Source: Siphonodentalium dalli
Lineage: Eukaryota; Mollusca; Scaphopoda; Gadilida; Siphonodentaliidae
Direction of reading: 5' to 3'
Assembly: GCA_032622095.1 (NCBI GenBank)
Contig: CP136064.1
Location: forward strand, 263,107,863-263,171,862
DNA length: 64,000 bases
Shown here: positions 1-64,000 of the stretch, one piece after another
Layout of the letters: the number at the start of each line of letters is the position of its first letter
Position numbering within the stretch: position 1 is the first letter of the stretch
Program-made: the position numbers and the translations under genes
Notes under the pieces: model-generated
Database searches by the model: none
Seen by the model: only the letters and a program-made list of their open reading frames with translations
Told to the model about the DNA's origin: nothing

Positions 1-87
1 GTGATTTCCGCCCGCATTTTGTTTATCAGTGAACATTGTATCTAGCTGAAAAGAAGACTAATTTGGCTTTTTTATGTTTTATTACAG

Positions 88-680
88 GCGCTGTCGCTAT
101 TGTTTTCACCGTCATTACACTAAACTGTACTGGTGCGCTGACCACTACAACCACAACAACAACAACTACTACAACAACTACTACAACAACTACTACAACA
201 ACTACTACAACAACTACTACTACCGCCACGTCAACGACAACAACCAGACTGACAACCGAGCCAGGAATTCTGGAAAAGCATCAAGCAAAAATGATGAAGC
301 ACTGTCTTTGCAAAAATGGGTTGAAAGTGACCACCACACCAAAGCCGCCACCAACCACACCGGCGCCCACAACGGCATCCAGCGTCCAGACCACACAAGC
401 TCCTCCCACCACACAAGCCCCACCCACCACCACAACCGAAGATCTGATAAAGGCGGTGCAACAAGCGATAGTGGATTCTCTGCTTTTAGACAAGAAGACC
501 CTGAGTAAATACCGCCGTAAACAGTTCACTGCTCCGGACATTCGGTCGTCTTCGGATAACTTCGGATCCGCCGCGGTGATCGGCATGTTCTCTATCGTCG
601 CTCTTCCGGTTGTGTTTGATCTTCTGGCTGCGGCCAGTTTCATTTGGAAACAGCTTCAATCCTTGGCGTTGCCAACTTGA
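88..680 (+). CDS. Thr-rich single-pass membrane protein, last exon (partial)
   Basis: The frame is open to a TGA stop at 678-680. A pyrimidine-rich stretch ending in AG at 86-87 looks like a splice acceptor, so I start the exon at 88. An ATG at 36 in the same frame would alternatively give a 214-residue protein with a signal-peptide-like start. In order come a hydrophobic Ala/Val/Ile stretch, 28 consecutive Thr (141-224), a short CLC segment, a Pro/Thr mucin-like stalk, an amphipathic helix (about 447-505), the LSKYRRKQFTAPD segment, and a hydrophobic helix (about 570-645) near the C-terminus. From memory, molluscan and other lophotrochozoan surface proteins often share this tail (Thr stalk, LSxYRR, A-x-D, one membrane helix). 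I infer a heavily O-glycosylated surface protein whose ectodomain exons lie left of the window. The ligand or role cannot be told. Confidence 0.6.
141..224 (+). repeat. ACN trinucleotide repeat coding for 28 Thr
   Basis: ACA and ACT codons alternate, mostly as ACT-ACA-ACA, inside the coding exon. The length is an exact multiple of three, so the frame is kept. Such tracts usually vary in length between alleles. Confidence 0.9.
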
Positions 681-785
681 ACGTTGACAGAAAACGAGCA
701 ACATGACATTTTCTTCAAATAGAAAACTGATTGCTCCAGTATACAGCACAAACAGGTAGTCGGGCGTTTGGAGTTGCTGTTTATG
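681..785 (+). other. Probable 3' UTR start of the Thr-rich gene
   Basis: A short non-coding stretch between the stop codon and a TTAA-flanked MITE. No AATAAA is present here. The first good polyadenylation hexamer lies inside the MITE at 897-902. Confidence 0.35.
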
Positions 786-1100
786 TTAATCCTTCCTGTA
801 CTAAATGGATTCTCCCACTCAGATATAAAAGTATACATTGGAATGGTCTATTTTTCATCTAGAGCGATATTCAAGAAAAAAAAGCAGACGACATATAATA
901 AAAGAACACGAATGAATCCTATTTAGTAGAGGGAACTTTTCAGATAATAAGTTCGACGTATGTTGAACTTCATATCCGAACATTTCCATGGGATAAATGC
1001 CCGCCAATGATGCTTTATTATGGAAAGGGTTAAACTTCATATCCGAACATTTCCAAGGGATAAATGCCCGCCAATGATGCTATATTATGGAAAGGGTTAA
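786..1100 (-). mobile_element. piggyBac-like MITE, family A, with duplicated end unit
   Basis: TTAA at 786-789 and TTAA at 1097-1100 bound inverted ends of the CCCTTTCTATACT type (degenerate at left, TATGGAAAGGG at right). Internal landmarks shared with the other copies are AAGCAGACGAC and the inverted pair CAGATAATAAGTTC / TGAACTTCATATCCGAACAT. The last 67 bp, including TTAA, are present twice (TTAA at 1030 and 1097). TTAA target sites and CCC-starting ends are the piggyBac hallmark. No transposase is present, so the element is non-autonomous. Confidence 0.7.
897..902 (+). promoter_or_regulatory. Candidate polyadenylation signal AATAAA
   Basis: The first canonical AATAAA downstream of the Thr-rich gene's stop codon, about 217 bases away and inside the family-A MITE. 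If used, the transposon supplies the gene's 3' end. This is positional inference only. Confidence 0.25.
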
Positions 1101-1228
1101 AAGTACGCCATATTATGTTTTCTTGAGAATAGCTTGTGTATACACCGTGTATCCGGTGCGATTCTTTGTGCTTCGACAAGCTATATGTGCAGCCTTTGTG
1201 ATCTTCGAATAACCCATATCTTTACACG

Positions 1229-1450
1229 ACAACGTGTTATTCACCGACCCAGTGATTGCAATGTAACAACGTGTTATTCACCGACCCAATGGTTGCAATG
1301 TAACAACGTGTTATTCACCGACCCAATGATTGCAATGTAACAACGTGTTATTCACCGACCCAATGATTGCAATGAAACAACGTGTTATTCACCGACCCAA
1401 TGATTGCAATGTAACAACGTGTTATTCGCCGACCCAATGATTGCAATGGA
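1229..1450 (+). repeat. Minisatellite, 6 copies of 37 bp
   Basis: Unit starts fall at 1229, 1266, 1303, 1340, 1377 and 1414, exactly 37 bases apart. The core is ACAACGTGTTATTCACCGAC followed by CCAATGATTGCAATGTA. Copies differ at only a few positions, so the array is young. Confidence 0.95.
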
Positions 1451-2030
1451 GGAACATGATTGTTTGTCTTCCTGAGTAAATGGAATAACATTTGTCCAAT
1501 TGAAAACATCGTAGCAGCCAAGTATTATCATTATACATAAAGGTCGCCTTCAATGGATTGCCCAAAAATTGAGACAATGAACAACCCACCCCGCCTTGAC
1601 AAAGCATACACCCATTTAAAATCACATCCCATTTATTTAGACCGAGGGAAACTGACTTCTGTTCCCCGCATTATTCGATGTTGTAGACAAATGGGAATGG
1701 GCGTGCCTTCACCCATATATGTTAAATTAAATATATACATGTACGTACTACATATGGTCAAGATAATCGATGTGGCTTTGGTGATTACCCATGAATTGGC
1801 TGTCATTGTATATACTTTTATATATGCGTTAGGTATGTTCTTTGTTAAATTATATCCTTTGCAATAAATCGATTCTGAAACTAATTCCGTTGCAACAATG
1901 CCTATAAACTGGGCGCCATATATATGTTGGCAATCCAGAAATCCAGAAAGGCTTAGGCATTTTGATTAAGATAGGACTGAGTAAGATTGAATAAAAAGTG
2001 AGTCGTTGATGCGAAGTAACGATGATGATA
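1451..2030. other. Non-coding, no recognised feature
   Basis: AT-rich sequence with only short reading frames lacking any recognisable domain. I see no repeat end, splice-bounded exon or RNA gene here. Confidence 0.4.
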
Positions 2031-2130
2031 ATTACTATGATGTTGTTGATGATGGTGATGATGATGATGATTATGATGATGATGATGATGATGATAATGA
2101 TGGATGATGATGATGACGATGAGGATAACC
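2031..2130. repeat. ATG/GAT trinucleotide microsatellite
   Basis: Imperfect ATG repeats interrupted by TTG and ATT. The Met/Asp-rich and His-rich frames across it are by-products. Confidence 0.9.
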
Positions 2131-2475
2131 ACTATGGTATATACACTGATGATCATACAGCATTATTATATATAAATAGTGTAAATATGTTTGTCAACTC
2201 TAATGCGTGTTAACTCACGATTGAGTTCATTAAATCATACATTAATTGAGAAGCCCATCACCTCAGTGTTGGCACTAAATGGTTTGAACACATATCCATT
2301 AGTGGCAGGAGCTCACTGTTGTGAGATAAGGACTATTCAGGAATAGTTTAATTTGTTTCACAGCGCATGCCATTATGCTATAAGCCTATAACACACCTGA
2401 GAACATACCATATTTTCGTCTTCAATTGTGAAAATATGCTTGACGAGTCTCACGCAAATTGAAACAATAAACAAT

Positions 2476-2900
2476 ACATTAAAGACATATTATGGACTTG
2501 TTCGGGTGCGTAAAACTGATAAATTAGTTCTCATGCGCTATGCTAACTGTGGGAGTTTAGCATTCTACTAACATCGCCCAAATTTCAAAGATAACGACCA
2601 TACAACTCCATAGAAAAAGCCGTCTGAACTACGCTCAATTGTAAATATTTACATCTCGATTCGGGACGCAACAATCGGCGATAAACTAACGCAAATTATT
2701 TTCGCCATCGATACTCATTGCATTTAATAAATATATAAGACTGACGGTGTGTGCTGTAAATTTGAGTTAATATTCATAAAAATAACTATTTTGAGCAAGA
2801 TATTCTCCATTTCTATTTGATCACCCTACCGGAGTGTTTCACATCACTTTAAACGATCGTATCATCGCTATACTTTTTCTATCACGGTAAATGCTATATC
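2476..2900 (+). repeat. Dispersed repeat, copy 1 (partner at 30070-30450, minus)
   Basis: It begins near TTAAAGACATATTATGGACT and carries TGTAAATATTTA, ATTCGGGACGCA and GGAGTGTTTCACATCACTTT. The same landmarks in the same order are found on the minus strand at 30070-30450. Diverged non-coding element; ends not securely defined. Confidence 0.55.
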
Positions 2901-3375
2901 AATACTCAGATTATTGAGAGCACCTTGTTATGGATGTCTAACCCAATCTGACCGCGAACATCATGTTGCGGACGGCTCATCTGATTTGTACTATTTTAAA
3001 AACAAATTGATACCTCTTTTGTGTCCAAACTCACCGTTGTTTGCTCTGTTATTCTGACAAAAGTTAATTGTCAGTCGAAAGATTCTCCAAGATGTACGGA
3101 CTGGTGTATTCCACGAACCCCCGACTGGCAACTTTGGTCCCGTGTGTTGCACATATTGTGTCTGAGTAATAAACATATACATAGAAAAATACTGAGTATT
3201 TCGGAACAAATAAGGTATCAACATGTTTTTAAAATAAACTAGCATATGTTCGTAACAGTCAAAATGCTACGTTTTGTGTCAGTTCATCATATATTATGTT
3301 TTTGTATGTTTGCGCTCCCCTCTGGCATTTTGAATGTCATACTCGCCAACCACGAAACCACGTGATTCACCATCG
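2901..3375. other. Non-coding, no recognised feature
   Basis: Short AT-rich frames only. No domain, repeat end or RNA gene seen. Confidence 0.35.
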
Positions 3376-3638
3376 TAACTATACTAAATTGATTCTCACA
3401 TTAAGTTATACAAGTATACATTAAAATTGAATGGTATATTATTCATTTGGAGGGGTGTTCGTGAAATAAAAGCAAACGACAGGCGGAAAAAACAAATTAT
3501 ACAAGAGCAGAATGGTTCATATTCACAGGTGGAAACTTATCAGACAATAAGTTCAATAAACGGCCTATATTGAACTTATTATCGATACATTTCACGAGGG
3601 AACGACTATCAACGAGTAATTAATCTAGAAATGATTAA
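3376..3638 (-). mobile_element. piggyBac-like MITE, family A, old degenerate copy
   Basis: It matches family A along its length: a CTATACTAAATTGATTCTC end, GGAGGGGTGTTC, AAAAGCAAACGAC, then the inverted pair AATAAGTTCAATAAAC / TTGAACTTATTATC, ending at a degraded terminus with TTAA at 3635-3638. Divergence is greater than in the 45 kb and 55 kb copies. Confidence 0.55.
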
Positions 3639-3763
3639 CAAGGATAGATAAACAACGCATCAATCAACCGTGGACATGGCGACGATTTCAACTATTTTGT
3701 CATTTTTCTTGTGTTTTCAAGCGAAATGTTGGCTCAGAAAATTATGAATCGGACAGTGCTTCT

Positions 3764-3831
3764 TTAACCCTTTCTATACTAAATACTCATTGACGAGTAG
3801 TTATCCCATAGGAAATGTGCAGATATTAACC
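3764..3831 (+). mobile_element. piggyBac-like MITE family A, isolated left-end unit
   Basis: TTAACCCTTTCTATACTAAA and the following ACTCATTGACGAGTAGTTA, ending at CAGATATTAAC. This single end unit is the same 68-base module that is tandemly repeated at 48778. It abuts an unrelated dispersed repeat at a second TTAA (3828-3831). Confidence 0.6.
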
Positions 3832-4030
3832 GGACATGGCTCAGTCGAGCTTCCAAATTTGGAAGGAGGTATCAGATTGGTTGATAACTACACGAAATAT
3901 TGATATACCGGCTTCATATCCTCTGAAAAATACTTTCCACGGTCGCAGCCATTTTCCAGCAAATTTAAATGTTTCTCACAGAAGTGAAACAAACGCTCTT
4001 TATTTCTATCATACCAGGAATAGACTAATA
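3828..4030 (-). repeat. Dispersed repeat B, copy 1
   Basis: On the minus strand it reads TAGAAATAAAGAGCGTTTGT, then GGCTGCGACCGTGGAAAGTA, CCGGTATATCAATA and CTGAGCCATGTCCGGTTAA. The same order occurs at 7490-7718 (plus) and, more diverged, at 52250-52452. Function unknown; non-coding. Confidence 0.6.
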
Positions 4031-5880
4031 GTCGGGGAGCCCAGCAAGTTCTGTTCGAACTATTGAGTACGAAAGGTTTGATGTGCCTGAATTGGCTGAT
4101 AGCACAAACCCAATTCTTAAGTTCCACATTAAGGGGCCAGGGGCTCACCAACTCCCCCCCCCCCTTCCCAAATATCTTTTAGACGAACTTTCGAGTACGA
4201 GCACGAAATCTGCTGTAATCATAATTAGGTACTACACTGATCATAAAAACATTACTCAAGAAATGATTTGTTGCAGCATGTTCAGATAAGAAGGGGTCAT
4301 TTGACAGAAACCCCCAAAACGTAAAAAATCACTTTTATTTGAACTTTCGCGTACGACTTTGAAATTTACTATCGTCATTCCTTGAGATATACTAAACACA
4401 GAAACCCAACTTAAGAAGCGGATTCCCCTAAAACTTCCGGATATTCGCTAGTTGTCCGGGATCTGATAGCCCAGTAGTACCCCTGAACCCCATGACTTAA
4501 TTTCACCTTACTAATTGTATTCCTTGTTATGTCCCTCGCTGACATCTAAGCAATTTTAACATAACAAGTGGCGCGTAGTCACCAAACAAGATGGCTTCCA
4601 CTATGGCCGCCGTTTTTTAAGAATAGCCAATAAGTCAGTTAGATCCGAATTTTTGAGAGAAAATCTTGTCAAAAGTATGCAAATATATATATAGTGCCAC
4701 CGCTCTAGGGAAAATTTGAACTTCTCGTCCAAGATGGCCGCCAAAAAGGCCACCGGAACGGGAAAATTTTATTTTTCACTGATATTTTCTTATCAGTTTC
4801 TGCTGCTTGTAACTAATGGAGAATTCTGGCTTTATTTTGCGTGTTTCATGTTAAGCAACATATCACTGGAACAATAAGTTATGTCATTCTTTGGGTCACA
4901 CCAATTTCCGATTCACCAAAAGGCTGATTTTATAGAATGCAGTATCAGATTTCACCAAAAATCTCCATTGGGATTCCAGCATTGGACGTTGTAAGTTATC
5001 GCATACATTATGAATATTTTCAATAATCTCTCTCTAGATTTGACATTAAATCGGCTAAACTTCACTGTTTGCGAACTTGGACCATGTTTTCAAGAAAATG
5101 TAACTACCTTTAGTTTTAGGGGTGTTTGTTGTTTCGGAAATGTCTTTAAGGTGGTTTTCAAAAATGCAATCAAAATAAACAAAAGTTAATTTTTCACTTA
5201 TGAGAACGGTCGCAAACTGTTACTTTGTTATTAGACACGCTATGTAATCACCTGACAACTACATATAATATTATGGTGGTCCCAGTACCTTAATGAGGAT
5301 GACAAATTCAGTTTAATGGATGCAGTATGGAATTTTGCTGAAATGTCTTCTGGGATTATGGCCACGTTTTAAAGAGAACGACCAGAACTTTGCAAAGGAA
5401 GTGAGAGGGATCATAATATATAGCTACAATGAACATTGTCATCCTATTCATCCATTTAATACAGGTTGGATTAAAAAGATGACAGTCATATACCAAAATC
5501 CAACAGATTTTGCTCAATTTCTCTGGTAGCATTTGCAAGGTGTGATACATTAATTTATTTTGACTAATACGCCCGTTAAGCTTGAGGTGCCAGTTGAAAA
5601 ACTCCAACACAAAGAGTGTAAATAGAACATCTGTCTTGTTCGAGGTAGAGGGGACTAAAGTTGGAAAATATAAATTGTACACCCTATGTCGCCGCGTCCC
5701 TATGATCAGGACATAATTGCGGCAAACTCGCATAATTCGGTTGCAGTCGTATTGCCAAGAAAACAACGATAGCCGAATCTGGTGAACCGCGGGATGGCCA
5801 CATACATAAGACCATCAAGACAGCGCGGTTGAGTGGAGCGCACATCATTCTATTTTGTGTCGCTTGCTGTTCCGATCGCC
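4031..5880. other. Long non-coding stretch with old repeat debris
   Basis: It holds a poly-C run (4156-4165), two diverged copies of GAACTTTCG(A/C)GTACGA near 4184 and 4344, and AAGATGGC-type motifs (4590, 4731) that look like worn dispersed repeats. Frames of 60-136 residues across 5320-5770 have no domain I recognise, so I do not call a gene. Confidence 0.35.
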
Positions 5881-6760
5881 AGACGTTAGCACGAGTGAGT
5901 TGTGTGGATTTGTAAACTTCGGGGAGCAGCCGCCCTCGTGCTAACGCCGGCCTGCGTGAGATGGTTTGGATTAGGCTCAGGACGGATTATGGAGCTAATC
6001 CCCGACGCCGCGTTAGCTGCGATACAAAGCAGTCGGATAGTGGACACTGCTAGCTGGCAACTCCAGGCTAGCAGGGGCTATCTGGTCCTTTGCATTGAAT
6101 TCCGGAAAGAAGATGCTGGTAACGCCGAAGCCACCCGCCGTACCATGAAGTCGATGAAGAAGGAACCTCCGAAGAAGAAAACATCTCGTCGGAGAAGGGA
6201 CGCCGCCAAACGGGCGAAATGGAAGAAGAAGGGGTGGCCGTTGATATGCCGGTCACCCCTCCCCGTGTTGTCCAGCCGTCCAGTGTCACAGTCGGCAGGT
6301 CGGAGTTGTCTGAGAGACGCCCAGACGACCCGACCTGCATGGAGACAGGCGACATCACACCAGCTGGCAGGGACTCCGTTGAGCTGCCGGAGGTCCCTGC
6401 TGTCGTCATCGATGCGAGCGGTGTAAGGGAACTCCTCACCACCCGGTTGTTTCTGCCGCCAGCTACGATGTGGAGTTGGACAGTTTACCACCTCGGACAC
6501 CGGAAGTCCATCTCATCCCGGTGTCCACTATCTCCACCACCAGCAACAGCAACTACAGCACCAGCGACATAGAGGAACTGACCCGGAACGCCCTTGCAAC
6601 CATCGCAATGGCCAACGAAGCATCAGCACGCATCACATAAAGTGTACGTCAACAAACAGAAGAAACCGATGCACTGTTAGAACAGAACAGAATCCAGCTC
6701 GTCAAACATCAGCCTCAACAAACAGAAATTCAGCAAAGGAAGAAAAATAAACCAAAGAAA
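5881..6760 (+). pseudogene. Retroelement ORF1/gag-like fossil, broken
   Basis: A GC-richer island in AT-rich DNA. It encodes a basic segment with a RRRRDA-(K/R)RAKW motif of the PS-x-RRRD type. I recall this motif from N-terminal proteins of invertebrate retroelements, where it probably binds nucleic acid. It is followed by Pro/Ser/Thr-rich sequence and an A-rich 3' part. Two relatives sit at 39440 and 58860. No reverse transcriptase is attached. The class (LINE ORF1 or LTR gag) cannot be settled by eye. It is a fossil with at least one break. Confidence 0.4.
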
Positions 6761-7277
6761 TAAAAATCATAAATATGTCTAGTTCATCTTTTTTTCTTTT
6801 TTTTATTCATCTCATGCTATGTTGAATTGTCATACCCTTCCATTGCCCCAATATCACTTCACACGTGGGTTGTAGGGGAGGGCATACTGCCCTTCCAAAT
6901 CCTCCTGGGCTCATTCCCCAAACCCATAATAAAGGCTGTTGCACCGAAAACTTTTAATAGAACCGACACCCACACGGGTGCACCTAAACGACAGGCGGTC
7001 TTTTTCATGTGGTTTTGAATTATCTCTCATGCGTGTCTACACTGACTTTTTGTAAAGATAATATGCACAACTGCTAATGAGGCTGTTGACAATAATGAAA
7101 TCCGGTTAATCCGTTAAGCATCAGTGGCTCCTTGGCCCGGGTATATGCGCGTGGGATCATGTGACATTTCAAAGACACGCCTTGCATGTGAATAAATGAG
7201 AAGATATCATGTTAATACGGCATAATTGTATGCACATAATATGACCGCCTCGATGCTGCAGTATATTATATAATATT
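6761..7277. other. Non-coding, no recognised feature
   Basis: It begins with a T-rich run (about 6788-6806), possibly a tail of the preceding retroelement fossil. A short inverted repeat, GGAGGGCAT...TGCCCTTCC, occurs near 6877. Nothing else supportable. Confidence 0.35.
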
Positions 7278-7375
7278 TAAAGTCCGATGACGGTTTGCGC
7301 TCCAAAATACACCTACTATTCGCTTTTAAATTTATCCCGGTATATAAATATGTATACAAACATGGACTACCTTTC
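7278..7375 (+). repeat. Dispersed repeat, copy 1 (partner at 30620-30720)
   Basis: GGTTTGCGCTCCA, ATTCGCTTTT and CCCCGGTAT-type words occur in the same order and spacing in both copies, same strand. A short diverged non-coding repeat. Confidence 0.5.
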
Positions 7376-7489
7376 TACGGGCATTATATATCCTAGAAAA
7401 ACACTTTGAAATCATAAAAAATACAACTTTGAACACAGTGTTTGGGTCCAAAACAAACAACAAGCCATTTGCACGGCATGGAACAGAAA

Positions 7490-7718
7490 AGAGCGTTCCG
7501 TGTTAGTCTATTCCGGATATGGTAGAAATAATGAGCGTTTGTTTCATTTCTGTGCGACAAATTGAAAACAGTTGGGAAATGGCTGTGACCATGGCAAGTA
7601 TCTTTTCAGAGCATATGCGGCCGGTATATCAATACTGCGTGCATTTATCAACCAATATTATATACCTCCTTCCAAATCACGCAGACACAATGTGGAAGCT
7701 CCATTGAGCCATGTCCGT
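7490..7718 (+). repeat. Dispersed repeat B, copy 2
   Basis: Same landmarks as 3828-4030: AGAGCGTT, GGTAGAAATAATGAGCGTTT, GGCTGTGACCATGGCAAGTA, CCGGTATATCAATA, TTGAGCCATGTCCG. It stops where a TTAA-flanked MITE starts (7719). Confidence 0.6.
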
Positions 7719-8144
7719 TTAACCCTTTACCCAACAGAACGGCCCTGTGCCAATGCATTCTCTTATATATGCGAGTCGACCATAGGTCGCCTCGCATATA
7801 TAAGAGAATGCATTGGCTTAACACATTTTAAAAATGATAAAATTGTCAAAGAATGTAGAAAAATATTATAAAAATTGTTAAAAAATACAAGAAAAAATTA
7901 TAAAATTGTTAAAGAATGTAAGGCCAATGCATTCTCTTATATATGCGAGGCGACCTATGGTCGATTCGCATATATAAGAGAATGCATTGGCACAGGGTAT
8001 AACTGTAACCATCACAATGTGGTCAATGAACCGGTTCCAATGATATCCATATTTGTATGGTGTTATTGAGACAGACCGAAGATATTTTAGGCTGTTGAAG
8101 CTTTATTTGGGCGTTTTTGGCCGGTTTGTTGGGTAAAGGGTTAA
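7719..8144. mobile_element. piggyBac-like MITE, family C
   Basis: TTAACCCTTTACCCAACA at the left and TGTTGGGTAAAGGGTTAA at the right (TTAA at 7719-7722 and 8141-8144). The inverted ends are perfect for about 14 bases. It shares only TTAACCCTTT with family A. It carries a complete hairpin-capped element (7743-7997) inside it. Confidence 0.75.
7743..7997. mobile_element. Hairpin-capped MITE, family D, nested copy
   Basis: Outer ends are CCCTGTGCCAATGC and GCATTGGCACAGGG. Each end contains a 67-base near-perfect palindrome (7750-7816 and 7924-7990) that folds on itself around GTCGACCATAGGTCGCC. The AT-rich core (TTGTTAAAAAATACAAG type) matches, inverted, the core of the copies at 47503 and 51565. 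Confidence 0.75.
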
Positions 8145-8919
8145 GCTCCGGCATAAAATGAAGTGGCATAACTATTTTGTCAGTCTCAAATTAAACCTAG
8201 TATAAATCATAATCGCTCGCTTTTTAAAATAATTGTCGCGTCGATAAATCAAGCAATACTCCAATGATTATGTAGCAAACAATATGTAATCGTGGTTCGG
8301 GATGAGGTATTTAATGATAGTCAATCTCAGTAACACGCGGCACGTGATGTTCGATCGAATATCAGAATATAGGATTCCATAATATGTTAAATATTTAGAA
8401 GACACATCTGCTGGTGATTGTGAAAAACTAATTTTTATTACGGAGCCTGGCAAATATATCATATGCGTCCTTGGACGAATAGCTGACATGGGTCAGGTAC
8501 ACATAACCACCCCCAATGGTTAGCCTTGACTTCTATATTGGGCATGCATAGAGTGTTTTCATGGCAAAGCTGTAACACCGTCGCCTAAAACCAGCTTGAC
8601 ATATTTGCACAATCTCTACTTTGCTTACTGTATATACTAGCTGGCGCTTACGATGGTCTCTCGCCCGATTTCTTGAAATAAACTGATTTTAATCACATTC
8701 TCGCTTCCAAAATCCTCAGCTGAAAATCTAATAGCACGAAAGGACTCTTCGCTTAACATCCAGTCCTTACCAAAGCTTGACTCACTGCTTTCAAAAAGTA
8801 TTCCTTATTATGTTATGGGCATAGTGCTCATAGTACTATTACTCGCAAACGATGTTGGAGAAAACCGTGGTCCTATCGTGGTCCTACCGTGGACTCGTAC
8901 TCCGTCTTTGACAATTTGA
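8145..8919. other. Non-coding, no recognised feature
   Basis: AT-rich DNA without a convincing exon or repeat end. Short frames only. Confidence 0.35.
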
Positions 8920-9960
8920 CAAATCAGGCGGCTTTTGTTATCAATAATGACTCAGAAATGATTCATTATGGGCCGAGAATGGTTAGTCAAATTCAACCCA
9001 TTGAAGACCGAATCACTATTAATAACTAGGAAGTGCATAACAATAAACCACCCTCCAAAAATTATATGAAATTCAACTATAGGCGATAACTCACATAAAC
9101 GCTTAGGGGTCACATTCCGTAATAGCTGTGATTGGACAGAACACACCAGAGACATAACCGACAAGGCCTGGAAAAAGGGTGAATGTACTTAGAAGGCAGA
9201 AATTTTCATTACACCGAAAAAGCTTTGAACGAATTTATATCTCATACATTCGGTAACTATTAGAATATGCAAGCCACGTCTGGGATAATATATCTGAAGA
9301 ACAAAAAACTGCTCTTGAAAAAATACAGTATGAAGCTGCTCGTATGGTTACAGGTGCTACAAAAAGCTTGAGTAGTGAAAACCACTTACAAGAAGTATGA
9401 TGGGAGACCCTCAAAATCCGTAGGAAGAACGCGAAACAGTTTTATAAAATGGTTTACAGGACCACCCTTCTTATTTGTCTCTCCTTGTACCACAAGCAAA
9501 TCATTCTTCAAACAGATATGCCATGAGAGTGCCTGTGGAACGGGTTAAGCGACAATCAACGCAATAAGCCCACTGTCGAGAGTTTTAAAATAACGTTGAG
9601 TACTGCCAATCCTAAAATTCTTTTTATTGGTACATATCGTATTCCCGCGAAAGTCAGATATAGCACACACGATTGCGGACAGGCTGCAGTAACCTGAACT
9701 ATCACTTAAATATAAATCACCTCAGAGACGATCCCAAGTGCCCCTGTAGAAAGATCGAAACACCCGAATATTTTCTTCTTTATTGTCCCTTCTTCCAGAC
9801 TATGCGGATGGAGTGTTTTAGATAGTTACCATTACCGACACCAATCACCTGCGATATATTATTGAAAGGCTCTGATTCAATAATCATGGACGAAAACTGT
9901 GAAATCTTTATTGCAGTGCAGAAATTTATAACTGCAACAAACCGATTCAAAACTTATTGA
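8920..9960 (+). pseudogene. LINE ORF2 C-terminal remnant (Jockey/CR1-like)
   Basis: Translation gives REWLVKFNPLKTE, HKRLGVTF, WTEHTRDITDKAWKK, then LEYASHVWDN and LEKIQYEAARMVTGATKS, and further on a cysteine cluster KCPCRKIETPEYFLLYC, ending FKTY-stop at 9960. This is the reverse-transcriptase thumb and C-terminal region of a non-LTR retrotransposon in the normal order. Several frame changes and an in-frame stop interrupt it, so it is dead. The upstream RT core and endonuclease are missing: a 5'-truncated insertion. Confidence 0.85.
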
Positions 9961-10105
9961 ATAGACAATGATGAACGGTGACATCTATATGTAAACGATA
10001 CTTTAAAAGAATATAAATTCACTTAACCGCATATGTGTTTCCTATTGTACTTCTTCTCTTCAGTCTGACACTTAATTCACTCATTCTTTCTGTTCTATCT
10101 GTCTT

Positions 10106-10147
10106 CTATCTATCTATCTCTCTCTCCTCTATCTATCTATCTATCTA

Positions 10148-10209
<62 letters not shown>
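10106..10209. repeat. Compound microsatellite (TCTA)n-(CT)n-(AT)n
   Basis: Three simple motifs in succession. A related pair, CATTCTTTCTGTTCTAT followed by (AT)n-(TC)n, sits at 11628-11693, suggesting that both derive from one dispersed repeat. Confidence 0.9.
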
Positions 10210-10213
<4 letters not shown>

Positions 10214-10219
10214 TCCATG

Positions 10220-10643
10220 TTCAACCGATTTAGGTTGTCTTTTGTCTATAAAATGATGGGATTGAAATTTGTTTGTGTTAAAGGCATTTCAGCCCCGTTA
10301 ATTTTGAGACATGTATATTCTGTCTATATATAGTTTCATCATTGTGCGGTCGAAACATCCACAGCGGTCTTGAAAAAATCTACTTTTCTGGTTTTGCATT
10401 TTTTATGTATAGGATGCAGCAAAAAAGGAGATAACTGGCCAAATGTCATTAAAACATCGAAAAATCTGGTGTATACATCGAAATTGAGTACAAATTTCGA
10501 GATTGAAAAAAGACCGCACAATGATGAAACTATATATCGATCGAATATACATGTCTCAAAATTATCGGGGCGGAAATTCCCTTAACAACAATTTTTTCAA
10601 TCCCATCATTTTATAGACAAAAGACAACCTTAAATCGGTTGAA
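10220..10643. mobile_element. Foldback element with ~135-bp arms
   Basis: Left arm 10220-10355 and right arm 10508-10643 are inverted copies. Shared words run from TTCAACCGATTTA through TTTTGTCTATAAAATGATGG to ATAGTTTCATCATTGTGCGG. About 150 bases separate the arms. No coding potential. Non-autonomous DNA transposon type, superfamily unclear. Confidence 0.8.
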
Positions 10644-10689
10644 CAAGGAGAGGTGTTAACAATTAAAGCGCAAGATAACTAGTTGTGAC

Positions 10690-11480
10690 AGGCATGCAAA
10701 ATTGAGGCAGACCGGATTTCGTCTGCATAAAGTCGCGGTCTGCCTAATGATGGTCTATTCTATATCTTGGAAGATCTGTCTGTGTATCTGTGTGTGGTCT
10801 GTGTGTGTGTTCGCGATGAACTCGAAAACGGCCGACCCGATTTCGATGAAACTTCGTATGTGAGGATACTATCGGTCGGGAAGTGGCATAGGCATATTAA
10901 TTTTCAGATCCGAGGTCAACTTTTCACGTGCCGAGGTCAAATCTGTTTTTACGCTGTGTTACGGGACTTTCATTTTAGTTCGGTGCTTACAAATCGATTC
11001 GAAACAGCGCGAATAATAAAATGCCAGTCATAACAATGACACTGTGAGAATCTTTCGTGTTTCCTCTTTCCAACGATATATAATGCGTTGTATCCGTTTT
11101 AGTTATCTGCCTCAATTATCAAGAAGAAGTGGTACTATCTTCCATCAGGATAAAAACAATGCGTAACTTCTATGACGTCGTTAGAGGTCATAACGTTAGA
11201 TCACGTTAACGCTTAACCGGCCGATGCATTTGACTGTTTCAGACGTCTTGGCGATATCTCGGGCACCGATGGTAATTTATCTTTACGTTGAAACTTGATG
11301 GTCGGATTTTTACGGACGAAATTTGATGCATAGGGTATCTCGGTATCCGCTGGGCCGATTTCCCGGTATCCGCTGGGCCGATTTCCACCATTTTTGGGGT
11401 GTTGGTGTTTGACCCCACCTGACCTTGACCTTCAAAATGGTCAATTCAAGGTCAAAGCCCGGACGAAGTCGGGTCACCTT
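10690..11480 (-). repeat. Dispersed repeat E (GACTTCGTCCGGG end)
   Basis: On the minus strand it starts ACTAGAAGGTGACCCGACTT-CGTCCGGG, followed by TGACCTTGAATTGACCATTT and a TCTGTCTGTGTG-like run at the far end. The same beginning recurs at 15181 and in diverged form at 15549 on the plus strand. A short inverted pair, AGGCAGACC/GGTCTGCCT, occurs at about 10703-10747. The right edge runs into (AT)n at 11484. Confidence 0.5.
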
Positions 11481-11508
11481 CTAGTATATATATATATATA
11501 TATATATA

Positions 11509-11625
11509 AAGGTTTACATGTATATGTGATGGTATTTGAAAATAATAAATATTGTTTAAACTAATATGTGAAATATAGCGAATAATAAATATTCTTTAAA
11601 CTAATATGTGAAATATAGCGAATTA
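11509..11625 (+). repeat. Direct repeat F, copy 1, with 40-bp internal tandem
   Basis: GGTTTACATGTATATGTGAT, then two tandem 40-bp units ending AATATGTGAAATATAGCGA. The sequence recurs nearly intact at 11919-11995. Confidence 0.8.
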
Positions 11626-11627
11626 CT

Positions 11628-11693
11628 CATTCTTTCTGTTCTATCCATCTTCTATATATATATATATATCTCTCTCTCTCTCTCTCTCTCTCT
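11628..11693. repeat. Microsatellite (AT)n-(TC)n
   Basis: Simple repeats following CATTCTTTCTGTTCTATCC; related to 10078-10209. Confidence 0.85.
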
Positions 11694-11918
11694 CATCTTT
11701 CTTAATCCCACTATCCTGCCTTCATCCACTATTATTTTCTTCCGACTATTACATATATTTTACCTGGATGGTAACCATGCACAGATCTGCATCCTTTCTA
11801 TTTTTTCCACGCAATTCTTTCTTTTTTGTTATTTGTTAACATCCAGACATTTACAATCAGAGCGGAGAAGACGTATAAAAGCAAGGTATGCTTGTTGTCC
11901 GACCCCTCTTCATTCATC

Positions 11919-12110
11919 CAGGTTTACATGTATATGTGATGGTATTTGAAAATAATAAATATTGTTTAAAATATTATGTGAAATATAGCGAATTATCGAA
12001 ATATAAAATACAGCGAAATAGCGGAATAAAAGTGCAGCGAACTGGCGAAATAGAGTGAAATAAAGAAATAGGAAATACAGCGAAATAACGAAATACACTA
12101 TTACATAGCG
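11919..12110 (+). repeat. Direct repeat F, copy 2, plus degenerate GAAATA minisatellite
   Basis: Copy 2 of repeat F spans 11919-11995. It is followed to about 12110 by degenerate units around GCGAAATA(C/A)AGC, which look like decayed tandem copies of the AAATATAGCGA end of repeat F. Confidence 0.65.
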
Positions 12111-12455
12111 ATTATTATTAACAAAATAACTGAAATATTTGAAGAAGTGTTTTAAAGAGCGTGAACCCAGATTAGCTATCTTTTGGTAGTCAAACGTGTG
12201 CGTATTAGGTGCGATAAATACATGAAATCTTACAAGCAGAATATTTGTTTCCAAATACTTTTTGAAGTGAAAGAAAGCCATGAACCAAATCTTGTTAAAA
12301 TCGGATGTTTGTTTGAGTTGAGTATGTCTGCTTTTAGAACGCATCCAATATATTTACCAGTAGAATTTATAAGTAAATTTTCTTACTCTCGGTGAATCCT
12401 CCATTGGTCACCCGGAGGTCAAACACCGGAAGTCAAAGTTGCATCTATTTTTAGT

Positions 12456-12560
12456 ATATTACTCCAGTGAGGGAATCGCATTATTTTTCGCTCAGTTTTA
12501 AATTCGAGCAGGGCTTGGTGCGCGAAAAATAGTACTGCCTGAATTTAAATAGGAGTAAGT
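12456..12560. repeat. Imperfect inverted repeat
   Basis: TTACTCC...TATTTTTCGC at left pairs with GCGAAAAATA...GGAGTAA at right, with GAGCAGGG near the loop. Possibly a worn foldback element. Confidence 0.55.
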
Positions 12561-12610
12561 TATACACTGATAAAAATTCATTCGAATACTTGTGTTACAA
12601 ACTTAATACA

Positions 12611-12720
12611 AAGGAACGCTCATATTACAAGAATTATATATAAATACTTTAATCATAAGCTGTCCATCCACAGATTACTATAAAACCATTGGTTATTTCG
12701 GCCAATTTGGCCGTTTACTT
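12611..12720 (+). repeat. Solo terminal repeat of DNA element family G
   Basis: TTTAATCATAAGCTGTCCAT-CCACAG and ACTATAAAACCATTGG match the terminal inverted repeat of the element at 57785-58569. No matching opposite end is seen nearby. The preceding GAACGCTCATATTACAAGAA also occurs at 20265. Confidence 0.5.
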
Positions 12721-13410
12721 CATGGCTGCTTTTCATCTGACGTGTGTGTCGGAATAATGATGTGGAGGATTTATGTAAATGTTAGCCCAAACTACATTTC
12801 CAAGTAACGATGGTTTTGTTGTTTATTTTGAGGAATAATACCGCGTCAGATGAATTCAGCCCAAATATGTTAACAGTTGTCGTGTAAAACATTCGGCAGT
12901 AGGTTAGCGTTATTTAGTATTTGTGGATGTCCTTTAACATGGGGAAAATAGACTACTGCGCTTGAACGAGCATGTGAATTTGTCGTTTTTAATGTATAGC
13001 AACTTTATAATAAATAACAGAGGTATTCTCTGTCAAATAAGGTCGCTCTATTTACGATACCAATTGGGGAACTATGTAAATTAAATTACGCGTAAACCAG
13101 CGTAAACGTATACCTGCTGCAAATAGAAAAGGTGCCGGAATCGGCGTACTCGCCCCAGGGCTAACTCGCATCAATCGACGCGTGCCAACTCGGAATAAAA
13201 GGCCAACTCGGAATAAAAGATGTATACGGGGTGTTATATGGCGTTTGGTCCGTTGTTTCTCAATGAATATTATTGAAATTTGGTGTATATGTCCGGGCTG
13301 GGACATGGAATACAACAACGTTTGAATTGTTTTTAAATTTACAAATTTGTTGATTTTATTCATTTTTTTTTTCGTTCTGAAACACACTATAAAGTGTATA
13401 TAATATAATA
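12721..13410. other. Non-coding; short inverted repeat only
   Basis: An inverted pair, TCATCTGACG...CGTCAGATGA, spans 12735-12856. Downstream is a doubled CCAACTCGGAATAAAAG (about 13186-13218). No exon recognised. Confidence 0.4.
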
Positions 13411-13705
13411 ACGAACACGAGACATACATAATTTATAAACTGTTAACAAAATATATCAAATTCAATACATGACAAAGATGACTCAGTGGAGTTTATAAAG
13501 TGAACATAAAAACATTGAGGTAAGAATCTTTTTAAGGAATGCAACTTTATTTAATGATAATAAACACATAAATTAAAATAACAAACATGAGACATACATG
13601 ATTTATAAACTGTTAACAAAAGATATCAAACTCAATACATGACAAAGATGACTCAGTGAAGTTTATAAAGTGAACATACAAATATTAAGGTAAGAATCTT
13701 TTTAA
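13411..13705 (+). repeat. Direct repeat pair, period 170
   Basis: Two ~125-bp copies (13411-13535 and 13581-13705) sharing CATGAGACATACAT, TTTATAAACTGTTAACAAAA, CATGACAAAGATGACTCAGT and GGTAAGAATCTTTTTAAG. The spacer between them is AT-rich. Confidence 0.9.
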
Positions 13706-13739
13706 GCATTACTAAACCGTTTAGCACAGTCCACTTCAC

Positions 13740-13930
13740 TCATCCGATCATCACCAAACTTCATATTTATCTTGATATTGATCTATCAGATGAGAGCTAC
13801 CAAATATTTTTTTAATTTTATAGGAAAAAATGGTCGCCAGCGGCCATATTGCATTTACGTTATATGTTATCGCGTCATGTCGATATCTAGTATTACTTAG
13901 AAATTTCACCTTTCCAGATTCATAATTGCA
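13740..13930 (+). repeat. Diverged repeat H, copy 1
   Basis: Words TCACCAAACTTCATATT, TGAGAGCTACC, GTCGCCAGC and CAGTATTAC occur in the same order at 14818-15010, with a shorter version near 14648. Non-coding. Confidence 0.55.
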
Positions 13931-14640
13931 CCATTGACTGTAACAGATGGAATTATTCCCCTCTTCGGATAGAGTGTCACTGAAACTTTATTTTGTCAGA
14001 CTGTCTGTATAGTCACTGATTATATATGGCAATAATCTGTAATAAGATGTAGCACTATTTTATTTTATATTTACAGGCAGTGCTGTTTTTATACAACAAT
14101 TCTAATCCCCCTAGATCATCGTGTGATCGACCATACATCGCGCGAGGACCTGGTTGAATTAAGGGGGGTTTTATGGATAACTTCTGTCCTCAAGCTAGAT
14201 TATACTTATGACATTTAATGGCATGTTTCTAACGTGGAGGGTTAGATATGCTTGAGACACCACCACTCTTCAATCACACCAAGTTCTCAGCTGGCATATT
14301 CGGATATTAGAACCCATAGCCATGATATATGGTTTATTTTGTGTATACTAGTAATATTGTTATTTTCAGTACCTTTATATACCAGTACTGTGTATAACAA
14401 TGCATATAAATTAATCGATGTATACATGTATATTGATTCAACGGATTCAGTGGTTTTGTCCATCAGTCTATCAAATTTGCGGGGTAAACATGGCCACAAG
14501 CAGTACACCCTGCTAAATTTCGAATTTGAATCAATTGGCGCACCCTGCAGCCAGCTTTTATTGGAGAAGACATCACTGCCAGCGGTTATCTTGAATTTTA
14601 CTATTTTTATGGCTAAATAATTTGGTTGATCCTACAGACG
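13931..14640. other. Non-coding, no recognised feature
   Basis: Includes a 122-residue frame (14252-14620) without a domain or a bounded exon. Not called as a gene. Confidence 0.35.
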
Positions 14641-14817
14641 ACACCCCTTGTCCGATCGTCACCAGATTCCACAATGATCTTCTGGATAACCAGGGTGAGA
14701 GTAATCTAATTTTCCCGAATTTCGTTAAAAACATTACCACAGGCAGCAATTTGGTATCTTACTGTTTGATCCTCTTTTGCATGACTGAATTGTTTAGCAA
14801 CTGTACAGACATATCCC

Positions 14818-15010
14818 TCATTTGATAGTCACCACACTTTATATTGATCTTCGGGCTGACAACTAGATGGGAGCTATCGAATGCTTTGAATTTTTTTGGA
14901 AAACATTGTCGCCAGCAGTCATCTTTTATTTTGGTTTTTATATACATGTATATCTCTTCATTCGGATAGCCAGTATTACGTAGGTACTTCAACTTTCCGC
15001 ATTCCTGTCA
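14818..15010 (+). repeat. Diverged repeat H, copy 2
   Basis: Matches 13740-13930 through TCACCACACTTTATATTGAT, GATGGGAGCTA, TTGTCGCCAGC and CAGTATTACGTAG. Confidence 0.55.
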
Positions 15011-15180
15011 TCATTTGAAATATAAAAATTTACCTGATACATGCACCCTTCAAAATTTGTTTCGTCGTATCTATTTTAATGACCCGTATGGTAATATTGA
15101 TACAGATATATTTGTCAAACATTTCTTTGTACAATATACAGGTATTTAGTTTGTAACTAAATCTAGAAATATATAATAGT

Positions 15181-15540
15181 AGCTGGTGGACCCTACTTCG
15201 TCCGGGATGTTCCCCTCTGATTTTTGGAGAATTGCGCGATTTAACCTTGAATTGACCATTTTAAAAGGTGAACGTCATGTCGGGTCACGATTTGACCCGT
15301 CCAAAACACTCCCCGGACAAAAGTCACGACAAAAGTACCCGTCGAAATCCGCCCGGCTTTACCCGATTTGACCTTGAATTGACAATTTTGAATGTCAAGA
15401 TCAGGTCGGGATCAAGATTTGACCCGTCCAAAATACTCCCTGGAAATAATTTCCCCTAGGTATCAAATTTCGTCAAATCTGTGCGGCAGTTTTCCCGGCC
15501 ATAGCTAACAGACAAACAGACAGACAAATGTCCAAAATAT
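15181..15540 (+). repeat. Dispersed repeat E, copy 2, with internal duplication
   Basis: Starts AGCTGGTGGACCCTACTTCG-TCCGGG. An internal 126-bp module is present twice (from about 15238 and 15364): TTTGACCTTGAATTGAC...TTTGACCCGTCCAAAA(C/T)ACTCCC. It ends in AGACAAACAGACAGACAAAT. Related to 10690-11480 (minus). Confidence 0.6.
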
Positions 15541-15548
15541 ATATTAAA

Positions 15549-15855
15549 CTAGCTGATGTACTCGACTTCGTTCGGGCTATTTAGGGATTTGTTTTGTGAT
15601 CGCCTCCATCTGGACAGTACCCAGTATATACAGCGTCTGGCCAAACTATTGTTCAATTGGCTCAGAAACATGCCTATATCAGCACGTTCGAGAACATGGT
15701 CCAACGTGAAATTGGACCCGTCCATATTGCTCCCGGGATCGAAGTAGTACTACACACAAATTTTTAGTCGGATCGGTCAAGGTCCAGAAACATGCCTATG
15801 AGCGAGGTCAAGTTGACACGTTAAATACCAAATCCGAGTCGGATCAGTCGAGCAG
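15549..15855 (+). repeat. Dispersed repeat E, diverged copy 3
   Basis: Begins AGCTGATGTACTCGACTTCG-TTCGGG and carries GGACCCGTCCATATTGCTCCC, matching the order in copy 2. A duplicated GAAACATGCCTAT occurs at about 15664 and 15787. Confidence 0.45.
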
Positions 15856-15865
15856 TGTTAGAGTC

Positions 15866-15917
15866 TATAACACATACACACATGCATTCATGCAAACACA
15901 CATACATACATACAGGT
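15866..15917. repeat. ACAT-type microsatellite
   Basis: Imperfect ACACAT/ACATACAT repeats. Confidence 0.8.
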
Positions 15918-16592
15918 GTTCCAAAATGTATAATCGATAGCTACAACAATTCTATGGTAGATAGTTCACGGCCGACCTGATGCATGCATCTTAGTTTTCT
16001 TGTTACTTCTGCTGTTGAAATGACAGCACTCACATCAGCATCGTGTCATATGACGCCTAAATACCACGTGCCTATAAATTTATATGATAACTATTCGATA
16101 CTGAATGTTGCATCAAATGACTGCCCTGCCATTAAATTTACTGTTCATTAACCATCAGAACTTAGGTGCATAAGTTACTAGAAATATCAACAAGACTCGA
16201 TCGAGCTAACATTTGCAAAGAAATGGAGTTTCATAAACAAACAATTCGTGTCACAATTCAAGCGAAATATTTCTGGAATACCTGCTACCACAGTGGCCCG
16301 GAAGTGATCAGTTGACCAGTGCGTGGACACTACTCACTAGCCAATCAAAAGCGACAAATTTATGACGCCACTTCCATAATCCACTCGATAACATATGTAG
16401 GATCTTCACCCGGAATGGCTATTGAGGTAGGATCCATCGATAAATCTTAATAGATTATCTTCAGTTGAAGCAGAAGGAAGGGTGATAATTATATATAGAA
16501 CGTACTTTAACGAAATAACGGAGATTTGTATGAAATAATTTACAACACCACAAGTGTTCAACGTTGGTCATACATAATATAATTATTATATT
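15918..16592. other. Non-coding, no recognised feature
   Basis: No domain-bearing frame or repeat end seen up to the start of the Harbinger-like element. Confidence 0.35.
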
Positions 16593-18196
16593 GGCTGCGG
16601 ACACACGTACCAAAGTAGCTATGCCATATATAGCAGGTGCAGAGGCGGACTGGCCGATCGGGAGACCGGGAAATTTCCCGATGGGCCGGAGGCCGGAAAA
16701 ATTATCATTCCACGTGATTTTCTATCAAGCGAGAATCCAAGGGGTTTTTTTACGGTTTGGGGGGGGGGTATATGTGGTTGGGCCGCAAATGAAACCGGCG
16801 TGGGCCGCCACATGTGTTGTTTAACCAGCCGTGTATCCAATAAGATGGTACTCTTCTCACATAAATTCATGAGGGCAGAGGCGGACTACATGGCCGATCG
16901 GGAGACCGCGAAAATTCCGGACGTGGGCCGCCACATGTGTTGTTTAACCAGCCGAATTGGCTAATCGTAATTTTCACATTAAATGAACTTGTCAGCATCA
17001 TATAACACCACGTAAAGACCCCATTAATCTCGAGATTTTAACGGTAACTCCCAGCTGTAAATCCCAAAACAAATCTCACGCACCCCTCCCGGACCCTCCC
17101 CTAATTGAAATTTACAAGAAAATAGGAACGCTTCAGTTGATGTCAGTCCAGATGCTAGAATTCGCGATTTTCTTGTATAGTTTTCAAATTTTTTTCACCC
17201 CGCGGTGTGTCCTGGTCTCTTGTCCGTAGCCGTGTGCATTTGTCTGGAGTTAGACCGCTAGATGTTAGAATTTATGCAATTTTTCAGGTAAAAATATCTG
17301 AATGGTCTCATACCGGGAATATATAGAACCATGGTTTATGAATGTATAGGATATTAGACCAGAGGTGCAAATGGAATTATGCAAAAACATGTATTTGGTC
17401 TGCATCTGATTCAAGGGGGGGGGGGTGCAGTAGGAATTTCCCAAGGTGGACTGTGGACGCCCCCCAAACAGATGGGCCGGTATTATATTAATTTCCCGGG
17501 CCGGTTTTTTGGCCAGGTCCGCCTCTGAGCAGGTGTAACAATGTATTATGGTGGAGTTTTGGTGACAATTGGTTGTCATACTTAATATGCCATAGCTAAC
17601 CATGTCGCCCGCTTTGCATTCGCACAATGAGTCTTCCAAAGTTCGTTATAATCAGCCTTTTTCTTGTTTTTGGTCCTTGTATGGTTCGCTTTGTTTATTC
17701 CAGATACTTTCCCTCAGCTGCATTTCCTCCAAAAAGTTCCGACATAGCTTCATTGGCCTACATGATACTGTTAGCGGAATATGCGCAGAACTAAACGTCG
17801 CAAAATAAAAAAAACTCAATTGGGGAAATGTCTTAATACGCATGAAATTAATATAAGTATAGATCAGCATGCATTGGGATCATATCAATAAAGCGTACTA
17901 CATGCATGATATGTGAGTGAATGGGCGATTGCGACGGTCAAACACAATTCTGGACGATCGATCATCCAATTATATATATCGTAGAGAATACAATGTAGCA
18001 AAACGTAATGAGTAGAGATCAACCTTGGTGAAATGCAATGCGTTAATTGGGCCAGTCGACTCATTGTGCGGAAACTCAGCGGGCAACATGGCTAGCTGTG
18101 GCACATAATTATGATGACCAATTGTCACCAAACTCCACCATAATAAATTGTCACACCTACTCTGCCATCGCTACTGTGGTACGTGTGTCCGCAGCC
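16593..18196. mobile_element. PIF/Harbinger-like non-autonomous element, copy 1, interrupted
   Basis: The ends are GGCTGCGGACACACGTACCA and its inverse TACGTGTGTCCGCAGCC, flanked by ATT on both sides (16590-16592 and 18197-18199), a 3-bp target duplication. The arms extend about 150 bases inward (GGTGGAGTTT...ACAATTGGTTGTCAT). Without the nested hAT-like insert (16640-17535) it is about 708 bp, close to the 689-bp copy at 46681. GG-starting ends with 3-bp AT-rich duplications fit PIF/Harbinger. No transposase remains. Confidence 0.7.
16640..17527. mobile_element. hAT-like non-autonomous element, copy 1
   Basis: The ends are CAGAGGCGGACTGGCC and GGTCCGCCTCTG. A perfect 8-bp target duplication AGCAGGTG flanks it (16632-16639 and 17528-17535). 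Eight-base duplications and CAGxG ends are hAT hallmarks. Inside, GGGCCGCCACATGTGTTGTT is repeated about 120 bases apart (16804 and 16925). The part from 16981 on is nearly identical in order to 26650-27201. No transposase frame. Confidence 0.85.
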
Positions 18197-18289
18197 ATTG
18201 GTTGGGTGGGGCTTGGAGATGGTTTGGATACGCTCGTTTGCTTATGCATATGCTCCTTACCTATGAGTATTCTCATATAGAAAAATAGG

Positions 18290-18882
18290 CAACGAAATTA
18301 ACCAATCCTTTTTGGCATGATGTCCTGATGGCATTCGCAAAATTTCTAGAAAAAGATAGAAACAATCTCCAAATATCAGCATGTACGTTATGGAATAACC
18401 CAAATATAAAACAGTACAGAAAAGAAATAAATTTCACCTCCTGACGAGAAAAGGGGGTTATCATTTTAAATGATATGCTGGACAATTAATAATGGTTGTT
18501 CTCTTACACGAGACGATTTACTAAAGATTTATAATATACGCACAAACTTCATCACTCTTATTAACATTCAACATCAGATAAAATTACTCCCAAAAAAACA
18601 TGACCAGCCTAAACTCGAACTTGCAGCCCGTTTTACCAAATAATGTCATGAAACATCTTAATCTTAAAAACTCTCGAGGAGCACAAGACTTTTATAACAT
18701 TGTAATCGATATTCAAACTTCTACAGTATAGCACACCGAAAATGGCATGCGTTATTTCCTGACAACATAATTAAATGGTGTAAACTAGATAAACTTCCCT
18801 TTCTCACGACGCCTGACACAAAGCTGCAATGGCTTCAATTCCGAATAAACTCACGAATATTATCAACTAACAAGTTTCATTA
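18290..18882 (+). pseudogene. L1/Tx1-like LINE ORF2 C-terminal remnant, 5' part
   Basis: Translation gives LWNNPNIKQYRKEINF, GVIILNDMLDN, LLKIYNIRTNFI, then FLTTPDTKLQWLQFRINSRI. This matches the C-terminal region of L1/Tx1-type ORF2 (the LWNNP, ND-x-LDE, and DTKLQWFQ-x-RINxRIL blocks). Frames are broken. The sequence continues at 19380 after a DNA-element insertion at a TA. Confidence 0.75.
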
Positions 18883-19377
18883 AAGGTACGGTTGGCCTTG
18901 GCGGTGGGTATCCTGTGAAAATATTTCCACCCGTCAAAAACCGCCACAGACAGAAAGAACAACAAAATGTAGACAGACTTTGTCCGTATACAAATAAGAA
19001 ATATCGCATAAACAGTATGTTATTGTCATATTTTTGACCATTGTTATGTAAACAAAAGCATAAAAAGTTACTTTTCTGGTGTTGTTTATATTATGATGGT
19101 AAGCATAAAGAGCGTTCTTTGTGGGTGAATTCCTGATATGGAACGAATAAAGAGCGTTTATGTCAATTGTGTGTGATTAGCCAGCAGCATTGTGTTGTCT
19201 TCTGTAACACAATCAGGCTCTTGCTTATGTAAAATATAGTAAATCTTTATGATAACATGCTGTTTACGCGATGGTCATGGTATATAAGAACGAAACTGTA
19301 TGCGTTTTAATGTTTTTCTGTTTACGGTGATTGGAACAAATATGAATATTTTCGACAACTAAGGCCTCACGTGCCTT
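18883..19377. mobile_element. TA-flanked MITE, family I, inserted in a LINE
   Basis: The ends are AAGGTACGGTTGGCC and its inverse-like GGCCTCACGTGCCTT, flanked by TA (18881-18882 and 19378-19379). A second, truncated copy starts at 33012. TA duplication suggests Tc1/mariner relatives. The interior has two AATAAAGAGCGTT-like words but no coding sequence. Confidence 0.7.
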
Positions 19378-19945
19378 TAAAATGTCAAATGTACGACAAG
19401 ATGATAAATGTGATAGATGTAAAAGTGAGACAGAAGACATCTGCCACATATTTTGGAACTGTGTCCACGTTCAGGAATTTATAAAGGAACTCAGTGATTG
19501 GGGTAAAATTAACAGCATTGATCTGTGTCCCCAACAGATTACAATGATTCTCGGCTCATGCCCAACGAATCCGAACTTTACAACGAACATGCTATTGATT
19601 CTAATTAAACAATAAATTTCTGGATTAAATTCAAGCCAACTAACGTATCGCTAAATGTTTTCTTCAAAGAATTGAAGTATAGACACCAATGTGAGAAGTA
19701 TTTCGATGCCAATCGAAACAACAAGAATTTTCGGAAAAAAAAACTTGTTCCTTTTAGAAAACAAACACATACGCACGAGTCAACACCAATACACTTGGGT
19801 GTCCTGGAAATTATCTCTGCACCAGTTCGAAAACTCACTTAATTATTATACCCAAGAATACGATTACCCACCCCAATACCACAAGGCCGTCTATGGTTAT
19901 ATGTCGTACCGATGCGCCGTAGAAAGTTCAAGGATTTAAAATCTG
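19378..19945 (+). pseudogene. L1/Tx1-like LINE ORF2 C-terminal remnant, 3' part
   Basis: Begins MSNVRQDDKCDRCKSETEDI then CHIFWNCVHVQEF, the terminal CxxC...HxxxxC zinc-knuckle block of L1/Tx1 ORF2. It continues with LLILIKQ and, after frame changes, a Tyr-rich tail to about 19945. Together with 18290-18882 it is one 5'-truncated, dead LINE split by the family-I MITE. Confidence 0.75.
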
Positions 19946-21360
19946 AATTACTATATAAAAATTTACATTTTTTCGATTTATCCCTATTCACATGTAAGTC
20001 ACTGGGAGTGCATATGATGTACGAAAGACGTGTACAAATGAAGTGAGCGAGATGTGAGCGAATAGGAAGAATGTCCCGTTATCTATAATAGCATGTACCT
20101 CTTTTTGTATTTACATTCATTCATTGATGTCTGTTTATTCCAATAAAAACAAATTTAAAAACAACAAAAAACAATGAAATATAATATATATACATTGGTA
20201 TAAATAAGCCGAATACTATAAAACAAACATTTTATGGTGCAAAATTTGGAAAATAAATTTAAAGGAACGCTCATATTACAAGAATTATTTATATAATATA
20301 GGGCCATGTGTGAAATTTGTGCACCTGACCCTGTGTGACATTTCATATTTCTGCCCTGCGAGATATGGAGGTCACGTGATCGATGGTTTAGCGACACCAG
20401 TCGCTGGAGACGAGGTATTGTTGTGGGTAAGCGCTCCCGAACAAACGAGCTGTTGTTATTGATGCTGAGAGAGGTTTTCGCTTCGACGAGCTCACATAAA
20501 TCCTTAATAATTCAATGTTCTTCATACATTAAATTCAAGTGGTTTCACATTCATAAGTTTCCAAATCCGTCCTCATTTACATTTTGTTATTAAGAGAGTT
20601 GTTCACTATCTTGAATAATGAATTGAATTTTCGATCTAGCGATGATCAACACGTCAGCCATGTACATGCATTTAATGGGCACGTAAGCCGTTTACGCAAA
20701 CTCGCATCTAACTTATGGCGCAGTATAAACATCTTTATTATGCTAATGCACCAGGTACGACCATCTATTATATTTTATCGTAAAAATTTTGTAACCTAAA
20801 ATAACATTTTAATACAAATATGATAATAAGGTATACCTAAAAAAAACGACACGATAAGACCTTAGGCTTGCTGTACTATTAACACATTATATGTTTAAAA
20901 GCCAACTTAATTTTCGAACTCTCAGATCACATGATATAAAATATGTGCCATATTATATACCATTTGAGGAAGCTCCAAAACATTGTATCATCAACTTATC
21001 CAGTGTAATACACTGTGAAGATGTTGTTTTGTTGCGGTACCGACGTGTTTTTTGTGCCTAAGTTTCATTTGGATTGTACGGCAAGTGTACTATTTTCAAT
21101 GGAGGTGATAACTCTATATCTTAATTTAAATTTTGTATCATTCTGGGAGCGAGACGGGGGAAATGTTTCTATGATTTCAGCTATTTTCTATTACTCTATC
21201 GGCACCTTCTGAGACACTTCCAAATGGTGATGAAATATAGTATTTTAATCATATTTTATTTAATAGATTGTTATTAAAACCGTCTATCAAGGCACTATAA
21301 AAAAATAATCGGTGACTCGAAACTTATAAAGCCTTTAAAGAAACATAACTCTACGCCCTT
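19946..21360. other. Non-coding, minor repeat words only
   Basis: GGAACGCTCATATTACAAGAA near 20263 is shared with 12613. Short frames at 20584 and 21015 have no domain. Nothing supportable. Confidence 0.35.
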
Positions 21361-24300
21361 TATTTTGTTAAAGGATTGTGATCCTGAATAATACAACTGA
21401 GCACTATCGGAAAGCCCTCACAAGTTCCCATAACTATCGCGTAATAAATAAGGCGAAAAATAAATAAATAATACCTCCACACCTCACCTCCTATAGCCCC
21501 ACTGCTGTATGATGCAAACGCGGTTGGCGTCACATTTATGGAGAACCTTCTGCGGAACTTCAGCCAAAATTCGTTTGACGGGGAAGTTGTCTGATCAAAT
21601 TTGTATCTTGTCAACTCCCACAATTAGGGTCAGAGAAACTATCTCCACACTCAGTGATATCTCGAACTCATTAATACAGTGTATATTTGTAAGTTTTGCT
21701 GGAAACCCGATACCGTAATTTTAACTGGCAAAACGACAACCGATAACAAAAACACACACACTATAATGATGCAGTATAGTACCCTATTCGAAATTCTTAT
21801 AAGTAGTAATTCATTCTGCGAAAGGTGTCACATTAGTTGTCAGTTCGGTACGATTGTCTATATCATAACTACGCTCCAGCAGCAGGGGTGGGGCAAGGGG
21901 ATGGGCAGGCGGCTACATCCCCTGTCGGGGAGGGTTACCCCCCCCCCCCCATCTTCAGTGGTCAGTCCGGTAGCTTCCTTGATTGTATCAGTCACTCGTC
22001 GCCTTGTACTACGCTCTACTCGTATACTCGTGATAGCTTCAAAATTATTAGCTGGCAGATGCAAATAAATTTGTTTGATTACATTCCTATATGTGCGAGT
22101 TGTTTTATCGAGTGACTATAAACAAGCCCAAAAACGGCAAGTCATAAATAGAAATTACCTACAATTTTTGTTTGAATACCGAAATATCTCATGAATTTCT
22201 TGAAAGAAATATCGAATTTTCACCAATCTGCAATACATCGGGCATTGCGCAACAACAGCTATTCAACCTGCTGTACACCAAGTTATCAACAGTTCACAAT
22301 GGGAAGAACAGACAAAACTTTTACGGAATTCTCTATTCACGAAATGATGGACTTGATAAAGCAGCTGTCACAAAGTTCGGTCGAATGTATAATAAATCTA
22401 AAACCTAAACAAAAAATTGACATTCAAATTTAAGTTCATGATTTCCAGAAAGAATCAACGAACGACCGACATTTCGATCGCAAGGAAAATATTTAACAGT
22501 GATGAAGAAACAATTTTTATTGTTTTAAACGGCCCGTTCAGGGCCACTTAAATTTCACTAAAGATATACTCTAAGCCATATATAGTTTCATAATGGGGGG
22601 AAACACTTTGACAATAGGGTGTGGATGAAAAAATATTCCATGTGAAAAACAGTGGGTTATTTTGATTTGATCGTTGTTGAAAGCAATGTTCCATTATTTT
22701 TTGTGTGGACTTTCGATCCAAGTTCAAGAGCATGGGCAAATCGTGTGTATTTTTTCACTTTTCGATAGCAACGTTCGAATATTATTTACGATAATTTGTG
22801 TTGCCCTGAAAAGTGCCGTTTTTATCTCAAAAGAAGCTGCAAGATTTATTCTGGTTCGAATAAGTCTGAACGCGATTCGCAGATCGACGCAATCAAATGG
22901 CACAACTGCATGGCGGAACTGTTTCAATATTCCAGTTTGGCATGAACTCATGAGCCCTCTCGTCCGAGAATAATATGATGGGCTGCTGCAGCATGGTACT
23001 TGTCAGTCATAGCATTAGTCGGGATGTACCAAGTAATTTGGTATATCTGAAACATCACTGTGACACCCTTCTGAAACTGTGTATGTTTTCTGTCGGCAAC
23101 CCGACTGTATATCTGAAGATGTCAAAACGTCGCCAAACTCAGTGCTCGCCAGGCCATGTGTTGCTCGTCGACAAATACACCCTTTGACAGTAAGCCTTGT
23201 TCCGTGAAATATTAGTAAAGACTTTCGTAATCCATTATGGACAGAATGGCAATTAGAAATGTGAATTGATTTTTATATGAATTGCGCGGGGGGCCGCTGA
23301 CGACGTAATGGCGTCTCATCCCAAAAATTATCTGAACGTCAAATCAGCTGTCTTTCTTTTGTAAAAAGGATTGACCATAACACCATCCGAAGTGTAACAA
23401 ATTTATTCAGATATAGTTTATAACTATACACTTCACCATTTTCTACGTGAATATCGATGTGCAGGTCGGTACAATTCGGTGCTATGCTATACACCGATTT
23501 TTTTTAGCGACTTGCATATCGGTCATATCGAATAACATAGTAATTGGGGTAATTATTTTCGACACAAAAGTACCACAGTTCGCGAATGAACCAAGTTTCT
23601 TGACTTCTAAGGAGAGTGTGATAGGCGATGGACGTTCCCCTTCTCCGGACAAATTGAATTAGTTTTTGTTTGTTATGAAAATTAAATATTAACTTGTAAA
23701 TTTAAATATTGAAAAACTAATATCCGCCAGGGTTCGCCGACTCAACCCACCAAATTCAGTTGAATTAGCTCCCAGGATCTGGGAGAGAAATCACGAACAG
23801 ACAGATCGTTACCCTTGTCAATTGAAGGGTCAAGTAAGTACATGTACCCCTATTACAAGTGTTCTTTCGCATTCCTAATGCCACAGTATTATTTGAGAAG
23901 TCATCTATTTCACTAACAACACTATAAAGTTTGTCTGACTGTCATTCTCTCCAATGTCTCTTGTGTATGAAATGAGATATTATCTTGTATGATAGTGTTT
24001 GACAAACAAATAACAGAAACAGCTGGATACTGTATATTTGTGTCATTCATTTCAATATAAATTAGATAAATTCCCATGTGCTGTGGTACAGGCAGTGTTA
24101 TAATATTATGTTTATATAGGCTATTAACTCCTTTTTATATGTGACAATGATGTGTCTTACTTATTATGATGATGATTTCAAGGAACAATTATCAGATGTG
24201 CCATGTTGATAACCTTCCCTAAATTCACTTCAACTTCTATAATATGCCATTTGAAATTACTAGATCAATTGATCTCATAGATTGGTATTTACATTTGGTT

Positions 24301-24386
24301 CAAATAGGGAGAGATAGGTTATTTATCACTCCCGCACCCACCATATCTATGCTATATTTGGTACTTATATATATATATATATATTC
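21361..24386. other. Long non-coding stretch, no recognised gene
   Basis: Several frames of 60-130 residues (21679-22068, 22172-22433, 22674-22973 and antisense 22724-22951) were read. None shows a known domain, and none has both convincing splice borders and a good composition. A poly-C run occurs at 21940-21950. (AT)n spans 24367-24384. A host exon could hide here, but I cannot support one. Confidence 0.35.
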
Positions 24387-24662
24387 CTATATTTCATTTA
24401 TTAATTTTGATACATACCGGTAATAATTTTTGAAATACATGTATATACCGGTATTATCAGTAAGGTTTTGATAAATTTCCAACAGTTGGAGATCTTGAAG
24501 AACCCGTTGTAATTTAGCTTGATCCAGTTGGGGGGTAATGGGAAATGATCTATTGTTGGTGGGATGTGCAGTTAGAAATTTCAAGTTGCCTTCGCATCGT
24601 TCAATGAAGACCATCGACCCGTGTCCCAGTTTAGAACTACTTGTTTTAAAGTGATTTGACAA
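24387..24662 (-). other. Possible minus-strand exon, unidentified protein
   Basis: The minus-strand frame reads HGSMVFIERCEGNLKFLTAH, then PITPQLDQAKLQRVLQDLQL and LEIYQNLTDNTG, after which a GT (in ACCGGTATAT) could be a splice donor near 24453. The Leu/Gln-rich helical segment has protein-like composition, unlike its surroundings. I do not recognise the family. It could also be an exon of an unknown transposon protein. The first half lies in a local duplication (24597-24775). Confidence 0.3.
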
Positions 24663-24775
24663 GTACTTACTACTGTAGTGGACACCCCATGCCCCCCCCC
24701 CCGTCGTTCAACGAAGACCCTCTACATGTGTCCATGTTTAGAACTACTTATATTTAAGTGAGTTGACAAGTACTG
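24597..24775 (-). repeat. Local tandem duplication, about 70 bp units
   Basis: On the minus strand AGTACTTGTCAA(A/C)TCACTT, AAGTAGTTCTAAAC and GGTCTTC(A/G)TTGAACGA occur twice, around 24711-24775 and 24597-24665. A poly-C run (24692-24701) separates them. Confidence 0.8.
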
Positions 24776-24838
24776 ACTATATGAGTCTTCAAAGTCCCAG
24801 TCGTTTCCGTCTTTACAGTCTGGTGGGCGACCCCACAG

Positions 24839-25175
24839 TCATTGACTGTCTTGTTTAACGAAATTACGAACATCTTGGGCTAAGAGAGGGTTAATGTCAT
24901 GATATACCCATGAATCGACGACCTTTACAAATATAAATACCTTTGAGCACTGACACTCATTCTTAAGTATATATATATGGTGTTTCTTATTCGGGAATCT
25001 CTCAACGTCACGTTTCGGAATGTTAAAGGCTCTTATTAATATTGAATGAGAAGAGCACCTTTTGTGAAATGCATTAGTTATATCAACTAACATGTCTAAA
25101 AAGTTATCAAACAACGACAACGACTTTATCGCCACACCATCAACCCACCTGAAGCGACAGATACCGCCGACCTGC
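24839..25175 (-). other. Possible minus-strand exon, unidentified protein
   Basis: The minus frame is open from about 25175 to a stop at 24839: QQVGGICRFRWVDGVAIKSL, then FDNFLDMLVDITNAFHKRC, IPKRDVERFPNKKHHIYILK, NECQCSKVFIFVKVVDSWVY and DINPLLAQDVRNFVKQDSQ-stop. The composition (Asp, Phe, Val and Cys, with low Lys/Asn bias) is strongly protein-like and unlike random AT-rich DNA. I do not recognise the family. It lies upstream of the 24387-24662 block on the same strand, so the two could be exons of one host gene or one element. Confidence 0.35.
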
Positions 25176-25195
25176 TGAATCTGAAGCTCTTAAGT

Positions 25196-25219
25196 ATATG
25201 TGACCCGCGGGTCACATAT
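25196..25219. repeat. Perfect 24-bp palindrome matching family-D outer ends
   Basis: ATATGTGACCCG followed by its exact inverse CGGGTCACATAT. These 12 bases are the outermost terminus of the element at 47503-47964 (TGTGACCCGCC). Here the two ends lie head to head with nothing between, in a TA-rich context. Confidence 0.8.
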
Positions 25220-26149
25220 TACTGTATAATTAATTAGACCTGGCATACATTTACGACCGCCCTCTTATTTTCGTTGGATTTGTTTATTTGTTTTAGTGTT
25301 ATTCTTTTTATTCCACATACGCCGTCAGAATGAACTTTTCATCTGGTCTAATTATAGGTTAAAATTGCGCTTGAAAATGGCATCGCATGATCTGCACCGC
25401 AATCAGGACGAAATTATAATTATAACAGACAACATAATTCCGGGATTCAAAAATAACGGGGTCAACACTATAAAATTTCTACACGTGTAACTTACAAGAT
25501 AGTATAATTTAGAGTACTAAAACATCGGCAATACTACTTGTTTTTTTATTAGCAATACTTTATCTTCGCACACTATCAATAGAAATGGCCAAACGTTATA
25601 AACCACTGACAGTTTACCGTCTGGTCGGGATGATATATATTGTTTTTCATTCCATATTTTATTGAACATCCCAAACATTAACAAAGTATAGGGGGGTCGC
25701 CACGTCCCAGATCAAAAAGCTTGCAAACAAATGGCAGATACATTTCCCGTGTTACTGAATTGCTGAATCATATATATGTACTCGTTGTTGATAATTTGCT
25801 CGAGCGATTATCAATATGCGGTATATATCTGAGCATAAAGCAATGGGTGGTTACGAATATGATCGAACGCTTCGATAAGGTATTAATTATCGTGTTTAAT
25901 TGTGCGTGGGAAGTGAAAGCTTACTTAGCTTAGATTGACACTAATAGATTGCGTCCATTCACAATTTTCGTTCCCGATTTGAACCATGCATTCGACCTCA
26001 GATGGCTTATTTCGAAAGATAGTTGTAGTGAAGATTACACGGTTACTCATGGTTCGCTAAACAATAAGATTGATTTATTGGGGTTTAATGTCGCTTTCAG
26101 CAACAAGGCCATATCACGACATTGCCAGTTTTAGTGGTGGAGGAAATCC
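25220..26149. other. Non-coding, no recognised feature
   Basis: Short frames at 25296, 25721 and 25949 show no domain. Nothing supportable. Confidence 0.35.
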
Positions 26150-26373
26150 GCACAATTACAGTTAATCTAACAGTGATTTCAATGGCTGATGAACTCGTCG
26201 TTCATGTGCGGCAAACCACCGGCCATCGGCGATTAACTGACAACTCCACCAGATAACGATTTCGAGTTTCAAAGTCCACGATGAAAACATGTGGATTTGA
26301 ACCCTTATCACCGGTGCTGGAGGGCAAAACGGCTTGGAGTTGTACCACTAACCGATTGAGCCACCGATGCCCC
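26150..26373 (-). mobile_element. tRNA-derived SINE (minus strand)
   Basis: Reading the minus strand from 26373: GGGGCATCGGTGGCTCAATC-GGTTAGTGG has a box-A-like TGGCTCAATCGG, and about 70 bases from the start lies a box-B-like GGTTCAAATCC (26293-26303). The spacing fits a tRNA head, but the acceptor stem does not pair, so this is a SINE and not a working tRNA gene. The 3' limit is uncertain; I place it near 26150. Confidence 0.6.
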
Positions 26374-26610
26374 TACCGCAAAACAATCAGACCCCATCAT
26401 GGACCCAATACATGTAATAAAAGTAAACAAATGGTTGAGCCGAATCAACGTTAACTACAGACCCACATAATATGTACCAGTATGAGTGTATGTTAACACA
26501 GACTGTATGGCTGGATTCGTCATCAACAGGTTAAACCTGGTTTAAACCTACAATGACGCGGTCCAGCCAAACCGGGTCTAAGTGGGCGTTTGTGGTCGTT
26601 CAGTGGCTAG

Positions 26611-27201
26611 CAGTGGCCGGAGGCCGTGTGGGGGTAGGGTCGCAAATGTCATTAAATGAATTTGTCAGCATCATATAACACCACGTAAAGTCCCCGTTAA
26701 TCTCGAGATTTTAACGGTAACTCCCAGCTGTAAATCCCAAAAACATTCTCACGCACCCTTCCCGGACCCTCCCCCAATTGAAATTTCGAACACAATAGGA
26801 ACGCTTCAGTGTATGCCAGTCTAGATTCTAGGATTAGCGATTTTCTTGTATAGTTTTCACTATTTTCTCACCCCGTACCGAACAACCATGGACAGCCCGG
26901 TGTGTCCTGGTCTCTTGTCCGTAGCCGTGTGCATTTGTCTGGAGTTAGACCGCTAGCCTAGATGTTAGAATTTATGCAATTTTTCCAGCTGATTTTTCAG
27001 GTAAAAATGGTCTCATACCGGGAATATATATAACCATGGTTTATGATTATATAGGATGTTAGGCCACAGGGGGGGGGTGCAGTTGGAATTTCCCAAGGTG
27101 GACACACTGTTCCTGAATAGATTCTGATTCAAGGGGGGGGTGCAGATGGGCCGGTATTATATTAATTTCCCGGGCCAGTTTTTTGGCCCAGTCCGCCTCT
27201 G
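26611..27201. mobile_element. hAT-like non-autonomous element, copy 2, left end lost
   Basis: 26650-27201 matches 16981-17527 in order (AACACCACGTAAAG, TCTCGAGATTTTAACGGTAA, GTGTGTCCTGGTCTCTTGTC, GGGCCGGTATTATATTAATT) and ends GGCCCAGTCCGCCTCTG. The left end is reduced to CAGTGGCCGGAGGCCG, and no 8-bp duplication is visible. It carries GTACCGAACAACCATGGACA, which copy 1 lacks. Confidence 0.75.
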
Positions 27202-28703
27202 GTCACGCCCTGAATTATCGCGAACAAAACACGCGCACGCTATTGCGAGAATGAATCAATTACATTTGACATAATAATACTATATATATATCTGCAAGCC
27301 ATCACTATCACCTTATGGCACGCCAAAAGTCGGTATTATGTACAGCTCCACCCAAGTAAACCGCGGTCCAGAAGAGACGGATTCGTCATTTCAGACAAGC
27401 CTCCTTAAACGGGGTTTAGCTGGGCCGTCGAATTATATGGTTTAGCTGCCGGTTTAAGGTTATAAAACGCATTAAAACTATCGCACTATAGACAAAAAAA
27501 CACTTATCCCCACATTACAGGTATGAGTGTTTCTCGCTTATAAATGTCCAATAAAAATGATGAGCTCATTGTCCCAATTATCGATTTATGCTCTCGATAG
27601 AACGCAGCGGTCTGCATTAGGCAAGTACGATTATTGCTGGTAATTCGTTATGTGACATGCGCTTAAGCATGGCATATAGTCAGCAATCTGCAACTGATGA
27701 TGATCTTATCAAAACATTTTGGCATCTTTTTAACTCATTTGGGAGTAATTTTCAAAAATTTATAAATTCTACTTTTGGCATTAAAAGAAATCTTTTTTTT
27801 TGTCGTGTACCTTCTAAAACTATTTTCAAAATTCCAATAAACCGCTCCAGGATCCAGCTTCCACCTCAAAATTCATGTCATCAGAACGAGGAGCAATTTG
27901 TCTGCGAGAAATTGGGACCTTGGTCATCATCATATTTAGCCTCGAATCTTCTTTAATATGCCTAGCAGACAACCTCCCCTTTCTTTTGACATCCATATAT
28001 TTATGTACCACCTTCATTATGTGGGGACATTATATGACGGATCGGTTGTAAGCCATTCTTTCTTTCACTCTACTTATGTTGACAAACGGAAAGACTGCAA
28101 GGTCCGTCAGCCAGTGCGCGATTCTGACTTGTTATTGTCATTCCAGACGGCTAGGTGTGATTTTCGTTGACGCGGGAAGATGTGTTACCTTGTCAGGCAC
28201 CCACTTACATGTACTGGTTAACCTATAAAAGGATAGAACGCGGCGGTCTGCATTAGGCAAGTACGGCAAGACACTGCTTCTACCCATAGGCCTGGCTGGA
28301 CCAGGTTTAAACCAGAGATGACGAATGCGTCACTTAGGCTGCGGTATGGGTGTAACCCTTTAAGTGCCAAGTCCGATTTTTGTATCAACCCATATTTCCT
28401 TGATTTATTGATTATAATAATGTGATACATTGATGGAAAGAGCTCTAAACCACAGATTTAGCTGTCAAACAATGGTTTAAAACTAGATTTAGGTAGACCA
28501 GGTTTCAACCGGACAACATGTCGAACCTGCAGCTTCGTGATAGCATCACAAATTGTTATATAATTGTCCATTATAATGTCTGTGGTCCATAGGAGTAAAA
28601 CAAACTATAGTTGGAACCAATTCAGTAACGTGTCAAGATTGATTCTGATCAATCAATCTTCATTGGGGTTATCATCCGAAAACCATGAAACCAAGTCTTA
28701 GTT
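27202..28703. other. Non-coding stretch with short direct repeats
   Basis: GCGGTCTGCATTAGGCAAGT occurs at 27607 and again at 28241, about 634 bases apart. Palindromic GGTTTAAACC-like words recur at 26540, 28300 and 28480. A 99-residue frame at 27657-27956 has no recognised domain. Confidence 0.4.
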
Positions 28704-28705
28704 TA

Positions 28706-29142
28706 GTGTGCCTGTCATTTGCGGAATGAGGTCCCCAGAGGGTGAATTTAGTGACGCTATCCCGCATAGTGGGCTAGCATCACTAAATTCACCCTCTGTA
28801 TGGGGACCTCATTCTGCTTAGGCCTCATCTTCTCTGGACAGTTTCTTTATTATCAAATTTCCAAATAGAGACTTCTTCACATCGATTATATTTCTTTTTC
28901 AGTTACTTTCTCTATATCCCCAAATTGGCAGGCGACACATTGCATAATCGAGGTTCCCAGTGGGTGTACATCACAATATTCACCATTTGGGAACTTCAAT
29001 CTGAGTCTATGTCTCCTATAGCAGATGAGGCCATGCAGAATGAGGTTCCCAGAGGTTAAATTTATTGATGCTAGCCCGCTGTGAGTGATAGCGTCACTAA
29101 ATTCGCCCTCTGGGGACCTCATTCTGCAAATGACAGGCACAC
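28706..29142. mobile_element. Hairpin-capped MITE, family J, copy 1
   Basis: The ends GTGTGCCTGTCATTTGC and GCAAATGACAGGCACAC are flanked by TA (28704-28705 and 29143-29144). Just inside each end a ~90-base hairpin is built from GAATGAGGTCCCCAGAGGGT and its inverse, around GGGCTAGC. The spacer also has a GATGAGGCC / GGCCTCATC pair. So the element folds at two scales. Family partner at 43549. Confidence 0.8.
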
Positions 29143-30069
29143 TAACCTCAGGCTTGATGAAAACTAAAATTTACAAATAACTCAAAAAAACATCATGACA
29201 CAAATCCCGGATTCGAGCACAGCTTGCGTTTGGATGCAATTCAGCCACGCATTACGTTTGGTGATGATCATTTTGATATAATCATCCAGAAGCCGAACAA
29301 TTTTCTTAACTCTGGTCAAAATGGGCGGCCGGGACAATAATTTAACTTGACTTATATTATGTGGTGGGGAACATACTTACATACTAAATTTCATTTCATT
29401 CATTTAGCAGAACTAAATTAATCGTCTGTTGACAACTGAACGGACGGACGGATCAAACACAACATACGACTGTATAACACAAATTAACAAATTTTACATA
29501 ATGAACTACAGCTGATAAGAATTACGAAAAGAGTTACTACGTCATTAGAACATATATATTTATTGAAGTTCGACCAGGAGCGTATGGCAGTGTAAGAGTT
29601 AATGACACAGTCCAGTTTGTTTTGCAATTGGTTTACTTGGATCAAGTCCATGTATGCCAGAGTGGTCACTCGCTGCGCTAAGCGCGTGTGAGTCTTTTCG
29701 CACGGCTGATTTCGTATCGACTTTAGAAGCTTCGGATTTTGTAGTTTATACCCCCCCCCCCCCCCACCCACCCGCAACATAACTATACAGAATATGCACC
29801 AAAGAGCTGAAGAGTTGTAAAATTATATAAAGTTTCGAAATGTATTATTATTGAATTGTTGGTGAACGATCTATATCTACACATCCCGATTTGCATTAAA
29901 GTTCATATATTTCGTACCATACATTCTTTGTCGTTATTCCATAAATAATTTATGTTCGGTCGAGCCCGGCGAGTTAGAACATAAGTGATGTTTCCATCAA
30001 TTGTCGTTTTGCCATATCCGTTATTACGATTACGGGTTCAAGAAGCCACGCATGGGCACGCGAGCTCTG
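29143..30069. other. Non-coding; simple repeats
   Basis: It contains ACGGACGGACGGA (about 29440-29452), a poly-C run at 29751-29764 and an ACTCACTGCGCTAAGCGCG-like short palindrome near 29670. No exon recognised. Confidence 0.4.
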
Positions 30070-30450
30070 TGTACCACCATCGAGCCTACCAGTAACACTG
30101 ACTATGAGTGAAAACAAAACCATTAAAGTGATGTGAAACACTCCACTGAGGTGGTTTGAACAACGAATCATGCCAAAATTAGTTACCTTCATAAATTTGA
30201 TATCAAAATAGGCAGATAAACTAATTATATGCAGTGACTATTTTAGAGGAATCATTACCGTAAAGTTTATGCTCAATAATGCGTCCCGAATAAATATTTA
30301 CATTCGTGCTTAGTTATAACGTTTTGTTATGAAATAGTACTGTCGAGTACCTTAGTTGATTGCTATATTGTTCCAATGGATATAGGCTTTGGATTTATCA
30401 ATTTTATTTATTGAAGTAAGTCCATAATATGTCTTTAAGTACAAACTAAT
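30070..30450 (-). repeat. Dispersed repeat, copy 2 (partner at 2476-2900)
   Basis: The minus strand reads TTAAAGACATATTATGGACT, TGTAAATATTTATTCGGGAC and GGAGTGTTTCACATCACTTT in the same order as 2476-2900. Confidence 0.55.
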
Positions 30451-30619
30451 CATAGCGAACATAAACATATCACCTTCATACTGAGAATGCCAAGAAGTTT
30501 GAATGGTACTATTTTCTCACAAGCGGATTCGTATTCGACAATTATGTGAAAAGGTTTTTGGAACGTACGAAACAATTTACGACTGTACTATAAGCTGAAT
30601 TCGGAATTCTCTGCAAATT

Positions 30620-30720
30620 TAATTCCACTTGGTGGTTTGCGCTCCATACTACATCTATTAATATTCGCTTTTGAATTTTCCCCGGTATCGAAATAGGTGG
30701 ATATCTATTTTAACTACCTC
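30620..30720 (+). repeat. Dispersed repeat, copy 2 (partner at 7278-7375)
   Basis: GGTTTGCGCTCCATACTACA, ATTCGCTTTTGAATTT and CCCCGGTAT parallel the copy at 7278. Confidence 0.5.
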
Positions 30721-30779
30721 ACCGAACAGTTAGTGGCCTCACGCGATCGGTTTCCGATATAAGACCCCTATTTACTTTT

Positions 30780-31505
30780 AAATCATGGCACCATGAGGTT
30801 TTATATGATGAAATGCCTTGCAGAACATACCGTGCAAACTTGCCAGCGTATAAACGTACCCTAAATGATGTTGGCAGGTCAACATTGATAAAGAGACGAG
30901 AGATCCATGAGTTGCAAGCAGTGTACAAAATAGTAAATGATAATGCCCCCGAGTACAGAAAAATCTGCTAACACCTGGAACATCTGAAGTATCTGGATAT
31001 AGCTTGAGAAAACATGGAAATTTATATTCATATTTTTGTAAAACTGAACACTACCAAAACAAATCTTCTCCGCTACCTTAAAATTTTGGAATGACATACC
31101 CACAGAAATAAAAAAATGCCCAAATTATCGCAGATTTCAAATTGTATCGCGACGTAATAGATCCAGTGGTAAAACCACCACCATATATCTATAGTCGAGT
31201 CATATAAAGCTTAACGTTATCCATGCCAAGTTGCGGAACAAATTCGGTGACCTGCGTTCTGGTATGTTTTAAAATTAGATCTCTGACAGCCCCCGATGCC
31301 ATTGTGGAAATTCAAGCAAAGATTCTTACCACCTCTGGGGGTGTCCCCTATTACTTGCCGAACGAATGGAAATGTGTCAAAATTATGTCAAGAAGGACTG
31401 ATTATTACACATAGAAACGATATACTTTTCGGAATTCCCGACACCTCAATTAGAAGAAATACAATTTTCTTCAAGACAGTCCATCGATTTATAACTGCGA
31501 CATAA
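30780..31505 (+). pseudogene. LINE ORF2 C-terminal remnant (Jockey/CR1-like)
   Basis: Frames along the plus strand give GRSTLIKRREIHELQAVYKI-VNDNAPEY, SGYSLRKHGNLYSYFCKTEH, then LRNKFGDLRSG, ISDSPRCHCGNSSKDSYHLW and ERMEMCQN. This is the usual order of the LINE C-terminal domain, ending in a Cys/His knuckle. Multiple frame changes make it dead. Its 5' half is missing. It is a separate insertion from the one at 8920. Confidence 0.75.
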
Positions 31506-31783
31506 CGATTCGAAGTCGGATAGATCAAAGTATTTTATAATATATAACCCAAACACACTCCTTGTGAATGCAAATATATTTAATCTATATATGATCTTGT
31601 TTTTACGCCATTTTGTTATATAAAGTATGAATCCAATTATTGTAAACCGGGAGGGGGCTGAGTGAGTTTCTGTAACTTGTCCCCAATCTCTTTTGCATCA
31701 TGATTAAAATGCAAATAAAATATACTTAAAGAAAAACATCTATAACATACATCCGTTTTATTAATTCGCATTAATAATGATAA
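31506..31783. other. Non-coding, no recognised feature
   Basis: AT-rich and ends in an (AAT/GAT)-rich stretch just before the 1-kb dimer; possibly a 3' tail on the minus strand. Confidence 0.35.
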
Positions 31784-32792
31784 TAATAACTAGAATGCAC
31801 TCAGAGAGATGCCAACATGCGCAAAAATGTAATAAACAATAATTAAAAAAATAATTTCACTGTATTTTACTTAATTTATTTTATTTAATTTAATGTTAGC
31901 AAAAAAAGACATTTACCATTTCTCATTTCATCACAGATAAAAGGCAAATTACTATATTAATCATTTAAGTAATTAAAACCAATTCCATGTTGCGAAAGGA
32001 TGAGACTTTAATATCGATTACATTTTTTTGCAGCGGCATATTTTGATTTTCATTTTCCGATAGTCAAAGTTGACCAAAGGAGCAATTATAAGAAATAATT
32101 AATACTATTTGTGTAAATATTGATAGCAGCCAATATGCAACAATAAATATCAATAATTAATCAATAATTAATCAACAACGATCATTTTATGTAATAATAA
32201 ACTCTTCAAACGGTGTTTGTGTCAACAAATGCGTTTTGTTTTGTGTTACGTCATTCGTCGTATTTGACACGGAACTCAGCTGAAGGTTAGGCTATTCAGC
32301 CTATTGTGTCGAATTACGAAATCGCGTTTTGAATGTCTCTCTTTTCCCGCACGAGAAAAAGAGGTCTTCGCACGAACCAATATGATAAAACTTCCCAAGT
32401 ATAAGTAAAAATACCCAAATTAAGCAGTCTATGTAGGTCCCGAAGGAGTCTATAGACTCTTTGATGTAGAGTTCTGATGGAGAAAATGTAGGTCGATCTA
32501 TTTTTGTCATAACTCTGACGTATTTTGACCTGGGAGAAAAAATCGAAATCGAGGCTCACAACGAGCATGCCAGTTTTAAATATAGAAACAGGGAATCCTG
32601 ACAAATGGCGATATCGGCGACAAACAAATAATCGAAAACAACACATAAAATAAACATAGCAAAAACGCGGCACAGTAAAAATGTCAGAACGCCACGAGGT
32701 TTTACGTCGTTTTTGGTGACGTCATGGAGTGGGACACCAACCTACGAATCTGTCTGATCGCCATACTGTTGCGCGAGCGCACGTAATAACTA
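31784..32792 (-). mobile_element. 1-kb element K, copy 1 of a direct dimer
   Basis: Bounded by TAATAACTA at 31784-31792 and 32784-32792, exactly 1000 bases apart. The plus strand starts GAATGCACTCAGAGAGATGC and ends TTGCGCGAGCGCACG with a TGCGC/GCGCA hairpin. A minus-strand frame (32314-32673, 119 residues, starting MPRFCYVYFMCCFRLF) is conserved in copy 2. Class uncertain: the terminal hairpin followed by CTAG/CTAA resembles a Helitron 3' end, while 9-bp flanking repeats and an AT-rich tail resemble a retroposon. Confidence 0.65.
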
Positions 32793-33885
32793 GAATGCAC
32801 TCAGAGAGATGCCAACGTGCGCAAAAATGTAATAACAAATAATTTAAAAAATAATTTCACTGTATTTTACTTAATTTATTTAATTTAATTTAATGTTAGC
32901 AAAAAAAGACAATTACCATTTCTCATTTCATCACAGATAAAAGGCAAATTACTATATTAATCATTTAAGTAATTAAAACCAATTCCATGTTGCCGAAAGG
33001 ATGAGACTTTAAAGGCACGTGAGGCCTTAGTTGTCGAAAATATTCATATTTGTTCCAATCACCGCAAACAGAAAAAACAGTACATTACATTACATTTTTT
33101 TCAGCGGCATATTTTCATTTTCATTTTCCGATAGTCAAAGTTGACCAAAGGAACAATTATAAGAAATAATTAATACCATTTGTGTAAATATTGATAGCAG
33201 CCAATATGCAACAATAAATATGAATAATTAATCAATAATTAATCAATAACGATCATTTTATGTAATAATAAACTCTTCAAACGGTGTTTGTGTCAACAAA
33301 TGCGTTTTATTTTGTGTTACGTCATTCGTCGTATTTGACTCGGAACTTGGCTGAAGGTTGGGCTATTCAGCCTATTGTGTCGAATTACAAAATCGCGTTT
33401 TGAATGTCTCTCTTTTCCCGCACGATAAAAAGAGGTCTTCGCACGAACCAAAAATGATAAAACTTCCCAATTATAAGTAAAAATACCCAAATGAAGGAGT
33501 CTATGTAGGTCCCGAAGGAGTCTATAGACTCTTTGATGTAGAGTTCTGATGGAGAAAATGTAGGTCGATTTATTTTTGTCATAACTCTGACGTATTTTGA
33601 CCTGGGAGAAAAAATCGAAATCGAGGCTCACTACGAGCATACCAGTTTTAAATATAGAAACAGGGAATCCCGACAAATTGCGATATCGGCGACAAACAAA
33701 TAATCGAAAACAACACATAAAATAAACATAGCAAAAACGCGGCACAGTAAAAATGTCAGAACGCCACGAGGTTTTACGTTGTTCTTGGTGACGTCATGGA
33801 GTGAAACGGAACAGAGTGACACCAAGCTACCAAGCTACGAATCTGTCTGATCGCCATACTGTTGCGCGAGCGCACGTAATAACTA
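32784..33885 (-). mobile_element. 1-kb element K, copy 2 of a direct dimer
   Basis: The same sequence as copy 1 with scattered substitutions, bounded by TAATAACTA at 32784-32792 and 33877-33885. It is about 90 bases longer, mainly because of an inserted family-I MITE fragment near 33012. The conserved minus frame here (33317-33745) runs to 142 residues. Copies are highly similar, so the duplication is fairly recent. Confidence 0.7.
33012..33082 (+). mobile_element. Truncated family-I MITE inside element K copy 2
   Basis: AAGGCACGTGAGGCCTTAGT followed by GTCGAAAATATTCATATTTG matches, inverted, the right end of the element at 18883-19377. Copy 1 of element K lacks it at the same place (about 32003). 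Only one terminus is present. Confidence 0.75.
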
Positions 33886-33959
33886 ATCCATCTATATAGC
33901 TCAGTATACAGTGAATTAGTTTCAATGAACTAAACATCAATTATTACATCAGTCATAGG

Positions 33960-34260
33960 GCACATGGCACCATTCTCACTCCCATCCTCAATCGATGAAG
34001 CAATCTCAGTTGCAAGGAATTCGTGCCTTAAATGCAGGACCGGTTCTGATATAGAAAATGAGTATCATTTCATTATGGATTGTCCACACTGTTGCGATCT
34101 CAGAGATGAACTTTTCCAAATTGTTGGTAGATATCACAGCTATTTTACAAGTATGTCAAACGATCAGAAATTTAATCTTGTAATGAAAAATGATAACCCT
34201 GAAATAATCAGCTAAATCAGCAACGTGGTCCGGCGCTTCTTTGATATGCGCTCTGAATGA
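33960..34260 (+). pseudogene. LINE ORF2 C-terminus
   Basis: SCLKCRTGSDIENEYHFIMD-CPHCCDLRDELF followed by KFNLVMKNDNPEIIS, a stop, then VVRRFFDMRSE and a stop at 34258-34260. This is the terminal cysteine knuckle and the VxxF-x-xxR end typical of CR1/Jockey-type ORF2. It is 5'-truncated and has one in-frame stop. It meets an oppositely oriented LINE tail directly after the final stop. Confidence 0.7.
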
Positions 34261-34261
34261 A

Positions 34262-34620
34262 TATTATTGTATTGTATTGTATTTATTTCAGGCAAGATAT
34301 GCCCATATATAGTCATACATACAACATATAATTACAAATTAAATATAAAGAAGTTGATTCCAATGATTGAATAGATTTGACAGATAGATCAGATCTGAGT
34401 TACAAATAGCATTCAAAATACTGTTTAAAGATTTATAAATTCTCACACGAAATCCATACACACCCTTTCGAATCAGCACTGTCAGAGAACACATTCTGTC
34501 ACCTACAAACATCCCACTCGCACTACATGATCTCTCATAACCCATAAATGTTCTATATGCATTATTATAACAAACTGTAAGTTTTCTATAACAACGTTTG
34601 GTATAGTTAATCCAAAATTA
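34262..34620 (-). pseudogene. LINE 3' end, minus strand (CR1-like)
   Basis: The minus frame reads YTKRCYRKLTVCYNNAYRTF-MGYERSCSASGMFVGDRMCS, then LIRKGVYGFRVRIYKSLNSI, a conserved CR1/Jockey-type C-terminal block (SCSASGMFV). Downstream is a short 3' UTR ending in AATAAATACAATACAATACA. The (ACAAT)n tail at 34262-34290 marks the insertion end. Confidence 0.75.
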
Positions 34621-34745
34621 TGCTTGCCATCACACAATAAAATACATAAAGCTAGACATGCCATGTTCACATGTAATTGTTTATTAATTGATTATTGTTT
34701 TATTATGAATTGTATTGTTAGTATACTGCCTTTATTGGTGTTTAT

Positions 34746-34777
34746 GCAAATAAACCGTACCGTATCGTATCATATCA
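34746..34777 (+). repeat. Retroposon-like tail (CGTAT)n
   Basis: GCAAATAAACCGTACCGTAT-CGTATC looks like the end of a LINE or SINE insertion on the plus strand. The body upstream is too worn to identify. Confidence 0.4.
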
Positions 34778-35868
34778 AGGTGATCATACGGACAACATCT
34801 ATCGACGGCCGAAACGAATGCTCGTTTAATACGTGAGTGGTGCGAAGCTATCACGGTACAAGCTACCTTGTTCAAGAGTCAGAGAGAGAGAGTGTTTGGG
34901 GGGGGCTAACCCCGGGATTCTCGAATGGGCAACCCCTTACTTTTTAGCTTTTATTAAAAATACAATAAAAAAAAGAAAAAAAGGAAGAAGCATTTTTTTT
35001 TCACCCACTGCCCGACGCGCGAAGCGCGTCCAGTGGGTGTACTATAATCGTAGGACTCATGCGTTTCTGCTGAATTGAACTAGTGCCTATGCGTTTCTGC
35101 TGAGTTGCACTGACGTTTGATCAAAATAAAATTATAATCATTATCAAAGCACAATTTTGGATAACACCGCCATAAACAGTGATATATTATGATGTTGAGC
35201 TCGTATCATTAATGAAATTAGAGTTATAACTTATAAAACTAAGAATTACTGCTAAGGTATTTCTACCAATTGAGTAACTAGATTCAGGTTGAGCTAGAAC
35301 TTGAGAACTTTTTAATTTCAACCAATTGAAATGTCGTTGAGAGCGGAAAGGGTTAAGGTTGGTAAGCAACGCAAATGACGTCATTAGAATTCCAATTGCC
35401 GATAGCGGTCTCCGCGGTGATAATCGAAGCGGAGGCGATGTGCATTTTAATTCTTTCATCACGGCTGTTTTGGCGTCCTAATCTATTAAAATATTCTTCT
35501 ATATCTTGGAAGGTGTTCTGGAAGGATTATTTCAATATGTGTATATCGGATTAACCTTCCAAAAAGATGAGTTTGACGCCTGCATTTCTTGGCATGAAAA
35601 TTAACGAGCGCTCGTCTGCAAGTACAGTCATTGCCGAATCGGCGTATTTTTGTGAAAATCTCACCAATATTTATCCACTCTATTCTCTTAAAATGTACAC
35701 TAATCGGTCAAATCCTTTTGATAATTCTATCTAAATACATCTTAGCTACTATTCGGATCCGCTTTCCCGGTCTAAAAAGGGATAGTTTGACCAAAACGAC
35801 TATTGACAAATCTTTGTTTACAAATTGAGCGCACTCGGCACTGGATGACCCGTCCACGTGCAAATTTA
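34778..35868. other. Non-coding; one strong short hairpin
   Basis: A GC-rich hairpin at 35004-35039 (ACCCACTG...GACGCGC-GAA-GCGCGTC-CAGTGGGT) stands out from AT-rich DNA. After it, ATGCGTTTCTGCTGA(A/G)TTG is repeated (35057 and 35090). A (GA)n stretch lies at about 34876-34892. No exon seen. Confidence 0.45.
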
Positions 35869-36218
35869 TTATCGAAAACAAATTCAATTTATTCCATCTA
35901 AAACATAATTACGCACTGGACTCTGTCATTTTAGGAACATATATGTATCCCACGCACATACACCAAGTCTCAGCCTAAAATTTTGAAAAATGACAGTTTT
36001 ATCGACATAAATAGATTTTAATGGTAAATTCTATGTTAAATTTTATCATTGAAAAAAATTAATTTCTTCCATCTAAAACATAATTACGTGCTGTACTCTG
36101 TCATTTTAGGAATATGTAGCTATCCCACCCACACACTCCAAGTCTCAGCTTAAAATTTTGAAAAATGACAGTTTTATCGACATAAATCGATTTTAATGGC
36201 AAATGCATTGTTAAATAA
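35869..36218 (+). repeat. Direct tandem duplication, period about 175
   Basis: Two copies share CCATCTAAAACATAATTACG, CTCTGTCATTTTAGGAA and AAAATTTTGAAAAATGACAG-TTTTATCGACATAAAT. Confidence 0.9.
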
Positions 36219-36279
36219 ATTTTAGGGCCCTGCGAATGTTTTCTGAGCTGTTCTATATAGGTCACTAGAGTCCATATTT

Positions 36280-37010
36280 GACTGGTTACACCTGATAATT
36301 ATGCGACAGTATAGTCGCGTTAATTTATAGGTCAACATTGGTCATTACTAGTATCACCCGACAAGTTTATTTTGGTCTATCGTATCAACCCCTATTTTCT
36401 ACCGCGTAGCCTGACTAAGTGTCAACATTGGTCTTTATCGCTCCACTAATTTGTATCGTTTCATTGGTATGAATTCCATATCCAATTATCCACATATAAC
36501 CAACCCAACCTCTAATCCCGGTCCAATTTATTTCTTTCTTTCATCGGTATAGTCACGTTACGTAATATTTTATCACGTGATACTTGTACTTATATGTCTA
36601 TGGTATTACTATAGTATACCGTATATCAATTGCTATTCCTTTCTATATAATCCTGGTGCCATCTATAGAGATAGATAATTTCATACCCCCCCCCCCCAAT
36701 TTTATAGCATTACTGCTTTAGTACAGTCGCGATGCAACATCGCTCCACTAATTTATGTCAGTTCATCGGTACAAACCACTTTTTCTCCGAGTCCATATAA
36801 CCAACCCAACATCTTATAGAAGTCCATAAATTACTATTCTGGCACTATATAGAGATGACTAAGATTCTGACACCACCCTATTTTATAGCCTTGTTGCAAC
36901 AGTAGAGTTCAGATGCATAATATGTCAACATTGGTCGTTATCGCTCTACAAATTTATATCGGTTCAACCCTTAGTTCCCTGTATCGCCCACCCCTCCCTC
37001 AATTTTTTTT
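36280..37010. repeat. Degenerate repeats of a ~250-320 bp unit
   Basis: GTCAACATTGGTC(T/G)TTATC-GCTC(C/T)AC recurs at about 36421 and 36938, with a shorter form at 36741. CATATAACCAACCCAAC recurs at about 36493 and 36796. Poly-C occurs at 36688-36698. An old tandem array. Confidence 0.55.
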
Positions 37011-37254
37011 TTCAGTTGTATTATAGTCTCGTTACGTACACATTTTATCTTTTGTAACTTTTTCTTCAACGCGTTGAGTTCCGCTGCAGACAATATAAAA
37101 CTGACAACATTTTGAAATGTAAGCAGGCTTCAAACTCATCTTATCCAAGAAAAACTCTGGTTACATATATAAAGAAATTTGTGTGTAAGGTGTACGCGCA
37201 TTTGTCGCGTTAAAAACAAAAGGTCCCAAGTCAAGGTCCAAATCCACAACACAC

Positions 37255-37810
37255 TGATGTGAGGTTTAACTCCATCTACATACAGTAATGTCCAAAGTAA
37301 TTGATCACTTAACCACAGCAAAATAATGGGTATTTTTTCATGATTTTAAATCCTGAAAATTACCCATAATTCTGCTGTGGTTAAGTGGTCAATTACTTTG
37401 GGCATTACTATAACCAATATAAGGATTTGAGGTGTAATGATAACTCAATTCTCATACAGTAATGTCCAAAGTAATTGACCACTTAACCGCAACATAATTA
37501 TTGGTAATTTGTCAGGATTTTAAATGCTGAAAAAATACCCATAATTCTGCTGTGGTTAAGTGGTCAATTACTTTGGGCATTACTGTAACCAATATAAGAA
37601 TTTGAGGTGTAATGATAACTCAATCCTCATACAGTAATGTACAAAGTAATTGACCACTTAACCACAGCAGAATAATGGGTAATTTTTCAGGATTTTAAAT
37701 CCTGAAAAATTACCAATAATTCTGATATGGTTAAGTGGTCAATTACTTTGGGCATTACTGTAACCAATTTAAGGATGTTAGGTTTAATGAGAACTCCATC
37801 CACATAACTA
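37255..37810. repeat. Tandem array of three mariner-like hairpins
   Basis: Hairpins start at 37283, 37457 and 37632 (period about 175). Each begins CAGTAATGT(C/A)CAAAGTAATT, runs through CCACTTAACC, folds near the middle (GGATTTTAAATCCTGA in copy 3) and ends CTTTGGGCATTACT(G/A). TA flanks both ends of each. A shared ~47-bp spacer (ACCAATATAAG...GAACTC-like) separates them and recurs, partly, before the first and after the last. Confidence 0.85.
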
Positions 37811-38186
37811 ATAAATATGTGTGAAAATTAAACAAACAAAAATAAATTCCATGATGGCGTCCAATATGGACTGCCAAATTCTTCTCCAAAACATGTATAT
37901 TGAATATATGGTTGTTTATTGGGGGAAACCGATTATTTCAATGATATTTTCATTAACTGCATGGGATCCAAAACCCGACTTACGGGAGCTCGCTTCGTGC
38001 GCGACTGTATCTTAAGCATATGTGCATATTAAATGAGCCAACAATTGGAACCCCAATAGCGAAGATTGGCACGTCGCCCCTGAGCATAGACATCATTGAT
38101 GATCTCTATGGGAATCAAAATTGACATTTAATAGACAATTTCGATTAACCGCAATAACTTAAGGAATCTCTAATTACGCTTCAGCC
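37811..38186. other. Non-coding, no recognised feature
   Basis: Short frames only; nothing supportable. Confidence 0.35.
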
Positions 38187-38555
38187 CAATCCGAAAAGAG
38201 GGTCACCATCTCAACAGATTCCAACAACAACAATCCGATCAGAGGGTCCTATATTACTATTTCTTTGGCTTTGGGGTTAAAAAATATTTGATTCGAGTCG
38301 AGGAACCCATCAAACAAAGCTCAGAGTTATAAGATATTGATTTTTGAAATTTGTTAATTGCTCGAGATGGGTACTAATAACTGCCGTCAATTTGGTAACT
38401 TGCTCGAGATTTTACGCCAAAACTCTATTCAAACAGACAAGGATGGATAACTCTATAATCAAGTGGTAATAATAACGAAAGTGTGACTCTCTTCTGGGCC
38501 AGAAAGAATTCCCGATAATGAAAAATAATAGATTTCTAAAATCGATATCTTTTAA
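38187..38555 (+). repeat. Repeat L, copy 1 of a direct pair
   Basis: CATCTCAACAGATTCCAACA, TTGGCTTTGGGG, ATATTTGATTCGAGTCGAGG and CAAACAGACAAGGATGGATA recur in the same order at 38821-39190, offset 634. Confidence 0.9.
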
Positions 38556-38820
38556 GCACAATTAGCTCTTCTTGCGCTTAATTATAAAAAGGTTATAATT
38601 GTATTGTAACTATTGGTTTGTCTTTTAATATTTCCATACATCATGCCTACATATATTATAAAAGAATAGTACTATTATTAATGGTGTTCATAGTAGTTAA
38701 TACTACCTTACCGTCAATATTCTAGCATGGTTAGTTTCAAAATCACAACGTTACTTGTTATTACTATTTATGTGTATTGTATATGTACATCAGTCATCAG
38801 TTGAGAAACTTAAAGATACT

Positions 38821-39275
38821 CAATCCGAACAGAGGGTCCCCATCTCAACAGATTCCAACAACAACAATCCGATCTGAGGGTCCTATATTACTATTTCTTT
38901 GGCTTTGGGGATAAAAAATATTTGATTCGAGTCGAGGAACCCATCAAACAAAGCTCAGAGTTATTAGATATTGATTTTTGAAATTTGTTAATTGCTCGAG
39001 ATGAGTACTAATAACTGACGTCAATTTGGTAACCTGCTCGAGATTTGTACACCGAAACTCAATTCAAACAGACAAGGATGGATAACTCTATAATCAAGTG
39101 GTAATAAAAACGCAATTTTGCCTGAGATCTGGGTCAGAAAGTATTCCCGATAATGAAAAATAACAGATTTCTAAAATTGATATCTAACAAATCTGAGCTT
39201 TGATGGGTGACTTCTTCGACTCGAATCAAATATTTTGACCCCCGAAGCCATTGAAATAGTAATTGAGAGGAGTTT
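38821..39275. mobile_element. Repeat L, copy 2, with inverted ends
   Basis: Besides matching copy 1, its right end (39190-39275, ...GACTCGAATCAAATATTTTG...) is the inverse of its left part (38880-38965). It therefore has terminal inverted repeats of about 80 bases and looks like a DNA element. A third arm of the same kind lies at 52770. Confidence 0.65.
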
Positions 39276-39439
39276 TATCGTATTGAGTACATTTAAGCAC
39301 ATCCTGGTTGAATATCTACCATATATGGTGGGTTATTCTCACATTCAAGCTGTTGGTGTCATTCGTGTTATTTTGCATGCGAAGTGATAGACCCCCCCCC
39401 CCCATAGCTTATCAATACCACTCAGGACAGTGGGTGTTT

Positions 39440-39860
39440 TTCCTCAATTAATTGAATTTCTTGTTGGTAAACAAATTCTTCTTCTTTCCGTCGCTGGAAT
39501 CCAGACGAGAGGGGTGTTTAGCCCCCCTGGAACACTGTAGGTTGACGGTAGCTGCAGTGCCCCAGCAGGACTTGTGTTGTTGCTTCGTCGGTGATGTTGG
39601 TGGTGATGGTGGACTCCTGGTAGATGTTGTCCGAGTCTGAGCTGCTCCACAGGGATGACTGACGTGACCGGTGTAGTCAAATCCAAGAAGAAGAAGGCCA
39701 GCTGGAAGTTGTCCGGGTGTCCTGGTAACTTTTATCCAGCAGCTCATGTCTTAATCTCCTGGCATCATCCCGTTGACGTCCTGAAGGGCATCTTCCTTCG
39801 CTGGTCTCGGAAGTCCAAGTCTTCCGCTCTGGTGATCCATTAGCACGAGACGGCACAGAT
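39440..39860 (-). pseudogene. Retroelement ORF1/gag-like fossil, broken
   Basis: A GC-richer minus-strand island. One frame reads RQRDDARRLRHELLDKSYQD, the PS-x-RRRD-type basic motif also seen at 5881-6760, and is followed by Ser/Thr-rich sequence. It shares long stretches with 58860-59080 (GCTGCTGGATAAAAGTTACC). No reverse transcriptase is nearby. Retroelement class undetermined; it is a broken relic of moderate age. Confidence 0.4.
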
Positions 39861-40313
39861 TCCAGCGAAGTACTTCGCCCTCCATTCTGTCAACAGTGCC
39901 GACTCGACAACCAAATTCAAGTCACAACGTCGATCAGTTCGGCCAAGCCACTGCTGTGTAAAACTCATATTAGACCAGCGGCGGGCTGTACACTCATCTC
40001 GGTGTGTTGACAGAAAAGACAAGTCCGACACGCTAACCGCTGGATCTCGGATGTACCCATATATATCGAGGTATTTTGATAACCGGAATGAGACGAAAGC
40101 GATAAATTTCTAGGAAAAGTAATTTGTCGCATCAACACTATATAAAGTCAACAATTATGAATTACGTGGGTATTATTTTTAAAACGACATCGTCGCCCGA
40201 ACGAATGTTTGCTAACTAGTCTTTGTCATAGTCTAAGTTCAATATTTGATATATGCGAAAGAATTTATCAGACGTTATGCGAATAGGTGCCGTATTTTGA
40301 CATGGCAATGTTA
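39861..40313. other. Non-coding, no recognised feature
   Basis: The first ~150 bases may still belong to the retroelement fossil. The rest is AT-rich without a domain. Confidence 0.3.
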
Positions 40314-40597
40314 CAGTAATGCTCTATTTAATCGACCTCTTAACCACAGCAGAATTATGGGTAACTTTTCAGGATTTAGTCGGAAATATGGCTTGTTGCA
40401 ATTCATCGGAAAGCTCTCGCCAGAATTATGGGTAACTTTTCATGATTTAGTCGGAAATATGGCTTGTTGCCATTCATCGGAAAGCTCTCGGCGAGAGCTT
40501 TCCGATTAATGACAACAAGCCATATTTCCGACTAAATCCTGAAAAGTTACCCATAATTCTGCTGTGGTTAAGAGGTCGATTAATTAGAGCATTACTG
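40314..40597. mobile_element. Mariner-like foldback with one arm duplicated
   Basis: The ends are CAGTAATGCTCTA and its inverse, flanked by TTA on both sides. The arms carry TTAACCACAGCAGAATTATG-GGTAA, as in the array at 37283. The left arm holds a 71-bp direct duplication (AGAATTATGGGTAACTTTTC at 40351 and 40422), while the right arm has one copy. The centre folds at GAAAGCTCTCGGCGAGAGCTTTC. Confidence 0.8.
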
Positions 40598-41105
40598 TTA
40601 CGTGGAGTGTAAATTATACCACACATCGCCATTCATCATATTGCCAATGCATACATGTCGCACACAAAGGGTTGAGGTTTCTATGCAATGTGTGTAAACA
40701 AGTTTTTAAAATGCAGGACATATGGATGCAAAAAATTATGCCTCGACTCAGAACAGAGAACACAGGACAGCTATAATACACCGAGTCTGTATTGTTAACA
40801 CATGAACGCATAAGATGTATATAAGCAACGATAATAGCAAACTAAAGCGGTGTCATTCAATAGTCATCGTGAACCGGTTTTTCAGGCTGCGCTACGAATC
40901 TTTTTCTATAAGCCTCATAAAACTCGGTGTTTTGTAATGCTATATGTAGTGAGTACTGCGTTGAGTGCAGTTGTGTATATGGATGTGTCTATCTAAGTAA
41001 CTTGAGGAGGTATTTAGTGACAGTTTTTCGTCTTCTTGCTTCTTATTTGCTGGTTGTTTCGCTTTCTCGTGTTCTTGTTTCCCCACTTACCGGCGCTGTT
41101 CAAAT
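40598..41105 (+). promoter_or_regulatory. 5' flank and probable 5' UTR of the PTB-like gene
   Basis: The 500 bases upstream of the ATG hold no repeat I recognise. A pyrimidine-rich stretch (about 41020-41095) precedes the start. I see no convincing TATA box at a fixed distance, so the transcription start cannot be placed. An upstream intron with an acceptor in the pyrimidine tract is possible. Confidence 0.3.
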
Positions 41106-42470
41106 ATGGCCGGTGAAGTGTTGGAAAGGAAAACCCGGCTTATTGGTACTTGGTACGATGATGTTGTTTCTGACAACATTATTAGGTACATTAATGGTGT
41201 CATGCACGTGGAGAAGGGGAGAAAAGTGCATTTAAAGTTGACACGTGAAGGACTGAAACTAGTAAAAAGTTCGACATTCGAAGGTAAAACTGTACTGGAT
41301 GTTATCCCACTGGAGGGTATATTTTACATCACAGTCAATCAACATGTCACCACTAACATGCTTGTTATCACTCGACATAAGGTTAAGAAATATCAGATCA
41401 TTGCATTCCGCTGTCAATCCCCGGTAGATGCAGGATTATTCGTGCAGACGTTCAAAGATTTTCGACGCCGGCTAATCGAAAAACATAAGGATTATAATAG
41501 TTTTTTAAAGGATCGGCCCGCAGTAAATGGTAACGGGGGTATCCTAGCAACAAAAAGAAATTCGGAGGAAATAATTCCAAACGGAATTCGGGTGCATGTT
41601 TTTTCCAGAAATGTTGGAACATACTGTTCGCCGTTGCTCAGTGGCGGCCACTACGGCACAAATCTCATCGGATTTCAAGATGTCGAAGAGCACCTGGTTG
41701 AGAGAGAAGAGGTTGTTGTTGACAACGTGACACAACTCAACGCGGGAACCCAAACACCTAACGTCACACTCGATGATGATACTTCCTCCACCTCGTCGTT
41801 GAGTTTAGCAAACGAGCTTGACTCTTTAACAAATGAGTTAAAAGATATGAAATTTATGTTGGAAAGATCGTCTGGAATCGCGGCAGACGATACTGAACTC
41901 AACGGTGGCGTTTTTATTGATGACCACGTGACACATGCAACCCAAACCATTCCCGGCAACCGAAAACGGACAATTGACATTTCGCAGGAAAGTGTTCCGA
42001 TTTCTCACAAAGTTAATAAGGTGAATTTCAGGTCGTGGAATGAATCCGTTAACACATCTGATTCCATTAAATCTAATTCGAAAGTTATTTATCGAGCGTC
42101 GATAGGACCGCTTGGTGGTGAAGAAGAGAATGGGATGGTTACCAAACAAGATAACCATGTTTCCTGGAATCCAACTGTTTCTGTCGAGAGGAGATCTAAA
42201 TCCCTCGTCGTGAGGAGATCTGGTGCTCCATTAAATACCTTCATAGACAAACCTATCGAAACTGTGTATCCCAAACGGCCAATACTGAAAAACGCTATGT
42301 ACTATAAACCAGAGCGTTCGGCATCGGTCGGGAGAAGACCGCAATCCGAAATTATACAGAGTGGGACAGTTTATTTGAGTGACCCGAAGCGAGCGAGATT
42401 CGGAGGATCGCTCAAACACAGGCTCGTTCAAAATGGTGCTCCACCCAAAAAGGTCGCTATCAAATCCTGA
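41106..42470 (+). CDS. PTB/PH-like domain protein, 454 aa, uninterrupted
   Basis: A long open frame starting CAAATATGGCC (fair initiation context) and ending TGA, unlike anything else here. Residues about 10-130 look like a PTB/PH fold: beta-strand-like HLKLTREGLKLV (42-53), VIPLEGIFYITVN (66-78), NMLVITRHKVKKYQIIAFRC (84-103), then a closing amphipathic helix SPVDAGLFVQTFKDFRRRLI (105-124). Residues 140-454 are mostly polar and probably disordered, with a short predicted helix SLANELDSLTNELKDMKFML (233-252), two TQT motifs (215-217, 279-281) and a basic C-terminus (KRARF, 428-432). PTB domains bind peptides or phosphoinositides at membranes, so an adaptor role is inferred. FAM43-like adaptors are the nearest comparison I can offer, unproved. 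No intron is visible; a retrogene origin or a single coding exon is possible. Confidence 0.85.
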   Translation: MAGEVLERKTRLIGTWYDDVVSDNIIRYINGVMHVEKGRKVHLKLTREGLKLVKSSTFEGKTVLDVIPLEGIFYITVNQHVTTNMLVITRHKVKKYQIIAFRCQSPVDAGLFVQTFKDFRRRLIEKHKDYNSFLKDRPAVNGNGGILATKRNSEEIIPNGIRVHVFSRNVGTYCSPLLSGGHYGTNLIGFQDVEEHLVEREEVVVDNVTQLNAGTQTPNVTLDDDTSSTSSLSLANELDSLTNELKDMKFMLERSSGIAADDTELNGGVFIDDHVTHATQTIPGNRKRTIDISQESVPISHKVNKVNFRSWNESVNTSDSIKSNSKVIYRASIGPLGGEEENGMVTKQDNHVSWNPTVSVERRSKSLVVRRSGAPLNTFIDKPIETVYPKRPILKNAMYYKPERSASVGRRPQSEIIQSGTVYLSDPKRARFGGSLKHRLVQNGAPPKKVAIKS

Positions 42471-42846
42471 GACAGGACTAAAACAATTTCGTGACATGAT
42501 TCCAGTGTATGGTTCCGCCGATTATCTGATATTCTGCTAAACGACTTTTCTTATAAATGTGATAAACTAAATAGTTATATTTGACATATTAATATTGATA
42601 ATTTGGACTGTTTATCCCGAGTAATTTGTATTCGCTCAGCACGGTTAACTACATGTATGGATATACGAACTTTCAAATCAGAATGACAATTTCCCGCTGT
42701 AATTTGCCTGCTCGGAGTTGTGCAACAACATAATGCATTGATAAAAGAGACTGAATAACTCTCTATGTGCTGTCTGTTCAGTTACTGAGTGACCAGACAC
42801 TAAATTGACATGCTGAACATATGCCGAAATGTGTAACATATGTACT
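42471..42846 (+). other. Probable 3' UTR of the PTB-like gene
   Basis: AT-rich downstream sequence without repeats. There is no AATAAA close to the stop. The nearest plausible hexamer is ATTAAA at 43224-43229. Confidence 0.3.
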
Positions 42847-43060
42847 ATGACCTCCCATTGTGACTTGTTTATAATGACATCATTGTTCGAGTTTCATACA
42901 TTTTGGAAATATTTCCATGGAACATTCTACTATTACACATTATAATGCTTCAATGACGGCCCATTGTGACATATTTATAGTGACGTCATTGTTCGAGTTT
43001 CATACATTTGGGACTATTTCCATGGAGGATTCTACTATTGCCCACTTATAATGCTACAAT
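42847..43060 (+). repeat. Direct tandem duplication, period about 107
   Basis: Two copies share CCCATTGTGAC, CATTGTTCGAGTTTCATACA-TTT, TATTTCCATGGA and TTCTACTATT. A short third start (ATGACCGACCATGG) follows. Confidence 0.85.
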
Positions 43061-43223
43061 GACCGACCATGGAATATTTAAGGATGATTCTTCGAAACAT
43101 GTGAACATGTATCGCTAACAAATTGATTTGCCTAAAAGGAAACAGCGGGTATAGCAGACCTTGGATCAAAACAAACTGTGATGTGTATTCACGTATCTAT
43201 ATACGGAGTTCAAACGTGGTAAA

Positions 43224-43229
43224 TATTAA
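43224..43229 (+). promoter_or_regulatory. Candidate polyadenylation signal ATTAAA
   Basis: The commonest AATAAA variant, about 750 bases downstream of the PTB-like gene's stop. Weak, positional evidence only. Confidence 0.2.
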
Positions 43230-43548
43230 AGCTGTTCTATCTCTTCCCGACACAACTTCCAAAACCAACAAAACTTTATGAAATTTGTTTTGAACGCACA
43301 TGGCTCGTATTTACCATCTGTGTTTATTTTGTAGAGGCACAAGGTACCTGCGCATGCGCTGGTGTTTGCGATATACTGCCGATGATATGATTGACTCAAT
43401 CTATCATATTTGCCATTTTCCAATAGACACCGCCTCAGGATTAATTAGCGAACACTAACCGGATACAATCCGCACGCATAACGGTATATGGTTATAGATA
43501 CCCAGACTGAGTCCTTCTGCATAGTACGTTTTGACAAGCTTGAAAATA

Positions 43549-43861
43549 ATGTGTCATTTGCAGAACGAGGTCCCCAGATGGCGAATTTAGTGATGTTACC
43601 CCCGCACAGCGGGCTAGCACCACTAACTTCACCCTCTTGGAACCTCATTCTGTTCCCCAGTTGAAGTTGGTGATGTTGACCCATTTGGAAACAAAGTAAT
43701 TTAAAACGATGTTAATTTGAAATTATAGATACTTCCAAGAAAATGAGGCCTACGGAGAATGAGGTCCCCAGAGGGTGAATTTGGTTATGCTTCCCCGCTG
43801 TGTTTGCTACCGCCACTAAATACACCCTCTGGGTGCCTCATTCTGAAAATGACAGACACAC
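43549..43861. mobile_element. Hairpin-capped MITE, family J, copy 2
   Basis: The ends GTGTCATTTGC (slightly shortened) and AATGACAGACACAC match 28706-29142. Two internal hairpins are again built from GAGGTCCCCAGA(G/T)GG and its inverse around GCGGGCTAGC. More diverged than copy 1 and 120 bases shorter. Confidence 0.75.
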
Positions 43862-44374
43862 TATTGCAGACTTGAGTTTTGATGATAAAATTAGATCTTC
43901 GAATTGTTCCTTCCATCGTAGTTAGCGCCTTGATATTTCACATGACTGCTCATGATTGAATTGAACCAGACGTGCACTGATATGCGCAACATGTCTTATG
44001 TAACATGTGGACGGTGGTAAATCTATAATCGCCGTTGATCCCATTTTGTTTTCAAGATTCAATAAGATTTATTTGGTATTCAATAGAATAATAGTAGATA
44101 TATAACAACAGGACCCCACACTTGCAAGGGCAGGTTGATTTCGATATTCCTATACCGCGGCAATGTCTATCCTATCGACGAACACAGATAGCTTCATGTT
44201 GAACCTCATCAAATTTAAACCACCTAGAATAAATATTAATCAAGTTGGTGATTACGAGCCGTGATGTCATAGATAGATGTTTCAACCGAAAAACATACAC
44301 AAAACACTGTTGAACAGTGTAGTGTTCTTAAAATTACCACACTTTCTCTCCTGGTCGCGGCACAACACGAGAAG
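43862..44374. other. Non-coding, no recognised feature
   Basis: The motif AATAAGATTTATTTGGTATT near 44067 resembles a retroposon 3' end but has no identifiable body. Nothing else seen. Confidence 0.35.
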
Positions 44375-44829
44375 TACACTCATATAACAAATGTGTATAA
44401 ATTCTATACAATATGTGTTACATTTTATCTTTAAAAAATTGTGTAGAAATGACACATCACATATTTGTCGATGGAATTTTCTCTACATTGACTATGAGTT
44501 AATATGTGTGTATATCATAGTTAGTACAGCTTAGATATGATCTATTTTAAACACAAACCGCGTAAAGAGCTACCATATTAAATATATGGCAGCAGCTTTA
44601 AATCTTTGTGCTACACAATTATGTTCTGTTCAGTTTTGACAAAACACAGTGTATAACAAATTATAATCTGCTGACAATTTTTTATTCTGTGGTAGTCTTT
44701 ACACACATATTAACTCATATTCAACGTTGAGGAAATTCCACCGACACATAATTATGTCATTTATACACAATTTTGTTTAAGATAACATGCATATTGTGTA
44801 GAATTTATACACATTTGTCTAAGAGTGTA
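44375..44829. mobile_element. TA-flanked foldback element (CACTC ends)
   Basis: TACACTC...GAGTGTA bounds arms of about 130 bases: AACAAATGTGTATAAATTCT at left matches the inverse of AGAATTTATACACATTTGTC at right, and GAGTTAATATGTGTGTA recurs inverted further in. A Tc1/mariner-type MITE without coding sequence. Confidence 0.8.
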
Positions 44830-44910
44830 TTTACAAGTGACAGAAGCTCATGTTGACTGGTCTCCCTAACAACAAATTGTCCTTTACTTTTCACGATTCT
44901 AGACAGAAAC

Positions 44911-45391
44911 ACTGGTCAAGTGGTCCTGCTAATTTGCTATGATGCTGTTAGTCCTGTTGAATTGCATATGATACTGATAAGGCAAACTGAAACCGTTACA
45001 AAAAAGTACCGCTATTTGTTCTAAAGTTGTCATTTTCGCGGTGTTTGGCTAACGAGCGAATTGAAACAAGCCTGTATGAAACATTCAAGAACACATTTAA
45101 TTTGAAGAAAAAAATTAATAATGGCTGGGGCCGAAGTTTGCAAATCGACGTTAGTAGCAATCTTGATTATAATCAACAACTAGTACAACTAGCATTAACA
45201 TATTTCGCAATATATAAGTTTTTGAATGTGTCATAAACATAATGGCTTTTACTGGATATGTTCAGATTGTCCACACACCGCGAAAATGAAAACTTTAGCA
45301 TAAATAACGGAATCAGTTTGCCTTAACATTACCATAGCAATTCAACAGGACCCACCAGCATCATAGCACATTAGCAGGACCACTTAACCAG
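44911..45391. mobile_element. Foldback element with ~130-bp arms
   Basis: Left ACTGGTCAAGTGGTCCTGCT and the inverse of right AGCAGGACCACTTAACCAG pair. Pairing continues through GCTATGATGCTG, CCTGTTGAATTGC, AAGGCAAACTGA and CATTTTCGCGGTGT. The short frame between the arms (45027-45236) lacks a domain. Superfamily unknown. Confidence 0.8.
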
Positions 45392-45464
45392 GGGTGAGAA
45401 AGTTGAGGGAAGAGATACACCATCGTTCAGCTATCCGTTGACTTGTGGATTGAATGATTTCAGT

Positions 45465-46123
45465 TTAACCCTTTCTAAACTAAATACTCATTGACGAGTA
45501 GTTCCCACAGGAATGGTTCAGATAATAACTTCAACAAATGAACATAGGCCGTTTTGTTGAAATTATTATCTGAACATGTCCCACCAATGAATGAATAGGA
45601 ATCATTCTACTATTATATTACTCCCTTTTTCCTAGATTTACAGTGTATCTATTTTTACAAATCCGCATGGAACATACATTACATACGCATCCTATTGACG
45701 TCACGCGGCGTACACTGTAAATGTCGTTGCCTGACCATGAACCTGAACTGTAAAAGCATCATCATACATGAAAAAACAAGTTTTGAATAAACCTTATAAG
45801 TCTGTTTTTTTTTATTCATGGATTCTAAGACGGGTGGCTTGTAATAAACACAGAACGAAATGTATGGTAATGGGTTTATTGACACGACACGAGTGCCATC
45901 GCGGAAGGGTGTAACTCGAGGCTGTGCCCCTCGTTCTATCCTCCCGCGCTAGCACTCGTGCCATAACAACAAACCCATTAACACACTTGTATTGATTGTT
46001 CTGTGTGTATATTATCTGTAGTTTCTTTTATTACATGAACACCCCTCCAAATGGATAATAACCGGTTCCAATGTTTCCTTTCATAACTAGGTGGGATAAT
46101 CCATGTAGTATAGAAAGGGTTAA
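45465..46123 (+). mobile_element. piggyBac-like MITE, family A, full-length copy
   Basis: Left TTAACCCTTTCTAAACTAAA and right AGTATAGAAAGGGTTAA; TTAA at both edges (45465-45468 and 46120-46123). The internal inverted pair CAGATAATAACTTCAACAAA / TTGTTGAAATTATTATCTGA follows the left end unit. A GC-rich hairpin insert (about 45875-45963, CACGAGTGCCATCGCGG / CCGCGCTAGCACTCGTG) enlarges it compared with the 254-bp copy at 55487. Confidence 0.8.
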
Positions 46124-46240
46124 GAGCTACGATGTACTATGGATTATCGGATTAACTCCGCCATGTGTGTGTATATATACGATGCTTGAGTGTAATATAG
46201 TAACTTGAGATATAAAATGTTTTATCAATATCTGTGTTTT
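46124..46240 (+). repeat. Flank shared with 55335-55435
   Basis: ATGGATTATCGGATTAACTC and TATAGTAACTTGAGATATAA, directly beyond the MITE's TTAA, recur beyond the TTAA at 55334. Homology therefore continues past the supposed element boundary. Confidence 0.65.
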
Positions 46241-46680
46241 ACATTCAGTGATTAATGCTCATCGACACAATTTGTCAAACAATTCCTGATATTTCAAAAT
46301 GGTTATCTCAAAATCTTGTCTGGAATTTCGTTTTTAAATTTGGTACGAGCGATTATCGTGACACAATATTTGCTATATTTTTATGGCATGGATAATATGT
46401 GACATTTCGCTGTTTTCTTGTACCAAAAACTTCTGTAAGATAGACCTTTTTCAAAAGTGCAGTTCATATATCCATGATTTCATATCTGAAGATCACGAGA
46501 GGAGACTTTATTTTATTTTATTTTTTAATCAAGACAAATCATAATATTTTTAATTTAGAAACACAACCACCCATCACTAATCGTCTTAGTTTGAGAATGT
46601 TCATATCGTACCTGATGACCAATCAGATTTCGTGATGAGTTTTCGGCAATAGGTCCATAGCCAAATCCCCAGCTGACTAT
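46241..46680. other. Non-coding, no recognised feature
   Basis: AT-rich, with TTTTATTTTATTTTATTTTT at about 46510-46530. No exon. Confidence 0.35.
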
Positions 46681-47369
46681 GGCTGCGGACACACGTATCA
46701 TAGTAGCGATGGCATAGAAAGTGCGACAATTTATTATGGTGGAGTTTGGTGACAATTGGTTGTCATAATTAATATGCCATAGCCAGCCCGCTGCAGTATT
46801 CGCATGAGTCCTCCAAAGTTCGTTATAATCAGCCTTGTTCTTGTTTTTGATCCTTGAATAGTTCGCTTTGTTTATTCCAGATACTTTCTCGCAGCTGCAT
46901 TTCTGCCAAAAGTTCCGACACAGCTTCATTGGCCCACATGATAATATTAGCGGAATTATGCGGAAAACGTCGGAAAATAAAAAAAATGCAATTGGGGAAC
47001 TGTCCTTAATACGCATGAAATTAATATAAGTGGATAAACATGAATTGAGATCATATCAGCAAAACTTACCACATGCATGATGTGTGAGTGAATGAGGGAT
47101 TGCCACGGTCAAACACAATTCTGGACGATCGATCGTGCAATTATATATATATCGTAGAGAATACAATGTAGCAAAACATAATGAGTAGAGATCTACCTTG
47201 ATGAAACGCAATGGGTTAATTGGTCGAGTCGACTCATTGTGCGGAAAATCAGCGCGCAACATGGATAGCAATGCCACAAAAATATGACGACAAATTGTCA
47301 CCAAACTGCACCATAATAAATTGTAACACCCACTATGCCATCGCTACTGTGGTACGTGTGTCCGCGGCC
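46681..47369. mobile_element. PIF/Harbinger-like non-autonomous element, copy 2, uninterrupted
   Basis: The ends are GGCTGCGGACACACGTATCA and TACGTGTGTCCGCGGCC, flanked by TAT (46678-46680 and 47370-47372). The body matches 16593-18196 without the hAT-like insert. At the point corresponding to 16632 it reads ATAGAAAGTGCGACAA, the empty-site form. Confidence 0.75.
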
Positions 47370-47439
47370 TATATGTATATCTAATAATGTGACATATCTC
47401 CATTTGATTGCTCCCTGCTTGAGCGGACCAGCCCGCATA

Positions 47440-48400
47440 CCAACATTTTTTTCTTCATATGGCTGAAATATTTGTTGCTGCTTTATTCTTCATTGTAATA
47501 TATGTGACCCGCCATATCAAATCCAGTCGTAAGTCGTAAGTTTTTTTACCCTGTGCCAATGCATTCTCTTATATATGCGAGTCGACCATAAGTCGCCTCG
47601 CATATATAAGAGAATGCATTGGCCTAACAAATTTTTACAATTTTAATAATTTTTTCTTGTATTCTTTAACAATTTTATAATGTCACCCATACAGAGCCCT
47701 AGACAAACATGAGCAGACGACACTCTTCTATATGCTTCTATATATGTGTGGGGCTCCCTGCAGGGTAATGGATGTTTTTTTATTTTATGTCCTAAAAATT
47801 GTAAGAAACATTTATTTAAAAAAGATGATAAAAAATTGTTAGGCCAATGCATTCTCTTATATATGCGAGGCGACCTATGGTCGACTCGCATATATAAGAG
47901 AATGCATTGGCACAGGGTAAAAAAATATCCCGACTTACGACTGGATTTTATATGGCGGGTCACATATGGGAGTATGATAGTACATCATGCAATTTAAAAC
48001 TCAACTCAGCATTCTGACTCAAATAAAGCTTCCTCTATTAGGGGCAAGACAACAAGCTACTTTGACTGGATTTTTGATTGAAATTATTATAATTAATTAT
48101 TTAAGCAGTTTTTGGTATCTAAAGTGATAAAACAAAATACAACATTTTTCATGTAATGTTTCTCATTCAAAGAATATGATGATATGTGAAATTCAAGATT
48201 TTTACCTTTGGTAAAGATGCATTTTATATGCATGTTTCCGTTCATATTTTGCCACCATATGGTTTTCAACAATGAACTGTCTGCAAAACATACCGTGCAC
48301 ATGTGCCATCATGTGAATGTACACTTGGGAGGAGAATGTCATTCAGTGACAGGTGAACAATGGGACATTCAGGTGACCCAGTTAAAGTCCCGCGATACCT
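47440..48400 (+). repeat. Diverged repeat M, copy 1, carrying a MITE
   Basis: 47440-47500 plus 47966-48300 align in order with 53998-54330 (TTTATTCTTCATTGTAATAT; ATGCAATT(T)AAAA; GACAAGCTA/GACAATAAGCTA; GATGATAT...AACTCAAGATTTTT-like words). The interrupting 462 bases are the family-D element. Confidence 0.55.
47503..47964. mobile_element. Family-D MITE with outer TIR and two hairpin caps
   Basis: TGTGACCCGCCATATCAAAT-CCAGTCGTAAGTC at left and its inverse at right, flanked by TA (47501-47502 and 47965-47966). Inside each terminus sits the CCCTGTGCCAATGCATTCTC hairpin also seen at 7743. The core includes a CCCATACAGAGCCC / GGGGCTCCCTGCAGGG segment. No coding sequence. Confidence 0.85.
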
Positions 48401-48466
48401 GAATTACTTTCGGAAACCATATGTCAGAACACAAAAACTAATTTATGCCAAGAATGCGAGCCAAAT

Positions 48467-48612
48467 ATATATTCGCGTTTGCCTGTGAGTAATGCACTCT
48501 GCACACTGCATACCACACTTGAGACCACTGGTTTTATGTTATATATTCGCGTTTGACTGTGAGTAATGCACACTGCACACTGCATACCACACTGAGAACA
48601 CTGGTTTTATTG
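48467..48612 (+). repeat. Direct tandem duplication, period 74
   Basis: TATATTCGCGTTTG(C/A)CTGTG-AGTAATGCAC and CTGCACACTGCATACCACAC occur twice (attcgcg at 48471 and 48545). Confidence 0.9.
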
Positions 48613-48777
48613 TGGCTTATTAGTCATCATAATTATACAGACTACACCCAAAATTAATCAGCAAATTCTAATTTGCAAAGGACCATAACTCTAACAAAAT
48701 TCATCGGACCTAACCTTGATTGTATCTTGACCTCTATTATGTGAGTACTATTCCACACACTTAATTTAAAAGCAGCC
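48613..48777. other. Non-coding spacer
   Basis: No feature recognised between the 74-bp duplication and the 68-bp array. Confidence 0.35.
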
Positions 48778-49924
48778 TTAACCCTTCTATACTAAATGCT
48801 CAATGGTGAGCAGTTACCCCTTAGGTAATGTTCAGATAATAAGTTTAACCCTTTCTATACTAAATACTCAATAGTGAGCAGTTACCCATTAGGTAATGTT
48901 CAGATAATAAGTTTAACCCTTTCTATACTAAATACTCAATGGTGAGCAGTTACCCATTAGGTAATGTTCAGATAATAAGTTTAACCCTTTCTATACTAAA
49001 TACTCAATGGTGAGCAGTTACCCATTAGGTAATGTTCAGATAATAAGTTTAACCCTTTCTATACTAAATACTCAATAGTGAGCAGTTACCCCTTAGGTAA
49101 TGTTCAGATAATAAGTTTAATCCTTTCTATACTAAATACTCAATGGTGAGTAGCTACCCCTTAGGTAATTTTCAGATAATAAGTTTAACCCTTTCTATAC
49201 TAAACACTCAATGGTGAGCAGTTACCCCTTAGGTAATGTTCAGATAATAAGTTTAACCCTTTCTATACTAAATACTCAATGATGAGCAGTTACCCCTTAG
49301 GTAATGTTCAGATAATAAGTTTAACCCTTTCTATACTAAATACTCAATGGTGAGCAGTTACCCCTTAGGTAATGTTCAGATAATAAGTTTAACCCTTTCT
49401 ATACTAAATACTCAATGGTGAGCAGTTACCCCTTAGGTAATGTTCAGATAATAAGTTTAACCCTTTCTATACTAAATACTCAATGGTGAGCAGTTACCCC
49501 TTATGTAATGTTCAGATAATAAGTTTAACCCTTTCTATATTAAATACTCAATGGTGAGCATTTACCCCTTAGGTAATGTTCAGATAATAAGTTTAACCCT
49601 TTCTATACTAAATACTCAATGGTGAGCAGTTACCCATTAGGTAACGTTCAGATAACAAGTTTAACCCTTTCTATACTAAATACTCAATGGTGAGTAGTTA
49701 CCCCTTAGGTAATGTTCAGATAATAAGTTCAACAAACGATTGTCGATTGTTGCACTTAATATCTGAACATTTCCCTGCAATAAATAGGACTCCTTCTGCA
49801 TTTGTATTATCTGTCATATCATCTGATTAATTTTCTTGAAAACCCCTCTGGATGAATAATAGACGCTTACAATGTAGTCTTTTATAACTGAATGTGAGAG
49901 TCCATTCAGGATAGAAAGGTCTAA
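48778..49924 (+). mobile_element. piggyBac-like MITE, family A, with 14-fold amplified left end
   Basis: TTAACCCTTTCTATACTAAA starts at 48778, 48845, then every 68 bases to 49661: 14 units. Each unit contains TTAA, the terminal inverted repeat, the short hairpins CTCA-ATGG-TGAG and TTACC-CCTTA-GGTAA, and CAGATAATAAGT. After the last unit the normal MITE body follows (AACAAACGATTG...TGCACTTAATATCTGAACAT) and ends in a worn right terminus, GGATAGAAAGGTCTAA (about 49909-49924). One element has thus turned its own terminus into a satellite-like array. Confidence 0.9.
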
Positions 49925-50810
49925 TTGTGTTACCCAAAAAGCGAGAGAGCATCAAATTTACAATCCATAAAATTTAATTTCACCGGCAAATCAGTTTTAA
50001 ATTGAACATTCCAACTGGTACCTCACACTTTCCAAATGTTGGAAGTTTCTAACTTGCACTCCCCTAACGTTACAACATTTCCAACTGATGGCAATTTCAG
50101 ACCAAATGTAGACAAATATGCTGCAGTTGGTCTAAAAACAACATATTCCCCACTAATTAATGGTTGGAAATTCAAATAAAGAGAACAATTTCAACCTATC
50201 TGTTGTGTAAAATTTCCAATTAATGTTGTGTCAGGCATGAAATTTCCAACTGTTGAAAAATGTGATAAAAGTAGACACTTCAAGACTAGGAACCTACGTC
50301 ACTAATGTAATCTCTAATCCAAAGTGGTTTTGCTTTTAAATTTGTTTAAAACATACATACATGTTTGTCTGCATGGTGGGATAAACTTGTACATGAGCTG
50401 TGGAAATTGACATTGCAAATTAAGAAATTAGTAGTAGATAAAACTCATAATTATAATAAGAATTTACAAGAAAAATAGGTATCGATGTGCCCCAATTTTA
50501 AACATCAACATGAGTTCCGGGTATCAGTTACCCGAGCGTATGAGGCGACTGTTTGTAGATTACAATATTGACGTGGGTTCCAGACCCTGCCCCAAAAAGG
50601 TCTATTGAAGCCACGGGTCCCCAGATAGAAAGGGTCCCCATATAGAAAGGGACCAACTTGGCCGGGCCTAAATTTTTGTTATCATTTTTAACGCCCACCA
50701 ACTGGTTTAAAATACACAAAAATAATATTTGTTACATAAATGCCTCATATATGGATAGAAAGATGTTTTATTACTCTTAAATTGATGTATCAGGTGTAAA
50801 AATTGGTTTA
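49925..50810. other. Non-coding; TTTCCAAC-rich stretch
   Basis: Between about 49990 and 50260 TTCCAACT/GTTGGAA words recur about ten times in either orientation; a similar cluster lies at 63270-63480. From 50500 a short pair, GGGTCCCCAGATAGAAAGG / GGGTCCCCATATAGAAAGG, is tandem (about 50608 and 50629). No exon. Confidence 0.4.
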
Positions 50811-51286
50811 GAACAACTCCGGTTATGAGCGCATGTCTGACGCAGACCGGCAGTGTTTTCTACTCCTTTGACTTGATGTCCCCTAAACTGGATCAAAGGG
50901 TCGGATTTTTTACTGACAGGCGCTTCAAAAACACACTCAATGGTAAGAAGGTCATATATATAGTATACACCATTGAAGCGGAATTGTTTATTGACCCACC
51001 CAAAACGAATCACGCCACGTGACGGCCCCGTATCTCTCGTGTTTACTGAAAAATCATTTTCATAAATCCGGAAGAAAATTTCAAAATAAAAAAAAGGCTG
51101 GGTCAGTAAACAATTCCGCTTCTAATGGTGTATACTATATATATGATACTTACCGCTGAGCGTGTCTTTGGGGCGAGATTCCGTATAAAAACAGAATATT
51201 TTCCCGAGCTGGAGCGGACATGTCGAAAAAGTAAAAAAAACAGCAGATCTGCGTCAGACTTGCGCTCATAACCGGAGTTCTTCTCA
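50811..51286. mobile_element. Foldback element with ~200-bp arms
   Basis: GAACAACTCCGGTTATGAGC-GCATGTCTGACGCAGA at left pairs with the inverse at 51250-51286. Pairing resumes near the centre: AGTATACACCATTGAAGCGG-AATTGTTTA(T)TGACCCA against its inverse (about 51105-51140). The reading frames in the arms mirror each other and are not genes. Confidence 0.8.
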
Positions 51287-51564
51287 AGCAATGTTTACAT
51301 GAGATATATCAAATTAGGCCATCTTTCCGTAGGATTAAGTAGTATTGGGGTGGGGTAAATTTTGTTTCTGGTGACCTGTGACTGAAGCCATAACATTTAA
51401 ACAACGTTTTGCACAGATGTTATACTAACGCTCTTTATAGTTACCATAACAGAATTAAAAACAGTTAAAGTTCTTTATTGTCGCGTGCCGGAGAATTAGT
51501 TTTTCTGTCACAACTGATCACGAGTAAAATTTCGCAGTCTCAGTAAACTTCAGACCCGCATATA
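51287..51564. other. Non-coding, no recognised feature
   Basis: Nothing recognisable. Confidence 0.3.
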
Positions 51565-51935
51565 TATAACCCGCCATATCAAATCCAGTCGTAAGTCAGG
51601 ATTTTTTTTACAATTTTAATAATTTTTTCTTGTATTCTTTAACAATTTTATAATTTCACCCATACAGAGCCCCAGACAAACATGAGCAGACGACACTCTT
51701 CTATATGCTTCTATATATGTGTGGGGCTCCCTGCAGGGTAATGGATGTTTTTTATGTTATGTCCTAAAAATTGTAAGAAACATTTATTTAAAAAAAATGA
51801 TAAAGAAATTGTTAGGCCAATGCATTCTCTTATATATGCGAGGCGACCTATGGTCGACTCGCATATATAAGAGAATGCATTGGCACAGGGTAAAAAACAT
51901 CCCGACTTACGACTGGATTTGATATGGCGGGTCAT
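51565..51935. mobile_element. Family-D MITE, copy with only the right hairpin
   Basis: The outer ends CCCGCCATATCAAATCCAGT-CGTAAGTC and inverse are present, as is the core, nearly identical to 47503-47964. The right hairpin (about 51815-51882) is intact. At the left the sequence jumps from GGATTTTTTTTA straight to CAATTTTAATAA, so the left hairpin is missing. Confidence 0.85.
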
Positions 51936-52249
51936 ATATAAGTGTATGTCGGCATGATTCTGAGTGTAGCTATGTTTACACATTCTGGCAATTTGGATGC
52001 AATTATAAGTCCATATATAAGTAGTGCGTGTATATATTGGTCTGGTTTGAGACATGGGTCGCGACAAAATAAAGCGATAACTGGCAAAGATTTCGAGTTT
52101 GCAATCATTTGCCATCGCAAAGTCATAGCAGTTTACAAACTGTGTTCAGAGTTTGGCATAGAATGAGATAAACTCTCCTTATTTTATCATATCAGGAACA
52201 CACTGACAATGGACGCTCCGCTCGTTTGGGTTTTCGGATAATATAATTA

Positions 52250-52452
52250 TCCTAAATCCTGTTATGGCAAAAATAAAGAGCGTTGGTCTCAGTTCTGTGC
52301 AAGAATTTGACGAAAAAGCTGGAAATAATTATATGACTTAGGCATGATTTTTATGAAGCATGTAGATCGACACTTACTTTAGTTATCGACATATAGTATC
52401 ATCCCTCCTTCCATACACATTGGAGGTCCAAGTGATCCATGTTCGGTTAAAG
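52250..52452 (+). repeat. Dispersed repeat B, diverged copy 3
   Basis: AAAATAAAGAGCGTTGGT, CTCCTTCCAT...GGAGGTCC and GATCCATGTTCGGTTAA follow the order of 7490-7718. It too stops at a TTAA (52449-52452). Confidence 0.5.
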
Positions 52453-52769
52453 GGACACTCGCAGTGGTGGTAAATGTGCAAAAATATATAAGTCTGTAAA
52501 CAAACCACCACCAAGAAGAATATGGAAAATCATATAAACTGTGTTCTTATGTTAGTTATCGTTAGCTCTCCAATCACGAAATGTTGCGTGTCAAAACCAT
52601 TGTTATGTCAACAAAACTGTTACAGTAATTTGTCAACAAACATCGCTAATCGCGTAGCAAGTTCTACTGGTTTAGTCAAAATATGATTTTCAGAACGTGA
52701 TATGGTTCAATTCTTTTGGTCTTATACAATGTGTACCGTTATAAGGCCTATATAATCCGAATTAACGCT

Positions 52770-52870
52770 CCTCAATTACTATTTCTTCGGCTTCGACAGG
52801 CTTCGAGGGTAAAAACATATTCGATTCTATTCGGAACCCACACATCAAAGCTCAGAATTAACATATTTCG
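52770..52870 (+). repeat. Solo arm of repeat L
   Basis: CTCAATTACTATTTCTTCGG-CTTCG, CATATTCGATTCTATTCGG-AACCCA and ATCAAAGCTCAGA match the arms at 38880 and (inverted) 39190. Confidence 0.6.
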
Positions 52871-52879
52871 TTTTGTTGT

Positions 52880-52926
52880 TGTTGATGCTGCTGCTGTTGT
52901 TGTTTTGAGGGGGGGATTTTTTTTTT
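52880..52926. repeat. GTT/GCT microsatellite and poly-T
   Basis: TTGTTGTTGTTGATGCTGCT-type repeats followed by G and T runs. Confidence 0.85.
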
Positions 52927-53048
52927 ATTCACGTGGTCTCAGTTGGATTCAATATTCCTAAAGTATTGTTTATCTGATAAACAACGAGAAGCGAGAAGAC
53001 CCAAGGTTATGTAACAGGCTATATTTTGGGTACAGTTCATATAAGAAA

Positions 53049-53198
53049 TGAACGGCGGTTTCAATGTGGTCATGGGGTTTTGACCGCGAGAAAAAATCAG
53101 CAAACTGCATGAACCCCGAAGGGGTTCATGCGGAGTTTGCTGATTTTTTTAACGCTGTCAAAACCCATGACCACGTTGAATCCGCCGTTTATTATTTA
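53049..53198. mobile_element. Near-perfect hairpin, ~70-bp arms
   Basis: AACGGCGGTTTCAATGTGGT-CATGGG at left and CCCATGACCACGTTGAATCC-GCCGTT at right. The inner stem AAAAAATCAGCAAACT...GCATGAACCCC closes on a GAAG loop at about 53118-53121. Mismatches are few. It would form long double-stranded RNA if transcribed. Confidence 0.85.
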
Positions 53199-53984
53199 TA
53201 TTTATATACTTAAATTCATTATGAACTAGGATTGTATGTCTTTCCCACTATTCATTCATCTATTTAAACGAACGCATGGAGTTCAGTTCAGACAGTTCGA
53301 ATCCTTGTTTTTTGGAAAACCAAACATTTTGAGAATCCGTTCATGGAGTTCTAACGGAAGAAACGCAATTTCACATATGACAAAATGTCTTGTTTAGCTA
53401 CTAACTAACGTAGACGTGTTGATTTCAAGAATGATTAATATCTGAAACTAACAATTAAGTTTCGGCTGCGGATAAGAAATCGACAAAACGCCTTTCTACC
53501 ATAATGATATATTTATGAGGTTCGGGGGAATATTTGTAGCGGCAAGGAAAATGATAAAACTCTATTGAGTAGCTAGTTTTTTTTAACATCAACGCTCAGT
53601 AACACCGAGCAACAACACTGATTGTAGACCGAAACAAATTTCTTGCCAAATCCGGACGTACTAGATACTCAAGCAGTCGGTAATGTCCGACAATCCCCAG
53701 TGATTTCCGGGACCAATGTGTTCATAAACCTATGAACGACTTTGTAAGTGACGTCACGTTACGTTCATATGGTTATGAACGCATTGAATAAGGGGGCGTG
53801 TCTACCGTAACGCTATGGGGAAATCGGAAGAGATATCAGGTGTATGTAAATATATATCCATGATGGCATATTTCAGCTGTCCATAAATCATGTTTTATAT
53901 TTGAGAATTGCCATGCCATGCATGTTGATCAATGACAAATTGGGCTGAGATGAGTTGTGGGTCATGTTTTCATAACCAAGTTAA
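53199..53984. other. Non-coding, no recognised feature
   Basis: The palindrome-like ACGTTCATATGGTTATGAACG (about 53761) stands out. No exon or repeat end seen. Confidence 0.35.
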
Positions 53985-54600
53985 AGCTGACCACCATATC
54001 TCTCAACAACATGAGGAATATTTGCTTTATTCTTTATTATAATATATAGGGGTATGACTGGGTATGATGCTATATTATGCAATTAAAAATCTAACTCAAC
54101 CTTATGATACAAATGAAGCATCTCACTTAGAGCCAAGACAATAAGCTATTTGGTTATTGGTGTTTTGTATGAAATTATTAATTATTCTAACAGTTGTTGG
54201 TACCAAAAGGACACAGATGTATATTTTCAACCTCTCAGATGTATTAAAATCCATTGTTTATATCGTCTCTTAATAATTGCTCAGATTATATATACAATGA
54301 AGCTGATGATATCAGAAACTCAAGATTTTTTGCCAGATAGATCCAGAGAAATTCTTTGTTGAAAAATTCTTGCCATTTTTTGGCTGGATTTGTGCAAAAC
54401 GTGCGTCTCCCCCTTAACTTACACTGACAAAAAGTACATAGTACCTCTTTCGCCTCCTTTTTCTAAGAAATGCGCGAGCTCTTGTCCGACAGACGTATCA
54501 ACTTGTGATCCAATCCAGTGTTCATGGCAAATCCACCGGCATCATCTCATGGAGATTTCCACAGCTGTCAATCATGATAATTATTAGCAGATATATTATA
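53985..54600 (+). repeat. Diverged repeat M, copy 2 (empty site)
   Basis: TTTATTCTTTATTATAATAT-AGGGGTATGA runs uninterrupted where copy 1 (47440-48400) carries the family-D MITE. Downstream order parallels copy 1 to about 54400. Confidence 0.5.
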
Positions 54601-55109
54601 CACTGTTATACCAATCAGCAACCGAGTCCGTCGTTTGCTGCTTTGACAATTCTGATTCCATCTTAGTTCATCATAATTTTCATCAGAACTAGCATTTTGA
54701 TAGGAGCAAGGCTAGTATCACCTGTCATGTGATAGTGTGTTGGACAAAATCTTCAATGTTCAAACTTACATGTATAAGAAGAGGTTTTGCAGGCGAAAAA
54801 GTGCGATATATTTGGTAACATACACCTGTTTACACATATTTTGGCTTCAAATTTGATGTTTGGAGATGAATGTGACGTCTGAGATATCCGTGCATACATT
54901 TATTCAGTGTTAAATCGGCTTTTTCATCCAATGTTTTGTTGTTAAATCATAATGTACCGAACTTGCGACTTATGCACTGATGTTGGGACCTGTGCAGTGA
55001 TGTTGGTAATTTATCCATGACTGTATCAGTGTCTTTCGTTGTCAGTGACATTTGTTAATTTGTATACAACTAAAGCCGAGAACATTACTGTTTTGTCATT
55101 GATCAGTAT
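54601..55109. other. Non-coding, no recognised feature
   Basis: Short duplicated words GCACTGATGTTGG(G/T)... at 54974 and 54996. No exon. Confidence 0.35.
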
Positions 55110-55435
55110 AAGAGTGTGTGTGTTTGCTGTGCCACTCGTGCTATCCTTCCGCGCTAGCACTCGTGCCGTATCAACAAACTCATTAACACACTCGTGTCGT
55201 TCTGTGTATGTATTATCTGTTCTGTCTGTCGTTTCTTTTATTATCCGACCCCCCCCCCCCCAATGGATAATAAACGTTCCAATGTATCTTTTCATAACTA
55301 GGTGGGATAATCCATGTAGTATAGAAAGGGTTAAGATCTACGATGTAGCCATGGATTATCGGATTAACTCCACCCACATATATACAATGTTTGAGGACAA
55401 TATAGTAATTTGAGATATAACACACTTTATCCATA
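55110..55435 (+). mobile_element. piggyBac-like MITE family A, right half, plus shared flank
   Basis: The GC-rich CCGCGCTAGCACTCGTGCC segment, GTATTATCTGT, a poly-C run, AATGGATAATAAACGTTCCA and AGTATAGAAAGGGTTAA (TTAA 55331-55334) follow the right half of 45465-46123. The next 100 bases (ATGGATTATCGGATTAACTC...) match 46124-46240. The left end is missing. Confidence 0.7.
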
Positions 55436-55486
55436 AACAAGATCAGTTAGATACACTCAGTCATATACAGATATGTGGGTCAGTAG

Positions 55487-55740
55487 TTAACATAGAGTGT
55501 GGAATCTACATGATTACAATGGAGTAGTCTATTATTAACATGGGGGTGTTCGGGAATAAAAGCAGACGACAAACAGACAAAATGATAGTAGGGTAGCAGA
55601 AGGATATATATATCCATCAGATGGAAATCTTCAGATAATAAGTTTAACAATCGGCTTATGGTCATTTGTTGAACTTATTATCTGAACATTTCCTAAGGGA
55701 TAACTACTCGTCAATGAGTATTTAGTAAAGAAAGGGTTAA
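55487..55740 (-). mobile_element. piggyBac-like MITE, family A, short complete copy
   Basis: TTAA at 55487-55490 and AGTAAAGAAAGGGTTAA at the right (TTAA 55737-55740). It contains GGGGGTGTTCGGGAATAAAA-GCAGACGAC, then the inverted pair AGATAATAAGTTTAACAA / TTGTTGAACTTATTATCTGA and GATAACTACTCGTCAATGAG. At 254 bp, without the GC-rich insert, it is probably close to the basic form. Confidence 0.75.
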
Positions 55741-55754
55741 AAATTCTAAGTGAT

Positions 55755-55925
55755 TTCGGAATGAGGAGAATTCGGAATAAAGAATTATCTTGAAACTTTC
55801 GGAGTAAAGAAACCTCATATTTTGATATGAAGAAATTTCAGAATAATGAACCTTCGGGACAAAGAAACCTTTTGGACTTAAGGTCCTTCGGAGTCCTTAC
55901 TCCGGGGGATCTTAAGTCCAAAAAG
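55755..55925. repeat. Degenerate minisatellite and adjoining hairpin
   Basis: Units around TTCGGA(G/A)TAAAGAAACCT recur every ~25-35 bases to about 55880. GGACTTAAG...GGAGTCCTTACTCC...CTTAAGTCC then forms a hairpin. Confidence 0.65.
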
Positions 55926-56130
55926 TCACGTTTTCTGTCGTCCATAGCAGTTCAAAGCGCGCGATATTTATATTCACACCGCAAGCGACTGAATCGCTGA
56001 CCACGATTAATTGTGAGTCTATTTTTCATTAGAACAGCTTACTGTTGTTTCGATCATGTGATCAATGCTCTCTGACTAAAATATTCCAATATATGGCTTG
56101 ATATTCAATATGGTGGAATGTATATATATC
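55926..56130. other. Non-coding spacer
   Basis: No feature recognised. Confidence 0.3.
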
Positions 56131-56600
56131 TTTATTGCCTCCATTATTGAAGATTTAACAAAAGACATAGGGTACATGAATGTAACATAAATACAATTAG
56201 CAATCATGAAGTAATGAAAAGACAGACAAGAGAACAAACTACCGAGGAAAATAATATCATTCTAATTGTATGTACATGAACGCGAGCTTACATATCACAT
56301 CAACAGACAACACGCACCCTCTCGACCACACTCGTTCGCATACACAATCACATAACGCAGACACACACACCCGTACATACATACGTTAGGATGTACTGTC
56401 ACAACAGCACTCCATCAAGCTCATTCACATAGGGCAAGAGCATAGCATTGCCGTTTTTCCCACATATCCACAAACACATATAAAAATCAACCCACAAACA
56501 TCAGACAATTTCATTTCACGCACTTGCTCACCACCAATCACGCGCTCGTTTCCTATTGTATGATATGCAGTTATGAGTTCAGTTATGTCCATATATTTAC
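56131..56600 (-). mobile_element. Possible LINE 3' UTR, minus strand
   Basis: On the minus strand the block is G/T-rich (TGTGTGTGTCTGCG, GAGAGGGTGCGTG) and ends ATAATGGAGGCAATAAAGAT-ATATATA, a typical retroposon 3' terminus with a polyadenylation-like AATAAAG. No ORF2 remnant is attached. Tentative. Confidence 0.4.
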
Positions 56601-56942
56601 ACACTAAGTGTTGTCATCACTAAATCCAGCATTCTGATTGGTCGGCGCCCACGTGGCTAGTTGCAGTTATTTCTCGGTGAATGCGCAACGCCTCATAACA
56701 CCAAGCTAATAACACCATCGATACGTCATTAGGTTCGGAAAGACGAACGCGTAATGCTTTGGGCGCATTTTGACTCGCGCAGGATTGACTTAATACATCA
56801 TCGGGTTTCAACATGAAGAGAAATTGTTTCTATTAACTTTTGCCAAGGGTGCTATTGGGTATTTTGGGCTGATCTTGTCACGATACACTTTTCGATTTAA
56901 ATATATTTACAAAAGCGGCTTTTTCGCTAAATGTATATAAAT
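56601..56942. other. Non-coding, no recognised feature
   Basis: Nothing supportable. Confidence 0.3.
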
Positions 56943-57105
56943 ATAAGGATTAACTGTCATGTGGACTATTTTTATGGAGATGTAACGGTGAGGTAAGTGG
57001 ACATAACTTGTATGTAAAACCCTTCGGGTTTTACACAAGTTATGTCCACTTACCTCACCGTTACATCTCCATAAAAACAGTCCACATGACAGTTAATCCT
57101 TATAT
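56943..57105. mobile_element. Near-perfect hairpin, ~80-bp arms, TA-rich flanks
   Basis: ATAAGGATTAACTGTCATGT-GGAC at left and its inverse at right. The stem runs through GGAGATGTAACGGTGAGGTA-AGTGGACATAACTTGT and closes at AAACCCTTCGGGTTT (about 57017-57031). Only a handful of mismatches; flanks TATATAAGG / CCTTATATA. Confidence 0.85.
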
Positions 57106-57189
57106 AATCCGAGTAGCTGCCCGTATTTGGTTTTGTAAATTTAGGCCAGTGCTTATTAGAAATGGACCACGTATCGGCTATTTGTTGCT

Positions 57190-57300
57190 ATACATATACA
57201 TACATACATGTATATATATATATTACATATATACATACATATACACACATATATACATACATATACACACATATATACATATAGATATACACACATGTGT
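57190..57300. repeat. Compound microsatellite (ATAC)n-(AT)n-(ACAC)n
   Basis: ACATATACATACATACATGT and ATATATAC/ACACAT runs. The Tyr/Ile/His-rich frames are artefacts. Confidence 0.9.
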
Positions 57301-57784
57301 TTGCTGTCCAAACATTACTCGACAACACACGAAGTAACGAAATATGAGATGTCGTGCATCGTGAAAGATTCTCAATTCGATTACGATAAAATTATACTCC
57401 TTTGTGTCCTATATGAGGGTACCACCCTACCCATTGGGATCAGGAATCCGGCTTTACAAAAGACACAGAATCCAGGATCCAGTTTAAGAATTTAACAATA
57501 AGGAAAAGATAAATTATTTTGGAGAAAAACAAAACCTTGTTTGGTGTTAAATTATACAGATATTTAACAAAGATATCTTTCTTCCCAAAATAATTCACGG
57601 AGTACGTTAGTAGTACTAATCGGCGAGATCGCCTGGTGGCAGAAATAACTAGCATATACCCAAACTAGTTACAGTGTGGCATATGGGAACGAATTACTTC
57701 ACTTCAGTGATCTTTATAGTGACTATATCAATTGATAACTACGCATTTACACGATTTGAAAAGCGCAAGATTGTGGCGAATATG
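57301..57784. other. Non-coding, no recognised feature
   Basis: Short frames only. Confidence 0.3.
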
Positions 57785-58569
57785 AAATAATTTAATTATA
57801 AGCTGCCAATCCACGGAATACTGTAAAACAATTGCCTGCCACACACACTTTGCCATTTCGGTTATTTAAGAAATAACTCTTGTTTAGATTAATGTTATGC
57901 AGTTATAACCGAAAAGTTTGAAGATAAATTCTATAACGCGCGAGTTATTTCTTATAATTTAATCTGTAATTTCACAAGAAAACCACCAAATGTAGAAGTT
58001 GGAAGTATAATGAGCGTATAATATTCAGACTATTTCCGACGAAAACGACACGTGAAGTTGAAAGAGACACCAGTCCTGTCACTCAAACTTGTGCTTATCG
58101 TTGATTACGTCACGTCGCATCGATAATTCAGCGTTTTTCATTGGATTGTTGCAACTGATCACGCATCGCGTGGCACATGACAGCTGCAGTGGCACGAGGG
58201 ATTGATATTCGACCGCGGTGGCACAAACCCTTGTTAGTTTTAATTTCCGTGTTTCATTTCTTTGCAAATGTTCCATCTTGTTGATTTATCTGGTTTCTTG
58301 TGCACTGAATATTATCATCTAGTATGGTTGTTGTCAATACAGTCATACCCGAAGGAATTATGATGCAGCACCGAATTTCATCGAACAGTTTTCATGTACA
58401 TTTTAGGCACGAGCTATTGGCGTGGTCACTCGGCGCTGCTGTCATTTCTGTGGCGGGAAAGTAATCAAAAAATGTTGGTTATCGAGAAATAATCTCAATG
58501 ACAAAGTGTGTGACAGCCATTTGTTTTACAGTATTCCGTGGATTGACAGCTTATGATTAAATTATTTAC
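57785..58569. mobile_element. Non-autonomous DNA element, family G
   Basis: Terminal inverted repeats of about 70 bases: AATTATAAGCTGCCAATCCA-CGGAATACTGTAAAACAA at left and the inverse at 58496-58569. A nested foldback (AAGAAATAACTC...GAGTTATTTCTT) lies at about 57870-57953. No transposase frame. A solo end occurs at 12645. Confidence 0.8.
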
Positions 58570-58859
58570 TGCCTTTTTATGATGGGTTTACTCATTACTA
58601 TATGGACTTCCTAAAAAAACACAGTTTTATCAGGTTTTGTGTGTTATGAGCCCGCCATAAAAATCAAAAGATTAACCCTCCGAAAGTTGGTTTGTGGCGA
58701 TAGTTCAATATATTCTCGTGAGAACTCTTTCTGCACTGGTATTACTTATATGTCTGTCAAACTGTCTGTTTATGTTTCCCGAATACCTCCATATGCCAAA
58801 TAGACCATTCCAGTGTATAATTAAAAAAATGATGGCAGTATCCAATTAGTAAGGAAGTG
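58570..58859. other. Non-coding spacer
   Basis: No feature recognised. Confidence 0.3.
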
Positions 58860-59080
58860 GAAGAGTGGAAGATGATCTACATGACGCCAACGGGATGATG
58901 CCAGGAGAAGACAGGAGCTGCTGGATAAAAGTTACCAGGACATCCGGACGACTTCCAGTTGGCCTTCTCCTTGGATTTGACTACACCATCACGTCAGCCA
59001 TCCCTATGGAGCAGCCCGGACTCCGGATACCATCTGGCATCCATGAATCAGGTGGTATAAAGTTGTTTTGTATCACTGGA
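58860..59080 (+). pseudogene. Retroelement ORF1/gag-like fossil, broken
   Basis: Shares ACGGGATGATGCCAGGAGA and GCTGCTGGATAAAAGTTACC with the minus-strand fossil at 39440-39860. One frame reads RQRDDARRRQELLDKSYQD, the same basic RRRD-type motif. The fragment is short and broken; retroelement class undetermined. Confidence 0.4.
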
Positions 59081-59700
59081 TAAAAATGGCGGATTTAGAA
59101 AACAATATCCAGACACAAGGGTTAATTTATATGGAGCGAATGGCACCAGTCCGCGATTGCACAGTAATTTATGGCTACGGATATATGGCCAAACGCGTTG
59201 GTGTCCCATCTTTGAATGCGTTGGCGCCCCATCTATGGTAAATTACTCTAGTTTCCTCTAACATTGTTACCAAGTTTCCAATTCGAAAGATCCATCGACA
59301 CAGTCGAAATCGACACAGTCGACAAATTCTTCAGTTGGACACTTTGGTAAGAATGTTAGAGAATGCTACCAAGTATATCGACATAAATTGGCGTATCATC
59401 GAATTGAAAATAAAATTAGTGACATTCTCGTCTTCATAACATTACTGTACCATGAGCCTTATGAAATAACTTATTTTTCTGGATATTTTTTTTCAAAATC
59501 ACAAACAGCTCAGGCCTTAAACATGTGAGTTGCAGGAGTAAGTGATCCTCATTCAGTGCTGTCGACACACTTATTGTATACTTGTAGGACCCCAACTTGT
59601 CCCTTTGTGGCTGTGGGTTGTTCGCCAGCGTAGCACTTCTGGGTCCGGAGTCGAAAACAGAGACAGAATCTTTAACACCACACAGTGTTCTCAACTTATA
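59081..59700. other. Non-coding, no recognised feature
   Basis: GTTGGTGTCCCATCTTTGAA and GTTGGCGCCCCATCTATGG form a short imperfect tandem near 59199-59238. The minus frame at 59434-59694 has no domain. Confidence 0.35.
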
Positions 59701-60300
59701 TTAAAGGGGTACTGTACGCCATTTTCAATAAATTCCCGGTGATAACAACGATCTATTATCGATACTATATAGAAATATAAGTAATTTGAGTCGAAGATGT
59801 ATTCTGTAAACGCTCAGGTTAATAGGCTATCTTAAAATTTAATAATTTAAAAGTTAATAATTTAATATAAATTGATTTTATGGCTCCAGCCATAAAATGG
59901 CGTCTCTTAAAATTCGAATTTCCGTGTACAAAACGTAATCAAATTATAATTGAGGGATACTGGATTAGGAAAACAATTGCACTCACGATCGTTTGAAACA
60001 TTATGCTTATACGGGGAGAAAACCCAAGCCACTCATTGACTAGTGACGGTACACTAACTTAAATGAGTATATGGGACTACTAAGCATATAATATAATGTT
60101 TATTTGATTCATATGGTTGAAAACTTTACAAAAATTACTCGACAACGACAATTTGTATTTTTGCATTCCGGTAAATTTGCCATCCGTAACAATACTTCGT
60201 ACTCAACAGACTTTCAAAAAATGGAAAAGTTGTTACCTTATTCTCCGACTCGGGGATTATAGAAACCAACAACAACATCTTGGGTACAGTACCCCTTTAA
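59701..60300. mobile_element. TTAA-flanked MITE, AGGGG ends
   Basis: TTAAAGGGGTACTGTACGCC at left and GGGTACAGTACCCCTTTAA at right, 600 bases in all. TTAA at both edges suggests a piggyBac-like target. If the duplication is only TA, a mariner relation is the alternative. No coding sequence. Confidence 0.65.
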
Positions 60301-61242
60301 AAGGTGAGTAGTATACATCAATGAGAATAGCACGGGATGATGGGAAAGGTCTTCATTACTGCAAGAAGAAAAACAATGTCAGCGAAATTTGTTCGTCGGA
60401 ATCTAAATTTTAGCTCAAGTTTTCAACATGCAATCAGCTAAATTACAACTTTAAACAATATTGGTACTATTTATATAAATTACGGCATCTTGTGCGATTG
60501 GTCGCTTCAGTATAGTCAGAAGTTATTGATTACGATATAGGTACATGTAGTTGAAAAAGAGTTATGTTACTTGAAATCTGTCATGACTGCATGTGTTGGT
60601 TGGTAATTAAAAGTGCACTAGAATTGATTATACGTATTAAATTACTATATATTGATTATATATAAATGTACCACTGGTTACCAATTAACGTCCACACACA
60701 TATCTCTTAACCAGGAATAAAATCACAACTGCGTTACACCCACCCCACCCCCAATAATTACAAACCTGAGCATACGAAATCCCCCTGACTCTGCACTATG
60801 TTATTCCTTCATTCCTCGCGCCCACACAAACCCCAACCTTTTCCAAAAACCAAACACATGTACTATTAACACCATCATATACTATAGTCGTAATATGACC
60901 GCACATGACACGCAGAGGAGCAAGCACACATGCTGCGATTCGATATTACAATAAATATATGGTGATAATTAGTAGTACCACAATTAATAACTTAAAGTCC
61001 ACTATTAGTATACCACTCGAAGATACATAGGCCTACGTGTTTGTACTATCATCACAATAAAATACCAAATTTCAAAGGGGCTAAAATAATATTGTTGTTA
61101 GGCCTATATATATCACTATAGCAGGTTATCCGGCTATTGGACAAACCTTGTCATTCTCCGTAACCGTGCCTAAGAGATCAAAGATCGAGGAGTCCAGAAT
61201 GGTTCCCGCGTTGCCCGGATGGAGAAGTATTCAAAACTTTGC
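60301..61242. other. Non-coding, no recognised feature
   Basis: AT-rich with no exon, repeat end or RNA gene recognised. Confidence 0.3.
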
Positions 61243-61311
61243 AACACTTTATGTGGGTTTCTATTGGTTAAAGCCATACAGGGACATGGATGCATGGAAA
61301 TTTCCACCTCG
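61243..61311 (+). repeat. 70-bp repeat N, copy 1
   Basis: GCAACACTTTATGTGGGTTT-CTATTGGTTAAAGCC and ACAGGGACATGG(A/C)TGCATGG-AAATTTCCACC are almost identical at 63210-63280. Confidence 0.9.
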
Positions 61312-63003
61312 TCGAAACCGTCTCGTATAAATAATGGACTCATTTCGTCCATTATAATACCCATGTGCGCTTCTGACGATCACCGCAGTCCACTTTTATT
61401 TTCTGGCATACCCAACTTTGTAATTGTGACATATTTCGGCCTGGTCGTAGTAATTCTTTCTCTGAAACATTTCAATGTGCGCTCTCAAAATGCCACATCT
61501 ACGCGAAACTTATTACTACGTTGTCTTCAACCGCATCACCGCGTTTACCCATTTTCCACAATGTTACACATGTCTGTTGCTCACAGAACCACAACTAACA
61601 ATATTGGATGAATGTTCAACGTTGGAATAACATCTTAAACGATGATCACCTGATATTTAGCACGATTACGTGGGTGGTAATGGTAATATATTTTCAAATA
61701 AAAATATACTGAAAACTAATAGTGTGCATTGCGCTGTAGCTTATTATAGTTGTAAAGTGGCCACTGAAGTAATTTTAACAAAATTGTCTACTAAGAAACC
61801 GGATTGGTAGCAGAATGAAAATTAGTCTTACATACAATGTACAATGTACTATGTACAGTCTCTTTGACCTGGTGAGATTCGGTGCTAATCCATTGAAGAT
61901 ATGAGTGTTTCTTTACAGTATAATAACCATTGCGACATACGTGTATCGTTTATTATCACCGGGAGTGTTGACAATTCCGGAAATATAACTAGTATTTATA
62001 CCTCTAGAGTATGCACTTAAATTTCGGCGTTGCATTCAATATTTAATCACCATGCCGAATGAAACTACCATGCACTGTGAGGCGAAACATTAGTTCGTGT
62101 GTTGCATGCACGAGCTATTTTTGTTTTGCCCAACAGTTGGATGTTGGATAAGCAGAACACCCAAACGTTAAAGATGTAAATCATTGGGGGGTTGACTTGC
62201 TGTGCAGTGACCGATGATCCTTCAGATTGATCTGTTTTAATGATGTGTGTACCTTTAAAGATATTTAACAACCGACTTGTATATTGCCAATACGTATTCA
62301 CTCTTATGTAGTTACCCAATATGTTGCTTTCTACGTGGTATGGTTTGGAGTTGCGGCCATATTGACAGCCATTTCATGGCCACGATTGTATAATTTTCTG
62401 TCCGTGTCACTCTACTCGCTCCCGCATTCTAATTTAACACAAACTGATATAACGGCATAATTCTGATGCCACTATATATCGTATAATGACTTATATCGAC
62501 AACTGATGTAGTATAGACAACCATGTTGGACGCCATCGTGGATAACAAAGTTTCCCCAACGCGGATTTTTGCGGATTTTGGATATGTTGTTCCTGATGCT
62601 TTTCCGCGTCGAATGACACCGAAAACAGCTTGTAAACAATTTGTTCTAGGTTCACCTCAAAATCGAGTCTCAACGACCAGACTAAATGTACACTATAAAA
62701 TGATATATGTTAAAGGATCAGATAAGAAATTATAATTTATAATCTGCACAGCTAAAGCAATATCATATAGGCTGGTGCTAAATGAAGAGCGTTGACTAAA
62801 TCATTTCCTGTATCATGCCTAGCAAATTTCATATCATGATGGACGGGGAAACATGTACCTGTACAAATTGGGCAACAGAACCATAATATACCCCCATATC
62901 TTTAATAAGTCTTACAGCTATGTTCCTTTTCCGTCGTGGTATGCATACATTTATTTTATACACATATCACGTGAAAAATTACATATATGGCGGCAGAATG
63001 ATG
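61312..63003. other. Non-coding, no recognised feature
   Basis: Frames of 60-130 residues (61219-61611, 62065-62319, 62523-62735) have no domain. A short triplication, ACAATGTACAATGTACTATGTA, lies near 61834. Confidence 0.3.
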
Positions 63004-63077
63004 AGCCATTTTACTATCCTGTATCCTGTGTAGATAACCGAGCCATTTTACTATCCTGTATCCTGTGTAGATAACCG
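63004..63077 (+). repeat. Direct tandem duplication, 2 x 37 bp
   Basis: AGCCATTTTACTATCCTGTA-TCCTGTGTAGATAACCG is present twice, perfectly. Confidence 0.95.
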
Positions 63078-63209
63078 AGGGGTCACTCTAGGTTACCAGT
63101 CGATCCTTCATACTAGTATTTCCCTGCCGGGGTCGGTGTGGTGATATCCACCCAGTTTGTAGTTACTAGGTCTTGACATCCCCTGTGCCTTGCTGGCATA
63201 AACCATAAA

Positions 63210-63280
63210 GCAACACTTTATGTGGGTTTCTATTGGTTAAAGCCATACAGGGACATGGCTGCATGGAAATTTCCACCTTG
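63210..63280 (+). repeat. 70-bp repeat N, copy 2
   Basis: Nearly identical to 61243-61311. Beyond it the two loci differ: here the sequence runs into a TTCCAACT/GGAAATTTCC-rich stretch and a doubled ACCCTTGACCCA(C/T)ATC (about 63351-63380). Confidence 0.9.
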
Positions 63281-64000
63281 GAAATTCCAACTACATACCC
63301 TTGACCTAGATCAAATGTCACACACTTTGGGAAATCTCATTTGCACACCACCCTTGACCCACATCACCCTTGACCCATATCACCCTTGCCTCGGAAGTTT
63401 CCAACTGATACTTCAAGATTTCCATCTTTTTGGCAATTTCCAAAGCAACATCCCCGGTTGGAAATTTCCAGCAAAATTTCTGTCTGAAGATTTTACCGAA
63501 ACGGCGAAAGTAGTAAAATATTCGATTTTTTGGTATATTCCATACTAAATTTATGTTGGAAAAACAAACTATCACAAGAATTTCAACCTATATGTGGTGC
63601 AGAAAGCCTCTATGGATGTCCCTTGTTATAGTAATTGAAGCGTGCCTGTTTATATATGAAGTTAAATCAGTGTACGAGACCAAATAAAAAGTGCCATCTT
63701 GTCTGGATTCTTGTCCACAAAGCCAAATGACGCAACAGACCATGTCATGAAGTGTTCGCTGGTTTTCGTTCAGCTAACCAACGAAATTGGTCAAAATGAA
63801 ACTAATTTATAGGCCTAAATCGCATAGGAATTCTTCGGAAACAGTGAAGTTGCAAATTTCATATTCATCCCGTTGGTTCACTTCGTATTCCGTGTTTTAA
63901 CAATTTCTTTGGGCGATCAATTGCTCCCAGAGGGGATAGACCCCTACCAATTCGAGAGCAATACGTGACCGGAAGTCATGCACCGTTAGTTGAGGCTTTG
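63281..64000. other. Non-coding to the window end
   Basis: TTCCAAC-type words cluster to about 63480, as at 49990-50260. After that no feature is recognised. Confidence 0.35.

Follow-up and report, generated by a model that had tools for sequence, protein, structure and literature searches.

Tandem repeats born from MITEs are already known from several systems, and the array described here is of the same kind. The Xmix MITE of Xenopus, a T2-MITE of the Kolobok group that targets TTAA, donated a segment that gave rise to the large tandem repeat family Xstir, and MITE, array and composite forms coexist (PMC6004289, PMC9659126, PMC12628747). In Xenopus tropicalis, the MITE-borne motif of miDNA4 occurs either singly or in arrays whose copy number varies, and a model of expansion through microhomology has been given (PMC9659126, PMC12628747). 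Tandem repeats inside the terminal inverted repeats of Tetris (TIR-220) are reported to have built satellite arrays in Drosophila virilis (PMC4079207). Finally, the CMITEs of Acropora corals are described as piggyBac-like MITEs that target TTAA and have CCCTTT-type ends in most families, and their tandem arrays are ascribed there to replication slippage.

The element studied here occupies positions 48778–49924 (plus strand) of a 64-kb stretch of DNA from the scaphopod Siphonodentalium dalli, which is referred to as the window, and consists of a left terminal array, a MITE body and a right terminal inverted repeat. The original prediction, made from the letters alone, had recognized 14 head-to-tail units of 68 bp, each containing TTAA, the terminus and two tiny hairpins, joined to one body and one right end. 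All of these features were recovered. TRF reports a period of 68 with 14.1 copies, 96% matches and a score of 1765 (positions 48778–49733), and a listing of the individual units assigns 14 left-terminal, TTAA-led units to positions 48778–49728 (plus strand), the first of which comprises 67 bp with its CCCTTT short of one T. As a control, 200 dinucleotide-preserving shuffles of positions 47901–50900 yielded three TRF rows in total, none of them with a period of 40 or more. TTAA starts all 14 units (TTAATCC in unit 6), with the TTAA at the left edge (48778–48781) representing the target copy, and the two small hairpins are present, but weak (−4.8 kcal/mol, DNA parameters). The body with the single right end (..GGATAGAAAGGTCTAA) follows downstream at positions 49731–49924 (plus strand). 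The 14-unit array is thus confirmed as real. In addition, a larger hairpin that had escaped earlier attention is predicted at positions 49708–49774 (plus strand), where the end of the last unit meets the start of the body; its arms are imperfect in the window copy. Close by, upstream of the array, TRF also detects two 74-bp repeats (48466–48610).

To describe the family to which this element belongs, we searched a genome of 2,226,750,531 bases in 9 contigs and derived a consensus from 42 aligned rows, which represent bodies plus their left sides and come mostly from single-unit copies. The consensus measures ~257 bp, as counted by hand and including both TTAA, and carries the ends TTAACCCTTTCTATACTAAAT and its inverse. 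Here, the hairpin at the junction of left unit and body has 30-bp arms and a 5-base loop; one arm comprises the unit's final 21 bases plus the body's initial 9, and their pairing partner is an inverted copy within the body. The right end matches 22,824 places in the genome (at most three mismatches); for the unit-unit junction, 20,950 matching places were counted (at most two mismatches), and the reversed control gave 0 matches in either case. Multiplied by 68 bp, the unit-unit junctions amount to ~1.4 Mb or more. The family has the hallmarks of a MITE, that is, a short consensus with terminal inverted repeats, a high copy number as judged from the right ends, and a target-site duplication with TTAA at both ends of L017, L032 and a further copy at positions 786–1100 of the window. 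Unlike these three copies, the window element has CTAA as the target-site copy on its right (49921–49924). When 40 of 437 candidates were scored for an empty site of the window insertion, none of the 43 matches spanned both flanks, and a 100% match was obtained only to the window locus itself.

With regard to class, the family combines a TTAA target with CCC-type termini, comparable to the CCCTTT ends of the piggyBac-like coral MITEs, and piggyBac transposase genes are abundant in this genome (128 matches with 116 of 649 candidates scored). Because of the TTAA and CCCTTT ends and these abundant transposase genes, the family is probably mobilized by piggyBac. The affiliation with piggyBac suggested previously rests on these features. 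Identity with the Kolobok T2-MITEs was rejected, as the termini are CCCTTT rather than the AGGRR next to TTAA given in the definition (PMC6004289).

Comparison with the known systems reveals a distinct difference in each case. The family of Xmix has terminal AGGRR, whereas the MITE studied here has CCCTTT ends, and Xstir is reported to have arisen by amplification of an internal segment (one review's table gives the TIR as its source), whereas here the outermost terminus was amplified together with TTAA. miDNA4 is borne by a Tc1/mariner MITE and its motif is internal, while the present MITE is of another superfamily and the unit is the terminus. Tetris is Foldback-like with ~220-bp repeats internal to the TIRs, as compared to a 68-bp outer terminus amplified on one side in our case. 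In CMITE, whole elements are arranged in tandem, but here it is the left terminus only. Thus, what sets this array apart from the known MITE-born repeats is that the one-sided, outermost terminus with its target site is amplified and that this recurs frequently in one genome. A word search of titles and abstracts, a type of search that is blind to sequence, retrieved no description of this element.

How many units do other copies carry? A search with the body only, which is neutral with respect to arrays, provided 40 scored loci, the best among 3,657 first-look candidates in terms of similarity to the window body. This sample includes the window, and the 39 other bodies were fetched for counting of units. 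One unit was present in 31 of the 39, two to five units in three (two in L070 and L079, five in L060), and none was detected in five; likely duplicate loci are among them (L057/L058/L069, L049/L061 and L064/L075). The single-unit form is thus the common one. In a second search with array plus body, which favours arrays, 40 of 7,098 first-look candidates were scored and gave 33 clusters including the window. All 32 non-window clusters were fetched and contain at least 14 units each, the longest stretch being a single 9.8-kb piece with 139 units, cut at both ends (L040). The 33 fetched array regions correspond to 32 loci, one locus being present in two pieces, and L024 is a duplicate of L023. 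Next to the array, 17 of these 33 regions (L024 included) carry a body that covers 110 or more model positions, and in the remaining regions the body is partial, missing or cut off. The notion of a satellite unit existing without MITE bodies, which had been named as an objection to a transposon origin, thus applies in part. As in miDNA4-like satellites borne by MITEs, the unit is single in some copies and tandem in others.

Given the frequency of the identical unit-unit junction in the genome and the 32 other loci with at least 14 units, we reject the window array as an isolated event. The same 32 loci, which carry arrays of the same unit in differing numbers, also bear on the question whether an assembly artefact produced the window array, which is known from the assembly alone. 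As substitutions additionally distinguish the units (mean identity 0.962), an artefact is hardly credible.

Further copies, likewise absent from the original prediction, reside within the window itself. A second multi-unit copy, at positions 786–1100 on the minus strand, consists of two diverged units plus body with TTAA at each end; TRF assigns two 67-bp units with 95% matches to positions 962–1101, and this copy appears to have been duplicated independently, at the same junction. At positions 45465–46123 (plus strand), a single unit and the hairpin are found at the left and a GGGTTAA right end at 46123, which represents one longer element or two neighbours. A relative with a single unit and a partial body match is located at 55506–55740 (minus strand), and a solo unit without body, flanked by two TTAA, at 3764–3829 (plus strand). 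Apart from these copies, TRF detects tandem repeats of 175 bp (37267–37796) and 71 bp (40350–40490) with a common motif around ATGGGTAA.TTTTCAGGATTT, possibly another element with amplified parts, and an uninterrupted open frame of 454 amino acids is present at 41106–42470.

Judging from the sequences of its units, the window array probably grew in place. Relative to the single-unit consensus, every one of the 14 units carries differences at positions 27, 31, 41 and 50, and most of them also at positions 30 and 35; the variant at position 31 is common in other arrays too. The inverted copy in the window body has kept the consensus base at position 50, and therefore the left unit seems to have been mutated before amplification. 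A 33-base stretch representing the window variant (at most three mismatches) matches 15 places in the genome, 14 of which are inside the window array, and the lone outside match carries three mismatches. As the variants of the window units are found almost nowhere else, one already mutated local terminus is most likely their ancestor. Unit identity within the window array is 0.962, within a range of 0.841–0.976 over 37 array rows; the corresponding values are 0.883 for units of different arrays and 0.844 for 30 single units.

Signs of local growth are seen in other arrays as well. The nearest neighbour of a unit resides in the same array for 77.7% of 1,329 units from 33 arrays (6.1% by chance), with a share that ranges from 0 to 100% array by array; L024 was excluded from this analysis and from the tree as a duplicate of L023, and L001–L008, which overlap later loci, were excluded from the unit and tree analyses. 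In L079, four substitutions are common to both units. Counting against local growth, identity within L060 (0.841) is below the mean between arrays (0.883). Private variants were also considered as a general rule, but this was not upheld, as the variant of L014 (at most one mismatch) failed with 13 of 20 places at the L014 locus and seven elsewhere. The original prediction of a satellite being born from a transposon end can thus be refined: the end of a TTAA-type MITE was amplified, most likely in place, but this was no lone birth, as arrays exist at many loci.

A different picture emerges for a second kind of unit, which has GCA at unit positions 21–23. This GCA type dominates 21 of 37 array rows and none of 30 single units, a contrast that is biased inasmuch as most of the single units were taken from the body sample and hence from the window kind. 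Despite this bias, the contrast suggests that part of the arrays spread by descent or exchange. Genome-wide, consensus patterns with at most three mismatches detect 10,747 unit-unit versus 929 unit-body junctions for GCA, but 854 versus 731 for TAC, i.e. GCA is found far more often in arrays than TAC. Among 29 exact GCA unit-body places, five were fetched; another unit is present upstream in four and other sequence in one (L083), and therefore single GCA copies exist.

We also addressed descent with a tree built from 171 alignment columns for 75 bodies, of which 21 have arrays, 40 have single units and 14 lack scored units; the alignment is short, most branches are weak, and gain is not separable from loss. 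A single clade for all array-bearing bodies is ruled out by the AU test (p = 0.0008), which speaks for separate origins. The array label requires 14 changes over 21 arrays as compared to a mean of 17.7 in shuffles (p = 0.032), and therefore arrays are partly clustered. The quick tree contains an array-rich branch of 11 rows with nine arrays (support 94). Upon removal of these nine, which was decided after inspection of the quick tree, the other 12 arrays need 11 changes, with 10.9 in shuffles. This branch, together with the junction counts for GCA and TAC and the upstream units at four of the five GCA places examined, would be explained if an array-bearing MITE subfamily moved with its units and if the window array had been carried in by transposition as a descendant of it. 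For the window, this is unlikely: TAC accounts for 12 of its 14 units and GCA for none, its variant is almost confined to it, and its body lies outside the array-rich branch.

Unit types can also be mixed. At least two GCA and at least two TAC units occur together in 9 of 37 array rows (8 regions), and in L060, two TAC units enclose three GCA units. Based on these mixed arrays, on L060 and on the junction counts of both types, an array-rich kind exists alongside local growth, probably with exchange between elements. In L019, L021 and L040, unit types appear in recurring blocks, resembling higher-order repeats inside arrays. Related loci differ in unit number: the duplicates L023 and L024 contain 74 and 75 units, respectively, and L020 comprises two inverted copies with a common left flank and target site, but with 22 versus 1 units. 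The L020 copies share 301 bp of homology at 90%, which covers left flank, units and body. As no matching right flank was found for this pair and the unit types of the copies differ, L020 may reflect import or a repeat-borne site rather than simple expansion. Units might accordingly invade from elsewhere, with gene conversion or reinsertion of circular DNA transferring them from another array to the end of a resident MITE, a possibility to which the mixed arrays, L060 and the L020 copies lend some weight. As an origin of the window array it appears quite improbable, since the window variant is almost private and GCA units are absent, and mixed arrays in general could derive from one ancestral mixed array. 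Growth in place remains the preferred reading for the window.

Compared with unit-body junctions, arrays are shifted towards the chromosome ends. The outer 20% of either chromosome end holds 30 of 40 TAC unit-unit clusters, but 27 of 92 TAC unit-body places (p = 1.7e-8); the clusters derive from 99 of 100 listed places (854 in total, one with two mismatches omitted) and the unit-body places are 92 of 100 listed ones (731 in total, eight with two mismatches omitted). Likewise, 25 of 33 array loci (the array-plus-body clusters) are located there, as compared to 15 of 39 body-only places (p = 0.0005). For the GCA type, considered on C1 only, the outer 20% contains 33 of 38 unit-unit clusters, obtained from 100 listed places, versus 10 of 16 unit-body places (p = 0.019). 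If recombination rates rise towards the ends, this distal bias would fit an expansion of arrays by recombination.

Mechanistically, the first duplication could have occurred by replication slippage or template switching at the junction hairpin, whose arms (30 bp in the consensus) connect the unit end with an inverted counterpart within the body. This step may have been aided by the similarity between TTCAAC, at the border of unit and body, and TTTAAC, at the unit start. Once two units are present, unequal exchange would enlarge, shrink and homogenize the array, presumably more strongly near chromosome ends, and exchange between elements could mix the unit types.

The original prediction had also considered repeated end-joining at TTAA, but this is unnecessary for explaining the observations, and no role of transposase in array building is needed. 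In such a scenario, repeated cutting and joining at TTAA would assemble the array from ends, in line with the TTAA and terminus at the start of every window unit and with the array of L009, which ends exactly at TTAA before new sequence begins. The other array ends examined lie at differing positions or in hairpin or body pieces, and the invariant inner end, AATAAGT, is no TTAA border, making assembly by transposase very improbable. As an observation of its own, the 46-unit array of L009 stops at position 5592 next to unrelated sequence, the arrangement that would be expected if body and right end had been excised precisely; this is the one possible case of precise TTAA excision among 19 array ends examined. 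In L037 (4640–5974), the DNA between two arrays of the same orientation has inverted ends (CCAGTGTTCACGCTG), which resembles the insertion of a different element at, or adjacent to, a unit's TTAA.

Taken together, we favour, with a probability of roughly 0.7, a scenario in which the left 68-bp terminus of an abundant TTAA-type and probably piggyBac-mobilized MITE of ~257 bp, including TTAA, was amplified in place into 14 units, by what we infer to be slippage and unequal exchange. The window array probably has no selected function. In a bolder and rather doubtful version, tens of thousands of dispersed MITE copies would provide landing sites and seeds for one satellite, which would be born by slippage at hairpins of single copies, expand mainly near chromosome ends and see one successful unit type spread by exchange to further MITE copies, thus forming a self-renewing nursery with a surplus of transposase-binding ends. 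If the units bind transposase, arrays might serve as putative decoys. The starts of satellites are mostly reconstructed from finished products. In the present case, a single genome contains the state before (single-unit copies), the first steps (two to five units) and long arrays of one and the same unit. With all stages present, and with duplicated loci of unequal unit number, it should be possible to measure rates, mechanism and the influence of chromosome position side by side. This MITE family thus represents a natural test case for the origin of satellite DNA from transposons.
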